From an uncultured Acetatifactor sp. (lineage in GTDB: Bacteria > Bacillota > Clostridia > Lachnospirales > Lachnospiraceae): a DNA stretch of 64,000 nt. The stretch's first letter is position 1, and the number at the start of each line of letters is the position of its first letter. Below, piece by piece: positions 1 to 64,000 of the stretch. Position numbers and translations under genes: made by a program. Under the pieces are notes generated by a model that worked only from the letters and a program-made list of their open reading frames with translations, ran no database searches and had not been told where the DNA came from. The stretch covers positions 1 to 64,000 of the forward strand of contig CANREV010000004.1 of NCBI GenBank assembly GCA_947629645.1, written 5' to 3'.

Positions 1-22
1 ATAAAGAAAAACTGTGTGATTG

Positions 23-53
23 GGAAGAGGTTTTGACCTCTTCCTTTTATTTT
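23..53 (+). terminator. Rho-independent terminator
   Basis: An 8-bp stem (GGAAGAGG at 23-30 and CCTCTTCC at 37-44) is followed by a T-rich tail on the plus strand. It would end a gene lying upstream of the window. Confidence 0.75.
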
Positions 54-217
54 GCCAACTATAATTTTACACTAACTAATGCCAAAGTGAATCTATGGAA
101 GAAATTTAATGAAGTGTGATAGGAATGTGAGCGTGATTGTGGTATTATGTTAGTGGAACAAATTGGTGCTTTGAGAAATGCTAAATGTCAATTAAGAATA
201 GTGATGGAGGAAATAAA

Positions 218-448
218 ATGTTATGTCCTAAATGTGGTAAAGAAATGCAGAGCGGCGCACTTGGGCCAAGTGCGAAAGGGTTGCTGTTTTGGGCAAAAGA
301 TGAGTATTTTCAGAGTAAAACTGCATTTTTCAGAGGCTTTCATAGCGCGGCAAAGCATGGCGCCATGATAATACCTGTCCGTAATGGACATCGCACAAAG
401 GCATGGGCATGTGAAAGCTGTAAATATGTATTGATTAATTGCGATTAA
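218..448 (+). CDS. Small zinc-ribbon protein, DUF6487-like
   Basis: This 76-residue protein starts with the CPKCGK zinc-knuckle motif and ends with a second cysteine pair (ACESC), the layout of the short DUF6487 family, whose role is unknown. The middle has the usual W residue after the first knuckle (LLFWAKDE). I chose the ATG at 218 because GGAGG lies 7 bases upstream; the longer reading from 185 has no such site. The last 11 codons and the bases just after the stop recur almost exactly at 2640-2686, where they close an Rhs fragment. A structural or regulatory zinc-ribbon role is inference. Confidence 0.7.
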   Translation: MLCPKCGKEMQSGALGPSAKGLLFWAKDEYFQSKTAFFRGFHSAAKHGAMIIPVRNGHRTKAWACESCKYVLINCD

Positions 449-972
449 ATTCTGATATATCGAGCTAACATCAACAATTATCCCAACGAAATAATTTGGC
501 AAGCCAATCACACAGCTCATTTAATTCTTTTGTAAAGGAAGAAAAGTGAGCCTGCTTATATTCTGTACGATTGTTGGAATCGGTAATACCGATACAGGCA
601 TAGATCCAGGTTTTGTGGACATCAAGTTTACAGCAATTAAATTTTAAGATTTTGAAAGACAGGTAACTACCTCCGGATATTATAGTTATAAAACTGGCAG
701 TGACTGGTCATCCGGCGAAATCGAGTCGACTTCGGAAGAGGTAAGTTTACGGGCTACTGTTATGCGCCACTCATTGATGCCTTAACGGATGACCGACAGC
801 ATATATGAATTCGAGGTCGCCGCTATATAGCCCCGCCGCTCACCTCCACGTGTTCTGTAGTGTGTCAGTCTTATAGAATAATAATATCAGAAGGAGAATA
901 GATCAGATAGCGAAAGCAGCCAGTGCAGCTGTTTCATGACACATTGGTGTCTTTCGCAGAAAGACGGATTAT
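449..972. other. Gene-poor decayed segment
   Basis: No intact reading frame with a ribosome site is visible. An open stretch around 651-780 reads like degraded coding sequence but has a stop just before it and no start codon. I could not assign a family. The setting, between a small zinc-ribbon gene and Rhs debris, suggests remnants of accessory genes. Confidence 0.4.
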
Positions 973-1053
973 ATGAATGTAAAACAATTAAATCGATTAT
1001 TGATTGCTAGATTCCCTGAATTGGAAAAGGAATATCATGAGGAAATAGTATAG
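973..1053 (+). pseudogene. Short remnant, possibly of an immunity-type gene
   Basis: A 26-codon frame encodes an N-terminus with the pattern RFPELEKEYHEE. This resembles the start of small proteins found beside polymorphic toxins (DUF7674-like), but it stops at once. No strong ribosome site precedes it. I read it as the truncated 5' end of a lost gene. The family suggestion is weak. Confidence 0.3.
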
Positions 1054-1070
1054 ATAAGGAGGTAGCGAAG

Positions 1071-1142
1071 ATGGTAAAACAGGCTTTTGGAGAGAAATAT
1101 TCAAATAGAGTTGAAAGGATATTGAGCTTACTGGTTAATTGA
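1071..1142 (+). other. 23-codon reading frame with strong ribosome site
   Basis: ATG at 1071 follows an AAGGAGG-type site with good spacing, yet the frame closes after 23 codons. It may be the remainder of a truncated gene rather than a functional peptide. No family was recognised. Confidence 0.25.
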
Positions 1143-1197
1143 AAATACGCATAGTTCATATGATATAAATATTTATTAATAATAGGGAGAGGAAGAA

Positions 1198-1599
1198 ATG
1201 GACAAATTAAGTAAAGAGCAGAAGGAAACAATATTGAATTCTTTTGGCAAATTAGTAATTCAAAATGTAAGGGACAGGGCATTGAAGTTATCAATGGGAA
1301 TTGTAAAACAAAGCACAGTTAACCCTGTTAAATTAGAACAATATAGTTGTTTTTCAAGTTTGAATGTGCAGCAGCAGGAAGCCGTTTGTGATTTATTGTC
1401 AGAAACAATTACAAATGTTATATATCTTTTTTTGGAAATGTTTGAAGAAAATAAGGATTGCTTAAGTTTAATAATAAAGGAAGGTGATAAATGTTATAAT
1501 ATGATTGAGATTAGTGAAAAGATGGGAAGTGAAATTGCGTGTTATGAAGATGATGGATGGGTACAAAAATATTCCACAATAGGACGTTTTGTTCTTTAA
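1198..1599 (+). CDS. Hypothetical protein beside Rhs debris, possible immunity protein
   Basis: The gene encodes an intact 133-residue soluble protein, acidic in its C-terminal half, with no signal peptide or membrane segment. The ATG follows GGGAGAGGAAGAA. I recognise no named domain. Its position a few hundred bases upstream of a broken Rhs C-terminus, its size and its low-GC composition compared with the core genes fit the immunity genes of polymorphic toxin loci, but that is inferred from context only. It has no close partner in the window and may be an orphan immunity gene left after toxin decay. Confidence 0.5.
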   Translation: MDKLSKEQKETILNSFGKLVIQNVRDRALKLSMGIVKQSTVNPVKLEQYSCFSSLNVQQQEAVCDLLSETITNVIYLFLEMFEENKDCLSLIIKEGDKCYNMIEISEKMGSEIACYEDDGWVQKYSTIGRFVL

Positions 1600-1770
1600 T
1601 TAAACATAGGTAGGAATATTTTAAGACAAATGAGCGTTTAGTACGTGTTCCTAGTTTTAGGATTGTAACAATTTTGTTCATATGCGTTGCTTATCTTAAA
1701 TACTTATATTACAATAGGTTTATCAGAGGGGTATAGCAGAAAAATTACAAATACTTGGACAAATCCACAG

Positions 1771-1817
1771 AATCGAAGATGTTTTATAGTCTATAGAAGT
1801 TATGAACATCTTCGATT
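1771..1817 (+). repeat. Inverted repeat, 13-bp arms
   Basis: AATCGAAGATGTT (1771-1783) and its exact complement (1805-1817) flank a 21-base loop that itself can pair (TATAG/CTATA). A T-rich stretch follows, so it may be a terminator or the end of a mobile element. The rest of 1600-2148 shows no convincing gene. Confidence 0.45.
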
Positions 1818-2148
1818 TTTGTTATACAGCAGAAAAATAGAGGTAAACAAAGGCATAACGTTTATGATTGTCAGGGGAAATAATATGGGTTACTTGTATA
1901 TTGATAAGCCGACAAAATGGTCTTAAATCATGGTACTTGTATGAATTAACTGAGAAAGTCATTAAAATGCGTCATTCAGTAAAAAATATACTATAACCGA
2001 GATAATGTATAATATGCAAAACCATTTCGGAAGGCTTCAGAACACTTAAAAAGCGGCATTATTATCTTACCTTTATTTTTTGATAGAAGAATCATTTTTA
2101 AGAATACCGTATCACTTGAGGGGGATGGCGGTATTTTATAAAGGAAAA

Positions 2149-2677
2149 CAGGAGTTGATAGCCACCTACCGCTATGATGCCATGAACCGCCTGACCGGTG
2201 AGGACAGAGGCGGCACAGGGGAGAGGTATGCCTATGACCTGTGCGGGAACCGTTTAAGGAAACAGAGTTTCCATGTCCTGTCAGGAGACACTGTAATTGA
2301 CTCCGAGGAAAGCTACTGCTACAATGAAAGTTCAAATGTTTCTGTGACTGCTGACATTAGCCTGTGGGAAAGCCGGATATCCTGCTTTTGCTGTATTTCC
2401 CACAGTATGCCTTATGTTGCTGGTGCTAACTTAACGATATTGCGGACTGAACCTGTACGCATACTGTGCGAATAACCCAGTGGTGTATTATGACCCGAGC
2501 GGGCATGGATGTGAGGAACAGGAGCAAAATATACCACTTGAAACACAGGGAAAACAAGTTGCTATCGAGGGTGGAACACAAGATATTTATAGAGCTGTCT
2601 CTCCAGAAGAATATGATGATATTTTTGCTACTGGAGGATTTGAAAGCTGTAAATATGTATTGATAAATTGCAACTAA
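2149..2677 (+). pseudogene. Rhs/YD-repeat protein remnant with truncated toxin tail
   Basis: From 2149 to about 2325 the frame carries YD-repeat sequence (TYRYDAMNRLTGED, ERYAYDLCGNRL). About 100 bases of unrelated sequence then interrupt it. In another frame, from 2444, comes the classic Rhs core end (NLYAYCANNPVVYYDPSGHG) and the beginning of a variable toxin tip (YRAVSPEEYDDIFATGGF), which resembles the entry of ADP-ribosyltransferase-like tips. The tip is cut short and joined to a tail nearly identical to that of the zinc-ribbon protein ending at 448. The N-terminal shell and secretion parts are absent. This is a dead, recombined toxin gene. Confidence 0.75.
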
Positions 2678-2729
2678 ATTCTGATGATTCTACAAAAAGG
2701 CAGATCACAATCTGTTGAATTTTTTTACG

Positions 2730-2879
2730 ATGCTGGGATTTGACGCTGAGGCAGAGTGCACGGTTCGTGGAAATGAGCTGGCTTATACTGTGGAGAATGC
2801 GGAAAGAAAAATAATCGTTGTGATTACGGCAGGAACCGGGGAGAATTTTTACGATACCTTGAAGCGGTATATGAGATAA
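2730..2879 (+). pseudogene. Short coding remnant
   Basis: A 49-codon frame without a ribosome site reads like the C-terminal part of a small globular protein (ends TGENFYDTLKRYMR). I recognise no family. It lies in the debris field after the Rhs fragment. Confidence 0.3.
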
Positions 2880-3054
2880 CAGATTGTCGGGAAATTGAGA
2901 AAGAGCAGGAAGGAAAAGAAATATATGGTGGAAGAGGTATCGGGTGATTATTCCCGGTTAAGTAAAACGGATGCCGAGTGGTATGACTTGTCTGAAGACG
3001 GCATTCGTTCTGTTTTATAGTAGTTTTCTTTATACATAACGAGAGTAGGGATTT

Positions 3055-3264
3055 ATCGGGAAAACAGTCACGCCTGTATCCAAAGACACGGAAGAAAAAG
3101 CGGTCGAAAAAGCCATAACTGTCTTTCCCGATGCGATACCACCGGAAGCCGTACAATCGCCATATTTTCCCCTGCTGATTTTCCAGAATTGGAAATCAGG
3201 CTGCACCGACATCAGTATTAAAGACGGCACAGGTATAAAATTGACCCGGCTGCGACCTGTATGA
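3055..3264 (+). pseudogene. C-terminal remnant of an unknown protein
   Basis: A frame of 69 codons without a start codon ends at a TGA at 3262-3264. Its composition is protein-like (KDTEEKAVEKAITVFPDAIP) and it ends just before the converging sirtuin gene. The family is not recognised. It closes the decayed accessory region. Confidence 0.35.
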
Positions 3265-3317
3265 TAATGCCGCAGACTGTCCGCAGATCCGACTTTGCGG
3301 TAATACGCCGGAGCATA

Positions 3318-4046
3318 TCAGATTTGGGAAAACACCTCTCCGATGGGCGCCTGGATCAACAGATCTGCATGGCTGTCTCTGGGAGTGGCAGACTTGTTGA
3401 TAACGACCAGTTTTTCTCCCTGAAAATAATCGATGAGTCCTGCAGCCGGATACACAGCAAGGGAAGTACCGCCTATGATCAGTACTTGGGCTTTATGAAT
3501 AAAATGTACCGCGGAATTGATGGTCTTCTGATCAAGGCCCTCCTCATACAGTACCACATCAGGTTTGATAGGTCCGCCGCATTTTTTACATTTCGGAATG
3601 CCGGTTGATTCCTGAATATATTTAACGTCATGGAATTCACCGCAGCGTTCGCAATAATTGCGTAGTACAGAGCCGTGCAGCTCCAGGACCGTTTTGCTTC
3701 CGGCGGCCTGGTGTAGTCCATCGATATTTTGGGTAATGACCGCGCGTAGTTTCCCGCGTTGTTCTAATTCGGCCAGTTTCAAATGCGCGGCGTTAGGCCT
3801 GGCATCCAGAAAAAGCATTTTATTGCGGTAAAAGCGGAAGAATTCTTCTTTGTAATGCTGATAGAAAGTATGGCTTAAGATGGTTTCAGGCGGATAATCA
3901 TATTGCTGATGATATAATCCGTCAACACTTCTGAAATCAGGGATACCGCTTTCCGTAGAAACGCCCGCGCCGCCAAAAAATACAATATTATCGTAAGTAT
4001 CAATGATCTGTTTCAGTTCATGAATCGCGTCCTGTGTCTCCTGCAT
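3318..4046 (-). CDS. cobB: NAD-dependent protein deacylase (sirtuin)
   Basis: This 242-residue Sir2-family enzyme removes acyl groups from lysines using NAD+. Visible motifs are the NAD-binding GAGVSTESGIPDFR near residues 26-39, TQNIDGLH at 105-112, catalytic His124, a four-cysteine zinc site (Cys132, 135, 153, 156) and GTSLAVYPAAGL near the C-terminus. Its length is normal for a bacterial single-domain sirtuin. I start at the ATG at 4046, preceded by AAAGGA; an in-frame ATG at 4073 lacks a ribosome site. It stands alone, diverging from the gene at 4251. Confidence 0.92.
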   Translation of the reverse strand: MQETQDAIHELKQIIDTYDNIVFFGGAGVSTESGIPDFRSVDGLYHQQYDYPPETILSHTFYQHYKEEFFRFYRNKMLFLDARPNAAHLKLAELEQRGKLRAVITQNIDGLHQAAGSKTVLELHGSVLRNYCERCGEFHDVKYIQESTGIPKCKKCGGPIKPDVVLYEEGLDQKTINSAVHFIHKAQVLIIGGTSLAVYPAAGLIDYFQGEKLVVINKSATPRDSHADLLIQAPIGEVFSQI

Positions 4047-4156
4047 ATGATTCCTTTCCGAGAGTTCCCTCATTGTTTTCTTTTAGTATAACATAACCTT
4101 AGATAAATTTTCATTACTTTATTATAAATTCTTAAGAAACGGCTGCGCTGCGTCTC

Positions 4157-4186
4157 TTGAGTGCAACATGCGGTATATGGTATAAT
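4157..4186 (+). promoter_or_regulatory. Promoter with extended -10, recurring element
   Basis: TTGAGT at 4157 and TATAAT at 4181 are spaced by 18 bp, with TGG before the -10 box giving an extended -10. The downstream bases (GACCTTATTC, then GGCCGAATGGCC) are shared with the tandem copies at 38600-38782 and partly with 6697. Confidence 0.7.
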
Positions 4187-4250
4187 GACCTTATTCAAGG
4201 CAGGTAGTGGCCGAATGGCCGCAAAAGGAAAACAGGAAAAATAGATTGGT

Positions 4251-5102
4251 ATGTGTATGAAGAAAGATAAGGACAGCCTGATACCCTTGGGAAAAAAGAA
4301 ACGCGTGATCTATCTGAACAGACGCGGACCGGAGGGAAGGCGGATATCTGCGGGAACGGTTTTCTGGGGAACATTGGGAATCTTGTTTCTGCTCTATTTT
4401 TTGTATCAACTTGTTTTTGTCGCTACAGGTACTTATTTTTACATGATCTGGGGCGTGGCCGCCCTGGGCTGCGGGGCGTTTTCCGTGTTTTTGGCGCACA
4501 GGACATGGGTGGAGAGAATACCTGAATGTTTCAGAATTTTGGCTCGGGTAGTGTTTGGGATGTGCACGGTATTGTTTCTGGCGGTGGAAGGTCTGATCCT
4601 GGGGCAGTTTGGCGCAAAGCCGGAGCCGGGGGCGCAGGTCTGCATTATTCTGGGGGCGCAGATGCAGGAATCGGGCCCCAGTGATGTGCTGCGAAGAAGG
4701 CTGGACAAAGCAATGGAATATCTGCGGGAAAATCCTGATACGATCGTTATTGTATCCGGCGGAAAGGGCAGTAATGAACCGGTCAGCGAAGCTGCGGGTA
4801 TGCGGGATTATCTGGTTGCGGAAGGGTTTGATCCTGAAAGAATTCTGACAGAGGATGCCTCGTCCAACACATGGGAGAATCTGAGTTACAGTGGGAAACT
4901 GATTGACAAGGACAGAGACAGCGTGGTCATTGTGACAAATAACTTTCATGTGTTTCGGGCGGTATCCATCGCTAAAAAGCAGGGCTATAAAGCGGTTTGC
5001 GGGTTGGCGGCGAGCACCCATCCCTCCAGTCTGTTAAATAATATGGTCAGGGAATTTTTCGGGGTGCTGAAAGATTTCTTTGCAGGAAATATTTCATTAT
5101 AA
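4251..5102 (+). CDS. YdcF-family (DUF218) membrane protein
   Basis: The 283-residue protein has a basic cytoplasmic N-terminus, three or four hydrophobic segments between about residues 35 and 115, and a C-terminal DUF218 domain with IILGAQ, SGGKGSNEPVSEAAGMRDYL and NNFHVFRA motifs. DUF218 proteins (YdcF, SanA, ElyC) affect envelope integrity; the exact reaction is not established. The start is uncertain: neither ATG 4251 nor 4257 has a strong ribosome site. The promoter-bearing repeat at 4157 drives it. It stands alone and is followed by the DUF951 gene. Confidence 0.8.
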   Translation: MCMKKDKDSLIPLGKKKRVIYLNRRGPEGRRISAGTVFWGTLGILFLLYFLYQLVFVATGTYFYMIWGVAALGCGAFSVFLAHRTWVERIPECFRILARVVFGMCTVLFLAVEGLILGQFGAKPEPGAQVCIILGAQMQESGPSDVLRRRLDKAMEYLRENPDTIVIVSGGKGSNEPVSEAAGMRDYLVAEGFDPERILTEDASSNTWENLSYSGKLIDKDRDSVVIVTNNFHVFRAVSIAKKQGYKAVCGLAASTHPSSLLNNMVREFFGVLKDFFAGNISL

Positions 5103-5216
5103 CAGATGATCTTTTTGCGGTTCGCAGGCATTGAGACAGGCATCAGGGGAATACCTTTAAGATGAGCTGCGAAGTAAGGATTGCGGAGAATGAAAAAAGA
5201 AGAGGAGAGGTTTTAG

Positions 5217-5390
5217 ATGGAGATCAATGTTGGGGATACTATAAAATTAAAAAAGCAGCATCCCTGTGGAAGCAAGGAATGGGAAGTTTTGAGAGTGGGG
5301 GCGGATTTCAGGATCAAATGCAGAGGCTGCGGGCACCAGATCATGATCGCGAGAAAACTTCTGGAGAAGAATATTAAGGAAATTTTATGA
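5217..5390 (+). CDS. DUF951 protein
   Basis: A 57-residue protein starting at ATG 5217 behind a GGAGAGG site. It carries the family hallmarks VGDTIKLKKQHPCGSKEWEVLR and a second knuckle CRGCGHQ, three cysteines in all. Its size is typical of DUF951, a family widely found in Firmicutes close to rpsF. The function is unknown; a nucleic-acid-binding role is only suggested by its small basic fold. An overlapping longer frame from 5162 is a shadow. Confidence 0.88.
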   Translation: MEINVGDTIKLKKQHPCGSKEWEVLRVGADFRIKCRGCGHQIMIARKLLEKNIKEIL

Positions 5391-5422
5391 TATCTGATTT
5401 TAGATATTTAAGTAAAAAATAC

Positions 5423-5451
5423 TTGAAAAGAGAAGCGTTTTGTGGTATCAT
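5423..5451 (+). promoter_or_regulatory. rpsF promoter
   Basis: TTGAAA (5423-5428), a 17-bp spacer and TATCAT (5446-5451) precede the rpsF-ssb-rpsR operon. Confidence 0.7.
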
Positions 5452-5474
5452 ACTTTTCCGTGATGAATATTATT

Positions 5475-5512
5475 CCTTGCTCGCATTTGGTGCGGGCCAG
5501 AGACCAAAAGGA
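5475..5512 (+). promoter_or_regulatory. Putative S6:S18 autoregulatory leader hairpin
   Basis: GCTCGCA (5479-5485) pairs fully, with one G-U, with TGCGGGC (5491-5497) directly upstream of the rpsF ribosome site. Position and base composition fit the known rpsF leader element bound by the S6:S18 complex. I did not compare it with the consensus model. Confidence 0.5.
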
Positions 5513-5522
5513 GGTAACAAGC

Positions 5523-5813
5523 ATGAACAAGTATGAATTAGCCGTTGTTGTTAGCGCTAAGATCGAAGATGAAGAGAGAGCTGCCGTTGTAGATAAGTGC
5601 AAGGCTCTTATCGAGAGATTCGGCGGTACCATCACAGAAGTGGACGATTGGGGCAAGAAGAGACTTGCTTATGAAGTTCAGAAGATGAAAGAAGCTTTCT
5701 ACTATTTCATCAGGTTTGATGCTGAGAGCACTGTGCCTGCGGAGATTGAGAGCCGTGTCCGCATTATGGACAATGTGATCAGATACTTAGTCGTTAAACA
5801 GGACGAGGCTTAA
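5523..5813 (+). CDS. rpsF: Ribosomal protein S6
   Basis: The 96-residue small-subunit protein S6 binds S18 at the platform of the 30S subunit. The MNKYELAVVVSAKIEDEER start and the WGKKRLAYEVQKMKEAFYYF core are diagnostic. The ATG at 5523 follows AGGAGG; the frame extends upstream to 5442 but that part is leader. It is the first gene of the conserved rpsF-ssb-rpsR operon, with 20 bp to ssb. S6 probably autoregulates through the leader hairpin. Confidence 0.97.
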   Translation: MNKYELAVVVSAKIEDEERAAVVDKCKALIERFGGTITEVDDWGKKRLAYEVQKMKEAFYYFIRFDAESTVPAEIESRVRIMDNVIRYLVVKQDEA

Positions 5814-5833
5814 TAGAAAGCGAGAAAAGTAAA

Positions 5834-6295
5834 ATGAATAAAGTAATTCTTATGGGACGTTTGACCAGAGACCCTGAAGTGAGATATTCTCAGGGCGCAA
5901 GCCAGACCGCAGTAGCACGATTTTCCGTAGCAGTGGACAGGAGATTTAAGCGTGAGGGCGAACCTGATGCCGATTTCTTTAACTGCACTTCTTTTGGCAG
6001 ACAAGCCGAGTTCGTTGAGAGATATCTCCATAAAGGAGTAAAGGTAGTCCTCAGCGGCAGGGTTCAGAATGACAATTATACCAACAAGGACGGACAGATG
6101 GTATACAGCGTCCGGATTATGGTGGATGAGATTGAGTTTGCCGAGAGTAAAAACGCATCTGCCGGAAATGACGGGGGCTACAATAATAATGGCGGGGGCT
6201 TTGCAGGCGCAGGCAGCGCACCGGCAGCATCCGGAGCGGGGGATGGCTTTATGAATATTCCCGATGGCATTGATGAAGAATTACCGTTTAACTAA
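5834..6295 (+). CDS. ssb: Single-stranded DNA-binding protein
   Basis: A 153-residue SSB. The OB fold occupies about residues 1-105 (MNKVILMGRLTRDPEVRY, FFNCTSFGRQAEF). It is followed by a glycine/asparagine-rich flexible linker and the acidic tip DEELPFN that recruits replication and repair proteins. It lies between rpsF and rpsR, the usual Firmicutes arrangement that couples SSB to ribosomal protein synthesis. Confidence 0.97.
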   Translation: MNKVILMGRLTRDPEVRYSQGASQTAVARFSVAVDRRFKREGEPDADFFNCTSFGRQAEFVERYLHKGVKVVLSGRVQNDNYTNKDGQMVYSVRIMVDEIEFAESKNASAGNDGGYNNNGGGFAGAGSAPAASGAGDGFMNIPDGIDEELPFN

Positions 6296-6324
6296 GTTGA
6301 GTTTGTAAGATAGGAGGCATTGAT

Positions 6325-6588
6325 ATGGCTTACAATAAAGCAGAGAAATCCGATTCTCCCATGAGGAAAAAAGGCGGAGTCCGCAGAAGAAAGAAAGTCT
6401 GTGTATTTTGCGGCAAGGATAATGTGATTGATTACAAGGATACCAATAAACTGAAAAGATATGTATCTGAGAGAGGCAAGATCCTTCCCCGCCGTATCAC
6501 AGGAAATTGTGCTAAGCATCAAAGAGCGCTGACCGTAGCTATCAAGAGGGCGCGTCATATTGCATTGATGCCTTACGTTCAGGACTAA
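6325..6588 (+). CDS. rpsR: Ribosomal protein S18
   Basis: An 87-residue S18 with a basic, lysine-rich N-terminus, a KVCVFCGKD pair of cysteines (zinc-type S18) and the conserved [20 protein letters not shown] segment. It pairs with S6 on the 30S platform. AGGAGG precedes the ATG. It is the last gene of the operon; a strong terminator follows. Confidence 0.97.
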
Positions 6589-6605
6589 TTGAGATTTTAT
6601 AGGAA

Positions 6606-6632
6606 AGCTCCGGCTTCTGCCGGAGCTTTTTT
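6606..6632 (+). terminator. Terminator of rpsF-ssb-rpsR
   Basis: AGCTCCGGC (6606-6614) and GCCGGAGCT (6619-6627) form a 9-bp GC-rich stem with a four-base loop and a run of six T. Confidence 0.92.
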
Positions 6633-6696
6633 GGCTATTTTCAACAGAACATTCCACACTTCGACAAATTAAATTGTAGCATAGTGTGTAGGAATA

Positions 6697-6740
6697 TGGT
6701 ATAATGAATCTTATTCGGAGCAGGGGATGGTAAATGGCTT
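6697..6740 (+). promoter_or_regulatory. gdpP promoter, recurring extended -10 element
   Basis: TATGGTATAAT with following bases ATGAATCTTATTCGGAG matches the element at 4171 and 38599 over about 22 positions. TGG before TATAAT is an extended -10. The -35 box is weak. Confidence 0.6.
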
Positions 6741-6809
6741 TTGGGCCGTGAAAGCGAAGTATGATTTCTTTGAGTAACATATCTTAGAGCCTGCTGTGAG
6801 GTATACTGT

Positions 6810-8861
6810 ATGAAGAAAAGGATCAGGCTGAAAGGCCGCATTAGAACGTATATACAGTTTTGTATTTACCTTGGCCTGTTAATGCTTGCCGTGGATGCGG
6901 CAATGTTTTTGATCGATCTGCGGGCGGGTGCGCTGCTGGCAGGTTTCAGCGTACTTTATTTTACGATTACTTTGTCCCACTATTTTTATAATAAACCCAT
7001 CATCATGAATGAACTGATCAGTTTTGCCACGGAGTATGGGCAGATACAGCGAAAGCTTTTGCGGGAGCTGGATTTGCCTTATGCGCTTCTGGATGATGGC
7101 GGGAAAGTGATTTGGACAAACATTGCATTTGAGACTTTGGTGCATCAGCCGAAAGGTTATAAAAAATCGATTACATCGCTGTTTCCTACCTTTACCAGAG
7201 ACAGGCTGCCAGACGACACGGGAGTGGACGAGGCACAGTATGAGTTGGAGTATGAGGGAAACGAGTATATAGCCAAGTTCAAAAAGATTCCTTTGAAGGA
7301 AATGGCAGAACATAGCGATATGATCGATGCCACAGATTATGACGGCTATCTTATCGCGCTTTATCTGTACGATGAGACGGCGCTTCATATTGCTTTACAG
7401 GAGATCGATGACCAGAGCCTTGCAGTGGGAATGATTTATCTGGATAATTACGATGAAGCGCTGGAGAGTGTGGAGGAAGTGCGCCGTTCTCTGCTGATCG
7501 CATTGATTGATCGTAAGGTAAACAAATACATTTCTGCTTTAGACGGCATCAGTAAGAAGCTGGAGAAGGATAAATATCTGGTGATCCTCAGAAAGCAGGC
7601 CATTGCGAGGCTTCAGGAGGCGCGTTTTGACCTGCTGGAGGAAGTAAAGACGGTCAATATCGGTAACGAAATGGCGGTAACAATCAGTATCGGCGTGGGA
7701 CTGGACGGTCTGACATACGCCCAGAATTATGAGTTCGCCCGAAACGCTATTGACCTTGCGCTGGGACGCGGCGGAGACCAGGCGGTCATCAAAACGCCGG
7801 AAAGCATCACCTACTACGGCGGCAAGAGTCAGCAGGTGGAAAAGAATACCCGTGTAAAGGCGCGGGTGAAGGCGCATGCGCTCAGAGAGATTATCACCAG
7901 CAAAGATACGGTGCTCGTCATGGGACACCGCATGCCGGACGCAGACAGCTTCGGCGCGGTGGTGGGTATTTATCGGATTGCACAGACCCTGGGGCGCAAG
8001 GTTCATATTGTATTGAATGAAGTAACTCCGGCCATCCAGCCTATGGTAGCGTTATTCAGGAACAATCCGGAATATGAGGAGGATATGATCATCGGGAACC
8101 AGCAGGCGATCGAGGCGGCTGGCAGCAACGTGGTTCTGGTGGTAGTAGATGTGAATAAACCGACATTGACAGAATGTCCGGATCTGCTCCGGTTTTGTAA
8201 ATCTGTGGTGGTTCTGGATCATCACAGGCAGGGTACAGAGACTATTGAGAATGCCACATTGTCCTATGTGGAGCCCTATGCTTCTTCTGCCTGTGAAATG
8301 GTTTCGGAGATCCTGCAGTACACCTACGATAATATTAAAATTCATCCGGAAGAAGCGGATTGCCTGTATTCCGGCATCATGATCGATACGAATAATTTTA
8401 TGACCAAAACGGGAGTGCGTACCTTTGAAGCCGCGGCGTTTCTGCGCCGCAACGGTGCGAATGTAACCCGTGTCCGCAAGCTGTTCCGTGAAGATGCGCT
8501 GGAATACAAAGCGCGGGCTGATGCGGTCAGTCAGGCTGAAATTTATAAACAAAGTTTCGCTATTTCCATCTGTTCTGCAGAAGATCTGCCCAGTCCCACC
8601 GTAATTGGCGCGCAGGCGGCGAACGAACTGTTGAATATTAAGGGCATCAAGGCAAGTTTCGTCCTGACTGATTATCAGGGAAAGATTTATGTCAGCGCCC
8701 GTTCTATTGATGAGGTGAATGTGCAGATCATTATGGAGCGCATGGGAGGCGGCGGACATATGAATACTGCCGCATGTCAGATGGAAGGCGTGGGTATTAT
8801 TGAAGCGATCGGAGTGTTAAAACGGACGATTGACAGTATGTTGGAGAATAACGAAATATAG
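6810..8861 (+). CDS. gdpP: Cyclic-di-AMP phosphodiesterase GdpP
   Basis: A 683-residue membrane enzyme that linearises c-di-AMP. Two N-terminal transmembrane segments (about residues 13-60) are followed by a degenerate PAS domain, a modified GGDEF domain, and DHH/DHHA1 catalytic domains. Catalytic motifs visible are MGHRMPDADSFGA, VLDHHRQG and the terminal GGGGHMNTAA. Its length is slightly above Bacillus GdpP (about 659). The gene is followed by rplI and dnaB, the standard Firmicutes order, so the three probably share transcripts. GAGG lies eight bases before the ATG. Confidence 0.95.
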   Translation: MKKRIRLKGRIRTYIQFCIYLGLLMLAVDAAMFLIDLRAGALLAGFSVLYFTITLSHYFYNKPIIMNELISFATEYGQIQRKLLRELDLPYALLDDGGKVIWTNIAFETLVHQPKGYKKSITSLFPTFTRDRLPDDTGVDEAQYELEYEGNEYIAKFKKIPLKEMAEHSDMIDATDYDGYLIALYLYDETALHIALQEIDDQSLAVGMIYLDNYDEALESVEEVRRSLLIALIDRKVNKYISALDGISKKLEKDKYLVILRKQAIARLQEARFDLLEEVKTVNIGNEMAVTISIGVGLDGLTYAQNYEFARNAIDLALGRGGDQAVIKTPESITYYGGKSQQVEKNTRVKARVKAHALREIITSKDTVLVMGHRMPDADSFGAVVGIYRIAQTLGRKVHIVLNEVTPAIQPMVALFRNNPEYEEDMIIGNQQAIEAAGSNVVLVVVDVNKPTLTECPDLLRFCKSVVVLDHHRQGTETIENATLSYVEPYASSACEMVSEILQYTYDNIKIHPEEADCLYSGIMIDTNNFMTKTGVRTFEAAAFLRRNGANVTRVRKLFREDALEYKARADAVSQAEIYKQSFAISICSAEDLPSPTVIGAQAANELLNIKGIKASFVLTDYQGKIYVSARSIDEVNVQIIMERMGGGGHMNTAACQMEGVGIIEAIGVLKRTIDSMLENNEI

Positions 8862-8884
8862 AAATAGGGAAAGGATCTGATCGG

Positions 8885-9331
8885 ATGAAAATAATTTTGT
8901 TACAGGATGATAAGAAGCTGGGCAAGAAGGGTGATGTCATTGAAACCAGCGAGGGCTACGCAAGAAATTATATCCTACCGAAAAAGATTGGCGTGGAGGC
9001 AACGCCTAAAAACATGAATGACCTGAAACTGCAGAAAGCCAACAGCGCAAAAGTTGCTCAGGAACAGTTGGATGCGGCAAAAACATTGGCTGAATCACTC
9101 AGGAACAAGCAGGTAGTAGTCCGGATAAAGGCTGGAGAAGGGGGCAAGGCCTTTGGCTCCGTTTCTTCCAAGGAGATTGCCGCGGCGTGCAGGGAACAGT
9201 GTGGAATTGAGCTGGATAAGAAGAAAATCCAGTTGCCTGAAAGCCTGAAGAATTTCGGCTCTTATGAGGTTTCAGTGAAACTTCATCCACAAGTGACAGG
9301 AACGCTTGTGGTAAAAGTGGAAGAAGCTTAA
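8885..9331 (+). CDS. rplI: Ribosomal protein L9
   Basis: A 148-residue L9 with the N-terminal domain (MKIILLQDDKKLGKKGD, SEGYARNYILPKK), the long connecting helix (about residues 40-75) and the C-terminal domain (GGKAFGSVSSKEIA). It sits at the base of the L1 stalk. GGAAAGG precedes the ATG. It lies 23 bp after gdpP and 10 bp before dnaB. Confidence 0.97.
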   Translation: MKIILLQDDKKLGKKGDVIETSEGYARNYILPKKIGVEATPKNMNDLKLQKANSAKVAQEQLDAAKTLAESLRNKQVVVRIKAGEGGKAFGSVSSKEIAAACREQCGIELDKKKIQLPESLKNFGSYEVSVKLHPQVTGTLVVKVEEA

Positions 9332-9341
9332 GAAACTGAGG

Positions 9342-10700
9342 ATGGAAAGCATGCCTGCTATGGATGAAAATGTATTAAAAAGAATATTGCCCCATAGTGT
9401 GGAAGCTGAACAGTCGGTCATTGGCTCTATGATCATGGATAAAGAGGCTATTGTGGTAGCATCGGAATTGATTACCGGAGAGGATTTTTACAATAAACAA
9501 TATGGAATCCTCTTTGAGACCATAGTAGAGCTGCATGACCATGATAATCCGGTGGATCTTGTGACGCTTCAGAACAAGCTGAAGGAGAAAGATGTGCCTC
9601 CGGAGATCAGCAGTCTGGAGTTTGTCAGGGATTTGATCACTGCGGTGCCTACTTCCGCCAACATCAGGTATTACGCCAATATAGTGGCGGAAAAATCTAC
9701 GCTGCGCAAATTGATACGGCTGAATGAAGAGATTGTCAATACCTGTTACGCGGGAAAAGAGAGTCTGGATTTTATTCTGGAGGATACTGAGAAGCGGGTA
9801 TTTCAGCTGGTGCAGAAAAGGACAACAGACAATTTTGTGCCCGTTCGTCAGATCGTGATGAATGCTATGGACAGGATCGAGATGGCGGCTAAGAATAAGG
9901 GAAGTGTCACGGGTATTCCTACAGGGTTTATCGATTTGGATTATCGTACGGCGGGAATGCAGCCATCGGACCTGATACTGGTAGCGGGCCGTCCTTCCAT
10001 GGGAAAGACGGCGTTTGAGCTGAATATGGCTCAGTATATGGCTTTTAAAAAGGGGCTGACGGTGGCCTTATTCAGCCTGGAGATGAGTAAAGAGCAGTTG
10101 GTGAACCGTATGTTTTCTTTGGAATCCAATGTAGATGCTCAGAAGCTTCGTACAGGGCAGCTGAACGATCAGGAGTGGGAGCGTCTGATCGAGAGTGCGG
10201 GAACGATAGGAAAATCCAAACTTATTATAGACGATACCCCCGGGATCACTATTGCGGAGCTGCGGTCAAAGTGCAGGAAATACAAACTGGAATATGATCT
10301 GTCCATCGTAATGATCGATTATTTGCAGCTGATGACGGGAAGCGGCAGGTCTGAATCCAGACAACAGGAAATTTCGGATATTTCGCGTTCCTTGAAAGCC
10401 CTTGCCAGAGAACTGAATGTGCCTGTGATAGCGTTGTCGCAGCTTTCCCGTGCGGTGGAGCAGCGTCCGGACCACAGACCGATGCTTTCCGATTTGCGTG
10501 AATCGGGGGCGATAGAGCAGGATGCGGACGTGGTCATGTTTTTGTACCGTGATGATTATTATAATCATGATACGGATAAAAAGGGCATTTCGGAAGTTAT
10601 CATTGCGAAACAGAGAAACGGTCCCATTGGCACCGTGGAGCTGGCATGGCTGCCGGAATACACCAAATTTGCCAATCTGGAGCATTCAAAGAAATCTTAA
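9342..10700 (+). CDS. dnaB: Replicative DNA helicase DnaB
   Basis: A 452-residue hexameric replication-fork helicase. The N-terminal scaffold domain (PHSVEAEQSVIGSMIMD) is followed by the RecA-like ATPase with Walker A GRPSMGKTAF, Walker B IVMIDYLQLM and the ALSQLSRAVEQR arginine-finger region. Length is typical. Ten bases separate it from rplI. The helicase-loader homologue is encoded at 43.4-44.4 kb, so both partners are in this window. Confidence 0.97.
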   Translation: MESMPAMDENVLKRILPHSVEAEQSVIGSMIMDKEAIVVASELITGEDFYNKQYGILFETIVELHDHDNPVDLVTLQNKLKEKDVPPEISSLEFVRDLITAVPTSANIRYYANIVAEKSTLRKLIRLNEEIVNTCYAGKESLDFILEDTEKRVFQLVQKRTTDNFVPVRQIVMNAMDRIEMAAKNKGSVTGIPTGFIDLDYRTAGMQPSDLILVAGRPSMGKTAFELNMAQYMAFKKGLTVALFSLEMSKEQLVNRMFSLESNVDAQKLRTGQLNDQEWERLIESAGTIGKSKLIIDDTPGITIAELRSKCRKYKLEYDLSIVMIDYLQLMTGSGRSESRQQEISDISRSLKALARELNVPVIALSQLSRAVEQRPDHRPMLSDLRESGAIEQDADVVMFLYRDDYYNHDTDKKGISEVIIAKQRNGPIGTVELAWLPEYTKFANLEHSKKS

Positions 10701-10729
10701 ACATAAGACTATATTATCAGTAAATTACG

Positions 10730-10772
10730 AAAGAGAATGAACATTTTGCTTTGTTTATTCTCTTTCTTTTTT
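10730..10772 (+). terminator. Terminator after dnaB
   Basis: A 14-bp stem with one G-U (AAAGAGAATGAACA at 10730, partner at 10752-10765) and an eight-base loop is followed by CTTTTTT. Confidence 0.85.
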
Positions 10773-10823
10773 ATATCAAAATGTACTGTAAAACAGCCGT
10801 TCGCGTTTCAGAAAGGAGAAAAT

Positions 10824-11537
10824 ATGGGCAATTATCTGTTTATTTCGGATGCGGCAAAAGAAGTCAAGGTGGAGAGCCATGTCTTGCGTTATTGGGAGGA
10901 AGAACTTCATCTTCCTATAAAACGCAATGAGCTGGGTCACCGCTATTACACGGAAGAGGATGTGGAGCGTTTTAAGCAGATTAAAGGAATGAAAGAAAGG
11001 GGACTTCAGTTGAAGGCGATTAAAATGATTTTGAAAGACGGAAAATTGGACATGTTGGTACCCAAAGAAGCAAACGCAGAGGAAACGCAGCAGGATCATG
11101 AGGAAGGAAGTATGCCGATCGATATTGTAGAGCCGAAGGAGAACGTTGTATCTGCTGACAATAAGGAAGAAAAATCCAGACGGCTGCAATGGCTGCTGCA
11201 ACAGTTGATCCGAGAGACGCTTCAGGAAAACAATAGTGCCCTTTGCCGGGAGATTAAGGAAAGCGTTGTGAAGGAGCTGGATTATCAATTTAGAATGCAG
11301 GAAGAAAGGGATGAAGCCAGGGATCAATTATTGGCTCAGCAGAACGAAGAACATTACCGCAGGATGGACGAGCTTCTGCGCAAAAAAGCCAGGAGAAAAG
11401 GCCCCAGAGAGAAAGCCGCAAAAGAGAAAGGCTCTAAGGAGGATGTTTCCGTTAAGGAAATAGAACAGGTTACTGCGGAGAATACCGATCAGGCGGATAA
11501 AACGAAGGAAAAAAAGAAAAGGCACTTCATTTTTTGA
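10824..11537 (+). CDS. MerR-family regulator with long charged coiled-coil tail
   Basis: A 237-residue protein. Residues about 4-72 form a MerR winged helix (FISDAAKEVKVESHVLRYW, HRYYTEEDVERFKQIKGM). The rest is a glutamate- and lysine-rich predicted coiled coil without an effector-binding domain, ending in a lysine-rich tail. Such RacA-like MerR proteins may be DNA-architectural rather than metal-sensing; this is inference. The ATG at 10824 has AGGAG upstream. The stop codon lies inside the terminator hairpin of the converging pyruvate formate-lyase locus. Confidence 0.8.
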   Translation: MGNYLFISDAAKEVKVESHVLRYWEEELHLPIKRNELGHRYYTEEDVERFKQIKGMKERGLQLKAIKMILKDGKLDMLVPKEANAEETQQDHEEGSMPIDIVEPKENVVSADNKEEKSRRLQWLLQQLIRETLQENNSALCREIKESVVKELDYQFRMQEERDEARDQLLAQQNEEHYRRMDELLRKKARRKGPREKAAKEKGSKEDVSVKEIEQVTAENTDQADKTKEKKKRHFIF

Positions 11538-11544
11538 AGTGCCT
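11514..11544 (-). terminator. Terminator of the ferredoxin/pfl locus
   Basis: A 10-bp stem (AGGCACTTCA at 11520-11529, TGAAGTGCCT at 11535-11544) with a five-base loop. On the minus strand it is followed by TTTTCTTTTTTT. It overlaps the 3' end and stop codon of the merR-type gene on the other strand. Confidence 0.85.
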
Positions 11545-11600
11545 CGCGCTTTGTGTATGAGTTCCTATCAGGATGCCCCAGGACGGGGATCCAACATTGC

Positions 11601-11771
11601 TTATGCCTGGGAGATAGCTCCGGTGGGGCACTGGCCTGCGCAGGAACCGCAATCGATACATTTTTCCGCATCGATTTCAAACTTACCATCGCCCATGCTG
11701 ATCGCACCAACAGGACATTGGCTCTCGCATGCGCCACAAGCTACACAAGCATCACCAATTGCATATGCCAT
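11601..11771 (-). CDS. 2[4Fe-4S] ferredoxin
   Basis: A 56-residue clostridial-type ferredoxin. The two CxxCxxCxxxCP motifs (CVACGACESQCP and CIDCGSCAGQCP, cysteines at 9, 12, 15, 19 and 38, 41, 44, 48) bind two [4Fe-4S] clusters. The ATG follows AAGGAGG. It lies downstream of pflA with its own promoter and could supply electrons to the activase, which needs a low-potential donor; it may equally serve general fermentation. Confidence 0.95.
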   Translation of the reverse strand: MAYAIGDACVACGACESQCPVGAISMGDGKFEIDAEKCIDCGSCAGQCPTGAISQA

Positions 11772-11819
11772 AATATTATCCTCCTTACATTTGATACAAA
11801 TTTATCAATATCTGTAACT

Positions 11820-11848
11820 ATTGTAATATAAAAAGAAGCCAAATACAA
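11820..11848 (-). promoter_or_regulatory. Ferredoxin promoter
   Basis: On the minus strand TTGTAT (11848-11843), 17 bp, TACAAT (11825-11820). A perfect 12-base palindrome CATAAATTTATG lies just upstream at about 11859-11870 and could be an operator. Confidence 0.6.
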
Positions 11849-11891
11849 GGTTTATTTCATAAATTTATGAGATACATCACAACAGAAAGGT

Positions 11892-12650
11892 TCATTGCCC
11901 CGTTTCGCTGCGTCTTTTTTTAATGCCGTTCAGAATGACTTGCTTTTTATCTAAGAGTTTCGTCTTGTCCATAGGGGGAACGCCGGCCAGTTTGTATTTC
12001 ATGCCCAGCTTTTTATATTTTGCTTCTCCCATGGTGTGATAAGGCAATACATCAAGGGCTTTCAGATTGCTGAATTGACCAATAAAATATCCCAGCTCAA
12101 AAAGATATTTATCATCGTCCGTGATGCCCGGTACCACCACATGGCGGATCCACATATCCACATGCTTTTCATTCAGATACTCTGCGAATTTCAGAATATT
12201 TGTGTTCGGCTGCTGGGTCAGTTCCTTGTGTTTCTCGGGATCAATATGCTTGATGTCCAGCATTACAAGATCCGTCATTCCCATGAGCTTATCCAGTTTT
12301 TCGCGCTGGGCGGCATTATCGGGATTGTATGCGATGCCGGAAGAGTCGATGCAGGTGTGAATCCCCTTCTTTTTGGCCAGGGTAAACAAATCGATCAAAA
12401 AATCTATCTGCATCAAAGGTTCGCCGCCGGTGACGGTCAGGCCGCCGCCGTTTGCGTAAAACGGGCTGTTGCGTTCATATTGTTCGATAATATAGGAAGG
12501 CTCCATCAATGTGCCCGCGTTCATTTCCCAAGTGTCGGGATTATGGCAGTAGGCACAGCGCATGGGACAGCCCTGCACAAAGACCACGAAACGTGTTCCG
12601 GGACCGTCCACAGTGCCGAAACTTTCCAGTGAGTGAATTCTTCCTTGCAT
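11892..12650 (-). CDS. pflA: Pyruvate formate-lyase activating enzyme
   Basis: A 252-residue radical-SAM enzyme that abstracts hydrogen from the glycyl residue of pyruvate formate-lyase. Cys28, Cys32 and Cys35 (CPMRCAYC) form the CxxxCxxC cluster motif. GGGLTVTGGEPLMQ, LVMLDIKHID and the DVLPYHTMGEAKY end are typical of PflA. AAAGGAG precedes the ATG. It lies downstream of the separate glycyl-radical gene, past an internal terminator, so its expression may be lower than that of the enzyme subunits. Confidence 0.96.
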   Translation of the reverse strand: MQGRIHSLESFGTVDGPGTRFVVFVQGCPMRCAYCHNPDTWEMNAGTLMEPSYIIEQYERNSPFYANGGGLTVTGGEPLMQIDFLIDLFTLAKKKGIHTCIDSSGIAYNPDNAAQREKLDKLMGMTDLVMLDIKHIDPEKHKELTQQPNTNILKFAEYLNEKHVDMWIRHVVVPGITDDDKYLFELGYFIGQFSNLKALDVLPYHTMGEAKYKKLGMKYKLAGVPPMDKTKLLDKKQVILNGIKKRRSETGQ

Positions 12651-12692
12651 AGTTTGCTCCTTTCACAGTAATCATAAAAGGCCGATGGAGTA

Positions 12693-12725
12693 GAAAAGCC
12701 CGCTCGATGTTCTCGAGCGGGCTTT
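12693..12725 (-). terminator. Internal terminator between glycyl-radical gene and pflA
   Basis: A perfect 13-bp stem (12695-12707 and 12713-12725) with a five-base loop. On the minus strand four T residues follow, then CTA. The short tail suggests partial read-through into pflA. Confidence 0.8.
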
Positions 12726-12746
12726 GAACCATGTCCTGATCAGAAC

Positions 12747-12989
12747 TCAGATGGCCTCATGGAAGGTACGGGAGATAACATCAGCCTGCTGTTCGGGAGT
12801 CAACTTGATAAAGTTAACTGCGTATCCGGATACACGGATCGTAAGCTGAGGATAATTCTCCGGATGCTTCTGGGCATCCAACAGAGTATCTCTGTTCAAA
12901 ACATTTACATTGAGATGATGTCCGCCTTTGGTTGCGTAACCATCCAATAAGTTTACAAGGTTATTAACCTGAGCTTCACTTGCTGCCAT
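12747..12989 (-). CDS. Stand-alone glycyl-radical domain of pyruvate formate-lyase
   Basis: This 80-residue protein is the C-terminal glycyl-radical domain alone. It has the linker [19 protein letters not shown], the helix preceding the radical loop ([13 protein letters not shown]), the radical loop RVSGYAV with Gly55, and the terminal helix ([14 protein letters not shown]). These match the last 80 residues of full-length PFL. It has its own AAGGAGG site and ATG. The catalytic chain encoded upstream lacks exactly this part, so this is probably an obligate subunit rather than only a repair part like GrcA/YfiD or phage Y06I. Whether it can be exchanged after oxygen damage is untested. Confidence 0.93.
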
Positions 12990-13037
12990 AATTATATCCT
13001 CCTTATTATTTTAATTTACATTGGTGGCGGGACCGGA

Positions 13038-13244
13038 TTAGCGATAATCGTCCAATCCCTCATGAAGAGTAGGTACACTGCAGGCCAACGGTGTCCTGGA
13101 ACAGTCCGTACAGCCCATTGTCTGAACGCTTTTTGACTGACTTGTCTGCTGGTCGCTATAGTCTACATTGACGTGTCCTACTCCGTCATTCATACCGGAA
13201 TCCAACATTTTAACAAGATCCTCAATCATACTTTTTTCGTCCAT
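13038..13244 (-). CDS. 68-residue cysteine-containing protein between the split PFL genes
   Basis: The N-terminal 30 residues (IEDLVKMLDSGMNDGVGHVN) align with the linker that starts the glycyl-radical domain ([19 protein letters not shown]). The radical loop is absent. Instead the C-terminus carries three cysteines (Cys45, 48 and 55 in MGCTDCSRTPLACSVPTLHE). A GAAGGAGAG site precedes the ATG, and it lies 49 bp after the catalytic gene and 48 bp before the radical-domain gene. I recognise no named family. It could dock on the same surface of the catalytic chain as the radical domain, perhaps as a placeholder, shield or metal/thiol adaptor; this is inference. Confidence 0.8.
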   Translation of the reverse strand: MDEKSMIEDLVKMLDSGMNDGVGHVNVDYSDQQTSQSKSVQTMGCTDCSRTPLACSVPTLHEGLDDYR

Positions 13245-13293
13245 CGTATATTCTCTCCTTCCTAATATACTATATTATATATCAGGAATTTTG

Positions 13294-15333
13294 TTATTTA
13301 TTCAGGTCTAATTCGATATCGCCAGCGAATACCTTATCCTCTTTTCCGAGAGCTCCGGGAATGATGGTGAAGGTATTGGAGATACCATCCTGCGCATCAT
13401 TGAAAGGAAGCTTAGAAACGGAAGCCAGAGATGCTACTGCACCGTGGGTGTCACGTCCATGCATAGGGTTAGCGCCGGGTGCGAAAGGCTGACCTTTCTT
13501 ACGTCCATCGGGGGTATTACCGGTAGCCTTACCGTAAGTAACGTTAGAGGTAATGGTCAGGATGGAAGTGGTAGGGATACCGTTTCTGTAAGTATGATGA
13601 CGTCTGATTGCAGTCATGAACTTGTGTACGATCTCCTGAGCGATCTCATCTACGCGGTCATCATCATTACCATACTTCGGGAAATCACCGGTGGTCTTAA
13701 AGTCAACAATGATGCCGTCCTCATCGCGGACAACCTCAACCTTTGCATACTTGATTGCGGAAAGGGAGTCTGCAACGATGGAAAGACCTGCGACACCGGT
13801 TGCAAAATATCTCTTGACATCTCTGTCATGAAGCGCCATCTCTGCTCTCTCATAGCAGTATTTGTCATGCATATAATGGATAATGTTCAGAGTGTTTACA
13901 TAAACATCTGCCTGCCACTCCAGCATATCCATGAATTTGCTCATTACATCGTCATAGTCGAGCACATCGCCGACAACAGGACGATACTTAGGACCAACCT
14001 GTTTCTTGGTAACTTCGTCAACACCGCCGTTCAAAGCGTACAGCAGACATTTAGCTACGTTAGCGCGAGCGCCGAAGAACTGCATTTCCTTACCGATTAC
14101 CATGGAAGATACGCAGCAGGCGATGCCATAATCGTCACCATGAACTACTCTCATCAGATCATCGTTCTCATACTGGATGGAAGAGGTCTGGATGGAAGTC
14201 TTAGCACAGAATCTCTTGAAATTCTCGGGAAGTCTGGTGGACCAGAGCACGGTCAGGTTAGGCTCGGGTGCGGGTCCCAGGTTGTAAAGGGTATTCAGGT
14301 AACGGAAGCTCATCTTGGTCACCATATGACGTCCGTCAATACCAACGCCGCCCAGGGATTCGGTTACCCAAACGGGATCGCCTGCAAAAATCTGGTTATA
14401 CTCAGGAGTGCGGGCGAATTTAATGCAGCGAAGCTTCATGATAAAGTGATCTACGAATTCCTGAATCTGCTCCTCGGTGAAAGTACCGTTTGCAAGATCT
14501 CTCTCTGCGTAGATATCAAGGAAGGTGGAAGTACGTCCAAGAGACATAGCGGCGCCGTTCTGCTCCTTTACTGCGCACAGATATCCAAAGTATACTGCCT
14601 GGATCGCTTCCTTCACATTGGTTGCGGGATTGGAGATATCGCAGCCGTAGGATGCAGCCATTTCCTTCATCAGCTTCAGAGCGGTCATCTGCTCGGAAAG
14701 TTCCTCACGAAGACGGATAACGTCATCAGTCATAACGCGGCCGGTAGAATCTTTCTGCGCCTGCTTATCCTCAAGCAGTCTGTCGATACCGTACAGGGCT
14801 ACACGTCTGTAGTCGCCAATGATACGTCCACGGCCATAAGCATCGGGAAGACCGGTAATGATATGGGAAGAGCGGCAAGCTCTCATCTCCTGGTTGTAGG
14901 CATCGAAACAGCCTGCATTGTGTGTTTTTCTGTGAATGGTGAAGAACTCGGAAATCTCAGGATCTACTTCATAACCATTGTCGGAGCAAGCCTTCTCCGC
15001 CATACGGATACCGCCGTAAGGCTGCAGGGATCTCTTGAAAGGCTTATCAGTCTGGAAACCTACGATAGTCTCTTTGCTCTTGTCAAGGTATCCGGGGCCG
15101 TGAGAATTAATGGTAGAAATTACCTTGGTATCCATATCAAGGACACCGCCGGCTTCTCTCTCCTTTTTCTGCAGGTCGAGTACCATTGCCCATAAGTCCT
15201 TTGTGTTCTGGGTAGGTCCGGCCAGGAAAGAATCATCACCGTCATAAGGATGATAGTTTCTCTGGATGAAGTCGCGAACGTTGACTTCTTTGTCCCATTT
15301 GCCACGTACGAAATCTGTCTCAATTGGTTTCAT
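13294..15333 (-). CDS. pflB: Pyruvate formate-lyase catalytic chain lacking the glycyl-radical domain
   Basis: This 679-residue chain matches PFL from its N-terminus ([17 protein letters not shown]) to [14 protein letters not shown] and then stops, about 80 residues short of the usual 740-760. The active-site pair is Cys406-Cys407 (GIACCVSSM). The missing part is encoded two genes downstream as an 80-residue protein. The end is a clean TAA followed by new ribosome sites and genes, not a frameshift. I start at ATG 15333, behind TAGGAGGTAATTT; the frame open to 15432 is leader. PFL converts pyruvate and CoA to acetyl-CoA and formate. A strong promoter lies at 15404-15432. Confidence 0.95.
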
Positions 15334-15403
15334 TTTGAAATTACCTCCTATAAAATTTGAATTAGTTATGATAGCTGAAATGTTACCGCTAATCCTTAAA
15401 AAT

Positions 15404-15432
15404 ATTATATGAAAAACGTCTCTCACAGTCAA
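15404..15432 (-). promoter_or_regulatory. pflB promoter
   Basis: On the minus strand TTGACT (15432-15427), a 17-bp spacer, and a perfect TATAAT (15409-15404). This gives a leader of about 65 bases before the ATG. Confidence 0.85.
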
Positions 15433-15498
15433 GAACTGAACGTGTACTTTTTTGCATACATGTGACAGTTAAGCCTTCGGCAAAACTGCCGTATGTAT

Positions 15499-15628
15499 GC
15501 ACATAAAACGCGCAAAAAATGTGTTTTGGCGCCTGTATCCCTCGCAAAATCGCACAGAGACGCAATTTTGACTTCGCGGTGCCGTATGGCTGAACTGTTA
15601 TGCATGCATCATCACGGTTCAGCCATAA
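15499..15628. repeat. Dispersed intergenic repeat, copy A
   Basis: 15499-15542 is alike to 40123-40167. 15572-15590 (CTTCGCGGTGCCGTATGGC) is identical to the complement of 38077-38095. The unit ends in an inverted repeat, TATGGCTGAAC (15586-15596) and its complement near 15618-15628. The spacer between pflB and the DUF1858 gene consists mostly of this repeat and the two divergent promoters. Confidence 0.6.
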
Positions 15629-15659
15629 AAAAGGAGCCATAAAAATTACCCGGTATAGC

Positions 15660-15688
15660 TTGTCAGGATTCGGGGAATGTATTATACT
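15660..15688 (+). promoter_or_regulatory. Promoter of the DUF1858 gene
   Basis: TTGTCA (15660-15665), 17 bp, TATACT (15683-15688). Confidence 0.75.
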
Positions 15689-15753
15689 ATGCAAGAGATG
15701 GAACAGATGGTATCCTGCCGTATGAGGCGGGAAAGATAGAAAGGAGATTCATC

Positions 15754-15945
15754 ATGAGCGGAATTACAAGGGATATGACGATCGGGGAAATCTTAAGCTC
15801 CAATCCTGATGTGGCGCCTGTGTTATTAGACGCCGGTATGCATTGTCTTGGTTGCCCTTCATCACAGGCGGAGACATTGGAAGAGGCTGCTATGGTGCAT
15901 GGAATTGACATAGATGCCCTGATGTCGGCGATTGAAGCGTTATAA
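15754..15945 (+). CDS. DUF1858 protein
   Basis: A 63-residue protein with the DUF1858 pattern: [29 protein letters not shown], including the CxxC-type pair, and a short helical C-terminus. Stand-alone DUF1858 proteins with this HCLGC motif are thought to be redox-active through the cysteine pair; partners are unknown. AAAGGAG precedes the ATG. It diverges from pflB and has its own promoter and terminator. Confidence 0.9.
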
Positions 15946-15960
15946 GGCTGATGCGGAATG

Positions 15961-16001
15961 AAAAAGTCCCCGGTCTCCTGTTTGGGAGACGGGGACTTTT
16001 T
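15961..16001 (+). terminator. Terminator, bidirectional
   Basis: A long stem (AAAAAGTCCCC with a bulge, GTCTCC paired to GGAGAC, GGGGACTTTTT) ends in T residues on the plus strand and A/T symmetry on the minus. It serves the DUF1858 gene and probably also the converging mecA gene. Confidence 0.9.
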
Positions 16002-16026
16002 ATGCTGTCCGAAGCAGCTTGAAAAT

Positions 16027-16764
16027 TCAGGCATTCCCCAGAGACTGTACCGCGTTGGCGGCAATTAAAGTCTCATAGTGTTCCGCAAGGAATGTGGTGC
16101 TGGCGGGAATGGAGCGCTGCAATGCACCGTATTCGGAGGCGATATTGCAGGATCTGTCGAAAGATTCCCTGGAATCTTCCTGCTGTGTCAGCTGCAGCAG
16201 ATATCTGCCGGAGCTTTCGTCTTTGTATAATGTGCTGGCACTGCGGTAATGAGGTGCGATGATGGCGGCCATCTCCATGATTCGTGACAGGGATTCAAAC
16301 AGGAAAATCCTGGTGCGGAGCGGGGGAGCGCTTTCGGGCGCATCGTTTTTTGCACCTGCGCCGTCCGAAGATCCCGCAATCTCCGGCTGGTCTGTCTGGA
16401 GCTTGCGGAAGAGGTCGAGGACCTCATCTGCAGGCGTGCTGTCTGTTACATCGCTATCATCAAGTTCTTCCGTCACAGACGGGGCAAAACGGGAAAAACG
16501 CGTATCCAGTTCCTCGGGGTCCTCCACCTTCGTGATAATGAGTACAATGCATTCCGCATTGAGCGGGATGGCTTCTATCATAAGGGGGATGTCCTCCGCC
16601 TCAAAACCAAACTCAAAATTTGCCTGACGCATCATATCGCGGAACAAGGTCTTTGCCTTCTCCGTCCCGTAGGCAAGTTCACTGATCTTTAGTTCACGGC
16701 TTGCCAAATCTTCACGGGTCAAAGTACAGCGAATTTGATTTTCATTGACTTTTTCTATTTTCAT
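16027..16764 (-). CDS. mecA: MecA-like adaptor protein
   Basis: A 245-residue adaptor of the MecA/YpbH type. An N-terminal domain (MKIEKVNENQIRCTLTREDL, AEDIPLMIEAIPL) recognises substrates. An acidic, low-complexity linker (about residues 90-150) leads to a C-terminal domain (IFLFESLSRIMEMA) that in this family binds the ClpC unfoldase. In Bacillus it delivers ComK for degradation; targets here are unknown. AGGAAGGG lies upstream of the ATG. Confidence 0.9.
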   Translation of the reverse strand: MKIEKVNENQIRCTLTREDLASRELKISELAYGTEKAKTLFRDMMRQANFEFGFEAEDIPLMIEAIPLNAECIVLIITKVEDPEELDTRFSRFAPSVTEELDDSDVTDSTPADEVLDLFRKLQTDQPEIAGSSDGAGAKNDAPESAPPLRTRIFLFESLSRIMEMAAIIAPHYRSASTLYKDESSGRYLLQLTQQEDSRESFDRSCNIASEYGALQRSIPASTTFLAEHYETLIAANAVQSLGNA

Positions 16765-16863
16765 TCGACAACCCTTCCTTTCTGTTTTAGCTTAATACTT
16801 TTTATTGCTTTAAGTCAATAGTATGAGAATACTTTAATTTTTTTTAATAAATCATTTATTGCT

Positions 16864-16960
16864 TGCAAAACATGACAATATATTGTATAATCATAACGCA
16901 AGCATGGAAGCCTCCGGTATTCTGCACGGGAAAGGAGGCGGCAGTCTTATTTTTCTCAGT
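16864..16960 (+). ncRNA. Possible short transcript with hairpin
   Basis: TTGCAA (16864), 16 bp, TATAAT (16886-16891) is followed by GCCTCC (16910-16915) pairing with GGAGGC (16934-16939) and, further on, CTTATTTTTCTC. No reading frame starts here and the next gene is 650 bases away. A small RNA is possible but unproven. Confidence 0.3.
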
Positions 16961-17320
16961 TGATTTATTGATTTTCAGGAACAGTTCGTTCCGGTTCATC
17001 CTTTGATCAGAATTGATATGGAATTCTTTGAATTATATTAAGGATGTCTTACAAGTATGAATGCGGGATTTTGATATCTGCATCTGCCTGGTCATAGTAA
17101 TTCAACTATAATTTTCACACATATGATTCATTTTAAACCAATAGCTTTTTGACAAATTTTGTAATCAAAATTTTTGCCATGACAAGTTTTAATCGGTGCG
17201 CCGCCGGAGAGGATCATGCTTGTAAATTGGAAGAATCTGATATTTTGGCTTTTCGGGGAAATTCATCACGGTCCTTTTGGCCGGAAAGCCTGTATGCAGA
17301 TTGTAGGACAGTGACCAATG

Positions 17321-17511
17321 CTGTCGGTTAAACGGGATGATACTGCCGCTGCAGGACAGGGCTGCCTCTCGTGCTGGTAAATGGCGGCAGTATCGTAATA
17401 GTAAAGCCCGCGCCGAGACTGCTTGAGTGACATTCATGCAGGCATGATGGTACTCATGCAGTCCGGGCCGGCTGAACTGTTGCGCAGTATCATCAAATCC
17501 TGTCGGTAAAA
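17321..17511. repeat. Structured intergenic segment with nested inverted repeats
   Basis: GATGATACTGC (17336-17346) is matched exactly by GCAGTATCATC (17484-17494). The overlapping GATACTGCCGC (17339-17349) also pairs with GCGGCAGTATC (17384-17394), so two folds compete. CTGTCGGT(T)AAA stands outside at both ends as a direct repeat. GGCTGAACTGTT inside is shared with copies at 15588 and 38548. The rest of 16960-17600 shows no gene. Confidence 0.5.
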
Positions 17512-17614
17512 TATTGTAAAATGTATATAAATATTGTAAAATCAATATCAGCGTTGGCGCAGACAGCGTCATCCGGGAACCCGTTACACAGGCAAAGAGA
17601 GGTAGTATACGATT

Positions 17615-19318
17615 ATGAAGAAAAAGATCATACCGGTCATAGTGGCGTTGTTTTTGATTTTGATCATCGGCGGAGTGGGAGTGGGGAAACTGTTGTTTGA
17701 TAAATATTCCTACAGTAAAGAAACCGTGGATCTGGCGGAATATTACGGAGTGATGGGAGACAGACTGGCCATTGTGCTCCAGGATGAGATCGTTCCTGAG
17801 CAGGCTGTGAGCCGGGACGGACACTATTATTTTGATATTGATACAGTGCATGCTTATTTGAATGAAGGTTTTTATGCGGATATGGGGGAACAGCTTCTTT
17901 TGTATACCACGGCTGCGGACACATACAGGGCGGTCATTGGAGAAAGCATCTGGCAGAGCAGTACGGAGGTACAGGATCTGGGATATGCGGTCTGCTTTGC
18001 GGAGGACGATACGCTTTATGTGGCGGCCGATTATGTAAAACTGTTCACCAATTTTTCTTATGAAGCTTTCAATGATCTCTGTATTCAGGTCTATACCCAG
18101 TGGGGACAGCGTGAACAGGCCAAGGTGGTTAAGGACACGCAGGTGCGCGTCAAGGGCGGTATCAAGAGCCCTGTCCTGAGGGAGGTCGCCGAGGGAGAGA
18201 CGGTGGAGATCTTAGACCGGATGGAGAACTGGAGTCAGGTGAAGACTTCCGATTCCGTGATCGGATATATTGAGAATAAAAGATTGTCCGAAAGTACGCA
18301 GGAGACGGAAACTCCGGTGACGGATTATGTGCCCGCGGAATACACTTCTCTTTCTATGGCCGGTAAAGTCAGTCTTGGCTGGCATGCCATAGGAGCCATA
18401 GGAGGAAATGACCAGCTGGGCGGCATGATCGCGGAGGGCAAAGGCATGAATGTGATCGCGCCCACATGGTTCAGCCTGAGCGATAACGAGGGCAATTTCC
18501 GTTCTTTCGGCACGGCTCAGTATGTGCAGCAGGCCCACAGCAGCGGTTTGAAAGTCTGGGGCGTGTGGGACAATTTTAATTATAAGAATGAGACCGGAGC
18601 GGATATCAGCAGCTATGAAATCCTGTCCTCTACCTCCAGACGGGAAAAACTGGTAAATGATATGGTAAGCGCCGCGCAGACGCTGGGACTGGACGGCATC
18701 AATATCGATTTTGAGGGGCTGACGGAAGATACCGGAGTGCACTATGTGCAGTTTTTGCGGGAATTGTCGGTGGAGTGCCGGAAAAATGCACTGGTGCTTT
18801 CCATAGATAATTATGTCCCTTTTAATTTTAATGATTTCTATCGTCTGGATATTCAGGGAGAGATTGCTGACTATGTGATCATTATGGGATATGATGAGCA
18901 TTGGCACGGCAGCAAAGATCCCGGAAGCGTGGCGAGCATCGATTATGTGTCCAATGGGCTTGCCAGGACGCTGGAACTGGTACCGGCAGAGAAGGTGATA
19001 AACGCGCTTCCTTTTTACACGATCCTGTGGAAGACAGAGGGGGCGGAAGTGACGGACGAATATATTACATTAAATAATGTAGATGAATTCCTAAAGAAGG
19101 TGAACGTTACCCCTGTGTGGGACGAGGAGACTTGTCAAAACTATGCGGAATGGCAGACAGGCTCGGTGACTAACCGGATCTGGCTGGAGGATCTGGAATC
19201 CCTGAAAGTGAAGCTGAATGTGATGAGCGCCCAGAACATTGCGGGAGTCGCGGTGTGGAGACTGGGGTACGGGACGCCCGCGGCATGGGATCTGATCAAT
19301 GCGTATTCCGGGTCCTGA
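17615..19318 (+). CDS. GH18 glycosyl hydrolase with SH3 domain, membrane-anchored
   Basis: A 567-residue protein. Residues 1-28 form a signal anchor (MKKKIIPVIVALFLILIIGG). A region like the copper-amine-oxidase-N/stalk follows, then an SH3-type domain near residues 180-235 (RVKGGIKSPVLREVAEGETVEI). The GH18 barrel fills the C-terminal half, with DGINIDFE at 360-367; Glu367 is the catalytic acid. Relatives such as SleL/YaaH/YdhD cut peptidoglycan, often in spore germination. It lies upstream of an amidase gene, which supports a cell-wall role. Confidence 0.9.
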   Translation: MKKKIIPVIVALFLILIIGGVGVGKLLFDKYSYSKETVDLAEYYGVMGDRLAIVLQDEIVPEQAVSRDGHYYFDIDTVHAYLNEGFYADMGEQLLLYTTAADTYRAVIGESIWQSSTEVQDLGYAVCFAEDDTLYVAADYVKLFTNFSYEAFNDLCIQVYTQWGQREQAKVVKDTQVRVKGGIKSPVLREVAEGETVEILDRMENWSQVKTSDSVIGYIENKRLSESTQETETPVTDYVPAEYTSLSMAGKVSLGWHAIGAIGGNDQLGGMIAEGKGMNVIAPTWFSLSDNEGNFRSFGTAQYVQQAHSSGLKVWGVWDNFNYKNETGADISSYEILSSTSRREKLVNDMVSAAQTLGLDGINIDFEGLTEDTGVHYVQFLRELSVECRKNALVLSIDNYVPFNFNDFYRLDIQGEIADYVIIMGYDEHWHGSKDPGSVASIDYVSNGLARTLELVPAEKVINALPFYTILWKTEGAEVTDEYITLNNVDEFLKKVNVTPVWDEETCQNYAEWQTGSVTNRIWLEDLESLKVKLNVMSAQNIAGVAVWRLGYGTPAAWDLINAYSGS

Positions 19319-19415
19319 GATTTATGTTTGCCCGGTAATTTTACAAAACATCTGTCGAATGAATGTGGAATGCAGGTGCATATATTGATTATAACAGGAC
19401 ATCAGAAGGTGAAAG

Positions 19416-20150
19416 ATGGGTAAAATTACATTGAAAAAATGGGACCAGAACCAGAAACAGACTTTTTTTGCTGCAATGACAATCGCCCTTATCCTGCTTT
19501 CTTCGTTTGCGCTTGGAAGAGGGGCGGCCGCTTACGCCGGAGGAAATCAGGCTCAGACGGACAACGGTAAAATCTGCGTGGTAATTGATGCAGGGCACGG
19601 CGGCGCAGACCCCGGAAAAGTAGGCATAAATGGCGCCCAGGAAAAAGACATCAATCTGCAGATTGCGAAATATCTGAAGCAATATCTGGAGGCCAGCGAT
19701 ATCGAAGTGGTGATGACCAGAGAAGAAGACGCGGGGCTGAATGATCCGGATGCATCCAACAAAAAAGTACAGGATATGAAAAGGCGCATTGCGCTTATAG
19801 ACGAGTCGGCTCCTGCGCTTACAGTGAGTATTCATCAAAACAGTTATCCGGAAGAATATGTTCACGGAGCTCAGGTGTTCTACTATACGGGCAGCAAAGA
19901 AGGATCGGCGCTTGCCCGGAGTATTCAGGAGCAGATGGTAAAGCTGCTTGATCCTGAAAACAAACGGCAGATTAAGGCGAACGACAGTTATTATCTGCTG
20001 AAAAAAACGGGGATCCCCATTGTGATCGTGGAATGCGGTTTCCTCTCCAACAGTGAAGAGGCAAAGAAACTTTGTACCGAAGAGTACCAGAAAGAGGCCG
20101 CATGGGCGATACATATGGGGATCCTTCGCTATCTGAACGCGCGTCAATAA
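19416..20150 (+). CDS. N-acetylmuramoyl-L-alanine amidase, CwlD-like
   Basis: A 244-residue Amidase_3 enzyme with an N-terminal signal anchor (residues 18-40). Zinc-binding and catalytic motifs are IDAGHGGADPG, the later SIHQNS, and IVECGFLSN with the catalytic glutamate. It cleaves the bond between muramic acid and the stem peptide. The size and single-domain form fit CwlD, which in spore formers helps make cortex muramic lactam. AAGGTG precedes the ATG. Confidence 0.9.
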   Translation: MGKITLKKWDQNQKQTFFAAMTIALILLSSFALGRGAAAYAGGNQAQTDNGKICVVIDAGHGGADPGKVGINGAQEKDINLQIAKYLKQYLEASDIEVVMTREEDAGLNDPDASNKKVQDMKRRIALIDESAPALTVSIHQNSYPEEYVHGAQVFYYTGSKEGSALARSIQEQMVKLLDPENKRQIKANDSYYLLKKTGIPIVIVECGFLSNSEEAKKLCTEEYQKEAAWAIHMGILRYLNARQ

Positions 20151-20161
20151 TGATTGTGCAG

Positions 20162-20190
20162 AGGATTAATGTATGATATAATGACCGCAA
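20162..20190 (+). promoter_or_regulatory. Promoter before tsaC
   Basis: TTGTGC (about 20155-20160), 17 bp, and TATAAT with TGA before it (TGATATAAT, extended -10) at about 20173-20183. GACC follows the -10 as in the recurring element at 4181. Confidence 0.55.
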
Positions 20191-20262
20191 AAGAAAAACA
20201 AGCTAAATAAAAATATCGAAACGATTCCAAACAGAAAGAGGGAGCGCGAAAGCGCTGAAAAA

Positions 20263-21327
20263 ATGGACACTAAAATTATAAGGATAGAGTCGGAACAATT
20301 TCCTTTTTCCCCGAAGGATGAAGAAATTCTTCGACAGGCCGGAGAAGTGTTAAAAAACGGCGGACTGGTGGCTTTCCCCACGGAAACTGTGTACGGACTG
20401 GGAGGAGACGGGCTGAATCGGGAGTCCTCGAAAAAAATTTATGCGGCAAAAGGGCGGCCTTCGGACAATCCGCTGATTGTTCACATCTGCCGTTTGGAAG
20501 ATATAGGACGGATAGTCAAAGATTTCCCTGAAGCGGCAAAAAAGGCGGCGTCAGCATTCTGGCCGGGCCCCCTGACAATGATCCTGCCAAAATCGGACGC
20601 TGTACCATCGGAAACCACCGGCGGCCTGGATACGGTGGCGGTCCGCTTCCCTTCCCATCCGGCGGCGAGAAAGCTGATCGAATACGGAGGCGGTTATGTC
20701 GCCGCTCCCAGCGCCAATCTTTCAGGCAAACCCAGTCCTACCGCGGCAAAATATGTGATCGAGGATCTGGACGGGAGAGTGGATATGATCCTGGACGGCG
20801 GAGGAAGCGTCATCGGGCTGGAATCTACTATCGTAGATATGTCTGTGACGCCGCCGCGGATTCTGAGGCCGGGATTTATAACTTTCAGGATGCTGGAAGC
20901 AGTGTTGGGAAAAGTTGACATAGATGTCACAATCATAGAGCCGGACAGCGACCAGGCGCCGAAAGCGCCCGGCATGAAGTACCGCCATTATGCACCGAAG
21001 GGGATATTGACTATTGTGGAAGGCGCTCCCGGGAAGGTAGTGGAGTATGTGAACCGCAAGGCGGCTATGGATAAAGCGGCGGGGGAGAAAACGGGAGTCA
21101 TTGCGTCCGATGATTATGCAAAAGGTTACCGCGCCGATGCGGTGAAGCGGGTAGGCAGCCGCAGGGAGGAAGAGAGCATTGCCAGAAACCTGTTTACGGT
21201 GCTTCGGGAATTTGACGATGAAGGTGTGACAAAAATATATTCGGAAAGTTTTGAAAGCCAGGGTTTGGGACAGGCTGTTATGAACCGACTGCTGAAAGCC
21301 GCGGGCCACAGAGTAGTCAAAGTCTGA
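20263..21327 (+). CDS. tsaC: L-threonylcarbamoyladenylate synthase (Sua5/YwlC type)
   Basis: A 354-residue enzyme that makes threonylcarbamoyl-AMP from threonine, bicarbonate and ATP for the t6A modification of tRNA. The YrdC domain (residues about 18-205) shows GGLVAFPTETVYGLGGDG, KGRPSDNPLIVHI and the AAPSANLSGKPSPT loop. A Sua5 domain forms the C-terminal third, after the conserved PGMKYRHYAPKG linker. Its length fits the two-domain Sua5 form, not short TsaC. The next gene is rpiB. Confidence 0.94.
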   Translation: MDTKIIRIESEQFPFSPKDEEILRQAGEVLKNGGLVAFPTETVYGLGGDGLNRESSKKIYAAKGRPSDNPLIVHICRLEDIGRIVKDFPEAAKKAASAFWPGPLTMILPKSDAVPSETTGGLDTVAVRFPSHPAARKLIEYGGGYVAAPSANLSGKPSPTAAKYVIEDLDGRVDMILDGGGSVIGLESTIVDMSVTPPRILRPGFITFRMLEAVLGKVDIDVTIIEPDSDQAPKAPGMKYRHYAPKGILTIVEGAPGKVVEYVNRKAAMDKAAGEKTGVIASDDYAKGYRADAVKRVGSRREEESIARNLFTVLREFDDEGVTKIYSESFESQGLGQAVMNRLLKAAGHRVVKV

Positions 21328-21399
21328 CATAGATACGGCCCGGCTGATATAAAATAATTAAATTTGTGATAAACGCATGCCGGAAACATAAGGACGGGC

Positions 21400-21858
21400 T
21401 TGCGGGAAATCGGAGGAATGAGTGAAAATATGGTAGCCATCGGAAGCGACCACGGAGGATTTGAATTAAAACAGAGAGTGGTCAGGTATTTGGAAGAGAA
21501 AGGGATCCCCTGCAAGGATATGGGATGTTATGGCAAAGAGAGCTGTGATTATCCTGTTTACGGACATGCCGTGGCAAAAGCCGTTGCCAGGGGAGAATGT
21601 GAGAAAGGGATCGTGATTTGTACCACCGGGATCGGCATCAGCATTTCGGCCAACAAGGTAAAAGGCGTGCGCTGCGCGCTCTGCTCGGATACTTTTTCAG
21701 CCAGAATGACAAGGCTGCATAATGATGCCAATGTGCTTGCTCTGGGAGCCGGAATCGTGGGTGAAAATCTTGCGCTTGCTATCGTGGAAACCTTCCTGAA
21801 CACGGAATTTTCGGGGGAAGAGCGCCATCAAAGAAGAATTGATCTGATCGAAAAGTGA
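21400..21858 (+). CDS. rpiB: Ribose-5-phosphate isomerase B
   Basis: An enzyme of about 150 residues that interconverts ribose 5-phosphate and ribulose 5-phosphate. IGSDHGGFELK at the start, the catalytic-cysteine segment CTTGIGISISANK and the HNDANVLALGAGIVG segment are diagnostic. The start is uncertain: TTG 21400 has AAGGA five bases upstream; ATG 21418 is too close to GGAGG; ATG 21430 fits the family N-terminus best but is 13 bases from GGAGG. It lies between tsaC and a cell-wall hydrolase gene. Confidence 0.92.
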   Translation: MREIGGMSENMVAIGSDHGGFELKQRVVRYLEEKGIPCKDMGCYGKESCDYPVYGHAVAKAVARGECEKGIVICTTGIGISISANKVKGVRCALCSDTFSARMTRLHNDANVLALGAGIVGENLALAIVETFLNTEFSGEERHQRRIDLIEK

Positions 21859-21882
21859 CGGGAAAGGACAGGGTTTGACGAG

Positions 21883-23052
21883 TTGAAAAGCAGTGGGAAG
21901 ACAGCGGTATTATGGATCATAACGTTTCTTGCCGTAGCGGTTCCTTTTTCCTTTCATGTCCTGAAAGTATCCGCCACTTCCGCCACGCAGCAGAAGATCG
22001 AGGACGCGGAGAACAATAAGGCGGCGCTGGAGGGACAGCTGGATGCTACGCAGAATGAACTGGGAGAGCTTCAGGGAGAGAGCAGCAGCCTGAAGAAAGA
22101 ACTGGGGAATCTCAACCAGCAATTATCCCAGGTGTCGGATAATCTGGAAGAGCTGGAACGCCGGATCAGAATAAAAGAACAGGAGATCATTGACGCCCAG
22201 ACCGCTTTGGAAGAAGCGAAGGAAACGGAACAATGGCAGCATGACTGTATGGTGGCAAGAGTGCGCTCCATGTATGAAATGCAGGAAAAAAGTTATCTCA
22301 ACGCACTGTTAAGTTCGGGAAATTTGTCCGAAGTTCTCAACGCGGCGGACTATTTTACAAAGATTGCGGATTACGATCAGAAAAAGATGCAGGAGTATCA
22401 GTTGAACAGACAGCTGATCGAGGAGCAGGAAGCGATGCTGCGGCAGGAGCGCACGGATCTGGAAAATCTGAAGACGCAGGCGGAGATGGAGAAGAGCAAG
22501 GTCTCCGGCCTGATCAGCCAGACTTCCAATTCTATTGCCCGATATGCGGATGATATAGCAGCGGCGGAAAAGCGGGCGCTGGAGTTTGAGGCGCAGATTA
22601 AAAAACAGGATGAAAATATTGAAGCGCTGAAGAAGCAGTACGCGGAGGAACTGGCCATGTCTCAGGCGGCGGCCAACGCGGCGTGGAGGGATATTTCCGA
22701 AGTGACATTTGACGAGGGAGACCGATATCTTTTGGCGAACCTGATCTACTGTGAAGCGGGGGGCGAATCTTATGAGGGACAGCTTGCCGTTGGAAGTGTG
22801 GTGATCAACAGGGTGCTGAGTTCCAAATATCCCGATTCGGTGGTGGGCGTGATCTATCAGGGCGGGCAGTTTTCACCTGTGGCGAGCGGGCGTCTGGATC
22901 TGGCGCTTGCCGCAAACAGGGCTACTGCCCGGTGCTATCAGGCGGCGGACGAGGCTATGTCCGGCGTGACCAACGTGGGGTCCTGCGTGTACTTCAGGAC
23001 TCCGGTGGAAGGACTGGAAGGAATCCGCATAGGAGGACATATTTTTTATTAA
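21883..23052 (+). CDS. Coiled-coil cell-wall hydrolase with SleB-type domain
   Basis: A 389-residue exported protein. A signal sequence (residues 8-32) is followed by a long PcsB-like coiled coil (about 35-275, with the hinge RVRSMYEMQEKSYLNALLSSGNL shortened here to RVRSMYEMQ) and a C-terminal Hydrolase_2/SleB domain (LANLIYCEAGGESYEGQLAV, then VINRVLS). Coiled coils of this type often hold the hydrolase inactive until a division or sporulation signal; that is inference here. The start appears to be TTG 21883; no ATG lies nearby. Confidence 0.85.
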   Translation: MKSSGKTAVLWIITFLAVAVPFSFHVLKVSATSATQQKIEDAENNKAALEGQLDATQNELGELQGESSSLKKELGNLNQQLSQVSDNLEELERRIRIKEQEIIDAQTALEEAKETEQWQHDCMVARVRSMYEMQEKSYLNALLSSGNLSEVLNAADYFTKIADYDQKKMQEYQLNRQLIEEQEAMLRQERTDLENLKTQAEMEKSKVSGLISQTSNSIARYADDIAAAEKRALEFEAQIKKQDENIEALKKQYAEELAMSQAAANAAWRDISEVTFDEGDRYLLANLIYCEAGGESYEGQLAVGSVVINRVLSSKYPDSVVGVIYQGGQFSPVASGRLDLALAANRATARCYQAADEAMSGVTNVGSCVYFRTPVEGLEGIRIGGHIFY

Positions 23053-23104
23053 ATTGGCAGGATACGGGCAATGGGACTTTAAAATCCGGCGAAACAGGAA
23101 ACGT

Positions 23105-23584
23105 CTATAATCCCAGCCTGTCCAGACGGGATTGAAGCCGGTCAAATTTATCCCGGTAGATCATTGAGAGCAGATGGTTCAGACTGCGAAGGCAGGATGT
23201 CATCTGCTCTTTTGTGATCAGATCCCGCTCCATGGCTTCCGCAAGCTCGTCCAGATCCGCTACTTCCATGCGCCCGTCGGGATAGAGGACCACATCAGCC
23301 AAAAGGTCAGTGACGATCAGGGAATGATTTTCTTCGTCCGCCTCAAATTCCACGATATCGCAGTACCAGCGCAGCAAAGAACCGTCCGGCCGATACATCT
23401 TGCTGACCTTTAAGCCCTCTCGCAGAAAGTAACAGGAACATCCGTGGGAAAACTCGGTCTTGGGATTCAGCGTGTTCCATTTGGTGATAATAAACTCATC
23501 GTTTTGTTCCACGATCACATCGTCCTTTAACAGAACCGTTTCGGGAGGAATGATTCTTTTGCGGTACAGTGTCTCAATACTCAT
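23105..23584 (-). CDS. DUF402 protein
   Basis: A 159-residue soluble protein with the DUF402 fold, which hydrolyses nucleoside tri/diphosphates in some relatives (Ntdp). The segment LLRWYCDIVEFEAD and LVTDLLADVVLYPDGRMEV-type pattern (here IVTDLLADVVLYPDGRM) with the aspartates that bind metal are visible. The start overlaps the end of the upstream acetyltransferase gene by 11 bases, suggesting translational coupling. The precise substrate is unknown. Confidence 0.85.
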   Translation of the reverse strand: MSIETLYRKRIIPPETVLLKDDVIVEQNDEFIITKWNTLNPKTEFSHGCSCYFLREGLKVSKMYRPDGSLLRWYCDIVEFEADEENHSLIVTDLLADVVLYPDGRMEVADLDELAEAMERDLITKEQMTSCLRSLNHLLSMIYRDKFDRLQSRLDRLGL

Positions 23585-24149
23585 TTTCTGCTCTTCCTTT
23601 TTTCTGATATCTTGTGTGCAGTGCGGGAAAGGGAATAAAAGGGCTGGGAGGGATGGTGTGGGGGCACAGTTCCTTTTCCATCCAGATCATATCGCTCCAT
23701 GCGTCCCGCTTAAAGCCCGAACCGTGAAAATGGGCAACGGTCTGATAACCGAAGCTTTCGTGGAAAGCGATGCTTGCTGGATTGGGATAGGCGATGCAGG
23801 CGCAGAGATTACAGATATGCTGTTGGGCGAGAATCTCCTCCAATGCGGTATACAATGCCCTGCCGATACCCTTATGGTGAATCCCCTCTTTGACGTAAAT
23901 GGAAGTCTCAACGGACCAGTCGTAGGCGTCCCGCTCCTTGAAAGCGGAGGCATAGGTATAACCGAGGATCTCTCCCGCTTCTTCCGCCGCCAGGTAGGGA
24001 TATCTTGCCAGAGTGTGACAAATCCGTTGTGTAAACTCTTCCACTGTGGGGATCCGGTATTCAAAGGTGATGGAAGAATTGGTTATGTAGGGTGCGTAAA
24101 TCTGCAAAAGCTGCGGGGCGTCTTCGGCAGCCGCAATGCGGATCTCCAT
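23574..24149 (-). CDS. GNAT acetyltransferase, phosphinothricin-acetyltransferase-like
   Basis: A 191-residue GNAT protein. MEIRIAAAEDAPQLLQIYAPYI and SITFEYRIPTVEEF resemble PAT/YwnH enzymes. The acetyl-CoA loop is HHKGIGRALY, followed by NPASIAFHESFGYQTV. The substrate is probably a small amine or amino acid analogue, not certain. AAGGAGG lies upstream of ATG 24149; an in-frame ATG at 24224 has no ribosome site. The C-terminal 30 residues after WMEKELC are an unusual proline-rich extension. Confidence 0.88.
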   Translation of the reverse strand: MEIRIAAAEDAPQLLQIYAPYITNSSITFEYRIPTVEEFTQRICHTLARYPYLAAEEAGEILGYTYASAFKERDAYDWSVETSIYVKEGIHHKGIGRALYTALEEILAQQHICNLCACIAYPNPASIAFHESFGYQTVAHFHGSGFKRDAWSDMIWMEKELCPHTIPPSPFIPFPALHTRYQKKGRAENEY

Positions 24150-24303
24150 GATGTGCCTCCTTATCCGATGCGCGGCCCGGGTCAGCCGGAGCGCATTTTT
24201 TTGAAAGTCAGGATATTTGTTCAAATACTACAGCCATATCATAAATAAGTCAATCAAATTTCACTATAATTTGTAAAAATGTAGGAATTTATATAGTAAA
24301 TTC

Positions 24304-24332
24304 TGGACATTTTTACCTAAATTAGTTATACT
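24304..24332 (+). promoter_or_regulatory. ATP synthase operon promoter
   Basis: TGGACA (24304-24309), 17 bp, TATACT (24327-24332), about 30 bases before the first gene. The region 24200-24330 is very AT-rich. Confidence 0.75.
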
Positions 24333-24363
24333 ATATAGGACGTACTTAAAACGAGGCGGCACA

Positions 24364-24678
24364 ATGAAGCAACCGAAAAAGAATGATAATAGTGTGGCTC
24401 AGGCTTTGGTAATGGTGATGCAGTTTGGCATCAATATGCTGGTGCCGATCTGCCTGATGTCGGCGCTTGGCATCTGGCTGGACAAAAAGTTCGGCACTTC
24501 TTTCTGGATGATCCTTTTGTTTTTCGCGGGCGCGTTGGCGGGAGGCCAGAATGTATACTGCATGGCAAAACAGGTTTATGGAAAAGACGGGCGAAAGCCG
24601 GATCAGGAGAGGACGCCTGATGCGTCTGGCAGGGAGTGCGGGCGTTTTGGTGAAGAGGATGGAGAGACTGAAAAATAA
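24364..24678 (+). CDS. AtpZ-like ATP synthase accessory membrane protein
   Basis: A 104-residue protein with two transmembrane helices (about residues 15-40 and 48-68) joined by the GIWLDKKFGTS loop, typical of the AtpZ/AtpI-related proteins at the head of F-ATPase operons. These proteins are linked to ion uptake or assembly of the c-ring. The C-terminus is charged. It overlaps the next gene by 59 bases. Confidence 0.8.
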   Translation: MKQPKKNDNSVAQALVMVMQFGINMLVPICLMSALGIWLDKKFGTSFWMILLFFAGALAGGQNVYCMAKQVYGKDGRKPDQERTPDASGRECGRFGEEDGETEK

Positions 24679-25141
24679 AAACAGAACGCTTTTGGAACTG
24701 CAGGCCGGCATTGTGTTCTTTGGTATTGTCTGTCAGCTCGCGGGCAGTCTGATCGCAGAGCGGCAGGGATATTACGCTGGGAGTTTATGGTTTGGCATTC
24801 TGATGGCGCTTGCGGCCAGCGTACACATGCTTCGCACGCTGGACCGGGCGCTGGATTGCGGTCCGGACGCCTCAAGGATGATCTTCAAAGGTTATCTGTT
24901 CCGCTATGCTTTTTTGACGTTTGTACTGGCGGTGACCATGGTCACGAAAGTCATGAATCCCCTGATCTTATTTATGGGGTATATGAGTTTGAAAGTAGCG
25001 GCGTTTTTACAGCCGATTACCCATAGGTTATTTAATAAATTATTTCATGAAACGGATCCCGTCCCTGTCCCGCTGTCGGATGAGGAAGAGACCGCCGGGG
25101 AGGAAAAAGCATCCCCGGAAGAGACTTCTCAAAGAAGTTAG
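24620..25141 (+). CDS. atpI: ATP synthase subunit I-like protein
   Basis: A 173-residue protein with four predicted transmembrane helices and an acidic C-terminal tail. Its position before atpB and its size fit subunit I, which helps assemble the c-ring. The ATG at 24620 is preceded by AGGAGAGG; the frame is open further upstream to 24551 but overlaps the previous gene. Sequence motifs are weak, so the name rests mainly on position and topology. Confidence 0.7.
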   Translation: MRLAGSAGVLVKRMERLKNKNRTLLELQAGIVFFGIVCQLAGSLIAERQGYYAGSLWFGILMALAASVHMLRTLDRALDCGPDASRMIFKGYLFRYAFLTFVLAVTMVTKVMNPLILFMGYMSLKVAAFLQPITHRLFNKLFHETDPVPVPLSDEEETAGEEKASPEETSQRS

Positions 25142-25179
25142 GACTTAGCTGTAAAATCCGATGAAGAGGAGGTGAAATT

Positions 25180-25917
25180 ATGGAACATGGCATTTTGTTA
25201 TCCGGCGCCGACATTGATTTTATGGTTCATGGAGTCGCAAAGTATTCCTTCTTTGGTCATGAGGTATGGATAACAACGACACATGTGTGCGTCCTGATTA
25301 TCATGCTGATACTGGTCGGTTTTGCCATTGCCGCCAACAGAGCGATCGCAAAAGCCTCTGAAGTGCCCTCGGGCTTTCAGAATGTGGTGGAGCTGATCGT
25401 GGAAAAGCTGGATGGCATTGTGGACGGCCCGATGGGGAAAGCTGCTCCGAAGTTTTATAATTACATCGGAACAATCTTTATTTTCATATTGTTCAGCAAC
25501 ATATCAGGATTGCTGGGTCTTAGGCCGCCTACAGCCGATTACGGCGTAACGCTGCCGTTGGGCGTTTTGACGTTTGTGCTGATCCATTTTAACAAGATCA
25601 AATATCAGAAGCCCATGACGATCTGGAAAGATATGTGTTCACCGCTGCCGCCCTGGCTGCCCGTCTGGCTGCCCATCAATGTGATCAGCAATATTGCGGT
25701 GCCGATCTCATTGTCCCTGCGTTTGTTTGCAAACGTGCTGTCGGGAACAGTCATGATGGCGCTGATCTATGGGCTTTTAAAGTGGATCGCCCTCGCCTGG
25801 CCCGCGGCGCTGCATGTGTACTTTGATCTGTTCTCAGGAGCGATCCAGACTTATGTATTCTGTATGCTGACTATGACCTATATCTCGAATGAGATTGGCG
25901 ACGGCACACGCCGTTAG
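25180..25917 (+). CDS. atpB: ATP synthase subunit a
   Basis: A 245-residue membrane stator of the F0 motor. The essential arginine lies in ISLSLRLFANVLSG, and the final helix has the conserved FSGAIQTYVFCMLTMTYI. Five or six helices are visible. It forms the ion half-channels facing the c-ring. AGGAGG precedes the ATG. Confidence 0.96.
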   Translation: MEHGILLSGADIDFMVHGVAKYSFFGHEVWITTTHVCVLIIMLILVGFAIAANRAIAKASEVPSGFQNVVELIVEKLDGIVDGPMGKAAPKFYNYIGTIFIFILFSNISGLLGLRPPTADYGVTLPLGVLTFVLIHFNKIKYQKPMTIWKDMCSPLPPWLPVWLPINVISNIAVPISLSLRLFANVLSGTVMMALIYGLLKWIALAWPAALHVYFDLFSGAIQTYVFCMLTMTYISNEIGDGTRR

Positions 25918-25939
25918 GTAAAAATTAAAACTCACATGA

Positions 25940-26215
<276 letters not shown>

Positions 26216-26265
26216 TCTATGAAGAAAAGACGCTTAGATTTAGATAGGCAGAAAGGAGGTAAAGA

Positions 26266-26808
26266 ATGATACTTTTAACAGGAGGCGAGTCCATGGAGAG
26301 ACTGTTCGATCTGGACTGGCAGCTTCTGGCTGATTCCTGTCTGATGATCATCGCCATCTTTTTCCTGTTTCTGGCATTGAGCTACTTCCTGTTCAATCCT
26401 GCCAGAAAGCTCCTGAACAGCCGTAAGGAAAAGATTCAGGATGAATTGGAGACTGCTAAGAAGGACATGGAGGATGCCCGGAGTTTAAAAGCTCAATATG
26501 AGAGCAAACTTCAGGACATTGATAAGGAAGCTGAGAGCATACTGAGCGAAGCGCGCAAAAAAGCGCTGAACAATGAGAATCAGATCATTGCCAAGGCGAA
26601 GGAAGAGGCGGCTGCCATCCTTGCGAGAGCGCGCACGGAAGCTGAGCTTGAAAAGCAGAAGATGTCCGATGAAGTAAAGAAAGAAATGATTTCCATTGCC
26701 GCCCTTATGGCCGGAAAGGTGGTATCCGCATCCATCGATACTACCGTGCAGAATCAGTTGATTGATGAAACCTTGAAGGAAATGGGTGATAAAACATGGC
26801 TAAGTTAG
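26266..26808 (+). CDS. atpF: ATP synthase subunit b
   Basis: A 180-residue peripheral-stalk protein: one N-terminal membrane helix (about residues 20-42, ending FNPARKLLNSRKEK) and a long charged helix for dimerisation. The strong AAAGGAGG site fits ATG 26266. A second in-frame ATG at 26293 would give a form 9 residues shorter. It overlaps atpH by 13 bases. Confidence 0.93.
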   Translation: MILLTGGESMERLFDLDWQLLADSCLMIIAIFFLFLALSYFLFNPARKLLNSRKEKIQDELETAKKDMEDARSLKAQYESKLQDIDKEAESILSEARKKALNNENQIIAKAKEEAAAILARARTEAELEKQKMSDEVKKEMISIAALMAGKVVSASIDTTVQNQLIDETLKEMGDKTWLS

Positions 26809-27350
26809 TTTCAAAGACATATGGCGAAGCCTTGTTTGAGATCGCGATGGAATCGGGTGAGGACAAGGCTCAGGAGCTGATGGAGGAAATCCGCGGCATA
26901 GAGGCCGTGCTTTCGCAGAATCCGGAATTCAACGGACTGATGGAGCATCCCGGTATCCCGAAACAGGAAAAGCTTCAGACGCTGAAAGAAGTCTTTCATG
27001 GACGTGTCAGCGAAGAGCTGGAGAGCTTTTTGGAAATCATTGTGTCCAAGGAGCGTTACAAGGACATGACTGATATTTTCAGCTATTTTGTGGAGCGTGT
27101 GAAGGAGACCAAAAAGATCGGCGTGGCCTGCGTGACCACTGCCATAGAGCTCACTGCTTCCCAGAAGTCTGCTGTTGAGTCGAAGCTGCTTGAAACTACC
27201 GCTTACAAGTCAATGGAAATGCATTATGCAGTAGATCAGTCGATTATCGGCGGCATGATCATCAGGATCAATGACAGAGTGGTAGACAGTAGTGTTCGGA
27301 CGAAATTAGATGGTTTGAAAAAACAATTATTACAAATCCAGCTGGGCTGA
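26796..27350 (+). CDS. atpH: ATP synthase subunit delta
   Basis: A 184-residue subunit that joins the peripheral stalk to the top of F1. The N-terminal six-helix domain (SKTYGEALFEIAMESG) and the C-terminal SIIGGMIIRINDRVVDSSVR segment are diagnostic. It overlaps the end of atpF, so the two are translationally coupled. Confidence 0.95.
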   Translation: MAKLVSKTYGEALFEIAMESGEDKAQELMEEIRGIEAVLSQNPEFNGLMEHPGIPKQEKLQTLKEVFHGRVSEELESFLEIIVSKERYKDMTDIFSYFVERVKETKKIGVACVTTAIELTASQKSAVESKLLETTAYKSMEMHYAVDQSIIGGMIIRINDRVVDSSVRTKLDGLKKQLLQIQLG

Positions 27351-27371
27351 GGCCGGTTGGAGGAAAGGTGA

Positions 27372-28889
<1,518 letters not shown>

Positions 28890-28904
28890 AAATGAGGACA
28901 AATT

Positions 28905-31234
<2,330 letters not shown>

Positions 31235-31246
31235 CGGAGGTAGGTT

Positions 31247-31648
31247 ATGGCAGAAAAAAGTTTTAACCTGCGCATTATCACTCCGGACAGAATCTTTTAC
31301 GAGGGTGAAGCGGAGATGGTGGAATTTAACACCACGGAAGGTCAGGTTGGCATACTGCCGGGGCATATTCCGCTTACCGTTATCATCAAGCCGGGCATAT
31401 TGAATATCCACGAAGCGGAGGGAAATAAGGTGGCGGCGCTCCATGCGGGGTTTGCCGAGATCCTTCCCGAAGGTGTGACGATTCTTGCGGAGATCATCGA
31501 GTGGCCGGAGGAGATCAATGAAGAACGCGCCGAGGCTGCAAAAGAGCGTGCGGAGGACAGACTGCGCAGCAGGACTCCTGAGACGGATATTGCAAGAGCT
31601 GAGACGGCATTGCAGAGGGCAATTGCCCGTATTCAGGTATTAAAATAA
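31247..31648 (+). CDS. atpC: ATP synthase subunit epsilon
   Basis: A 133-residue subunit with an N-terminal beta sandwich (FNLRIITPDRIFYEGEAEMV, GQVGILPGHIPL) and a C-terminal pair of helices that can inhibit rotation. It is the last gene of the operon; no clear terminator follows. Confidence 0.96.
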   Translation: MAEKSFNLRIITPDRIFYEGEAEMVEFNTTEGQVGILPGHIPLTVIIKPGILNIHEAEGNKVAALHAGFAEILPEGVTILAEIIEWPEEINEERAEAAKERAEDRLRSRTPETDIARAETALQRAIARIQVLK

Positions 31649-31722
31649 TCCAAAAGAAGGGCTGTAAGCAACAAAAGGGATAAATTTGCATATGCTGATA
31701 AAAAGGACTTTCAGAGGTGCAT

Positions 31723-32082
31723 ATGGAAATTAGCCCTAAGCTGCTGCAGCCCATTCCATTTTATATGTCTTACCCCAATTATCTGGGACCGGAGAGAGAG
31801 CCGCAGATATTGCAGGATCTGGAGTACTTACAGCAAATGTATCCCGATACTGTGAAAAAATGCCAGCGCAGAATCGCCGAGATCTTGGATAAGACAGACT
31901 ACGAAGGCAGTATGATTTATGACGAATATCCGGACAGATTGAGCCTTCTGCATCTGGCGGACTCCATGAAGAAAATATTGGAGCAGGAGGGCATGAACCC
32001 TTCGGAGGACGTGGTAGGGCTGCTTCTTTTGAATGAGGTATATAAGCGCCGCCACGGAGGATGCAGGGGACGGATTTTTTGA
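31723..32082 (+). CDS. Hypothetical protein
   Basis: A 119-residue soluble, probably all-helical protein (MEISPKLLQPIPFYMSYPNY) of unknown function. I start at ATG 31723; GTG 31717 is also in frame. No signal peptide, membrane helix or known motif was seen. It lies after the ATPase operon and before the broken methyltransferase gene. Confidence 0.7.
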   Translation: MEISPKLLQPIPFYMSYPNYLGPEREPQILQDLEYLQQMYPDTVKKCQRRIAEILDKTDYEGSMIYDEYPDRLSLLHLADSMKKILEQEGMNPSEDVVGLLLLNEVYKRRHGGCRGRIF

Positions 32083-32165
32083 CATGATTAAAAACCGGTG
32101 TGCTGAAACAGGAACGTGTAAACCCGCCGGAAGGATCTGAAAGAAATGAAGTAAGGATACGCAGG

Positions 32166-33358
32166 ATGGAAGAACAGCAGAATTGGAAAGAAACGCTTCG
32201 GCAGATGCTGAACGATGATTTGATACAGATGACCCTGAGCGGCAGCAAGGATGCGGACCGTGCCGGAAAAGTGAAAATCCGGCCGGTGCTGCTCAAAGGT
32301 GAGTTGATGTTTCAGGAGACTTTATACCGTGGAACGCAGGTGTTCCATAAAAATTTTACAACGCAGGAGATGTTTCCCCGACTGACGGAATATATGGAAA
32401 TTCTGTTCCGACAGGCACAGATACAAGGGACGGATTATGAAGCTGTTATTTTAGTCAGCCGTAAGGGAAAAGTGACTGTTAAGAAAAAGAAAGCAGCCAT
32501 GGAATCTGGCAATACTCCGAAACGGCAGCAGACGCTGTCTCACAACAGGACGAAAAAATATATCCTGCCGGAAGGAGAGCCGGTTGATTTTCTTGTGGGA
32601 CTGGGCGTACAGACACCGGACGGAAAAGTGATCAGCGCGAAATATGATAAATTCCGCCAGATTAACCGCTATCTGGAATTTGTGGAGGACGTGCTGGACA
32701 AGCTGCCAAAGGACCGCAGAATCCGCATTATTGATTTCGGGTGCGGGAAATCTTATCTCACCTTTGCCCTGTATTATTATCTGCACCAGATACAAGGGCG
32801 GGAGATCAGCGTTACGGGACTGGATTTGAAAGAAGATGTGATCCTGCACTGCAATCGGCTGGCGGAGGAACTTCATTATGACCAGCTGCATTTTGAACAG
32901 GGGGATATTAACGGTTACAAGGGGACGGACGCGGTGGATATGGTAGTATCGCTGCATGCCTGCGATACCGCTACGGATTACGCTTTGGAGAAAGCGTAAA
33001 ATGGGGGGCAGGCGTTATTATGGCGGTGCCCTGCTGTCAGCATGAGGCCAACAGACAGCTTCATTGCGATATTTTGCAGCCTGTGTTACAATATGGACTT
33101 ATCAGGGAACGGGTGGCTGCGTTGATTACGGACGCGCTTCGGGCGGACCTGTTGAAGGGTCAGGGGTACGATGTGCAGATTCTGGAGTTTATCGATATGG
33201 AACACACGCCCAAAAACCTCATGATACGCGCTGTCAAGTCAAAAGGCATGCGCCCTTTGAGAAAGAGCGACCCGCTGAAAGAGATCACGGAATTTTTACA
33301 TCTGGATCCCACACTCAAAAAATTGCTGGAGGATTCAGAGGCTGAGGAAAAAGGATAG
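32166..33358 (+). pseudogene. SAM-dependent methyltransferase, interrupted by a frameshift
   Basis: Together the two halves would make one class I methyltransferase of about 397 residues. The first half carries IIDFGCGKSYLTFALYYYL (SAM-binding motif I) and VVSLHACDTATDYALEKA; the second continues with AVPCCQHEANRQLH and the C-terminal domain. At 32994-33000 one base is missing: GCG-TAA stands where GCG-GTA-AAA-TGG would keep the frame, so a stop follows immediately. The second half has an internal ATG at 33020 but no SAM motif I of its own. It may be a true pseudogene or a sequencing/assembly error. The substrate is unknown. Confidence 0.85.
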
Positions 33359-33406
33359 TTTTATTCTGATTTTTGTCTGAACCGGGCGAAAGGAATGTGA
33401 GTTCAC

Positions 33407-35941
33407 ATGAAAAAAAATATCATTAAGTATTCTGTCTTTTTGCTTACATTTTTTATAACGCTGTTTGTAGTCAGCAAAATGATGAATCAGGGACATGACA
33501 ATCTGACAATGGAGATGGCGCAGGCGTCATTTCCCATTGTGACGATGGACAAGGACGGCGTGGCATATAATCAGCTTCACGGTTACAAAAATCCGATGGA
33601 CGTATCCTTTCAGAGAGACACTGTGACGGCGTTGGGAGAGAGCCGGGATACAGGGTTTCATGTGGATACCTACGGCAGAAATATCGATGGGATTTCCATT
33701 GAAGTGCGTAGCACGGACGGCGGGAGGCTGATCGAAAACACGGAGGTGACTGATTATACCCAAAGCGGGGACAGTATCAGTGGAACGATTGCACTAAAGG
33801 ATCTGATAGATAAGGATACGGAGTATTCCCTGGCTATTCTGCTGAATACGGGAGGAAAGACGCTGTATTATTACACCCGCGTCATTTGGAGTGATAATCT
33901 CTTTGTTGCGGAGAAACTGGACTATGTGTTGGATTTCCATAGCAGATTGTATGATAAGGAAGCGGCGAAAGAACTTACCAAATATCTGGAGACTAATTCC
34001 CGCCTGGAGGACAACAGCTCTTTCCACAAAGTGAATATCCACAGCAGCTTCCGGCAGATCACTTGGGGAGAGCTGCCTGTCGAAGAGGTTTCCCAACCGG
34101 CGGTACAGCTGACGGATGTGGCAAATCAGACAGCGTCTTTTTTGGTGAAATACAGAGTGGCGACTTCCACGGACGGAGAAGATAAAACGTATTATCTGGT
34201 TCAGGAACATTTTCGGATACGCTACACCGAGGAGAGGACTTATCTGCTGGATTATGAGAGGACCATGACCCAGATCCCTGATCTGGATCGTATGCATGCA
34301 AACGATAAACTCCTTTTAGGCATTGCCGGTACGGATATTCCTATGGTGGAGAGCGAGGACGGCAATATTGTGGTCTTTGAGGTGGCAGATCAGTTGTTCA
34401 GCTATAACATTGTGACCAACAGGCTGGCAGTCATTTTTAGCTTTTATGATGAAGGGAATGCGGATGAACGTACCTTGTATGACCAGCACGCCACTAAGAT
34501 ACTGAATGTGGAGGAGGGTGGCGATATTCTGTTTGCGCTGTACGGTTATATGAACCGCGGACGCCATGAGGGTGAAGTGGGCCTTCAGCTCTATCGTTAT
34601 GACAGCGATTTAAACACATTGGAGGAAATCGTCTATATCCCCTATGACAGAACATTTTCCGTGCTTTCCGCGGAGATGGACCAGCTATTGTATCTCAACC
34701 GCGATCAGAAATTGTATTTTGAGATCAATCAGATCATTTACGGCGTTGACCTGACGGAAAAAACCTGTTCGCCGCTGATACGCGTCAATCAGGACGGCAG
34801 TGTCCATGTGTCCGATAATCACAAGATTGTGGTATGGACGGAAGCAGAGAATGTGGATCTGAGCAGGGAAATCCATATCAGGAACCTGAGCAGCGGCGCA
34901 GATAATGTTATCGCGGTAGACAGCGATGAAGTGATCAGTCCCTTGGGCTTTATGGAGGAGGACGTGATCTACGGGGTGGCGAAAAAGCAGGATATCGTGG
35001 TGGAAAATTCCGGCAGGGTATTTATGCCCATGTATAAGATCTGCATCTGCAGTTCCAACGGTGAACTGTTGAAGGAATACAGCCAGCCGGATATTTATAT
35101 CACCGAGTGCAGCGTGGAGGATAACCAGATGGTGTTGGACCGCGTGGAGCGCCTGGAATCGGGAGAGTATCGGGAGATCACTCAGGATCATATCATGAAT
35201 AACGCCCAGCTTTCCGTGAGCCGGAATGAGATTGTTACGGTGGATATCGATGTCTTTGAAAGATATGTGGAAATCCAGGTCCGCAATGAAATCGACAGCA
35301 AGACCTTCCAGATCCTGACGCCAAAGGAAGTTGTCTTTGAAGGGGGAAGGGAATTGAGGCTGCCGGAACCGGAGCCCGTTGAAAGATATTATGTCTATGG
35401 CCCTTACGGTGTGAACGGTATTTTTGCCTCGCCTGCAAGAGCGGTAAATCATGCCTATGAGATATCCGGTGTGGTTGTGGATGAAAGCGGGGAATGCATC
35501 TGGCTGCGCGGCAACAGAGTGGTCAGAAACCAGATCATGGCCATCAAGGAGGCCTCCGTGACTGAGACAAAAAACAGTCTGGCGGTATGTCTGGATTCGA
35601 TCTTTAAATATGAAGGCCTGGTGAGAAATTCCGAGTATCTGCTGGGACAGGGGAAAACGGTGATGGAGATATTGGAGGATAATCTGGAGGACGCCCGGAT
35701 CCTTGACCTGACGGGGTGTACCCTGGATGCGCTGCTTTACTATACGAATAAAGATATTCCTGTACTGGCACTGCTTGAAAACGGAGAAGCAGTGCTGATC
35801 ACAGGATTTAACGAGTATAACGTAGTGATCATGGAACCTTCCACGGGACGCCTGTATAAAAAGGGTATGAATGATTCCACACAGTGGTTTGAAGAAAACG
35901 GAAATTGTTTTATTACCTATGTAAATGCTCATGTACGGTAA
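33407..35941 (+). CDS. Large membrane-anchored extracytoplasmic protein with C39-like end
   Basis: An 844-residue protein with one N-terminal membrane helix (residues 8-26) and a large outer part. The middle (about 290-560) has repeated short beta-strand segments like a propeller (LFSYNIVTNRLAVIF, LQLYRYDSDLNTL). The last 110 residues (LTGCTLDALLYYTNKDIPVLALL, AVLITGFNEYNVVIMEP) resemble a papain-like C39 peptidase domain, but the usual histidine before the ITG motif is alanine here, so it is probably inactive. The function is unknown. Confidence 0.65.
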   Translation: MKKNIIKYSVFLLTFFITLFVVSKMMNQGHDNLTMEMAQASFPIVTMDKDGVAYNQLHGYKNPMDVSFQRDTVTALGESRDTGFHVDTYGRNIDGISIEVRSTDGGRLIENTEVTDYTQSGDSISGTIALKDLIDKDTEYSLAILLNTGGKTLYYYTRVIWSDNLFVAEKLDYVLDFHSRLYDKEAAKELTKYLETNSRLEDNSSFHKVNIHSSFRQITWGELPVEEVSQPAVQLTDVANQTASFLVKYRVATSTDGEDKTYYLVQEHFRIRYTEERTYLLDYERTMTQIPDLDRMHANDKLLLGIAGTDIPMVESEDGNIVVFEVADQLFSYNIVTNRLAVIFSFYDEGNADERTLYDQHATKILNVEEGGDILFALYGYMNRGRHEGEVGLQLYRYDSDLNTLEEIVYIPYDRTFSVLSAEMDQLLYLNRDQKLYFEINQIIYGVDLTEKTCSPLIRVNQDGSVHVSDNHKIVVWTEAENVDLSREIHIRNLSSGADNVIAVDSDEVISPLGFMEEDVIYGVAKKQDIVVENSGRVFMPMYKICICSSNGELLKEYSQPDIYITECSVEDNQMVLDRVERLESGEYREITQDHIMNNAQLSVSRNEIVTVDIDVFERYVEIQVRNEIDSKTFQILTPKEVVFEGGRELRLPEPEPVERYYVYGPYGVNGIFASPARAVNHAYEISGVVVDESGECIWLRGNRVVRNQIMAIKEASVTETKNSLAVCLDSIFKYEGLVRNSEYLLGQGKTVMEILEDNLEDARILDLTGCTLDALLYYTNKDIPVLALLENGEAVLITGFNEYNVVIMEPSTGRLYKKGMNDSTQWFEENGNCFITYVNAHVR

Positions 35942-36564
35942 GGAAGTAAAACAAATATAACTGATACAGACAGCCGCCCACGCGATTCCGTATGGCAAGG
36001 GACAGCAAAGCAAACGCACACAGCAGAATATCCAGATATAACTGCAGTAATAGATTTTTAATCATTGATGATGATACACGGTGTCAATCATTTCCTTTGG
36101 AATTTTTATCTTTATTCCTATTGTGCTTTGGGCGAAACCTTGGAATCAGCATCGGTGTAATTGGGAGTTTGCTGTCAGCCCTTCTCCAGATAGGGATAGG
36201 CACTGGACGGTGGTTTGTTATTCTCTATGGTTTAGGGATACGCTTTGCAGAAAGTATCTTGACATCCATATTCAATTTGCCTTTTGTGGGAAGCGGTTGC
36301 GGATTGACCGCATGGCGGGCTGACAACTGAATACGGGCAGTCCGGCAGAACGTGTAAAACAGCCGGGCGTACACCATGACACTGTTTCCTGATAATGATA
36401 CTTCCGCAGAACGTCATAGAGATGATGGTGCGATTCCAATGTGTGTTTTTTCCGGAAGCCATCTGCAGGACACAGATTTTTACGGATTTCTAATGGTATA
36501 ATATATACTGGCATGGTACAATATAGCTGTTAGAAATTTTGACGGGATTTTATAAGGATCAGCT
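35942..36564. other. Gene-poor spacer with coding debris
   Basis: Two overlapping frames between 35992 and 36330 read like hydrophobic protein fragments without ribosome sites. I take them as debris. AGGGACAGCAAAGCAAACGC at 35998 recurs (one change) at about 37185, so the following gene is flanked by direct repeats. A TATAAT with TGG before it lies near 36498. Confidence 0.4.
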
Positions 36565-37092
36565 ATGATGGATAAGAAAGTTGATATAATAAAAGACGTT
36601 GATGGCAAAAGCATTGTGGTCATCAACGATCTGCGTTTCAAGGGAAGGCGGAGCGTGGATTGGAACATTGTAGAGGATTGTCTGAAAGAATATATCGGGG
36701 AGTGTGCGGAGATCACAGAAACCTCGGATGTGGTATACATAGGAACGGATTTCCCGGATGAGTTTGCGCATTCCAAAGACACAAAGGAGCTAAGGGGCGC
36801 AAATATGTATGCAAAGGCAAATTCTTCGAGTGTGGTCAAGGAGATGATTGAGATTGCCACGAATAAAACCTTTGCAGAGAATTACGCCAGAAAACACAGC
36901 GCAGATGCAAAATATGGATGGTACAGGTATGACACACGTTTTGCGATACCTGTTTATGATGATGCGGGCGAGCTGGCAAGGTACAATGTCTTTAAGGCAA
37001 GAATACTGGTGCGCCATGCAAAGGACGGGAAATTGTATCTGTATGATATTCTGAGGACAAAAAAAGAAACGAGCAAGCCGCTTGAGCAATAG
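36565..37092 (+). CDS. Stand-alone nuclease-like domain protein, possibly PBECR-type
   Basis: A 175-residue soluble protein. The pattern VDWNIVEDCLKEYIGE, TSDVVYIGTDFPDEFAHS, the KHSADAKYGWYRYDTRF segment and FKARILVRHAKDGKLYLYDI resemble the C-terminal domains called PBECR (phage Barnase-EndoU-ColicinE5/D-RelE-like nuclease) in polyvalent proteins of phages and conjugative elements. Here it stands alone. AAGGAT lies upstream of the ATG. I am not sure of the family; it could be a cargo remnant of an integrated element. Direct repeats flank it. Confidence 0.55.
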   Translation: MMDKKVDIIKDVDGKSIVVINDLRFKGRRSVDWNIVEDCLKEYIGECAEITETSDVVYIGTDFPDEFAHSKDTKELRGANMYAKANSSSVVKEMIEIATNKTFAENYARKHSADAKYGWYRYDTRFAIPVYDDAGELARYNVFKARILVRHAKDGKLYLYDILRTKKETSKPLEQ

Positions 37093-37358
37093 CTGTACGG
37101 TCGAAAAACTCATTTCTTTCTGAAACATATTTTAAAAGCATACGGCGGTTTTGTCAAGTATAAAAATTTAATATTGGTACAGCGTAGGGACAGCAAGGCA
37201 AACGCACACTCTGCTTTTTACAATGATTGTTTGCAGGCAGGAAATCGAAATCTATTATTTTTTTATCTGCAGGGTAGACCTGCCCGATGCATAAAGCCAG
37301 ACCTGTCCGGCAGTCAGCCGGATAGGATCGGCAAAATTTTTACACTTCTTTTACATCT

Positions 37359-37856
37359 TTATCTCACATTAGAAAGATGAAACGGAATATGATTACCGTA
37401 CTTTTTCAATACCTGAAGCAATAACAGCCCCAGAATGCCGCAGGAAATGATCTCGCCTATGCCAACGGTGAGAAAGGAAAGCCATAAGGGCTTAAATCCG
37501 TATGCGTAATACAGGATAAAGGGAACGATCACTGTATTTGATGCAATGGGCGGCAGGGGCGCAAGCCATTTGGTTTTGCGTAGTAGATAGGTAAAGACCG
37601 CGCCGATCAGTGTGGCCAGGGTGCCGAAAATAATATCGGGCAGGGCGCAGCCGATCAGTATGTTGGACAAGAGACAGCCGATGACAAGTCCGGGGATGGC
37701 GGCGGGGGTAAAATACGGTAAGACGGTGAGCGCTTCTGAGAAGCGGACCTGTACGGGATGGTTAGCCAGACCCAAAGCGTTGGCAAGAAAGGTCAGCACA
37801 ACATAGAGCGCAGCGATAACGCTGGCATGGACGATAAAGTACACTTTTTGATTCAT
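37359..37856 (-). CDS. queT: QueT-type queuosine-precursor transporter S-component
   Basis: A 165-residue integral membrane protein with five or six helices. It matches QueT (VRFSEALTVLPYFTPAAIPGL, GCLLSNILIG), a substrate-binding S-component of energy-coupling-factor transporters that takes up queuine or preQ1. The ECF ATPase and T subunit are not in this window. A preQ1-I riboswitch sits directly before it, which confirms the substrate class. The start codon is ATG 37856, behind AAGGAG. Confidence 0.93.
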   Translation of the reverse strand: MNQKVYFIVHASVIAALYVVLTFLANALGLANHPVQVRFSEALTVLPYFTPAAIPGLVIGCLLSNILIGCALPDIIFGTLATLIGAVFTYLLRKTKWLAPLPPIASNTVIVPFILYYAYGFKPLWLSFLTVGIGEIISCGILGLLLLQVLKKYGNHIPFHLSNVR

Positions 37857-37865
37857 TTTCTTTTC

Positions 37866-37911
37866 TCCTTTAGTTTTGTTTTACGTGAGGAAGGTCTCGA
37901 ACTCACGGCAT
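37866..37911 (-). promoter_or_regulatory. preQ1-I riboswitch
   Basis: On the minus strand a six-base stem CGTGAG/CTCACG (plus-strand 37902-37907 and 37884-37889) encloses TTCGAGACCTTC. Then comes TAAAACAAAACTAA and, at once, AAGGAG. The small pseudoknot made from stem, loop and A-rich tail ending in ACTAA matches the preQ1 class I aptamer, with the ribosome site next to it for translational control. Confidence 0.88.
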
Positions 37912-38076
37912 AATACTTTCTTACTATAACACAGTCTGGGGACAGTTGCAAGGCGGAGAGCCTTTTTGAAATTATTTTGTGACATCTGAAGTGAAAAGTT
38001 TATTTCCGTTTGCGCATATGTTGCATTTTGTCTTACACTTTATCCGTTGCAGAGTAAGGCTGTACGTAACAGTTTC

Positions 38077-38095
38077 GCCATACGGCACCGCGAAG
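38077..38095. repeat. Dispersed intergenic repeat, copy B
   Basis: The complement of these 19 bases is identical to 15572-15590; the adjoining bases (AAACTGTTACG on the minus strand) also resemble copy A. Confidence 0.55.
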
Positions 38096-38213
38096 TGGGC
38101 TTTACGCTATCGCAGCGTGAAAAAATTCTTGACGGAATTACTAATCAGTGCTAGCATATTTTATAGAAAAGGTGTTACCGTAAAGCAACGGTTCGCCTTA
38201 GTTAATTGTGCAT

Positions 38214-38264
38214 ATCAAAAAAGCAGCTTAACTTTGGCCGGTGCGGTTGCTTTTTTGATGTCTT
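38214..38264. terminator. Bidirectional terminator at the 3' end of the small peptide gene
   Basis: ATCAAAAAAGCA (38214-38225) and TGCTTTTTTGAT (38248-38259) form a 12-bp stem around a 22-base loop. A run of T follows on each strand. It overlaps the last codons of the peptide gene. Confidence 0.75.
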
Positions 38265-38350
38265 TTATTTTTTCTGGCCTGCCGGATACTGATTATTGTG
38301 ACGATGATGCTGATAACCGTCACTACAATACCGACAAGTTGCAAAATCAT
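38228..38350 (-). CDS. Small hydrophobic peptide, holin-like or type I toxin-like
   Basis: A 40-residue peptide: one hydrophobic helix (LQLVGIVVTVISIIVTIISI) followed by a strongly basic tail (RQARKNKRHQKSNRTGQS). This is the build of putative holin-like toxins and of TxpA/BsrG-type membrane toxins. The ATG at 38350 overlaps the stop of a 14-codon leader frame by ATGA, so it is probably translated by coupling. Alternative in-frame starts are GTG 38359 and TTG 38362. Too short for most gene callers. A membrane-active role is inferred from form only. Confidence 0.6.
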   Translation of the reverse strand: MILQLVGIVVTVISIIVTIISIRQARKNKRHQKSNRTGQS

Positions 38351-38391
38351 TCCGAACACCAATAGTGCTTACCTTTCACTTTATTTTCCAT
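38347..38391 (-). CDS. Leader peptide coupled to the hydrophobic peptide
   Basis: A 14-residue frame (MENKVKGKHYWCSE) begins at ATG 38391 behind a very strong GAAGGAGGGG site. Its TGA overlaps the ATG of the hydrophobic peptide. It probably controls translation of the downstream peptide. It has no other recognised role. Confidence 0.5.
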   Translation of the reverse strand: MENKVKGKHYWCSE

Positions 38392-38599
38392 ATGTATCCC
38401 CTCCTTCGATACAGGAAGTTCTCAAAATGTACTCATTTTGGCAAAAGGCGAACCGCTACCCGTTTTGGTAACACCCAAATATAGGCTACCATAGTCACAA
38501 AATTTTGCAAGATGTGACGGCAAATTAAATCTAAAGTTTAGACGAAGGCTGAACTGTTACCTGCTTTTTGTAGGAAATACATGACAAACTACACAACAT

Positions 38600-38782
38600 A
38601 TGGTATAATGACCTTATTCGAGGTCTGAAACGGCCGGATGGCCATCCATACCATGAATGCGGAGCTATCATGGTATAATGACCTTATTCGAGGTCTGAAA
38701 CGGCCGAATGGCCATCCATACCATGAATGCGGAGCTATCATGGTATAATGACCTTATTCGAGGTCTGAGACGGCCGAATGGC
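38600..38782 (+). repeat. 70-bp tandem repeat carrying an extended -10 promoter
   Basis: Two full copies (from 38600 and 38670) and one partial (from 38740) repeat with a 70-bp period. Each starts ATGGTATAATGACCTTATTC, an extended -10 box (TGGTATAAT), then GAGGTCTG and GGCCGAATGGCC. ATACCATGA and TCATGGTAT form a 9-bp inverted repeat across each junction. The same 5' part occurs singly at 4171. Three promoters therefore stand before the gene at 38871. Confidence 0.85.
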
Positions 38783-38870
38783 GACTGATTTTCTTGCGCC
38801 ATTAACGGGCAGACGAAGGCGCGGGCTTGCGAAGGTGAGAGGCGGCAAACAGAATACATTTGGAGGAATG

Positions 38871-39395
38871 ATGGTGAAAGCGGAGAGATTATGCGGTTTT
38901 CTTGGAGTGTTAGTGATCATCCTGCTGGCGTTTGTAATCATCTGGAATGCGGGTATTATCGGAGTGGCGGCAGGAAGTCTGGAAAAGGATGCCAGAGAAG
39001 AACAACAGATCCCGTCTGATTGGGAAATGGCGCAGGCAATCAATGATGAAATGTGCGCGATGCTATTCTATGATGCGGAGACGAGGGAGTATACATACTC
39101 CATTTATATGAAAAAGGAAGGAACGGCGTACGGTTATTTCTTTAGTCAGGGAGGGACGGATCCTTATATCGGAGAGGGCGTCCGTGGAATGGTTTTTGAC
39201 GATAAAGGAATCGCGCTGATTTCCATGAATGAAGATAAAGTACAAAAGATTGAGATAGACGATGGACAGGAAAAGAAAACCATGGAGATAGACGCGATCA
39301 AACCGTTTGTGATCGTGCTTCCTATCAACAGCGGAGAGATTACAATGTATGACTCTATGGGAAACATTGTTTCACTGTATGATACTTATCGATAA
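38871..39395 (+). CDS. Membrane-anchored protein of unknown function
   Basis: About 174 residues. One N-terminal membrane helix (FLGVLVIILLAFVIIWNAGII) is followed by an outer domain of about 140 residues rich in beta strands (YTYSIYMKKEGTAYGYFF). No family was recognised. TTTGGAGG precedes three possible starts (ATG 38868, ATG 38871, GTG 38874); I take 38871 by spacing. It is driven by the tandem promoter repeat and ended by a strong terminator. Confidence 0.65.
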   Translation: MVKAERLCGFLGVLVIILLAFVIIWNAGIIGVAAGSLEKDAREEQQIPSDWEMAQAINDEMCAMLFYDAETREYTYSIYMKKEGTAYGYFFSQGGTDPYIGEGVRGMVFDDKGIALISMNEDKVQKIEIDDGQEKKTMEIDAIKPFVIVLPINSGEITMYDSMGNIVSLYDTYR

Positions 39396-39398
39396 ACA

Positions 39399-39433
39399 AA
39401 GAGACCGGAATTTTAGTTCCGGTCTCTTCTTTT
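39399..39433 (+). terminator. Terminator, bidirectional
   Basis: AAGAGACCGGAA (39399-39410) and TTCCGGTCTCTT (39417-39428) form a 12-bp stem with a six-base loop and T-rich tail. It separates the gene at 38871 from converging bioY. Confidence 0.9.
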
Positions 39434-39471
39434 GTCCGTTGCAGCCAATACCCTGAATTTTGTTCGTATAT

Positions 39472-40029
39472 TTAGTTTGCCTCGATCAGCCCCGCTTTCA
39501 ACAGTCGCTTACGAATCTGTATTCCTAACGCCATGGCCAGAACCAATTTCAGAAGATCGCCTCCGATATAGGGTAATACGCCTGCGGCCAGCGCCTGAGG
39601 AAACGTCATATCCATCTGATATCCCAGCCAGATTGTCCCGAACAGGTAGCAGGTGACAGTACCAAGGATCATACCCAGAAAGCAAACAGGAAGCTGTCTG
39701 CCGAACTTGTCCGCAAAGAATCCGCAGATCAGAGCCATGAAGAGATAGCCGATGATGTAACCGCCGGTGGGACCGAATAACTTGCCAACGCCGCCGGTAA
39801 ATCCCGTGAAGACCGGAACGCCTGCCAGCCCCAGCAGAATATAGATTACAACGCTGAGTGTGCCTGTCTTCATACCGGCCACGGAGGCCACAAAATAGAT
39901 CGCCAATGTTCCCAGGGATATTGGGACGGGGCTTACGGGGATACTCAGAGCCAAGGGTCCCAGGACACAGATTACCGCCGCCATAAGTCCTGTCAATGCC
40001 AGTTGTTTTACGTTTAAATTCATTATCAT
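39472..40029 (-). CDS. bioY: BioY biotin transporter S-component
   Basis: A 185-residue membrane protein with six helices. PVSPVPISLGTLAIYF and GGVGKLFGPTGGYIIGYLFMA are BioY signatures, the second containing the residues that bind biotin. It works with shared ECF ATPases or alone. Starts at ATG 40029 (AAAGG upstream); ATG 40023 is also in frame. A promoter with an overlapping BirA-like operator lies at 40230-40281. Confidence 0.95.
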   Translation of the reverse strand: MIMNLNVKQLALTGLMAAVICVLGPLALSIPVSPVPISLGTLAIYFVASVAGMKTGTLSVVIYILLGLAGVPVFTGFTGGVGKLFGPTGGYIIGYLFMALICGFFADKFGRQLPVCFLGMILGTVTCYLFGTIWLGYQMDMTFPQALAAGVLPYIGGDLLKLVLAMALGIQIRKRLLKAGLIEAN

Positions 40030-40062
40030 AACCGTGCCTTTCTTTTATTTGTCAACTTTCCG

Positions 40063-40195
40063 GCAACCTCTTCGCATTGCGCGGAGTAGCAATTCAGCAT
40101 CTGGCTGAACGGTTACTTCGATGCACACAAAACGTAAAAGAAATGCGTTTTGGTGCCTGCATCCTTGGTGTGCAGAAGGCTGAACTTTCGCGGAA
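40063..40195. repeat. Dispersed intergenic repeat, copy C
   Basis: 40123-40167 aligns with 15499-15542 of copy A (both contain GTTTTGG-GCCTG-ATCC with few changes), and GGCTGAACGGTTA at 40102 recalls the GGCTGAACTGTT motif of copies at 15588, 17470 and 38548. It lies in the untranslated leader of bioY. Confidence 0.5.
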
Positions 40196-40229
40196 TGTAA
40201 ACCAATATACAAAACAAGTTGACAGACCA

Positions 40230-40281
40230 ATCATACAATAATATATGCATAATGTCAACCATAGATTAAAATAGTTTACAA
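40230..40281 (-). promoter_or_regulatory. bioY promoter with BirA-like operator
   Basis: On the minus strand TTGACA (40258-40253), 17 bp, TATGAT (40235-40230). TTGTAAAC (40281-40274), 14 bp and GTTGACA (40259-40253) form an imperfect palindrome like the BirA operator and cover the -35 box, so biotin-dependent repression is likely. The operator half-sites differ somewhat from consensus. Confidence 0.6.
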
Positions 40282-40653
40282 TATGTATTAAAAGGTTTTT
40301 AAAGTGCATTAAAGGTTATCGATGCGCATTAAAAGGTTATCAAAGCGCAATAAAAAGGTTATCAATGCGCAATAAAAAGGTTATCAAAGCGCAATAAAAA
40401 GGTTATCAATGCACAATAAAAAGGTTGTCAACGCGCATTAAAAGGTTTTCAAAGTGCATTAAAAGGTTGTCAACGCGCATTAAAAGGTTATCGACGCGCA
40501 TTAAAAGGTTATCAAAGCGCAATAAAAAGGTTATCAATGCACAATAAAAAGGTTATCAAAGCGCATTAAAAGGTTATTAATGCACAATAAAAAGTTTATA
40601 AAGCGCATTAAAAAGGTTTACAATGTGCATTAAAAGAGTTTACAATTTGCAAA
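40270..40653. repeat. 18-copy tandem array, 21-22 bp unit
   Basis: About 18 contiguous degenerate copies of AAAAGGTTATCAAAGCGCA-TA fill 384 bp. Copies vary as GGTTATCAATGCAC, GGTTGTCAACGCGC and GGTTTACAATGTGC. The period of 21-22 bp is two helical turns, so a bound protein would meet every copy on one face. The outermost copies (GTTTACAA) overlap the BirA-like half-site at 40274. No spacers, so not CRISPR. Confidence 0.95.
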
Positions 40654-40749
40654 ATTTTCCTTGCCGTATTTGATATTTGACATGAAAATAAGCGATTGAT
40701 ACAATAGAAAAAAGGTCATTGGCGCAAAGGTCAAAGGAGGGTGCATTCC

Positions 40750-42039
40750 ATGGAAACGCTGCGAGTAAGTGAAAACGGAAGATATCTGCTTCAGGGGGAC
40801 AAGCCCTTTTTCTGGCTGGGAGATACGGCGTGGCTCATGCTTCAGAAGCTGCAGGAACAAGAGGTGAGAACTTATCTCAGGAACCGGAAGGAAAAGGGAT
40901 ATAACGTGATCCAAACGGTGCTGGTGCATTTATACGCCGGAAACGATAGCTCTCTTGCCCCAGGCGTTAAGGATGTTCGGGAGACTTCCTACTGGGAATT
41001 TGTGGATCAGGTGTTAAACATCGCGGAAGAAATGGAGTTGTATCTGGGGCTTCTGCCCGCTTGGGGATCCATGGTCAAAGAAGGGATCCTCAATCGGGAC
41101 AATATCGTTGGTTACGCGGAATTTTTAGGAAAGCGATTTCAGAATCGTTCCAATATCATATGGATTCTGGGGGGCGATATCAGGGGAGAGGACAAAAAAG
41201 AAGTCTACTCTCTGGAGGCGGAGACGCTCAAAAGCTATAATCCGGATCGATTAATCACGTATCATCCTTTCGGAAGGACTTCCTCTTCCCTTTGGTTTCA
41301 CGAGGAAAAGTGGCTCGATTTCAATATGTTTCAGTCGGGACACAGAAGATACGATCAGGCTTCTCTGGGGGAATGGGATGACAATCAGTTAAAGGAGACT
41401 TTCTTCGGGGAAGACAACTGGAAATATGTGGAGAGGGACCACAGTTACAAGACCGTAAAGCCCACTTTGGACGCGGAACCTTCCTATGAAGGGATTCCTC
41501 AGGGACTTCACAATCCCAGAAATCCTTACTGGGAGGAGTGGGATGTGCGCCGTTACGCATACTGGTCGGTTTTTGCGGGAGCGGCGGGTCATACCTATGG
41601 AAGCAATGCCATCATGCAGTTTTATACTGAACAGGAGGGAAAGGGATCTTACGGTGTCCGAGAGAATTGGCAGGACGCCATGCATCATGCCGGCGCGGCA
41701 CAGATGCAGCATTTGAAACGGCTGATGGAGAGTGTGGATTTTATCAATGGCAGGCCCTGCGACAAAATGCTTCTGTACGGCCAGAAAGAGAGATACCACA
41801 GGATCGCGGTGTTTGCGGGGAAAGATTATGTCTTCTGCTATGATTATAACGGCGATCAGTTCCTGCTGGATCTGGGCGATTACATGGATCGTCCCATGGA
41901 CGCTTACTGGATGAACCCGCAGGACGGCACTTACAGTTATATCACCACCCTGCGGGGCGTGCGGAAATGGCTGGCAAGCCCTGTGGCAAGAAAGGATAAG
42001 GCAAACGACTGGGTGTTGGTGTTAAAAACCGCGAAATAA
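40750..42039 (+). CDS. DUF4038 glycosidase, apiosidase-like (GH140 relative)
   Basis: A 429-residue cytoplasmic protein. RYLLQGDKPFFWLGDTAW at the start, the barrel strands (GLLPAWGSM, NIIWILGGD) and LDAEPSYEG are hallmarks of the DUF4038 TIM barrel used by apiosidases that act on rhamnogalacturonan II. A C-terminal beta domain follows (FAGKDYVFCYDYNG). There is no signal peptide. AGGAGG lies 8 bases before ATG 40750. It lies apart from the main carbohydrate cluster and is preceded by the 18-copy array. Confidence 0.85.
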   Translation: METLRVSENGRYLLQGDKPFFWLGDTAWLMLQKLQEQEVRTYLRNRKEKGYNVIQTVLVHLYAGNDSSLAPGVKDVRETSYWEFVDQVLNIAEEMELYLGLLPAWGSMVKEGILNRDNIVGYAEFLGKRFQNRSNIIWILGGDIRGEDKKEVYSLEAETLKSYNPDRLITYHPFGRTSSSLWFHEEKWLDFNMFQSGHRRYDQASLGEWDDNQLKETFFGEDNWKYVERDHSYKTVKPTLDAEPSYEGIPQGLHNPRNPYWEEWDVRRYAYWSVFAGAAGHTYGSNAIMQFYTEQEGKGSYGVRENWQDAMHHAGAAQMQHLKRLMESVDFINGRPCDKMLLYGQKERYHRIAVFAGKDYVFCYDYNGDQFLLDLGDYMDRPMDAYWMNPQDGTYSYITTLRGVRKWLASPVARKDKANDWVLVLKTAK

Positions 42040-42200
42040 AAGCAAACCGCCCGAGCTGCGCCAAACCACGCACAAAAAGACAAACCGTCCAAGCGGCGCC
42101 AAATCACGCACAAAAAGTCAAACCGCCCAGACGGTTCCGAAACACGTAAAAAGACAAACCGCCCAAGCGGTGCTGCACCACGCAAAAAGTCAAATCGCAA
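42040..42200. repeat. Tandem array, about 37 bp unit, 4-5 copies
   Basis: Copies of AAAAAG-CAAACCGCCCAAGCGG-GC-ACCACGC follow the DUF4038 stop codon. Each contains a small hairpin ACCGC-CCAA-GCGGT. The array fills the spacer to the converging prs terminator. Confidence 0.8.
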
Positions 42201-42229
42201 AAAACGGTGAGCTTACAGCTCGCCGTTTT
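42195..42229 (-). terminator. prs terminator
   Basis: A 13-bp stem (42201-42213 and 42217-42229, one G-T) has the prs stop codon in its loop region; TTTTTT follows on the minus strand. Confidence 0.88.
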
Positions 42230-43397
42230 TATATTTTGCAACAATATTCTGGATCCTCTCATTGGGATTCAACAGATCGCTGATGGAGGAATCGTGATTC
42301 AGGGTATCAATGATATAAGCGATGTACTTGCTCATGTCGCAATTGATATACCATTCACGCTCTAACAGCTCAGGGGGCTGGTAAATGAGGTTGGTAGTCA
42401 GAATCCTGTCAATGGTGCCGGCTTTGTACGCCTTGTCAAACTTGTCCAATCCGCCGGTAAACAGGCCGAAAGTGGCAAAAACGAATATCTTGTTTGCCTT
42501 TCTTGCCTTTAAAGCGGCGGCGACTTCCAGAACGCTTTCGCCGGAGGAGATCATGTCGTCAATGACGATCATGTCCTTGCCTTCCACGCTGGTCCCCAGA
42601 AATTCATGTGCCACGATAGGGTTGTGGCCGTTGACAATGGTGGTGTAGTCCCGCCTTTTATAGAACATACCCATGTCCAGCCCCAGCACGTTAGCGATGT
42701 AGATTGCCCGGCTCATGCCGCCTTCATCGGGGCTGATCACCATCATGTGGTCGGAGTCAAGCTTCAGCTCTTTTACCCTTTTTAACAGACCTTTGATAAA
42801 CTGGTACGCAGGCTGCACCGTCTCGAAACCATGCAGAGGGATCGCGTTCTGCACGCGGGGATCGTGGGCATCGAAAGTGATAATGTTGTCCACGCCCATC
42901 CGCACCAGTTCCTGGAGCGCCAGAGCACAGTCCAAGGATTCTCTGGCGGTTCGTTTATGCTGGCGGCTTTCATAGAGAAAAGGCATGATCACGGTGATGC
43001 GCCTCGCCTTTCCGCCAACGGCCGCGATAATACGTTTTAAGTCCTGATAGTGGTCATCGGGGGACATATGATTCTCCTGTCCGCCCAGAGAATAGGTCAG
43101 GGAGTAGTTACAGACGTCCACCAGAAGATAAAGGTCGATACCGCGCACGGATTCTAAAATCATACCCTTTGCCTCGCCGGAACCGAAGCGGGGAACCTTG
43201 GCGCTTAGCAGGTAGGAATCCCTCTGATAGCCGGAGAAGGCGAGAGAATCCTTGTGCTCGCTCTCCCGTTCCGCCCTCCACTTTACAAGATACTGATCCA
43301 CCTTCTGGCCGAGAGGCTTGCAGCCCTCCAAAGCTATGATTCCCAGAGAACCCACCGGTATGGTCTCCAGATTCCTTTTTTCTTCTCGGTTGCCCAT
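42213..43397 (-). CDS. prs: Ribose-phosphate pyrophosphokinase
   Basis: A 394-residue PRPP synthetase, longer than the usual 315. It has the ATP/ribose loops: NHMSPDDHYQDLKRI, ITVIMPFLYESRQHKRTARES, the ITFDAHDPRVQNAIP segment, VISPDEGGMSRA and the PRPP-binding loop MIVIDDMISSGES. The 60-residue N-terminal extension and insertions are typical of a long class found in Clostridia. It supplies PRPP for nucleotides. It follows the dnaI-like gene by 54 bases on the same strand. Confidence 0.94.
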   Translation of the reverse strand: MGNREEKRNLETIPVGSLGIIALEGCKPLGQKVDQYLVKWRAERESEHKDSLAFSGYQRDSYLLSAKVPRFGSGEAKGMILESVRGIDLYLLVDVCNYSLTYSLGGQENHMSPDDHYQDLKRIIAAVGGKARRITVIMPFLYESRQHKRTARESLDCALALQELVRMGVDNIITFDAHDPRVQNAIPLHGFETVQPAYQFIKGLLKRVKELKLDSDHMMVISPDEGGMSRAIYIANVLGLDMGMFYKRRDYTTIVNGHNPIVAHEFLGTSVEGKDMIVIDDMISSGESVLEVAAALKARKANKIFVFATFGLFTGGLDKFDKAYKAGTIDRILTTNLIYQPPELLEREWYINCDMSKYIAYIIDTLNHDSSISDLLNPNERIQNIVAKYKNGEL

Positions 43398-43451
43398 GAT
43401 ATGCCCTCGCTTTCTGAAATGTGCGCTCTTTGCTTCAAATGCGTGATAACG

Positions 43452-44420
43452 TTATAATCTGGAAATACGAATATCCGCTCCCGTCAGCTTGCAAAATGTA
43501 AAATGACTGGTCAGGCGGGAAAAAATCCTGTCGGAATAGCGCTCCTGCAATTCCCCGAGATTCAGGTTTGTGGAGATAATCATGGCTTTCCTCCGCAGCT
43601 GCCTCTCGTTGAGACAGGCAAACAGCTGGGAATTGACAAAAGCGTTGGCTGTTTCTGTCCCCAGGTCGTCAATGACCAGCAGATCGCAGCCGTAAATGTC
43701 CTCGTAAAATTGATGCAGCGCGGCTTTCTCTTTCGCGTCAAAACTGTAAAAAGCCAGACGCTCAAAAAAATTCAGGGCGCTGAAATAGATAACGGAGTAT
43801 CCGCCCTGTATCAGTTCGTTAGCGATGCAGCCGGACAGAAAACTCTTTCCAGTACCTACTGTACCATAAAAAAGAAGATTGTGGTAGTCCTGTTTAAAGT
43901 TTTCTATAAAATTGCGGCTGAGGGACACCGCGGCCTCAAAATGGCGCAGATCCTCTCCCTGGTAGAAATCGTAGGAAAGCGTGGAAAAGTTTTCTCTTGA
44001 AATCGTTTCGCGGATGTTGGACTGATCGTAGAGTATGGAGATTTCCTGCTGGAGAAAACAATGGCATTTTACGCGCCGGCCCTGTCCGTCTTCCAGATAG
44101 CCCGTATCCCTGCAGTCGGGACAATGATAGACCGGGTCCAGATAGTCCTCGGGGTATCCGGCTTCCGTGAGTAATTTTTTCTGCTTCTGCGAGATCTCCT
44201 GGAGGGAATCATGAAGGCGGGGCAAAGCCTCCCCGTCCTCTGAAAGCATTTTTTTCGCGGCGGATACGGAAAGCGTGCTGACTAAGTCCTCAAGTTCCTG
44301 ATAAGCGGGAATGGCGTCATAAATCTCTTGTCTCCTGGATGCGAGGAGAAAACGGTTGTCATCCCGAATGTGCTCATATCTCCTCATAATAGACTCGTAT
44401 TGGGAATTTGTCAGTGCCAT
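43452..44420 (-). CDS. dnaI: DnaI/DnaC-like helicase loader ATPase
   Basis: A 322-residue AAA+ protein. The N-terminal helicase-binding part has a zinc pattern (CPDCRDTGYLEDGQGRRVKCHC), and the C-terminal ATPase shows Walker A GTVGTGKSFL, Walker B LLVIDDLGTE and sensor ISTNLN. It loads DnaB helicase on DNA. It lies 16 bases after the DnaD-domain gene, forming a replication-initiation pair. Confidence 0.92.
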   Translation of the reverse strand: MALTNSQYESIMRRYEHIRDDNRFLLASRRQEIYDAIPAYQELEDLVSTLSVSAAKKMLSEDGEALPRLHDSLQEISQKQKKLLTEAGYPEDYLDPVYHCPDCRDTGYLEDGQGRRVKCHCFLQQEISILYDQSNIRETISRENFSTLSYDFYQGEDLRHFEAAVSLSRNFIENFKQDYHNLLFYGTVGTGKSFLSGCIANELIQGGYSVIYFSALNFFERLAFYSFDAKEKAALHQFYEDIYGCDLLVIDDLGTETANAFVNSQLFACLNERQLRRKAMIISTNLNLGELQERYSDRIFSRLTSHFTFCKLTGADIRISRL

Positions 44421-44436
44421 CAGAAATCCTTTCCTG

Positions 44437-45555
44437 TCAGTTGCTCAGTAACTTTTTCTCCAAAGCATCGAAATCGTAAGTATTTTGCGTAAATTGATTG
44501 AAGCGGTTTGCGGGCTTGCGGGAAGAAACGCCGGAATCCGCCCTGCCGGAATCACCCTTTCCCCTGCGGTACGCTTCGTCCAGCCGCCGGATATCTGCGG
44601 CGCTGCGGACATCTTGCTCTTTCCACAGGGTGAGCATCTTGTCGGCGTACTGGAACCGGTTCTTGTCGGTGTTCAATACGGTGCGCTGACATGCCTCAAA
44701 GATGACATCGGCGGAAAAGGCGTAGTCTGTGGTCCAGCGGTTGATGAATGCAAGCTCCGTTTCCGTAGGCACGCTGTTTTTTCCCAGAGCCTTCATAATG
44801 GAATAGATCCGCTTGTCATACCCCGCGGAGACAGACTGAGCCTGTTCCGGAGTGGTGATCCCTTCCTCCGCCCAGCTGATCGCCACTTTCTCTATGTAAC
44901 GGAAATTTTTTTTGCCGCGCTCCACACAGTACTGGATCAGATAGTCGATCAGATCCTCGGAGAAGTGCAGGGTATCCATCATAAACAGGATGGACTTTAT
45001 CTCGGAAGGCGTCAGGGGCTTGCCGATATAGGACTCGGCGATGAACAGCAGCTGGGAGACGTCCTGCCTGCTGCGGAATTCACGCAGCTGGTCGGCGGAA
45101 TAAACGGGTTTCTCATAAATGGAAGCAACCTCGTTGGCCCGGCTGCCTTCCTCGGGACGGCAGGCGGACAGAACTGCCGGAGGCTCGCCGCGGCTGGGAG
45201 CGGTGGGCATGGGGATAAAGGTGGCGGAAAGCTTAGGACTCCTTTCAGCGTTTTCACCTGTGGAGAGGTCTTTGATGTGAATGCCGACCAGATTTTTCTC
45301 CTCATCGAAATCCAGCGTAAGAAGTTTCTGCTTCTCCCAGTATTTTAAAGCGCGCACTACGTCTTTTTCGGTGTGGTTGAACTTGTCCGCGATATCGGAC
45401 ACACTGGTAGCCAGGTGCGCGTCCATCATACGCAGAAGATAGAGGTAGATCTTTAGCTGGGCATCGTTCGCCCCGCCCATATATTCATCAATAAAAACAT
45501 TGGATACAGCAGTGACATTGAGATTGCTGTCTTTGTATAAATTTAAGGATGCCAT
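44437..45555 (-). CDS. DnaD-domain replication initiation protein
   Basis: A 372-residue protein. A winged-helix domain lies near residues 20-95 (SNVFIDEYMGGANDAQLKIYLYLL). Two DnaB_2/DnaD-type domains occur around 170-240 and 260-330 (LTPSEIKSILFMMDTLHFSEDLIDYLI shortened here to LTPSEIKSILFMMDTL; ISWAEEGITTPEQAQ). In this family these domains remodel DNA and recruit the helicase loader. The start is ATG 45555 behind GAAGGG; the frame open to 45840 runs through the DnaA-box spacer and is not coding. Confidence 0.9.
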   Translation of the reverse strand: MASLNLYKDSNLNVTAVSNVFIDEYMGGANDAQLKIYLYLLRMMDAHLATSVSDIADKFNHTEKDVVRALKYWEKQKLLTLDFDEEKNLVGIHIKDLSTGENAERSPKLSATFIPMPTAPSRGEPPAVLSACRPEEGSRANEVASIYEKPVYSADQLREFRSRQDVSQLLFIAESYIGKPLTPSEIKSILFMMDTLHFSEDLIDYLIQYCVERGKKNFRYIEKVAISWAEEGITTPEQAQSVSAGYDKRIYSIMKALGKNSVPTETELAFINRWTTDYAFSADVIFEACQRTVLNTDKNRFQYADKMLTLWKEQDVRSAADIRRLDEAYRRGKGDSGRADSGVSSRKPANRFNQFTQNTYDFDALEKKLLSN

Positions 45556-45670
45556 AATGGTTTCCCTTCTTTCCGAGGATTTCGCAGTAGACCAAGTATA
45601 GCATAAGACAAGCCAAAAAGAAATAGTCAAATTGCCGGAAAACCTTGTAAACACAGGGCTTTTCATAAAA

Positions 45671-45829
45671 TGTGGACAACGTGGAAAGTGTGCATAACTC
45701 TGGAAGGAGGAGCGGGATGGCGGCTGTGCAGCGGGATTTTTGGACAACGGAGTTATCCACATAAAAATGAAAATATCCACAGAACGCGAGAGAGAAATCT
45801 GAAAAGAGGTTCTGTGGATATGTGGACAA
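45671..45829. promoter_or_regulatory. Cluster of DnaA boxes with inverted repeat
   Basis: Five DnaA-box-like 9-mers occur: TGTGGACAA 45671, a perfect TTATCCACA 45753-45761, ATATCCACA 45773-45781, TGTGGATAT 45813-45821 and TGTGGACAA 45821-45829. The third and fourth lie in a perfect 13-bp inverted repeat (45773-45785 and 45809-45821), which on the minus strand is followed by TTTTCATTTTT and may also terminate murC. Confidence 0.75.
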
Positions 45830-47209
45830 TTATTTTCCAAGGAGATTTTCGCCGATTTTTACTACATCACCGGCTCCCATAGTTATCAACAAATCTCCGT
45901 TTATGCAATTTTCCAAAAGGAAATTTTCAATCTCATCAAAAGACGGGAAATAGTAGCACTCTTTACCGAGAGCCTGTATTTCTTTCTGCAGGTTTTCTGA
46001 ACTGATGCCCAGGGTATCCGTTTCCCGGGCGGCATAAATGTCCGCAAGGACCACTTTGTCCGCCAGTGTCAGCGCCTGTGCAAACTCTTTTAAAAATGCT
46101 TTGGTCCGTGTGTAAGTGTGAGGCTGGAACACGCACCAGAGCGTTCTGTGAGAGATGCGGGAGGCGGCTTTCAGGGCCGTTGCTATCTCGGTAGGATGAT
46201 GGGAATAGTCATCGATTATGGTCACTCCGCCGATGGTTCCCTTGTATTCAAACCGTCTGTCGGCGCCGGTGAAGTCGTGGAGCGCCTGCACCGTACAGCT
46301 TCGCTCCACCGAGAGAAGATCGGCGGCGGCAGCGGCGGCAACGGCGTTGTAAATGTTGTGCTCTCCGAACACCTGGAGACTGACCTTTGTGGGGGGGACG
46401 TTGCCTCCGCAAAGGAGAAAGCCGGGATGGCCCGACTGGTCATAAGTGATGTCGGCAGGATAATAATCGGCCTCCGGCCCGGCGCCGAAAGTCACCACCC
46501 TGCAGGGCAGTCCCTTGGTGATTTCGCGGTAGTCAGGTATTTGGGCATTGATAATCAGGCAGCCGTCCGCCGGAAGCAGCCGGGCAAATCTGCGAAAAGA
46601 ATTGCGGATATCATTGATATCCTTGAAGAAGTCCAGGTGGTCCTCCTCTATATTGAGGATGACGCCGATTTTAGGGAAAAAGCTTAAAAAGCTGTTGGTA
46701 TACTCGCAGGCTTCCGTCACAAACAGTTTACGCCCGCCTATCCGCATATTTCCGCCGATCGCTTTTAAAATGCCGCCGATGGAAAGGGTGGGATCCGTGT
46801 CCGCCCGAAGCAGGATCTCGCTGAGCATGGATGTGGTCGTAGTCTTTCCGTGAGTGCCGCTTATGGCTATGGGCGTGTCATACTGCTTCATGATCTGTCC
46901 CAGAAGCTGGGCCCTGGTCAGACAGGGGATATTTTGTTCGTGAGCGGCAATAAACTCCGGATTATCCGGACCGATAGCGCTGGTAAATATTACGCAGTCA
47001 ATGGAGCTTGTAATATTTTCGGCTCTTTGTCCATAAAATACGGTAATCCCCTTTGATTCCAGCGTTTCTGTCAAAGCGCTGCGGGAGCGGTCGGAACCGG
47101 AAACCTTAAAGCCTGACGAAAAGAGCAGCTCCGCCAGTCCGCTCATGCTGATACCGCCGATGCCGACAAAATAGATGGAGGAGGGATGGGAAAAGTCTAT
47201 CTGATACAT
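45830..47209 (-). CDS. murC: UDP-N-acetylmuramate-L-alanine ligase
   Basis: About 459 residues. It adds L-alanine to UDP-MurNAc, the first amino acid of the peptidoglycan stem. FVGIGGISMSGLAELL, the ATP loop SGTHGKTTTTSML, and DDYSHHPTEI in the C-terminal domain are diagnostic. ATG 47209 has AAGGAAG upstream; GTG 47215 is in frame but too close. A promoter lies at 47362-47390. Confidence 0.97.
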   Translation of the reverse strand: MYQIDFSHPSSIYFVGIGGISMSGLAELLFSSGFKVSGSDRSRSALTETLESKGITVFYGQRAENITSSIDCVIFTSAIGPDNPEFIAAHEQNIPCLTRAQLLGQIMKQYDTPIAISGTHGKTTTTSMLSEILLRADTDPTLSIGGILKAIGGNMRIGGRKLFVTEACEYTNSFLSFFPKIGVILNIEEDHLDFFKDINDIRNSFRRFARLLPADGCLIINAQIPDYREITKGLPCRVVTFGAGPEADYYPADITYDQSGHPGFLLCGGNVPPTKVSLQVFGEHNIYNAVAAAAAADLLSVERSCTVQALHDFTGADRRFEYKGTIGGVTIIDDYSHHPTEIATALKAASRISHRTLWCVFQPHTYTRTKAFLKEFAQALTLADKVVLADIYAARETDTLGISSENLQKEIQALGKECYYFPSFDEIENFLLENCINGDLLITMGAGDVVKIGENLLGK

Positions 47210-47361
47210 AATCACACTTCCTTATTTATTTTTTGGGACATATAATTTTTTACAGTTTCGGCACAGTTCCGGCGAATTGCTTTTGCAAAGTTCTTTACAG
47301 AATGGCGCCTAAAATATTTTATATCCGAAGGATGATTTATATCAATAAAATCCTTCACTTT

Positions 47362-47390
47362 ATTATAAGCACATAAGGGATAAAAAACAA
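47362..47390 (-). promoter_or_regulatory. murC promoter
   Basis: On the minus strand TTGTTT (47390-47385), 17 bp, TATAAT (47367-47362). The spacer 47391-47560 shows no gene. Confidence 0.65.
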
Positions 47391-47566
47391 ACAAAAAATA
47401 AAAAGGAACAAAAAACATGCCTGATAAGATGCACTATATTACAAAAATGACGGCGGGAAAGGAACGATGTGTCAGAGAGTTTGGAAGAAATACACAAAAA
47501 CTAAATTAAAATTTCATTTTTTTTGACTTTTTTGTAGAAAAAATATTCCATTTCATATGGCGTTGT

Positions 47567-47577
47567 GCTATAATTTA
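47567..47577 (+). promoter_or_regulatory. glgC promoter, extended -10
   Basis: TGCTATAAT near 47567-47575 is an extended -10 box about 40 bases before the glgC start. The matching -35 is weak (TTCCAT). Confidence 0.55.
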
Positions 47578-47616
47578 TGTACCTAAAAAGGGAAAAGGCA
47601 AAATAGAGGTGATGAC

Positions 47617-48888
47617 ATGATTAAGAAAGAAATGATTGCCATGTTGTTGGCAGGTGGACAAGGCAGCCGGCTGGGAGTTCTGACTTCTAAAGTAGCAAAG
47701 CCTGCCGTAGCGTTTGGGGGGAAATACCGTATTATTGACTTTCCCCTTTCAAACTGTATTAATTCGGGGGTGGACACTGTAGGTGTTTTGACCCAGTATC
47801 AGCCTCTTAGATTGAATACGCATATCGGGATCGGTATCCCCTGGGATCTGGACCGCAATATCGGCGGAGTGACGGTGCTGCCTCCCTATGAAAAGAACGG
47901 GAACAGCGAGTGGTATACCGGTACGGCGAACGCGATCTATCAGAATCTGGAATATATGGAAAGCTTTAATCCCGAATATGTCCTGATTCTTTCCGGAGAC
48001 CATATTTACAAGATGGATTACGAGGTCATGCTCGATTTCCATAAAGCGAACGGAGCGGAAGTCACCATCGCGGTCATGCCTGTGCCGATGGAGGAAGCCA
48101 GCAGATTCGGTATCATGATCACCGATGAAAACCGGAAGATTACGGAATTTGAAGAGAAGCCCGAGCATCCCAGGAGCAATCTTGCCAGCATGGGTATCTA
48201 TATTTTCAACTGGAGAACGCTGAAGAATGCGCTGATTGCCATGGCAGACCAGCCGGCCCTTGATTTTGGCAAGCATGTGATCCCCTATTGCCACCAGCAG
48301 GGATCTCCGCTGTATGCCTATGAGTTCACCGGATATTGGAAAGATGTGGGAACGTTGAACTCTTATTGGGAAGCCAACATGGAGCTGATCGATATCGTTC
48401 CTGAGTTTAATCTTTACGAAGAATATTGGAAGATTTACACCAGAAGCGAGATTCAGCCGCCCCAGTATATGTCTGAGAACAGCGTGGTGGAAAGGAGCAT
48501 TATCGGCGAGGGCACCAATGTCTACGGCGAGGTCTATAACTCCGTGATCGGCTGCGGCGTCACCATAGGGAAGGGCACCATTGTCCGGGATTCCATCATT
48601 ATGAACCAGACGCAGATCGGTGAAAATTGCGTACTCAACAAAGCGATCATTGCAGAGGAAGTGGAGATCGGCGACAATGTAAAACTTGGCGAGGGACAGG
48701 AAGCCGAGAACGATACGGCGCCCCATATTTATAATCATGGCATTGTTACGGTAGGCGAAAAGAGCGTGATACCTGACAACATTACGGTGGGTAAGAATTC
48801 CGTGATATTCGGCGTCACAACGGCGGCCGACTATACGAACGCTTCTCTTGCGAGCGGCAAAACTTTGATTAAGGCAGGTGAACAGTAG
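47617..48888 (+). CDS. glgC: Glucose-1-phosphate adenylyltransferase, GlgC
   Basis: A 423-residue catalytic subunit that makes ADP-glucose for glycogen. [22 protein letters not shown] holds the nucleotide-binding GG and lysine (shown here as [14 protein letters not shown]), followed by [20 protein letters not shown] and a C-terminal left-handed beta helix. Its stop codon overlaps the GTG start of glgD by one base, so both are translated together. Confidence 0.96.
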
Positions 48889-50009
48889 TGAGAGCGATTG
48901 GAATCATTTTAGCAGGCGGCAATAACCACAGGATGCAGGAACTGTCGCAGAAGAGAGCGATCTGCGCTATGCCTATAGCGGGAAGCTACCGGAGCATAGA
49001 TTTTACATTGAGCAACATGTCCAACTCCCATATCCAGAAAGTGGCGGTATTTACCCAGTACAACGCCAGGAGCCTGAACGAGCATCTGAGTTCCTCCAAG
49101 TGGTGGGATTTCGGACGTAAGCAGGGCGGCCTTTTTGTGTTCACTCCCGCTGTGACCGCGGAGAACGCGAACTGGTACAGAGGAACGGCGGATGCCATTT
49201 TCCAGAATCTTTCTTTCCTGAAAAGCAGCCATGAGCCTTATGTGGTCATCGCCTCCGGAGATGGCGTTTATAAAATGGACTTCAATAAAGTACTGGAATA
49301 CCATATCGAAAAGAAGGCGGATATCACTGTGGTATGCCGCGATATGGGACCCAATGCGAACATAGCGCGTTTCGGTACCATCCGCATGAACGATGAATAC
49401 CGGATCGAGGACTTTGAGGAAAAACCGCTTTTGGCAAAGAGCAATATTGTTTCCTGCGGCATCTATGTATTGCGCCGCCGCCAGCTGATCGAGATGATCG
49501 AGAAGTGCGCGGAGGAAGACAGATATGATTTCGTCAGGGATATCCTGATCCGCTATAAGGACGTAAAAAGGATCTATGGCTATAAGATGAAGGATTACTG
49601 GAGAAATATCGCGTCTATAGAAGACTATTACGGGACAAATATGGATTTCCTGAAACCTGAGGTGCGGGATTATTTCTTTAAACAATACCCTGATATTTAT
49701 TCTAAGGTGGACGATCTGCCTCCGGCTAAATATAATGTAGGGTCCCGCGTGAGAAACAGTCTGGTCGCAAGCGGCTGCATTGTCAATGGCGTTGTGGAGA
49801 ATTCCATCATCTTCAAAAAATGCTATGTCGGAAACAACTGCGTGATCAGAAATTCTATTATTTTGAACGATGTTTACATCGGGGATAATACCCGGATTGA
49901 AAATTGTATTGTGGAGAGCCGTGACACGATCCGTGCAAATTCCACCTACACTGAAGAGGAAGGCAAGATACGTATTGTGGTGGAGCGCAATGACAGGTAT
50001 GTGATTTAG
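48888..50009 (+). CDS. glgD: Glucose-1-phosphate adenylyltransferase subunit GlgD
   Basis: A 373-residue paralogue of GlgC typical of Firmicutes. The nucleotide loop is altered (ILAGGNNHRMQELSQKRA), and residues needed for catalysis in GlgC are not all kept, in line with a regulatory partner role in the GlgCD complex. The start is GTG 48888, coupled to glgC. Confidence 0.95.
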   Translation: MRAIGIILAGGNNHRMQELSQKRAICAMPIAGSYRSIDFTLSNMSNSHIQKVAVFTQYNARSLNEHLSSSKWWDFGRKQGGLFVFTPAVTAENANWYRGTADAIFQNLSFLKSSHEPYVVIASGDGVYKMDFNKVLEYHIEKKADITVVCRDMGPNANIARFGTIRMNDEYRIEDFEEKPLLAKSNIVSCGIYVLRRRQLIEMIEKCAEEDRYDFVRDILIRYKDVKRIYGYKMKDYWRNIASIEDYYGTNMDFLKPEVRDYFFKQYPDIYSKVDDLPPAKYNVGSRVRNSLVASGCIVNGVVENSIIFKKCYVGNNCVIRNSIILNDVYIGDNTRIENCIVESRDTIRANSTYTEEEGKIRIVVERNDRYVI

Positions 50010-50122
50010 CCGGATGTGCCGCAGCATCAGATGACTAAGGAACTGTTACAAATAACCTTTAACAGTTTCTGCAAATTGTTTCGCAATCAGCCGGAGCGAA
50101 CGGCTCCTAAGGGGGGACAAAT

Positions 50123-50395
50123 ATGCAGATCACAGATGTACGAGTGCGGAAAATTGCCAAAGAGGGAAAGATGAAAGCGATCGTTTCCGTTACGCTGGAC
50201 GATGAATTCGTGATACATGATATCAAAGTCATTGAAGGCGACAAGGGACTTTTTATCGCTATGCCCAGCAAGAAGACCAGCGATGGGGAATACAGGGACA
50301 TTGCGCATCCTATTAACTCTTCCACCAGAGAGAGTATCCAGAAGATCATTCTGGACAGCTATGAGAAAGCGCTTGAGCTTCCGGATGAGGGATAG
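50123..50395 (+). CDS. spoVG: SpoVG family RNA/DNA-binding regulator
   Basis: A 90-residue protein: [20 protein letters not shown], then [17 protein letters not shown] and [23 protein letters not shown] in shortened form ([11 protein letters not shown]). SpoVG binds nucleic acid and affects sporulation, division and cell-surface genes in Firmicutes. GGGGG-type site before ATG. It stands alone after glgD and has its own long terminator. Confidence 0.96.
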
Positions 50396-50432
50396 AACGA
50401 ATCTGTCTGGATCAGAACAGGAATCTTTTTTA

Positions 50433-50504
50433 AAATATATCTTCCGGATCCATCGGCCGTCTTTGGGACATGCGGCCGGGCCCGTCCGGAAGATATATTT
50501 TTGC
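50433..50504 (+). terminator. spoVG terminator
   Basis: A 16-bp perfect outer stem (50433-50448 and 50485-50500), with an inner GGCCG/CGGCC helix, ends in TTTTT. Confidence 0.88.
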
Positions 50505-50711
50505 CTCCGGCTGTAAGGCGCGGCCGGGAGCGTTTTGCGATAAATGTCATTTTGTATAGAAATTCTAAAAGAAACTTTTTCAAATAGGCATTTTGAACAA
50601 AAGCAAATTTCCAAAAACCTTTATTTCAGGCACAAAAGTGCATAATCTTATAAAATTTTTAATTTTTTTTGTGAAAAATATTAATTTTATACTTTACAGT
50701 ACAAAAGGTAT

Positions 50712-50777
50712 GCGATATAATAACAATAAATATATAGCGAATTTTTATTGCTGTATATCGCGTACATATTATATCGC
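50712..50777. promoter_or_regulatory. Palindromic operator-like region
   Basis: GCGATATA (50712-50719) and TATATCGC (50754-50761) enclose CAATAAA (50724-50730) and TTTATTG (50744-50750), giving a nested palindrome of 50 bp. ATATCGC recurs at 50771-50777 next to the -35 box. It may bind a regulator of the sugar-uptake operon. The AT-rich spacer from 50505 shows no gene. Confidence 0.5.
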
Positions 50778-50806
50778 TTGCCAAAAATTGATAAATGGGT
50801 TATAAT
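50778..50806 (+). promoter_or_regulatory. Promoter of the sugar ABC operon
   Basis: TTGCCA (50778-50783), 17 bp, TATAAT (50801-50806), about 110 bases before the binding-protein start. Confidence 0.8.
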
Positions 50807-50917
50807 GGTCAGGCGCGTGTATGGCGCGTATGCCCAAAAGGCAGTAACAGGCCGCATGCCCCGATCTTCCGATCATGTGAGCGTGCGAGCCAAAACGTAG
50901 CAACAAGGAGGAAAAAA

Positions 50918-52726
50918 ATGAAGAAGAAGTTTTTGTGTGTTGCAACGGCTTCCGTTCTGGCAGCTTCCATGCTGGCCGGATGCGGCGGCGGTGACGACAG
51001 CGCAGCTTCCAGTCAAGGAAGCACAGAGAGCAGTTCTGCGGCAACGGACAGCAGTTCTGCGGCAACGGACAGCAGCGCTGCAGCAAGCAGCGATGCAGGC
51101 GGTGAGGAGAACGGACTGCTTCCCGCACTCAGCGAGGCTGAGCAGGGTAAGCCCAGCCACCTGACCACACCCAGAAGCAACTACGTTCAGTACCCTTACG
51201 CTGACGGCGAAGGCGTTACCCTGAAGTTCTGGATGAGCGTACCCGGAAACGTAGCCAACAACCCTGCTACCGCAGATTCCGTAAAGGATACCCAGTGGGC
51301 ACAGCTGTGGGCAGAGAATACCGGCATCAACATCGAGTGGGTAGGACCTACATCCGATGCCGATACAGCATTCAACCTGATGACCACCAGCACCGAGCTG
51401 CCTGACATCATCGAGTGGGAGTGGACCTCTTCCTATTCAGGCGGTCCCTCAGCAGCAGAATCCGATGGCGTTCTGATCTGGCTGGATGATTATATCACAC
51501 CCGATGGCCCCGCAGCCGACCTGTGGCAGTATCTGCAGGATAACCCGACTCTGGATAAGGCTGTTAAGACCGATGACGGTCATTACTACTGCTTCCCCTT
51601 CACCCGTGGCGATGCTTATCTGCAGACCACATCAGGCCCTATCGTTCGTAAGGACGTGATCGAAGAGGCAGGCTTTAGCCTTGACGACATGGTTACTATC
51701 GATGACTGGACCGAGATTCTGACCGCTGTGAAGGATCTGGGCTACACCAAGCCTATCACAACCGGTTCCTGGGGCAACCTGGAGCAGCTTTGCCTGCCCG
51801 CATATAACGTTCGTCCCAGCATGTATGTTGACTATGAGACCGGCAAGGTAAAATACGGCAATATGGAAGAAGGCTACAAGCAGTTCCTGGCACAGATGGT
51901 AGCATGGAGAGAAGCAGGCATCCTGGATGCAGATATCCTGACCAACTCCAATACCGAGCGTCAGAACAATATGCTTTCCGCTGACAAGATTTCCGCAGTT
52001 ACCTACGGCGCAGGCGGCGGACAGATCGGTACCTGGAATGTTTCCGCTAAGAAAGAGCCTGAGACCTACGGCGAGTCCTATGAGCTGACCGGTGTGCAGT
52101 TCCCTGTTTTGAAGGAAGGCGATGAGATCCATTACGCAGGCGGTTCCACCGACTACGCAATCTCTTCCAAGGCACATGCTGTTATCACCGCAGACTGCCA
52201 GTATCCTGAGGTTGCAGCTGCATTCCTGAACTACGCTTACACCCAGGCAGGTCACGAAGTACTGAACTTTGGTGTTGAGGGAACCGACTACACCAGGAAC
52301 GCTGACGGTACCATCACCTACAGCGACTGGATCATGAACAATCCTGATGGTCTGTCCATCGCAGTTGCAATGGCTAACAAGGGCCGTGCAAATATGTCCG
52401 GTGCATTCGTTCAGGATCCTAACTACATCATTGCTTACTGGAACACCGAGGCACAGCAGAGAGCTCTGCATATGTGGAACGATGAGACAGACGTACAGAT
52501 GACAATTATGCCCCCTGTTACTCTGACTGCAGATGAGTCCACCGAGTATGCGAGACTTATGGCTGATATCAATACTGCAACAAACGAGTATCGTTCCGCA
52601 GTATTCACCGGTGAGAAGAACCTTGAAGGCGATTGGGATGCTTATGTTGAGCAGATCAAGGGCATGGGCATCGAGCAAGCTATTGCTCTCCAGCAGGCAG
52701 CTCTGGATCGTTACAATGCAAGATAA
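50918..52726 (+). CDS. Extracellular sugar-binding lipoprotein (LplA-like)
   Basis: A 602-residue lipoprotein. The signal peptide ends in the lipobox LAGC with Cys22. A serine/alanine-rich linker (about residues 26-65) is followed by a family 1 solute-binding domain (VTLKFWMSVPGN, ELPDIIEWEWT). The length fits LplA/YtcQ proteins that bind aldouronate or rhamnogalacturonan oligosaccharides. AAGGAGG precedes ATG 50918. Codon use is strongly biased to optimal codons, suggesting high expression. A hairpin after it limits read-through to the permeases. Confidence 0.92.
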   Translation: MKKKFLCVATASVLAASMLAGCGGGDDSAASSQGSTESSSAATDSSSAATDSSAAASSDAGGEENGLLPALSEAEQGKPSHLTTPRSNYVQYPYADGEGVTLKFWMSVPGNVANNPATADSVKDTQWAQLWAENTGINIEWVGPTSDADTAFNLMTTSTELPDIIEWEWTSSYSGGPSAAESDGVLIWLDDYITPDGPAADLWQYLQDNPTLDKAVKTDDGHYYCFPFTRGDAYLQTTSGPIVRKDVIEEAGFSLDDMVTIDDWTEILTAVKDLGYTKPITTGSWGNLEQLCLPAYNVRPSMYVDYETGKVKYGNMEEGYKQFLAQMVAWREAGILDADILTNSNTERQNNMLSADKISAVTYGAGGGQIGTWNVSAKKEPETYGESYELTGVQFPVLKEGDEIHYAGGSTDYAISSKAHAVITADCQYPEVAAAFLNYAYTQAGHEVLNFGVEGTDYTRNADGTITYSDWIMNNPDGLSIAVAMANKGRANMSGAFVQDPNYIIAYWNTEAQQRALHMWNDETDVQMTIMPPVTLTADESTEYARLMADINTATNEYRSAVFTGEKNLEGDWDAYVEQIKGMGIEQAIALQQAALDRYNAR

Positions 52727-52767
52727 TCTTTGCTGAGAAGAAAAGCTGAGATATAAGGGTTTTGTTG

Positions 52768-52803
52768 AGCCTGCTGCTGCTCAGACAGCAGCAGGCTTTT
52801 TTA
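52768..52803 (+). terminator. Attenuating terminator between binding protein and permeases
   Basis: AGCCTGCTGCTG (52768-52779) and CAGCAGCAGGCT (52786-52797) form a 12-bp stem with six T after it. It probably keeps binding-protein mRNA in excess over permease mRNA. Confidence 0.85.
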
Positions 52804-52830
52804 CTCAAAATATCATAGGAGGATTGTGGA

Positions 52831-53787
52831 ATGAAGAAAGACAAAACTTCTGCGCCGGCAGTCAAAGTTGACAAAAAGGCCCTCAGAGCGCGCACGTGGA
52901 AACAGATCAAGAAGAACAGAATGGTCTACTTGATGGTGCTTCCGGTCATCCTTTACTACATCTTGTTCCATTACAAGCCCATGTACGGCATCATCATCGC
53001 GTTTCAGGATTACTCCCCCCGAAAGGGCGTATTCGGCAGTCAGTTTGTAGGCCTGAAGCACTTTAAGGATTTCTTTGGCGGGTATTATTTCTGGCGTCTG
53101 CTGAGAAACACTCTGAAACTGAGCTTCGCCACTTTGTTAATCGGTTTCCCCGTACCTATCATTCTGGCGCTTTTGATCAACGAACTGCGCAGCAAGAAGT
53201 TTTCCAAGATGGTACAGACCATTACATACATGCCTCACTTTGTATCCATGGTCGTACTGTGTTCCATGATCCGCCAGTTCGTGGGTTCCAACGGTTTCAT
53301 CACAGGTTTCTTTACTCTGTTTGGATACGATGGAGCCAATATGTTGTCCAAAGGGAATTTGTGGATCCCGATCTATGTTATCTCCAATATCTGGGCAGGC
53401 GCAGGCTGGGGTTCCATCGTTTATCTGGCGGCGCTGACCGGCATCGACTCCGAGCTGTACGATGCGGCTAAGGTGGACGGCGCGAACCGCTGGCAGCAGA
53501 CGGTGCATGTAACCTTCCCCGCCATCCTTCCCACCATTGTCATCATGCTGATCATGCGTGTGGGACAGATCATGGGCGTGGGTTACGAGAAGACCATCCT
53601 GCTGTATAACGATGGTATTTATGAAGTGGCCGATATCATCTCCACTTACGTTTACCGTATGGGTCTGATTAACCGTGAGTTCTCCTTCTCCACGGCGGTA
53701 GGCCTGTTTAACTCAGTCGTCAATTTCCTTCTGGTCATCATTGCTAACCAGATCAGCAAGAAGACCACGGAAACAAGCTTGTGGTAA
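52831..53787 (+). CDS. ABC sugar permease, LplB/YteP type
   Basis: A 318-residue permease with six helices after a charged N-terminus. YDAAKVDGANRWQQTVHVTFPAI is the EAA loop that meets the ATPase (here EAAKVDGA appears as YDAAKVDGA). MYGIIIAFQDYSPRKG near the start is typical of the LplB/YteP group. No ATPase gene lies nearby, so a shared MsmX-like ATPase is expected. Confidence 0.93.
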   Translation: MKKDKTSAPAVKVDKKALRARTWKQIKKNRMVYLMVLPVILYYILFHYKPMYGIIIAFQDYSPRKGVFGSQFVGLKHFKDFFGGYYFWRLLRNTLKLSFATLLIGFPVPIILALLINELRSKKFSKMVQTITYMPHFVSMVVLCSMIRQFVGSNGFITGFFTLFGYDGANMLSKGNLWIPIYVISNIWAGAGWGSIVYLAALTGIDSELYDAAKVDGANRWQQTVHVTFPAILPTIVIMLIMRVGQIMGVGYEKTILLYNDGIYEVADIISTYVYRMGLINREFSFSTAVGLFNSVVNFLLVIIANQISKKTTETSLW

Positions 53788-53801
53788 GGAGGGGATAATA
53801 T

Positions 53802-54713
53802 ATGGCTAAGAAAAATATGGATTTGATGGATTCCAGCCCCAAGGTGAGACACAGCCGCGGCGAAAACATTTTCAATGTGTGCAACATCATCATTATGACG
53901 CTGTTCATGATCGCCTGTCTGTATCCGTTCTGGTATGTTGTCTGCGCTTCCTTCAGTAGATCTACGCTGCTGATGGGTAACAGAAGTGCGCTGCTTCTGC
54001 CTCTGGGATGGAGTACGGCGGCTTATGACCGCGTGTTCCACACCGCCACCATCTGGCGCGGGTATGGCAACACCATTATTTACGTTGGTTTCGGTACTCT
54101 GATCAATATCGTCATGACGCTGCTTGCGGCATACTTCCTTTCCAGAAAGGATCTGCCCGGCAAGACGGTGTTAACGATCTTTATCATGTTCACCATGTAT
54201 TTCTCCGGCGGTATGGTTCCCGGATACTTAAATATCCAGCAGCTGGGTCTGTATGACACCAGATGGGCGCTGTTATTGTCCGGCGCGGTGAGCACCTATA
54301 ACCTGATTATCATGAGGACGGCCATGTCCAGTATCGATGCGGCGCTGACGGAGTCGGCTATGCTGGACGGCGCGGGGCATATCACTATCCTGTTTAAGAT
54401 ACTGGTTCCACTTTGTAAAGCGACTATCGCCGTTCTGGTGCTGTACTACGGCGTAGGCCACTGGAATTCATGGTTTAACGCCATGATCTATCTGGAAGAC
54501 AAGAGCAAACAGCCTTTGCAGCTGGTGCTGCGTCAGATCCTGATCCTTGCGGATCTGTCGGATGCCGGCATCGGCAGCGAGGATACGGAGCAGTTGTCCG
54601 AGACGATCAAGTACGCAACGATTATCGTTTCCACTCTGCCTATCCTCGCGCTGTATCCTTTCCTGCAGAAATACTTTACAAAGGGCGTTATGGTAGGCGC
54701 TGTAAAGGGTTAA
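53802..54713 (+). CDS. ABC sugar permease, LplC/YtcP type
   Basis: A 303-residue permease with six helices. The EAA-type loop is LTESAMLDGAGHITILFKIL, and the protein ends KYFTKGVMVGAVKG, the usual end of YtcP-like permeases. AAGGAGGGG precedes the ATG. It pairs with the permease just upstream, 14 bases away. Confidence 0.93.
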   Translation: MAKKNMDLMDSSPKVRHSRGENIFNVCNIIIMTLFMIACLYPFWYVVCASFSRSTLLMGNRSALLLPLGWSTAAYDRVFHTATIWRGYGNTIIYVGFGTLINIVMTLLAAYFLSRKDLPGKTVLTIFIMFTMYFSGGMVPGYLNIQQLGLYDTRWALLLSGAVSTYNLIIMRTAMSSIDAALTESAMLDGAGHITILFKILVPLCKATIAVLVLYYGVGHWNSWFNAMIYLEDKSKQPLQLVLRQILILADLSDAGIGSEDTEQLSETIKYATIIVSTLPILALYPFLQKYFTKGVMVGAVKG

Positions 54714-54760
54714 TGGAAAAGCGCTTTTTGAAAATGTTTTGTTAATTCAAACCAACAAAT

Positions 54761-54788
54761 CCCGGCAGTTTCGGCTGCCGGGTTTTTT
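54761..54788 (+). terminator. Terminator of the ABC operon
   Basis: CCCGGCAG (54761-54768) and CTGCCGGG (54775-54782) with a six-base loop and six T. Confidence 0.9.
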
Positions 54789-54808
54789 GCTGCAATGCGG
54801 GGTTTTTG

Positions 54809-54837
54809 TTGCAATGTCCGCGGTTCAATTTTATAAT
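54809..54837 (+). promoter_or_regulatory. Promoter before the beta-propeller gene
   Basis: TTGCAA (54809-54814), 17 bp, TATAAT (54832-54837). Confidence 0.75.
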
Positions 54838-54844
54838 ATAATCA

Positions 54845-55040
54845 GACTGGCTGTGGTCAGGCAGAGTGCCGCATTGGACAATGTGCTGTGTTAGATTGTG
54901 CGCCATGATAAGACAGTGTGCTGCGGTCGTACAGTGCGATGCATTAGATTGTGCGCTGTGGGCAGGCAGAGTGCCGCGTCAGATTGTGTGCTGCGGTCAG
55001 ATTGTGTGCAGCGGTCAGACTGTGCGTTGCATCGGGAAGC
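54845..55040. repeat. Degenerate tandem repeat in 5' leader
   Basis: Short units such as GTCAGATTGTGTGCTGCG repeat with about 18 bp, and a longer unit (GGCAGGCAGAGTGCCGC at about 54858 and 54961) repeats with about 104 bp. The array lies between the promoter and the start codon at 55061, thus in the transcript leader. Confidence 0.75.
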
Positions 55041-55060
55041 GCGATGGAAAGGAGACTGGT

Positions 55061-57085
55061 ATGGAAAAGACACATTATCTTTGCAGGGAAGATTTTCGGG
55101 ATTTTGCGATCGGGGAATTTCCTTACGATCCGGAGCATACCGCTACAGGGGAATATCATTATACCGTTCCGGAAGGGTATCGCGGGAACTGGACGGATCA
55201 GGTCTGCAATTATACCTATAACGGCACCGGCCCGAGCTGGATCATCACGGAACAGGATGGGAAACATTATATGGAGTCCATGCGGATCGAGAAAAACCGT
55301 CCGCACCGTATGTTTCCCACGCTGCAGACAGGCGACCGCTTATGGAAGAACTATAAAGTATCCGTGACAATACAAAGGTTGTCCCGAAAAGGCATGGCGG
55401 GACTGGCGGTATGTATGAACGACAGTATTGACACGCTGGTGTTTTGCCTGCGGGATAAAGAAAAAGCGGAACTGGTCTACCGCCATAAGGAGGAGCTGAT
55501 CACCTTAGCCGACTGTCTGTTTACGCATGATTGCGATACAAAGTACCGACTGACAGTGGATTGCGATGAAAATCATATCGCCTGCTATGTGGATGATAAA
55601 TTGCTGCTTCAGGCAGAGAGCGATCTGGTGCGGCGGGGTGGGAAGATCGGTATCACGGCGGACTGTCCCACACGCTTTGCGGATGTGTCGGCCGCGGTAT
55701 CCGATGAGGAGCTTGCCGCCTTTGAGGAGCGGAAGGCTGAAAAGCGGAAAAAAGAAATGACAGAAATGTCACATTATCCTCAAATGAAGCTGGTCAAAAA
55801 GATCGATTTGAAAAATTTCGGCACTTCTAGGCAGATTCGTTTCGGGCATCTTACGGGAACGGAGGAATGGCATATTGTGCTGGCCCAGATGCAGAAGCGC
55901 GTCAGCAGAGACGCCTACGGTTTTATCAGCTGCCTGACGGCCATCGATCTGGACGGCAGGATCCTCTGGCAGCTGGGAGAGCCTTCGGAAAACAGCGCCA
56001 GGCTGGGTAAAGTCTCCGCGGATATGCCGTTTCAGGTATACGATATTGACGGGGACGGCGCGGACGAAGTAATCGTGGGAAGAAATTTTGAGATCCAGAT
56101 TCTTGAGGGCGCTACGGGAAAGGTAAAAAAATCGGCGAAAACGCCGTATTCCGATGATGAAGACAGCACTTTGATCGGCGTGCCTTTTTCTGTTTACGCT
56201 TTTGACCGGATCAATCCGGACGGCATTCGCATTTGTAATTTCCGCGGTAAGGAAAGACCGGCGGATATTCTGATCAAAGACAGATACTGCAGGGTTTACG
56301 CCCTGGATGAGGATCTGAACCTGCTTTGGAAATACAGAAGCGATAAAAATACGGGGCACTGTCCTCTTCCGGCGGACATCAACGGAGACGGAAAAGACGA
56401 GGTGCTGGTCGGTTATAACATGCTCGGCGCAGATGGGAAAAAGCTTTGGTCCTATCCTGTTACAGCCGATCACACGGACGAGATCGTCATGGGAAAATTC
56501 AAGGGGGACGGTAAAGGATACTTTGCCTGCGTTTCCGGGACACAGGGATTTTTTATCGGCGATTTCGCGGGAAATATTGTGGCAAGAGACAAAATCGGCC
56601 ATGCGCAGCGGGTGAGTGTGGCGCATTATTGCAGAGAACGGGAAGGCTTTCAGATCGCCGTCACAAATTTCTGGGGCCATCAGGGCGTTATCTATCTCTA
56701 TGATGCGGATGGGAAGCAGATCTGGGAGATGGAGAATGAGGAAAACGGCAATCTGGTAACGCCTGTGAACTGGGACGGCAGCGGAACGGAGCTGATTCTC
56801 ACCAATGCGGAACCAGAGCGGGGCGGACTGTTAAACGGTGACGGCGTGCGCGTGGTGGCTTTCCCGAAAGACGGCCATCCTACGCTGTGCTGCGAGGCCA
56901 TCGATCTGTTTGGAGATGAGAGGGAAGAACTGGTATGCTGGGATTATCACAGTATGTATATTTATACGCAGGAGGATAATCCGAAACCTCAGACCTATCA
57001 TCCGGTGAAATTCCCTTCCTATAACGCTTCCAATTACAGAGGGGAATACGCTTATCCGGACAGAAGCTATCTGGATTTTGCATAA
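55061..57085 (+). CDS. Beta-propeller protein, rhamnogalacturonan-lyase-like
   Basis: A 674-residue cytoplasmic protein. The N-terminal 235 residues form a concanavalin-like domain (TVDCDENHIACYVDDKLLLQ shortened). The rest has FG-GAP/calcium-loop repeats (VYDIDGDGADEVIVG, ADINGDGKDEVLVG, DLFGDEREELVCWD), the build of propeller-type rhamnogalacturonan lyases (PL11) and relatives. The catalytic class is inferred from the propeller and the neighbours, not proven. ATG 55061 has AAAGGAG; the frame is open upstream through the repeat array but has no start site there. Confidence 0.7.
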   Translation: MEKTHYLCREDFRDFAIGEFPYDPEHTATGEYHYTVPEGYRGNWTDQVCNYTYNGTGPSWIITEQDGKHYMESMRIEKNRPHRMFPTLQTGDRLWKNYKVSVTIQRLSRKGMAGLAVCMNDSIDTLVFCLRDKEKAELVYRHKEELITLADCLFTHDCDTKYRLTVDCDENHIACYVDDKLLLQAESDLVRRGGKIGITADCPTRFADVSAAVSDEELAAFEERKAEKRKKEMTEMSHYPQMKLVKKIDLKNFGTSRQIRFGHLTGTEEWHIVLAQMQKRVSRDAYGFISCLTAIDLDGRILWQLGEPSENSARLGKVSADMPFQVYDIDGDGADEVIVGRNFEIQILEGATGKVKKSAKTPYSDDEDSTLIGVPFSVYAFDRINPDGIRICNFRGKERPADILIKDRYCRVYALDEDLNLLWKYRSDKNTGHCPLPADINGDGKDEVLVGYNMLGADGKKLWSYPVTADHTDEIVMGKFKGDGKGYFACVSGTQGFFIGDFAGNIVARDKIGHAQRVSVAHYCREREGFQIAVTNFWGHQGVIYLYDADGKQIWEMENEENGNLVTPVNWDGSGTELILTNAEPERGGLLNGDGVRVVAFPKDGHPTLCCEAIDLFGDEREELVCWDYHSMYIYTQEDNPKPQTYHPVKFPSYNASNYRGEYAYPDRSYLDFA

Positions 57086-57239
57086 GCTGCAGAGCCTTGC
57101 AGAAGGTATATTACCGCTGTGCCAAACGGTTGTTTTTAAGCAGGTTTTGCAACCATTCATGGAAAACCTATAGAAATTCCTGGCTGAAAATGGTATGATG
57201 AACAAAGCAGCTAAAAGGGACACAATAAACAGAATGAAA

Positions 57240-57558
57240 GACGGAAAAAAAGCCTGACAGCCAGAAAGCCAACCGGAGAAAGTGGAACAAAAAGAGTCTT
57301 GACAGCCGGAAAGCCAAACAGAGAAAATGGAACGAAAAGAGCCTGACAGCTAGAAAGCAAAACACTGAAAACGGAACGAAAAGAGCCTGACAGCCGGAAA
57401 GCCAAATAGGGAAAGTAGAACAAAAAGAGCCTGGCAGCCGGAAAACCAACCAGAGAAAGTGGAACAAAAAAAGCCTTGGCAGCCAGAAAACCAACCAGAG
57501 AAAACGGAACGAAAAGAGCCTTGGCAGCCAAAGGGTCAAACAGTGAAAAGGAAGAAAA
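57240..57558. repeat. Tandem array, about 45 bp unit, 7 copies
   Basis: Seven degenerate copies of AAAAGAGCCTGACAGCCGG followed by AAAGCCAAACAGAGAAAACGGAACG in shortened form (AAAGCCAAACAGAG). It fills most of the 490-bp spacer between the propeller gene and the next glycosidase. A TGGTATGAT box lies just upstream at about 57190-57198, so the array is probably transcribed as a leader. Confidence 0.9.
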
Positions 57559-57577
57559 GTGAGGAGTGGAGATCGCT

Positions 57578-59638
57578 ATGATAGATAGGAAGAAACTGAT
57601 CGAAGGGCACGATCCGGTGCTGAAAAAGGTGGACAAAGAGTCCGCGCTGACGGTAGGAAACGGCGAGCTGGCGTTTACGGCGGATATTACGGGAATGCAG
57701 ACATTGTATGAGGAGTACGATGTTCTGCCGCTGTGCACCATGTCCCAGTGGGGATGGCATACCAAACCTGTGAGTGAAGAGAGGTACGAGTACACGCTGG
57801 ACGACCTTGTGATGACGGAGTACGATGTCTGTGACGGCAGACATGTGAAGTATGCCAAGAAAGAATTTGCGGGAAACGAGGAAGTCTATCAATGGCTGAG
57901 AAAGAACCCTCACCGTCTGAATCTGGCGAGGATCGGTTTCTTATATCAAGGGGAAAAAATCGGTTCACAGCAGCTGACGGATATCTGTCAGGAACTGAAA
58001 TTATATGAAGGAGTTTTGGAGAGTAGTTTTTTTCTGCAGGGAATTCCCTGTAAAGTAAAGACTGTCTGTCATAATCAGGGGAAAGACCAGCTGGCTTTTC
58101 TGGTGGAAAGTCCGGCATTGTCAGACGCCAGCCTGACAGTGGCTATCCGTTTCCCCTATGGTTCTCCGGATATCACCGCTTCTAACTGGAACGCGGAAGA
58201 ACTGCATACAACAGAGGTTTTGAACAAGACGGAAAAGAACATCCTTCTCAAGAGGCAGCTCGACAGAGATACCTATTTTGTGGCGATTTCCGCAAGCGGA
58301 CAGATCATGGCCGGACCCGGAGCACATGAGGTTACAGTGCGGGGAGAAGGCGGCCGCCTGGAACTTGCCCTGGCGTTTTATGAGAAAGAGGGCGGCTGGG
58401 AGACGGCTCCCGCCGAGACGCCTCAGCAGATTCTGAATGCAGGCCGTCAGGGTTGGAAAGCGTTCTGGGAAAAGGGCGGCATCATCCGCCTGAACCAGAG
58501 CAAAGACGCGAGAGCCTGGGAGCTGGAGCGCAGGATCATTCTTTCCCAATATCTGATGGCGGTAAATTCCAGCGGCTCCACGCCGCCTCAGGAGACAGGG
58601 CTGATCTGCAACAGCTGGTATGGGAAAATGCACCTTGAAATGTATCTCTGGCACTGTGCATGGCTGCCGCTTTGGAACCAGTGCGATCTGCTGGAGCGGA
58701 GTTTAAAATGGTATAAGCAGCATTTGCCGCAGGCAAGGGAGAATGCGGCCAGAAACGGTTACAAGGGCGCCAGATGGCCCAAGATGATCGCGGTGGAGGG
58801 GATTGACGCGCCTTCTAAGATCGCCACTCTTTTGGTGTGGCAGCAGCCTCATATTATTTATATGATGGAGATGCAGTACCGCAATATTAAGAAACGGCAG
58901 TTTTTGGAGGAATACTGGCCCGTGGTGGAGGAAACGGCACAGTTCATGGTGGATTTTGTAGTGTGGAACGAAGAGCATGGCTGTTATGACATCCCCGCGC
59001 CGGTGATTCCCGTACAGGAGTGCCACAGAGAGACTGATACGCTGAATCCGGCTTTCGAGGTGGAATACTGGTGTGTGACGCTGCGCATTGCGGCGGAATG
59101 GGCCGGACGATTGAATAAGAAGCCGGACGAGAAATGGCTGGAGGTGGCGGAACATATGGCGGGGTTGACGCAGCAGGACGGCGTTTATCTGGCGCATGAG
59201 AAATGTCCCGCAACCTACACGGAGTTTAATAAAGATCATCCTTCCATGCTGGGGGCTTACGGCCTGATCGACAGCGGCCGTATCGATAAAGAAGTCATGA
59301 GAAACAGTCTCCATCTGGTGGAAAAATGCTGGCAATATCCCACGCTTTGGGGCTGGGATTTCGCATTGATGGCTATGACCGCCGTAAGGCTGGATGAGCC
59401 TGAGATGGCCATCGATCTATTGCTTAAAGATACGCTGAAAAACTGCTATCTGGCAAGCGGAAACAATATGCAGATCAGCCGGAAGGATTTGCCTCTGTAT
59501 CTGCCCGGAAACGGTTCTCTGCTCCTTGCGGCAGCCATCATGACGGCAGGATATGAGGGATGCGGCAGGGAGCTGCCCGGTTTCCCGAAAGACGGAAACT
59601 GGACGGTGGAGTATGAGAATATCCAGCCGCTGCCATAA
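57578..59638 (+). CDS. Alpha/alpha-barrel glycoside hydrolase of uncertain family
   Basis: A 686-residue cytoplasmic protein. The N-terminal 250 residues form a beta-sandwich; the C-terminal part is an alpha/alpha six-barrel with GLICNSWYGKMHLEMYLWHC and PVIPVQECHRETDTLNPAFE, where Glu residues stand at the positions used for catalysis in GH65-like and related clans. I could not fix the family. GGAG lies 6 bases before ATG 57578; GTG 57566 is in frame. Neighbours suggest action on pectin-derived oligosaccharides. Confidence 0.75.
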   Translation: MIDRKKLIEGHDPVLKKVDKESALTVGNGELAFTADITGMQTLYEEYDVLPLCTMSQWGWHTKPVSEERYEYTLDDLVMTEYDVCDGRHVKYAKKEFAGNEEVYQWLRKNPHRLNLARIGFLYQGEKIGSQQLTDICQELKLYEGVLESSFFLQGIPCKVKTVCHNQGKDQLAFLVESPALSDASLTVAIRFPYGSPDITASNWNAEELHTTEVLNKTEKNILLKRQLDRDTYFVAISASGQIMAGPGAHEVTVRGEGGRLELALAFYEKEGGWETAPAETPQQILNAGRQGWKAFWEKGGIIRLNQSKDARAWELERRIILSQYLMAVNSSGSTPPQETGLICNSWYGKMHLEMYLWHCAWLPLWNQCDLLERSLKWYKQHLPQARENAARNGYKGARWPKMIAVEGIDAPSKIATLLVWQQPHIIYMMEMQYRNIKKRQFLEEYWPVVEETAQFMVDFVVWNEEHGCYDIPAPVIPVQECHRETDTLNPAFEVEYWCVTLRIAAEWAGRLNKKPDEKWLEVAEHMAGLTQQDGVYLAHEKCPATYTEFNKDHPSMLGAYGLIDSGRIDKEVMRNSLHLVEKCWQYPTLWGWDFALMAMTAVRLDEPEMAIDLLLKDTLKNCYLASGNNMQISRKDLPLYLPGNGSLLLAAAIMTAGYEGCGRELPGFPKDGNWTVEYENIQPLP

Positions 59639-59840
59639 CAGGCGCCAAATTGCCTCGGCGGGCGGCATTGCTGCGACAGGAGCCAGATCAGCGGAACCGG
59701 ACAGCGTTATCAAAACAGGCGCCAAATTGCCTCGGCGGGCGGCATTGCTGCGATAAGAGCCGGATCGGCGAACCGGACAGCATTATCAAAACAGGCGACA
59801 AATTGCCTCGGCGGGCGGCATTGTCAAAACAGACGCCGGA
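59638..59840. repeat. Tandem array, 76-77 bp unit, 2.7 copies
   Basis: Units starting ACAGGCGCCAAATTGCCTCG at 59638, 59715 and 59791 fill the spacer before the GH28 gene. Adjacent copies are over 90 percent alike by eye. A shortened part follows to 59840. Confidence 0.9.
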
Positions 59841-59880
59841 TTATAAAAATCAATTCAAACTCACAGCGGGAGGTTCAGGT

Positions 59881-61260
59881 ATGAAATCAGTGGATGTAAA
59901 GCTTCCGGAAATTCCGGAAAGGCAGTTTTTGATTACGGAGTATGGCGCTGTGCCGAATGGAAAGACGTCCAATACAAAGGCCATTGCGGCAGCTATAGAG
60001 GCGGCTTCCCAGGCGGGAGGCGGCACGGTGGTGATTCCTGCGGGAGTGTGGCTCACAGGCCCCATCGAGTTAAAATCAAATATTAATCTCCATGCGCAGA
60101 GGGGCGCGCTGATCTGCTTTGACAAAAATCCCGAAGAATATCCGGTCTTTCTGGCAGATTACGAGGGACAGCCCCGCATCCGCACCGTATCCCCCATCCA
60201 CGCCAGAGAGGCGGAGAATATCGCCATCACAGGGCAGGGAATTTTTGACGGCAACGGGCAGCTGTGGCGTCCTTTGAAGGAAGTCAAGGTGACAAAAAAA
60301 CAGTGGCAGCAGTGCCTGGAAAAATCTCCTTATGTGATAAAGGGAAACGAGGGCGGTATCTGGATGCCAACGGAATCCATCTATAAAGGCGCCGTGTCCG
60401 GCGAGCCCGATGTGCTTTCACCGGATGCGGATATAGAAGCGGCGTTAAAGAAAGCGGCGGAATGTTACGACTATTACCGCCCTGTCATGGTCAGCATTGT
60501 AAAGTGTGACCGGGTATTGATCGAAGGCGTTACCCTGCAGAATTCTCCCGCGTGGAACGTACACCCGCTGTTTACTACCAATCTGACCATCCGCAATGCC
60601 AACATCAGAAATCCCTACTACGCCCAGAATGGCGATGGGCTGGATCTGGAATCCTGCAGCAGAGTACACATTCACGATGTGCAGTTTGACGTGGGAGACG
60701 ATGCGATCTGCATGAAATCGGGGAAGAACGCGGTGGCGAGAAAGATTCCCGTGCCTACCGAGGACGTATACATCCATGACTGCGTGGTTTATCGCGGGCA
60801 TGGAGGTTTTGTGGTAGGCAGCGAAATGTCCAGAGGTGTGCGGCGCGTCACGGTGGAGAACTGTACTTTTGTGGGAACTGATGTGGGGATCCGCTTTAAG
60901 AGCGCGCCGGGCAGGGGCGGAGTAGTGGAAGATATCGATCTGAACAATATTTACATGACGGATATTGTCAATGAGGCAGTGATTTTCACCATGGGTTATG
61001 TGCTGTCAAACTCTGACGGTTCCGAAGATAAGAATCCCACGGAAACGCCTCGGGAAGATATCCCCGAATTTAAGAATGTGAGAATGCGAAACATTAACTG
61101 CGTGGGCGCAAAACAGGCTGTCAGGATTGAGGGATTAAAGCAGCTTCCCATCCATGATCTTTTGTTCGAGGACTCTTATTTTAAGGCGGAGAAAGGCTAT
61201 ACGGAAAGCTTCGCGGAAAATATCGTATGGAAGAATGTTGTGATCGAAGAGGGAGTATAA
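59881..61260 (+). CDS. GH28 polygalacturonase
   Basis: A 459-residue right-handed beta-helix enzyme that hydrolyses galacturonan links. The catalytic set is complete: N250-G-D-G253, D273-D274 in GDDA, H307 in GHGG, and R338-F-K340. FGAVPNGKTSNTKAI appears as EYGAVPNGKTSNT near residue 25. There is no signal peptide, so it acts on imported oligogalacturonides, perhaps exo-wise. GGGAGG precedes ATG 59881; the longer open frame runs through the tandem array. Confidence 0.94.
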   Translation: MKSVDVKLPEIPERQFLITEYGAVPNGKTSNTKAIAAAIEAASQAGGGTVVIPAGVWLTGPIELKSNINLHAQRGALICFDKNPEEYPVFLADYEGQPRIRTVSPIHAREAENIAITGQGIFDGNGQLWRPLKEVKVTKKQWQQCLEKSPYVIKGNEGGIWMPTESIYKGAVSGEPDVLSPDADIEAALKKAAECYDYYRPVMVSIVKCDRVLIEGVTLQNSPAWNVHPLFTTNLTIRNANIRNPYYAQNGDGLDLESCSRVHIHDVQFDVGDDAICMKSGKNAVARKIPVPTEDVYIHDCVVYRGHGGFVVGSEMSRGVRRVTVENCTFVGTDVGIRFKSAPGRGGVVEDIDLNNIYMTDIVNEAVIFTMGYVLSNSDGSEDKNPTETPREDIPEFKNVRMRNINCVGAKQAVRIEGLKQLPIHDLLFEDSYFKAEKGYTESFAENIVWKNVVIEEGV

Positions 61261-61268
61261 ATAAGCAG

Positions 61269-61838
61269 ATGTACCTGATTGTAGGACTGGGGAACCCTGA
61301 TAGCAGATATGAGAACACCAGACATAATATCGGTTTTGATGTTATTGATAAACTGTCCGAACAGGAAAACATCGGTCTGTTGGAAAAAAGGCACAAGGCG
61401 GTTTTAGGCAGGGGCATGATCGCGGGAGAGAAGTGCATTCTTGCCAAACCTCAGACCTATATGAACTTAAGCGGCGAGAGCGTGCGGGAGCTTCTGGACT
61501 ATTATAAGATAGACGAGACGCGGGAACTGATCGTAATTTCCGATGATGTCAGCCTGGATGTGGGACAGCTTCGTATCCGCAAGAAGGGAAGCGCAGGAGG
61601 CCATAACGGGCTGAAGAATATTATCGCCCATCTGGGACATGACACTTTCATGCGTGTGAAGATGGGAGTGGGGGAAAAGCCCCAGGGCTGGGATCTGGCG
61701 GATTATGTTCTGGGGCGTTTTTCGCCACAGGAGCGCCGTATCATGGACGAAGCCGCAGAGCGTGCAGCAGATGCCATCCGTATGATGATCAGTCAGGATG
61801 CGGACGCGGCGATGAATGAGTTTAACAGGAAAGCCTGA
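61269..61838 (+). CDS. pth: Peptidyl-tRNA hydrolase
   Basis: A 189-residue enzyme that frees tRNA from stalled peptides. MYLIVGLGNPDSRYENTRHN with the catalytic His, LAKPQTYMNLSGESV and KGSAGGHNGLKNII are diagnostic. ATG 61269 lies only 8 bases after the GH28 stop, with a distant GAGGGAG. The pth-mfd order is standard in Firmicutes. Confidence 0.96.
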   Translation: MYLIVGLGNPDSRYENTRHNIGFDVIDKLSEQENIGLLEKRHKAVLGRGMIAGEKCILAKPQTYMNLSGESVRELLDYYKIDETRELIVISDDVSLDVGQLRIRKKGSAGGHNGLKNIIAHLGHDTFMRVKMGVGEKPQGWDLADYVLGRFSPQERRIMDEAAERAADAIRMMISQDADAAMNEFNRKA

Positions 61839-61893
61839 ATGACTGTCTGGTTTTTGCCTTACCGGGAGACTGCCTGGTAGAATGTGAGGAGAA

Positions 61894-64000
61894 ATGTACG
61901 CACTACTGGCTCCTTTGAAGGAGATTGCCGAGTTTGAAAGTATCCGGAAATCCCTGACCGGGAAAAACACAATGGCGGCGCTGACCGGATGCGTGGATTC
62001 CCAGAAGCTGCATATGATTTATGGACTCAGCGATGGCTTGAAATGTAAAGTCATCGTTACTTATAATGATTTAAAAGCGAAAGAATTGTTCGAGGAGTAC
62101 AAATTTTATGACAGAAATGTCATGTTGTATCCGGCCAAGGACCTGATCTTTTTTCAGGCTGATATCCACGGAAACCAGCTGGTGCGGGAGCGGGTGAAGA
62201 CGCTTCGCCGTCTGATGGAAAAAAAACCGCTTACCATCGTCACTACTTACGCCGCGCTGATGACGCCCCAGGCGGTGTGGGACGAGGAAAAAGATATCGT
62301 GAAGGTGGAGAAGGGCGGCGTGCTTTTGGAGAAAGAACTGACCCGCCGTCTGGTGGCCATGGGGTATGAGAACAATTATCAGGTGGAGAGCGCCGGACAG
62401 TTTTCCATCCGAGGCGGCATTATCGATGTGTTTGACCTGACGGAGGAAAATCCTTACCGCATTGAGCTGTGGGGGGACGAGGTGGAGTCCATCCGCAGCT
62501 TTGATGTGCTCAGTCAGCGCTCCATTGAAAAACTGGAGAGTATCTCCATCTTTCCCGCTACGGAATTCGTGCTGGACGAGGACAGGATCCGGGCGGGACT
62601 TAAGAAACTGGAGCAGGAGGCAAAAGCGCGGGAAGCTTATTTTGGCGACTGTCATAAGCCGGAAGAGGCGCACCGGATCGCCGTCCAGGTAAAGGAACTG
62701 CGGGAACAGCTTCTGGAGTTTCAAAGTAAGGTGAATCTGGAGAGTTATATCCGGTATTTCTATGAGGATACGGTGACGCTGCCGCAGCTTTTGACGGCTC
62801 TGGGGAATCCTGTGTTTTTCCTGGAGGAACCCGCCCGCCTGAAAGAACAGGCGGAGGCGGTGGAACTGGAGTTTCGGGAAAGCATGATCCAACGGGCGGA
62901 AAAAGGATATATCCTGCCTGCTCAGATGAATCTGCTCTACAGCGGAGAACAGGTGGCCGCTGCCTTGTCGGAGGGAAGCATAGTGACCGTTTCCACCTTG
63001 GAAAACAGGAAAGGGTATTTTAAACCGGAGAGAAAACTGGATGCGGCGGCGCGAAATATCGCTTCCTATAATAACAGTTTTGAAGCCCTGGTGAAAGATC
63101 TGAAACAGTTCCGCAAAAAGGGGTACAGAGTTCTTTTGCTCTCCGGCTCCCGCACCAGGGCAAAGAGACTTGCGGAAGATCTGCGGGACGAGGAGCTCAC
63201 CGCCGTGTATACGGAGGATCCTTTCCGCACCGTGCAGCCGGGAGAGATCGTCACTTATTACGGCCATGTGGGAAAAGGTTTTGAATATCCGCTGTTAAAA
63301 TTTGTGGTGTTGTCCGAAACGGATATTTTTGGCGCGGAAAAGAAAAAGAAGAAAGCCGGAAAGCTGTATCACGGCCAGAAGATCAAAGATTTTAACGAGT
63401 TGAAGGTTGGCGATTATGTGGTCCATGAGACTCATGGATTGGGCATCTACCGGGGCATAGAGAAGGTGGAGGCAGACAAGGTCGTCAAAGACTATATGAA
63501 GATAGAGTATCGGGATGGAGGTATTCTCTATGTCCTCGCCACCGGTCTGGACGTTATTCAGAAATATGCTTCCGCCGATGCCAAAAAGCCAAGGCTGAAT
63601 AAACTGGGGACCAAAGAGTGGGAGCGCACTAAGACCAAAGTGCGAAGCGCGGTAGACGAAGTGGCGAAAGATCTGGTGGAGCTGTATGCCGTAAGGCAGC
63701 AGAGCAAGGGTTATGTCTACGGTAAGGATACAGTGTGGCAGAAAGAGTTCGAGGAAATGTTTCCTTTTGAGGAGACGGAGGATCAGCTTGCGGCCATTGC
63801 CGATACCAAAGCGGATATGGAGAGTACAAAGATCATGGACCGGCTGATCTGCGGCGATGTGGGTTACGGCAAGACGGAGATCGCAATACGGGCCGCTTTT
63901 AAGGCGGTTCAGGAGGGGAAACAGGTGGTATATCTGGTACCTACCACCATTTTGGCGCAGCAGCATTATAATACCTTTGTCCAGAGGATGAAAGATTTCC
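61894..64000 (+). CDS. mfd: Transcription-repair coupling factor, N-terminal part
   Basis: The first 702 codons of Mfd, running off the window end. The UvrB-homology part (VTTYAALMTP, SIRGGIIDVFDLTEENPYRIE shortened), the RNA-polymerase-interaction domain (LKVGDYVVHETHGLGIYRGIE shortened to VVHETHGLGIYRG) and the start of the translocase with Walker A GDVGYGKTE are present. It removes stalled RNA polymerase and recruits UvrA. AGGAG precedes ATG 61894. It is intact as far as visible. Confidence 0.95.
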   Translation, partial: MYALLAPLKEIAEFESIRKSLTGKNTMAALTGCVDSQKLHMIYGLSDGLKCKVIVTYNDLKAKELFEEYKFYDRNVMLYPAKDLIFFQADIHGNQLVRERVKTLRRLMEKKPLTIVTTYAALMTPQAVWDEEKDIVKVEKGGVLLEKELTRRLVAMGYENNYQVESAGQFSIRGGIIDVFDLTEENPYRIELWGDEVESIRSFDVLSQRSIEKLESISIFPATEFVLDEDRIRAGLKKLEQEAKAREAYFGDCHKPEEAHRIAVQVKELREQLLEFQSKVNLESYIRYFYEDTVTLPQLLTALGNPVFFLEEPARLKEQAEAVELEFRESMIQRAEKGYILPAQMNLLYSGEQVAAALSEGSIVTVSTLENRKGYFKPERKLDAAARNIASYNNSFEALVKDLKQFRKKGYRVLLLSGSRTRAKRLAEDLRDEELTAVYTEDPFRTVQPGEIVTYYGHVGKGFEYPLLKFVVLSETDIFGAEKKKKKAGKLYHGQKIKDFNELKVGDYVVHETHGLGIYRGIEKVEADKVVKDYMKIEYRDGGILYVLATGLDVIQKYASADAKKPRLNKLGTKEWERTKTKVRSAVDEVAKDLVELYAVRQQSKGYVYGKDTVWQKEFEEMFPFEETEDQLAAIADTKADMESTKIMDRLICGDVGYGKTEIAIRAAFKAVQEGKQVVYLVPTTILAQQHYNTFVQRMKDF

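Follow-up and report, generated by a model that had tools for sequence, protein, structure and literature searches.

Pyruvate formate-lyase (PFL) is a main fermentation enzyme in many anaerobes, and among glycyl-radical enzymes those of the 4-hydroxyphenylacetate decarboxylase and benzylsuccinate synthase types have accessory small subunits. The weak point of PFL is the irreversible cleavage of its radical segment by oxygen, as described in PMC8683613. According to the same paper, E. coli PFL that has been artificially cut at residue 695 and combined with YfiD residues 61-127 is still catalytically competent, the binding of truncated YfiD is too weak to measure, PFL residues 696-733 are required for YfiD binding and rescue, and YfiD is proposed to be activated while bound to the damaged PFL (PMC8683613). 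As truncated YfiD is bound so weakly and the loss of 696-733 blocks the rescue, a bare split of the enzyme is not obviously a good one.

The window, the whole analysed stretch of 64,000 nucleotides from a contig of an uncultured Acetatifactor sp. (Lachnospiraceae), contains a PFL locus in which the catalytic chain and the glycyl-radical segment are encoded by different genes (Table 1). The genes are transcribed from the minus strand in the order catalytic chain, middle protein, radical protein, PflA, and a Shine-Dalgarno-like sequence precedes the ATG of each of the first three (3/3).

Table 1. Genes and other elements at the split PFL locus, with positions in the window.
Feature	Position	Strand	Basis or remark
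PFL catalytic chain, 679 aa, Cys406-Cys407, no Gly-bearing segment	13294..15333	minus	TIGR01255, Pfam PFL-like
Middle protein, 68 aa, Cys-Pro tail MGCTDCSRTPLACSVPTLHEGLDD	13038..13244	minus	profile match to radical proteins
Glycyl-radical subunit, 80 aa, RVSGYAV, radical Gly55	12747..12989	minus	NF038360 GrcA3, Pfam Gly_radical
PflA, radical-SAM activating enzyme, 252 aa	11892..12650	minus	TIGR02493, 291.5 bits (cut-off 231.75)
Hairpin in the gap between the radical gene and pflA	12695..12725	minus	folding
Promoter-like site upstream of the catalytic gene	15404..15432	minus	TTGACT-17-TATAAT, 11/12 matches
4Fe-4S ferredoxin, 56 aa, downstream of pflA	11601..11771	minus	
Small DUF1858 protein, divergent, upstream of the PFL gene	15754..15945	plus	
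Open frame, 583 aa, antisense to most of the catalytic gene	13444..15195	plus	

The gap between the radical gene and pflA (12651-12746) has a folding energy of -37.5 kcal/mol (z -4.39), and its hairpin, which is absent from the list of the terminator scan, may act as a partial terminator lowering the expression of the activase. The promoter-like site is weak evidence, as nine such sites were observed in the region versus 8.0 expected; no Rfam family was found within 11000-16500 at the gathering thresholds. The small ferredoxin might serve the activase, and the long antisense frame is taken for a by-product of codon usage.

The catalytic chain scores 1092.1 bits against TIGR01255, the PFL equivalog of NCBIfam (cut-off 994.2), and 725.1 bits against the Pfam PFL-like model. 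It covers positions 5-665 of the 744 positions of TIGR01255, and the radical protein covers 663-743. Alignment to E. coli PFL, as proposed in the first-pass annotation, matches Cys406/Cys407 to Cys418/Cys419 and Gly55 of the radical protein to Gly734. The adjacent cysteine pair of TIGR01255 members is thus present, and it is invariant across the six split chains aligned; the radical glycine, which in TIGR01255 belongs to the same chain, is carried here by the 80-aa protein. The Pfam domain Gly_radical is divided as well, with positions 1-51 closing the catalytic chain and 49-106 falling in the radical protein, hence the large chain lacks the Gly-bearing half and not the whole domain. The first-pass annotation had correctly described a main chain stopping short of the radical glycine, and RVSGYAV with Gly55 on a separate gene two genes downstream, with its own ATG and Shine-Dalgarno-like site. 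Its statement that the main chain has no radical domain at all holds for the Gly-bearing half only, and the true end of the chain is ten residues beyond the one it quoted.

The radical protein is a free-standing member of the family NF038360 GrcA3 (160.9 bits, cut-off 158), and its residues 20-79 align to the YfiD structure 6owr from chain residue 67 on. It is matched by 1539 of 50,697 phage records, by name mostly from enterobacterial phages. The AlphaFold model of the catalytic chain is poor (pLDDT 52.5); a structure comparison with this model recovers PFL and other glycyl-radical enzymes among the matches listed. Catalytic, middle and radical proteins are all under purifying selection: in 20 near relatives, where dS is close to saturation, the median dN/dS is 0.054 in the catalytic chain (C-terminal 300 residues), 0.062 in the radical protein and 0.123 in the middle protein, the last with a finite value in 60 of 190 pairs.

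Among the PFL loci examined (n = 181), 142 are split, 34 fused, 3 cut off by contig ends and 2 undecided. As the loci were partly picked by similarity to the window locus, 142/181 is no estimate of frequency; nor are the loci independent, with 171 different sequences among the 173 catalytic sequences in the tree. The split loci either contain the middle gene (three-gene loci; n = 77 by automatic labels, 79 after a hand check) or lack it (two-gene loci; n = 65 and 63, respectively). The hand check covered nine two-gene loci without a tail Cys, two of which (L188 and L209) revealed a missed middle gene, and the tree-trait, dN/dS, hhalign and tail tests used the automatic labels. Where at least 1400 bases are available downstream of a split locus, pflA follows in 113 of 133 loci (58/74 three-gene and 55/59 two-gene loci).

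In the family survey, a match was found in 130 of 150 genomes and 80 loci were fetched, further genomes with split-like fragments at contig ends being left out; with the window, the family loci (n = 81) comprise 56 split and 25 fused ones. In the class survey (391 genomes), the GrcA3 model matched in 295, of which 21 exceeded its cut-off, and most of the listed matches below the cut-off sit inside full-length frames. All 20 loci fetched from this survey for their free-standing GrcA3-like frames (19 above the cut-off and one below, the window and G060 not being refetched) contain, beside that frame, a PFL ending before the radical segment; in L123 and L130 the PFL frame is open only in part. 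The best 80 further loci from a scan of named genomes include Catonella morbi, Ruminococcus albus, R. bicirculans, Collinsella aerofaciens and Olsenella, as well as Spirochaetota, Melainabacteria and one bin labelled Muribaculaceae, many of these loci coming from metagenome bins whose labels are possibly wrong. Overall, split PFL loci occur in Bacillota, Actinomycetota, Spirochaetota and Melainabacteria.

In a draft of 92 contigs, an assembly error or a frameshift could have broken one continuous gene. This is contradicted by the same break in relatives (142/181 loci), which here takes the place of a resequenced read; moreover, the same layout is seen in independent assemblies, including those of the isolates R. 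bicirculans 80/3 (complete chromosome II) and Catonella morbi, and a whole gene separates the parts. We consider the chance of such an artefact negligible.

If the 80-aa protein were an ordinary GrcA spare part and the truncated chain were decaying, a full-length PFL elsewhere would be expected to do the work. The NCBI name of the family, "autonomous glycyl radical cofactor GrcA3", agrees with this, and a second, full-length PFL1 is listed in 3 of the 56 split-locus genomes of the family survey (G085, G119, G132). In the draft containing the window, which is 99.5% complete, we found three PFL-like matches: the split locus, a PFL2-3-subfamily protein (847 aa), and a more distantly related protein (862 aa) that reaches none of the NCBIfam cut-offs shown. 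Another, weak match to Gly_radical is, judging from its sequence, presumably an anaerobic ribonucleotide reductase. A search of the rest of the genome for a full-length pflB gave no intact PFL1-type enzyme, and hence PFL activity, if any, must come from the split chains; this supports the suggestion of the first-pass annotation that the enzyme would work as two chains. Given also that the catalytic chain is strongly constrained, retains its active-site Cys pair, and is broken identically in so many loci, the 80-aa protein is very unlikely to be a mere spare part.

The middle protein matches GrcA3 alone among the NCBIfam models, and weakly (E 0.03, residues 4-34), with no Pfam family up to E 1 and no PDB chain up to E 10. 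Its homologues form 1771 clusters, and Pfam domains are absent in the 120 of them listed. Its AlphaFold model is poor (pLDDT 57), with a single helix at residues 3-19. In three-gene loci it was told apart from the radical protein by the missing Gly loop; it is encoded before the radical protein in 76 of 77 such loci (automatic labels), L119 being the only one with the radical gene ahead. The front halves of the two proteins are related, which the first-pass annotation had overlooked: comparison of profiles of 77 and 142 diverse rows by hhalign gave a probability of 96.2% and a score of 52.0 (17.0 or less in each of 50 column shuffles), and for profiles built from near-identical sequences the match is weak (probability 14.7%). 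Individual middle proteins score from 3.4 bits against the radical-protein model (median 16.4; 77/77), and as letter-shuffled ones reach up to 8.1 bits (23 of 2310 listed), single weak scores mean little.

The tail of the middle protein has the approximate consensus DC..AC.xPTLxxGLD, its Cys and Pro being invariant in 48 aligned sequences. It shows a relationship to the catalytic-chain tail of two-gene loci, with a probability of 92.3% and a score of 35.0, whereas 200 shuffles gave 15.1 at most. This comparison used 55 of the 56 Cys-bearing tails, excluding the wrongly cut tail of L163; when it was included, 1 of 100 shuffles equalled the real score. After the hand check, a Cys is present near the end of the middle protein in 79/79 three-gene loci (77/77 by automatic labels), and in the catalytic tail in 0/79 three-gene versus 56/63 two-gene loci (56/65 by automatic labels). 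These counts require any Cys and hence are looser than an earlier one by a strict regular expression for the motif, which matched 31/33 middle proteins and 15/23 two-gene tails. On the starred FastTree branches, out of 8 independent pairs, 4 to 6 showed opposite changes of tail and middle gene and none a change in the same direction (median p 0.03, range 0.03-0.125). Thus, most lineages seem to require a Cys tail on either of the two chains.

Seven two-gene loci, including Collinsella, have neither the tail Cys nor the middle gene, as re-read by hand. Among them are L080, L123, L132, L133 and L177. In another of the seven, L087, pflA lies between the catalytic and radical genes, and neither a middle gene nor a tail Cys was found.

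The missing Gly loop, the evident relationship of the front half to the radical protein, about 20 changes of state of the middle gene on the tree, and a dN/dS twice that of the other parts would all be expected if the middle gene were a dying, functionless duplicate of the radical gene. However, this dN/dS is still low, the gene retains its own ribosome site, the Cys and Pro are invariant, and a related tail occurs on the catalytic chain in most loci lacking the middle gene, all of which makes a dying duplicate improbable.

In the tree of 81 rows, the split loci fall into a supported group of 61 rows, which also includes 5 fused rows at two places. The tree of 102 rows is concordant, with PDB 38la next to the split group and 38lb inside it; here the split row L137 is on a long branch with fused enzymes. 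A constraint that groups the split rows together against the fused ones was rejected (log-likelihood 80.5 lower, AU p 0.006) in a test that used 38 of 73 split and 13 of 25 fused rows, excluded L137, and concerned a group picked after viewing the tree. On the tree of 173 rows there are five changes between the split and fused states. The simplest reading of these trees is an old fission followed by at least two re-fusions, the fused enzymes within the split clade looking like re-fused ones; repeated fission is possible, and L137 is perhaps a second fission. Two fused PFLs, L076 and L180, keep a Cys-bearing stretch at the joint, which resembles the remnants of a two-gene tail.

As the fused enzymes sit within the clade of split ones, the split can be undone and possibly confers no benefit. 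The chains could then act as one enzyme without oxygen repair or exchange, the split being a neutral accident with fission and fusion alternating. The fused rows at two places, the rejected constraint and the five changes of state are all consistent with such alternation, whereas the occurrence of the split in several phyla and a dedicated third protein that keeps its Cys tail in every three-gene locus are not what one would expect of it. We regard a neutral accident as a real possibility, though not the one we favour.

The explanation that we favour, with a probability of about 0.8 on the sequence evidence, is that the PFL of this cell is an obligate multi-chain assembly with an exchangeable radical subunit and, in the middle protein, a putative docking or shielding module. 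That the split is common to many relatives suggests a built-in swap of the oxygen-sensitive part. PflA would generate the radical on the 80-aa subunit, at Gly55, and this subunit would fit into the catalytic barrel through its open end; the radical would then pass from Gly55 to the Cys406/Cys407 pair, and the latter would split pyruvate with CoA. If oxygen cut the subunit at Gly55, remaking the 80-residue piece alone would suffice, a replacement that the first-pass annotation had also considered possible in principle. The middle protein may dock beside or in the radical site, aiding the exchange as a recognition element or a plug: its front half corresponds to a part of the 696-733 region of E. 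coli PFL, which hints at a docking or placeholder element. The gene layout, its conservation, the kinship of the parts and the failure to find a second PFL1 in the genome are direct observations, from which we infer docking, radical transfer and the exchange after oxygen damage; the role of the middle protein is the least certain part of this scheme.

A bolder version of this scheme, which we hold to be rather unlikely, is that the middle protein with its Cys-Pro tail (a tail carried by its own chain in three-gene loci and by the catalytic chain in most two-gene loci) is a built-in oxygen response: once the radical subunit had been cut or was missing, this radical-free relative would take its seat in the enzyme, and the thiols of the tail would shield or reduce the active-site Cys pair until a fresh subunit displaced it. 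If so, PFL would be organised so that its radical carrier can be replaced time and again.

The first-pass annotation knew of no described PFL of this form; the view that nothing of the kind is known is not supported, as the radical protein already belongs to the NCBIfam family GrcA3, and two PDB entries named "Formate acetyltransferase", 38la and 38lb, look, from their chain sequences, like natural split-type catalytic chains. Hence, others have already handled chains of the split type. As in the window, both chains lack the radical segment. 38lb, which resembles the two-gene type, aligns to L214, a split chain from Olsenella, through to residue 714 of 716 and with the DCACAADAS tail included. 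38la ends at the same place as the split chain L137, both being bare of a tail (SLGKED and SLGKDD, respectively). The radical and middle proteins of the window match no chain of these two entries, and neither entry is among the 50 matches listed in the structure comparison (library up to 8 April 2026). No paper describing a split PFL was found in the literature searched, a set with bioRxiv and many subscription titles outside its scope, and within this set we found no description of the middle protein, of a Cys tail moving between chains, or of re-fusion. With a natural split in many genera, one can directly test whether an enzyme molecule exchanges its radical carrier in the course of its life, and an unnamed protein family, that of the middle protein, becomes tied to PFL.

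Compared to classical PFL (E. coli PflB, PDB 1h16), the catalytic chain of the window aligns over residues 7-669 and keeps the Cys pair with its surroundings, whereas the Gly-bearing segment is a separate chain. The radical protein is, similarly to GrcA/YfiD and Y06I of phage T4, a free-standing RVSGYAV piece, although it lacks the disordered start of about 60 residues that PMC8683613 describes for YfiD. The E. coli type works beside a full-length PFL, whereas the partner in the window is a PFL without a radical segment of its own. With respect to the artificially cut E. coli enzyme in the same paper (PMC8683613), the natural split amounts to a comparable cut at the gene level. Finally, the family name of NF038360 GrcA3 says spare part, whereas the data for the window point to a constant subunit, and behind the separate annotations "autonomous cofactor" and "formate C-acetyltransferase" there is probably a single enzyme.
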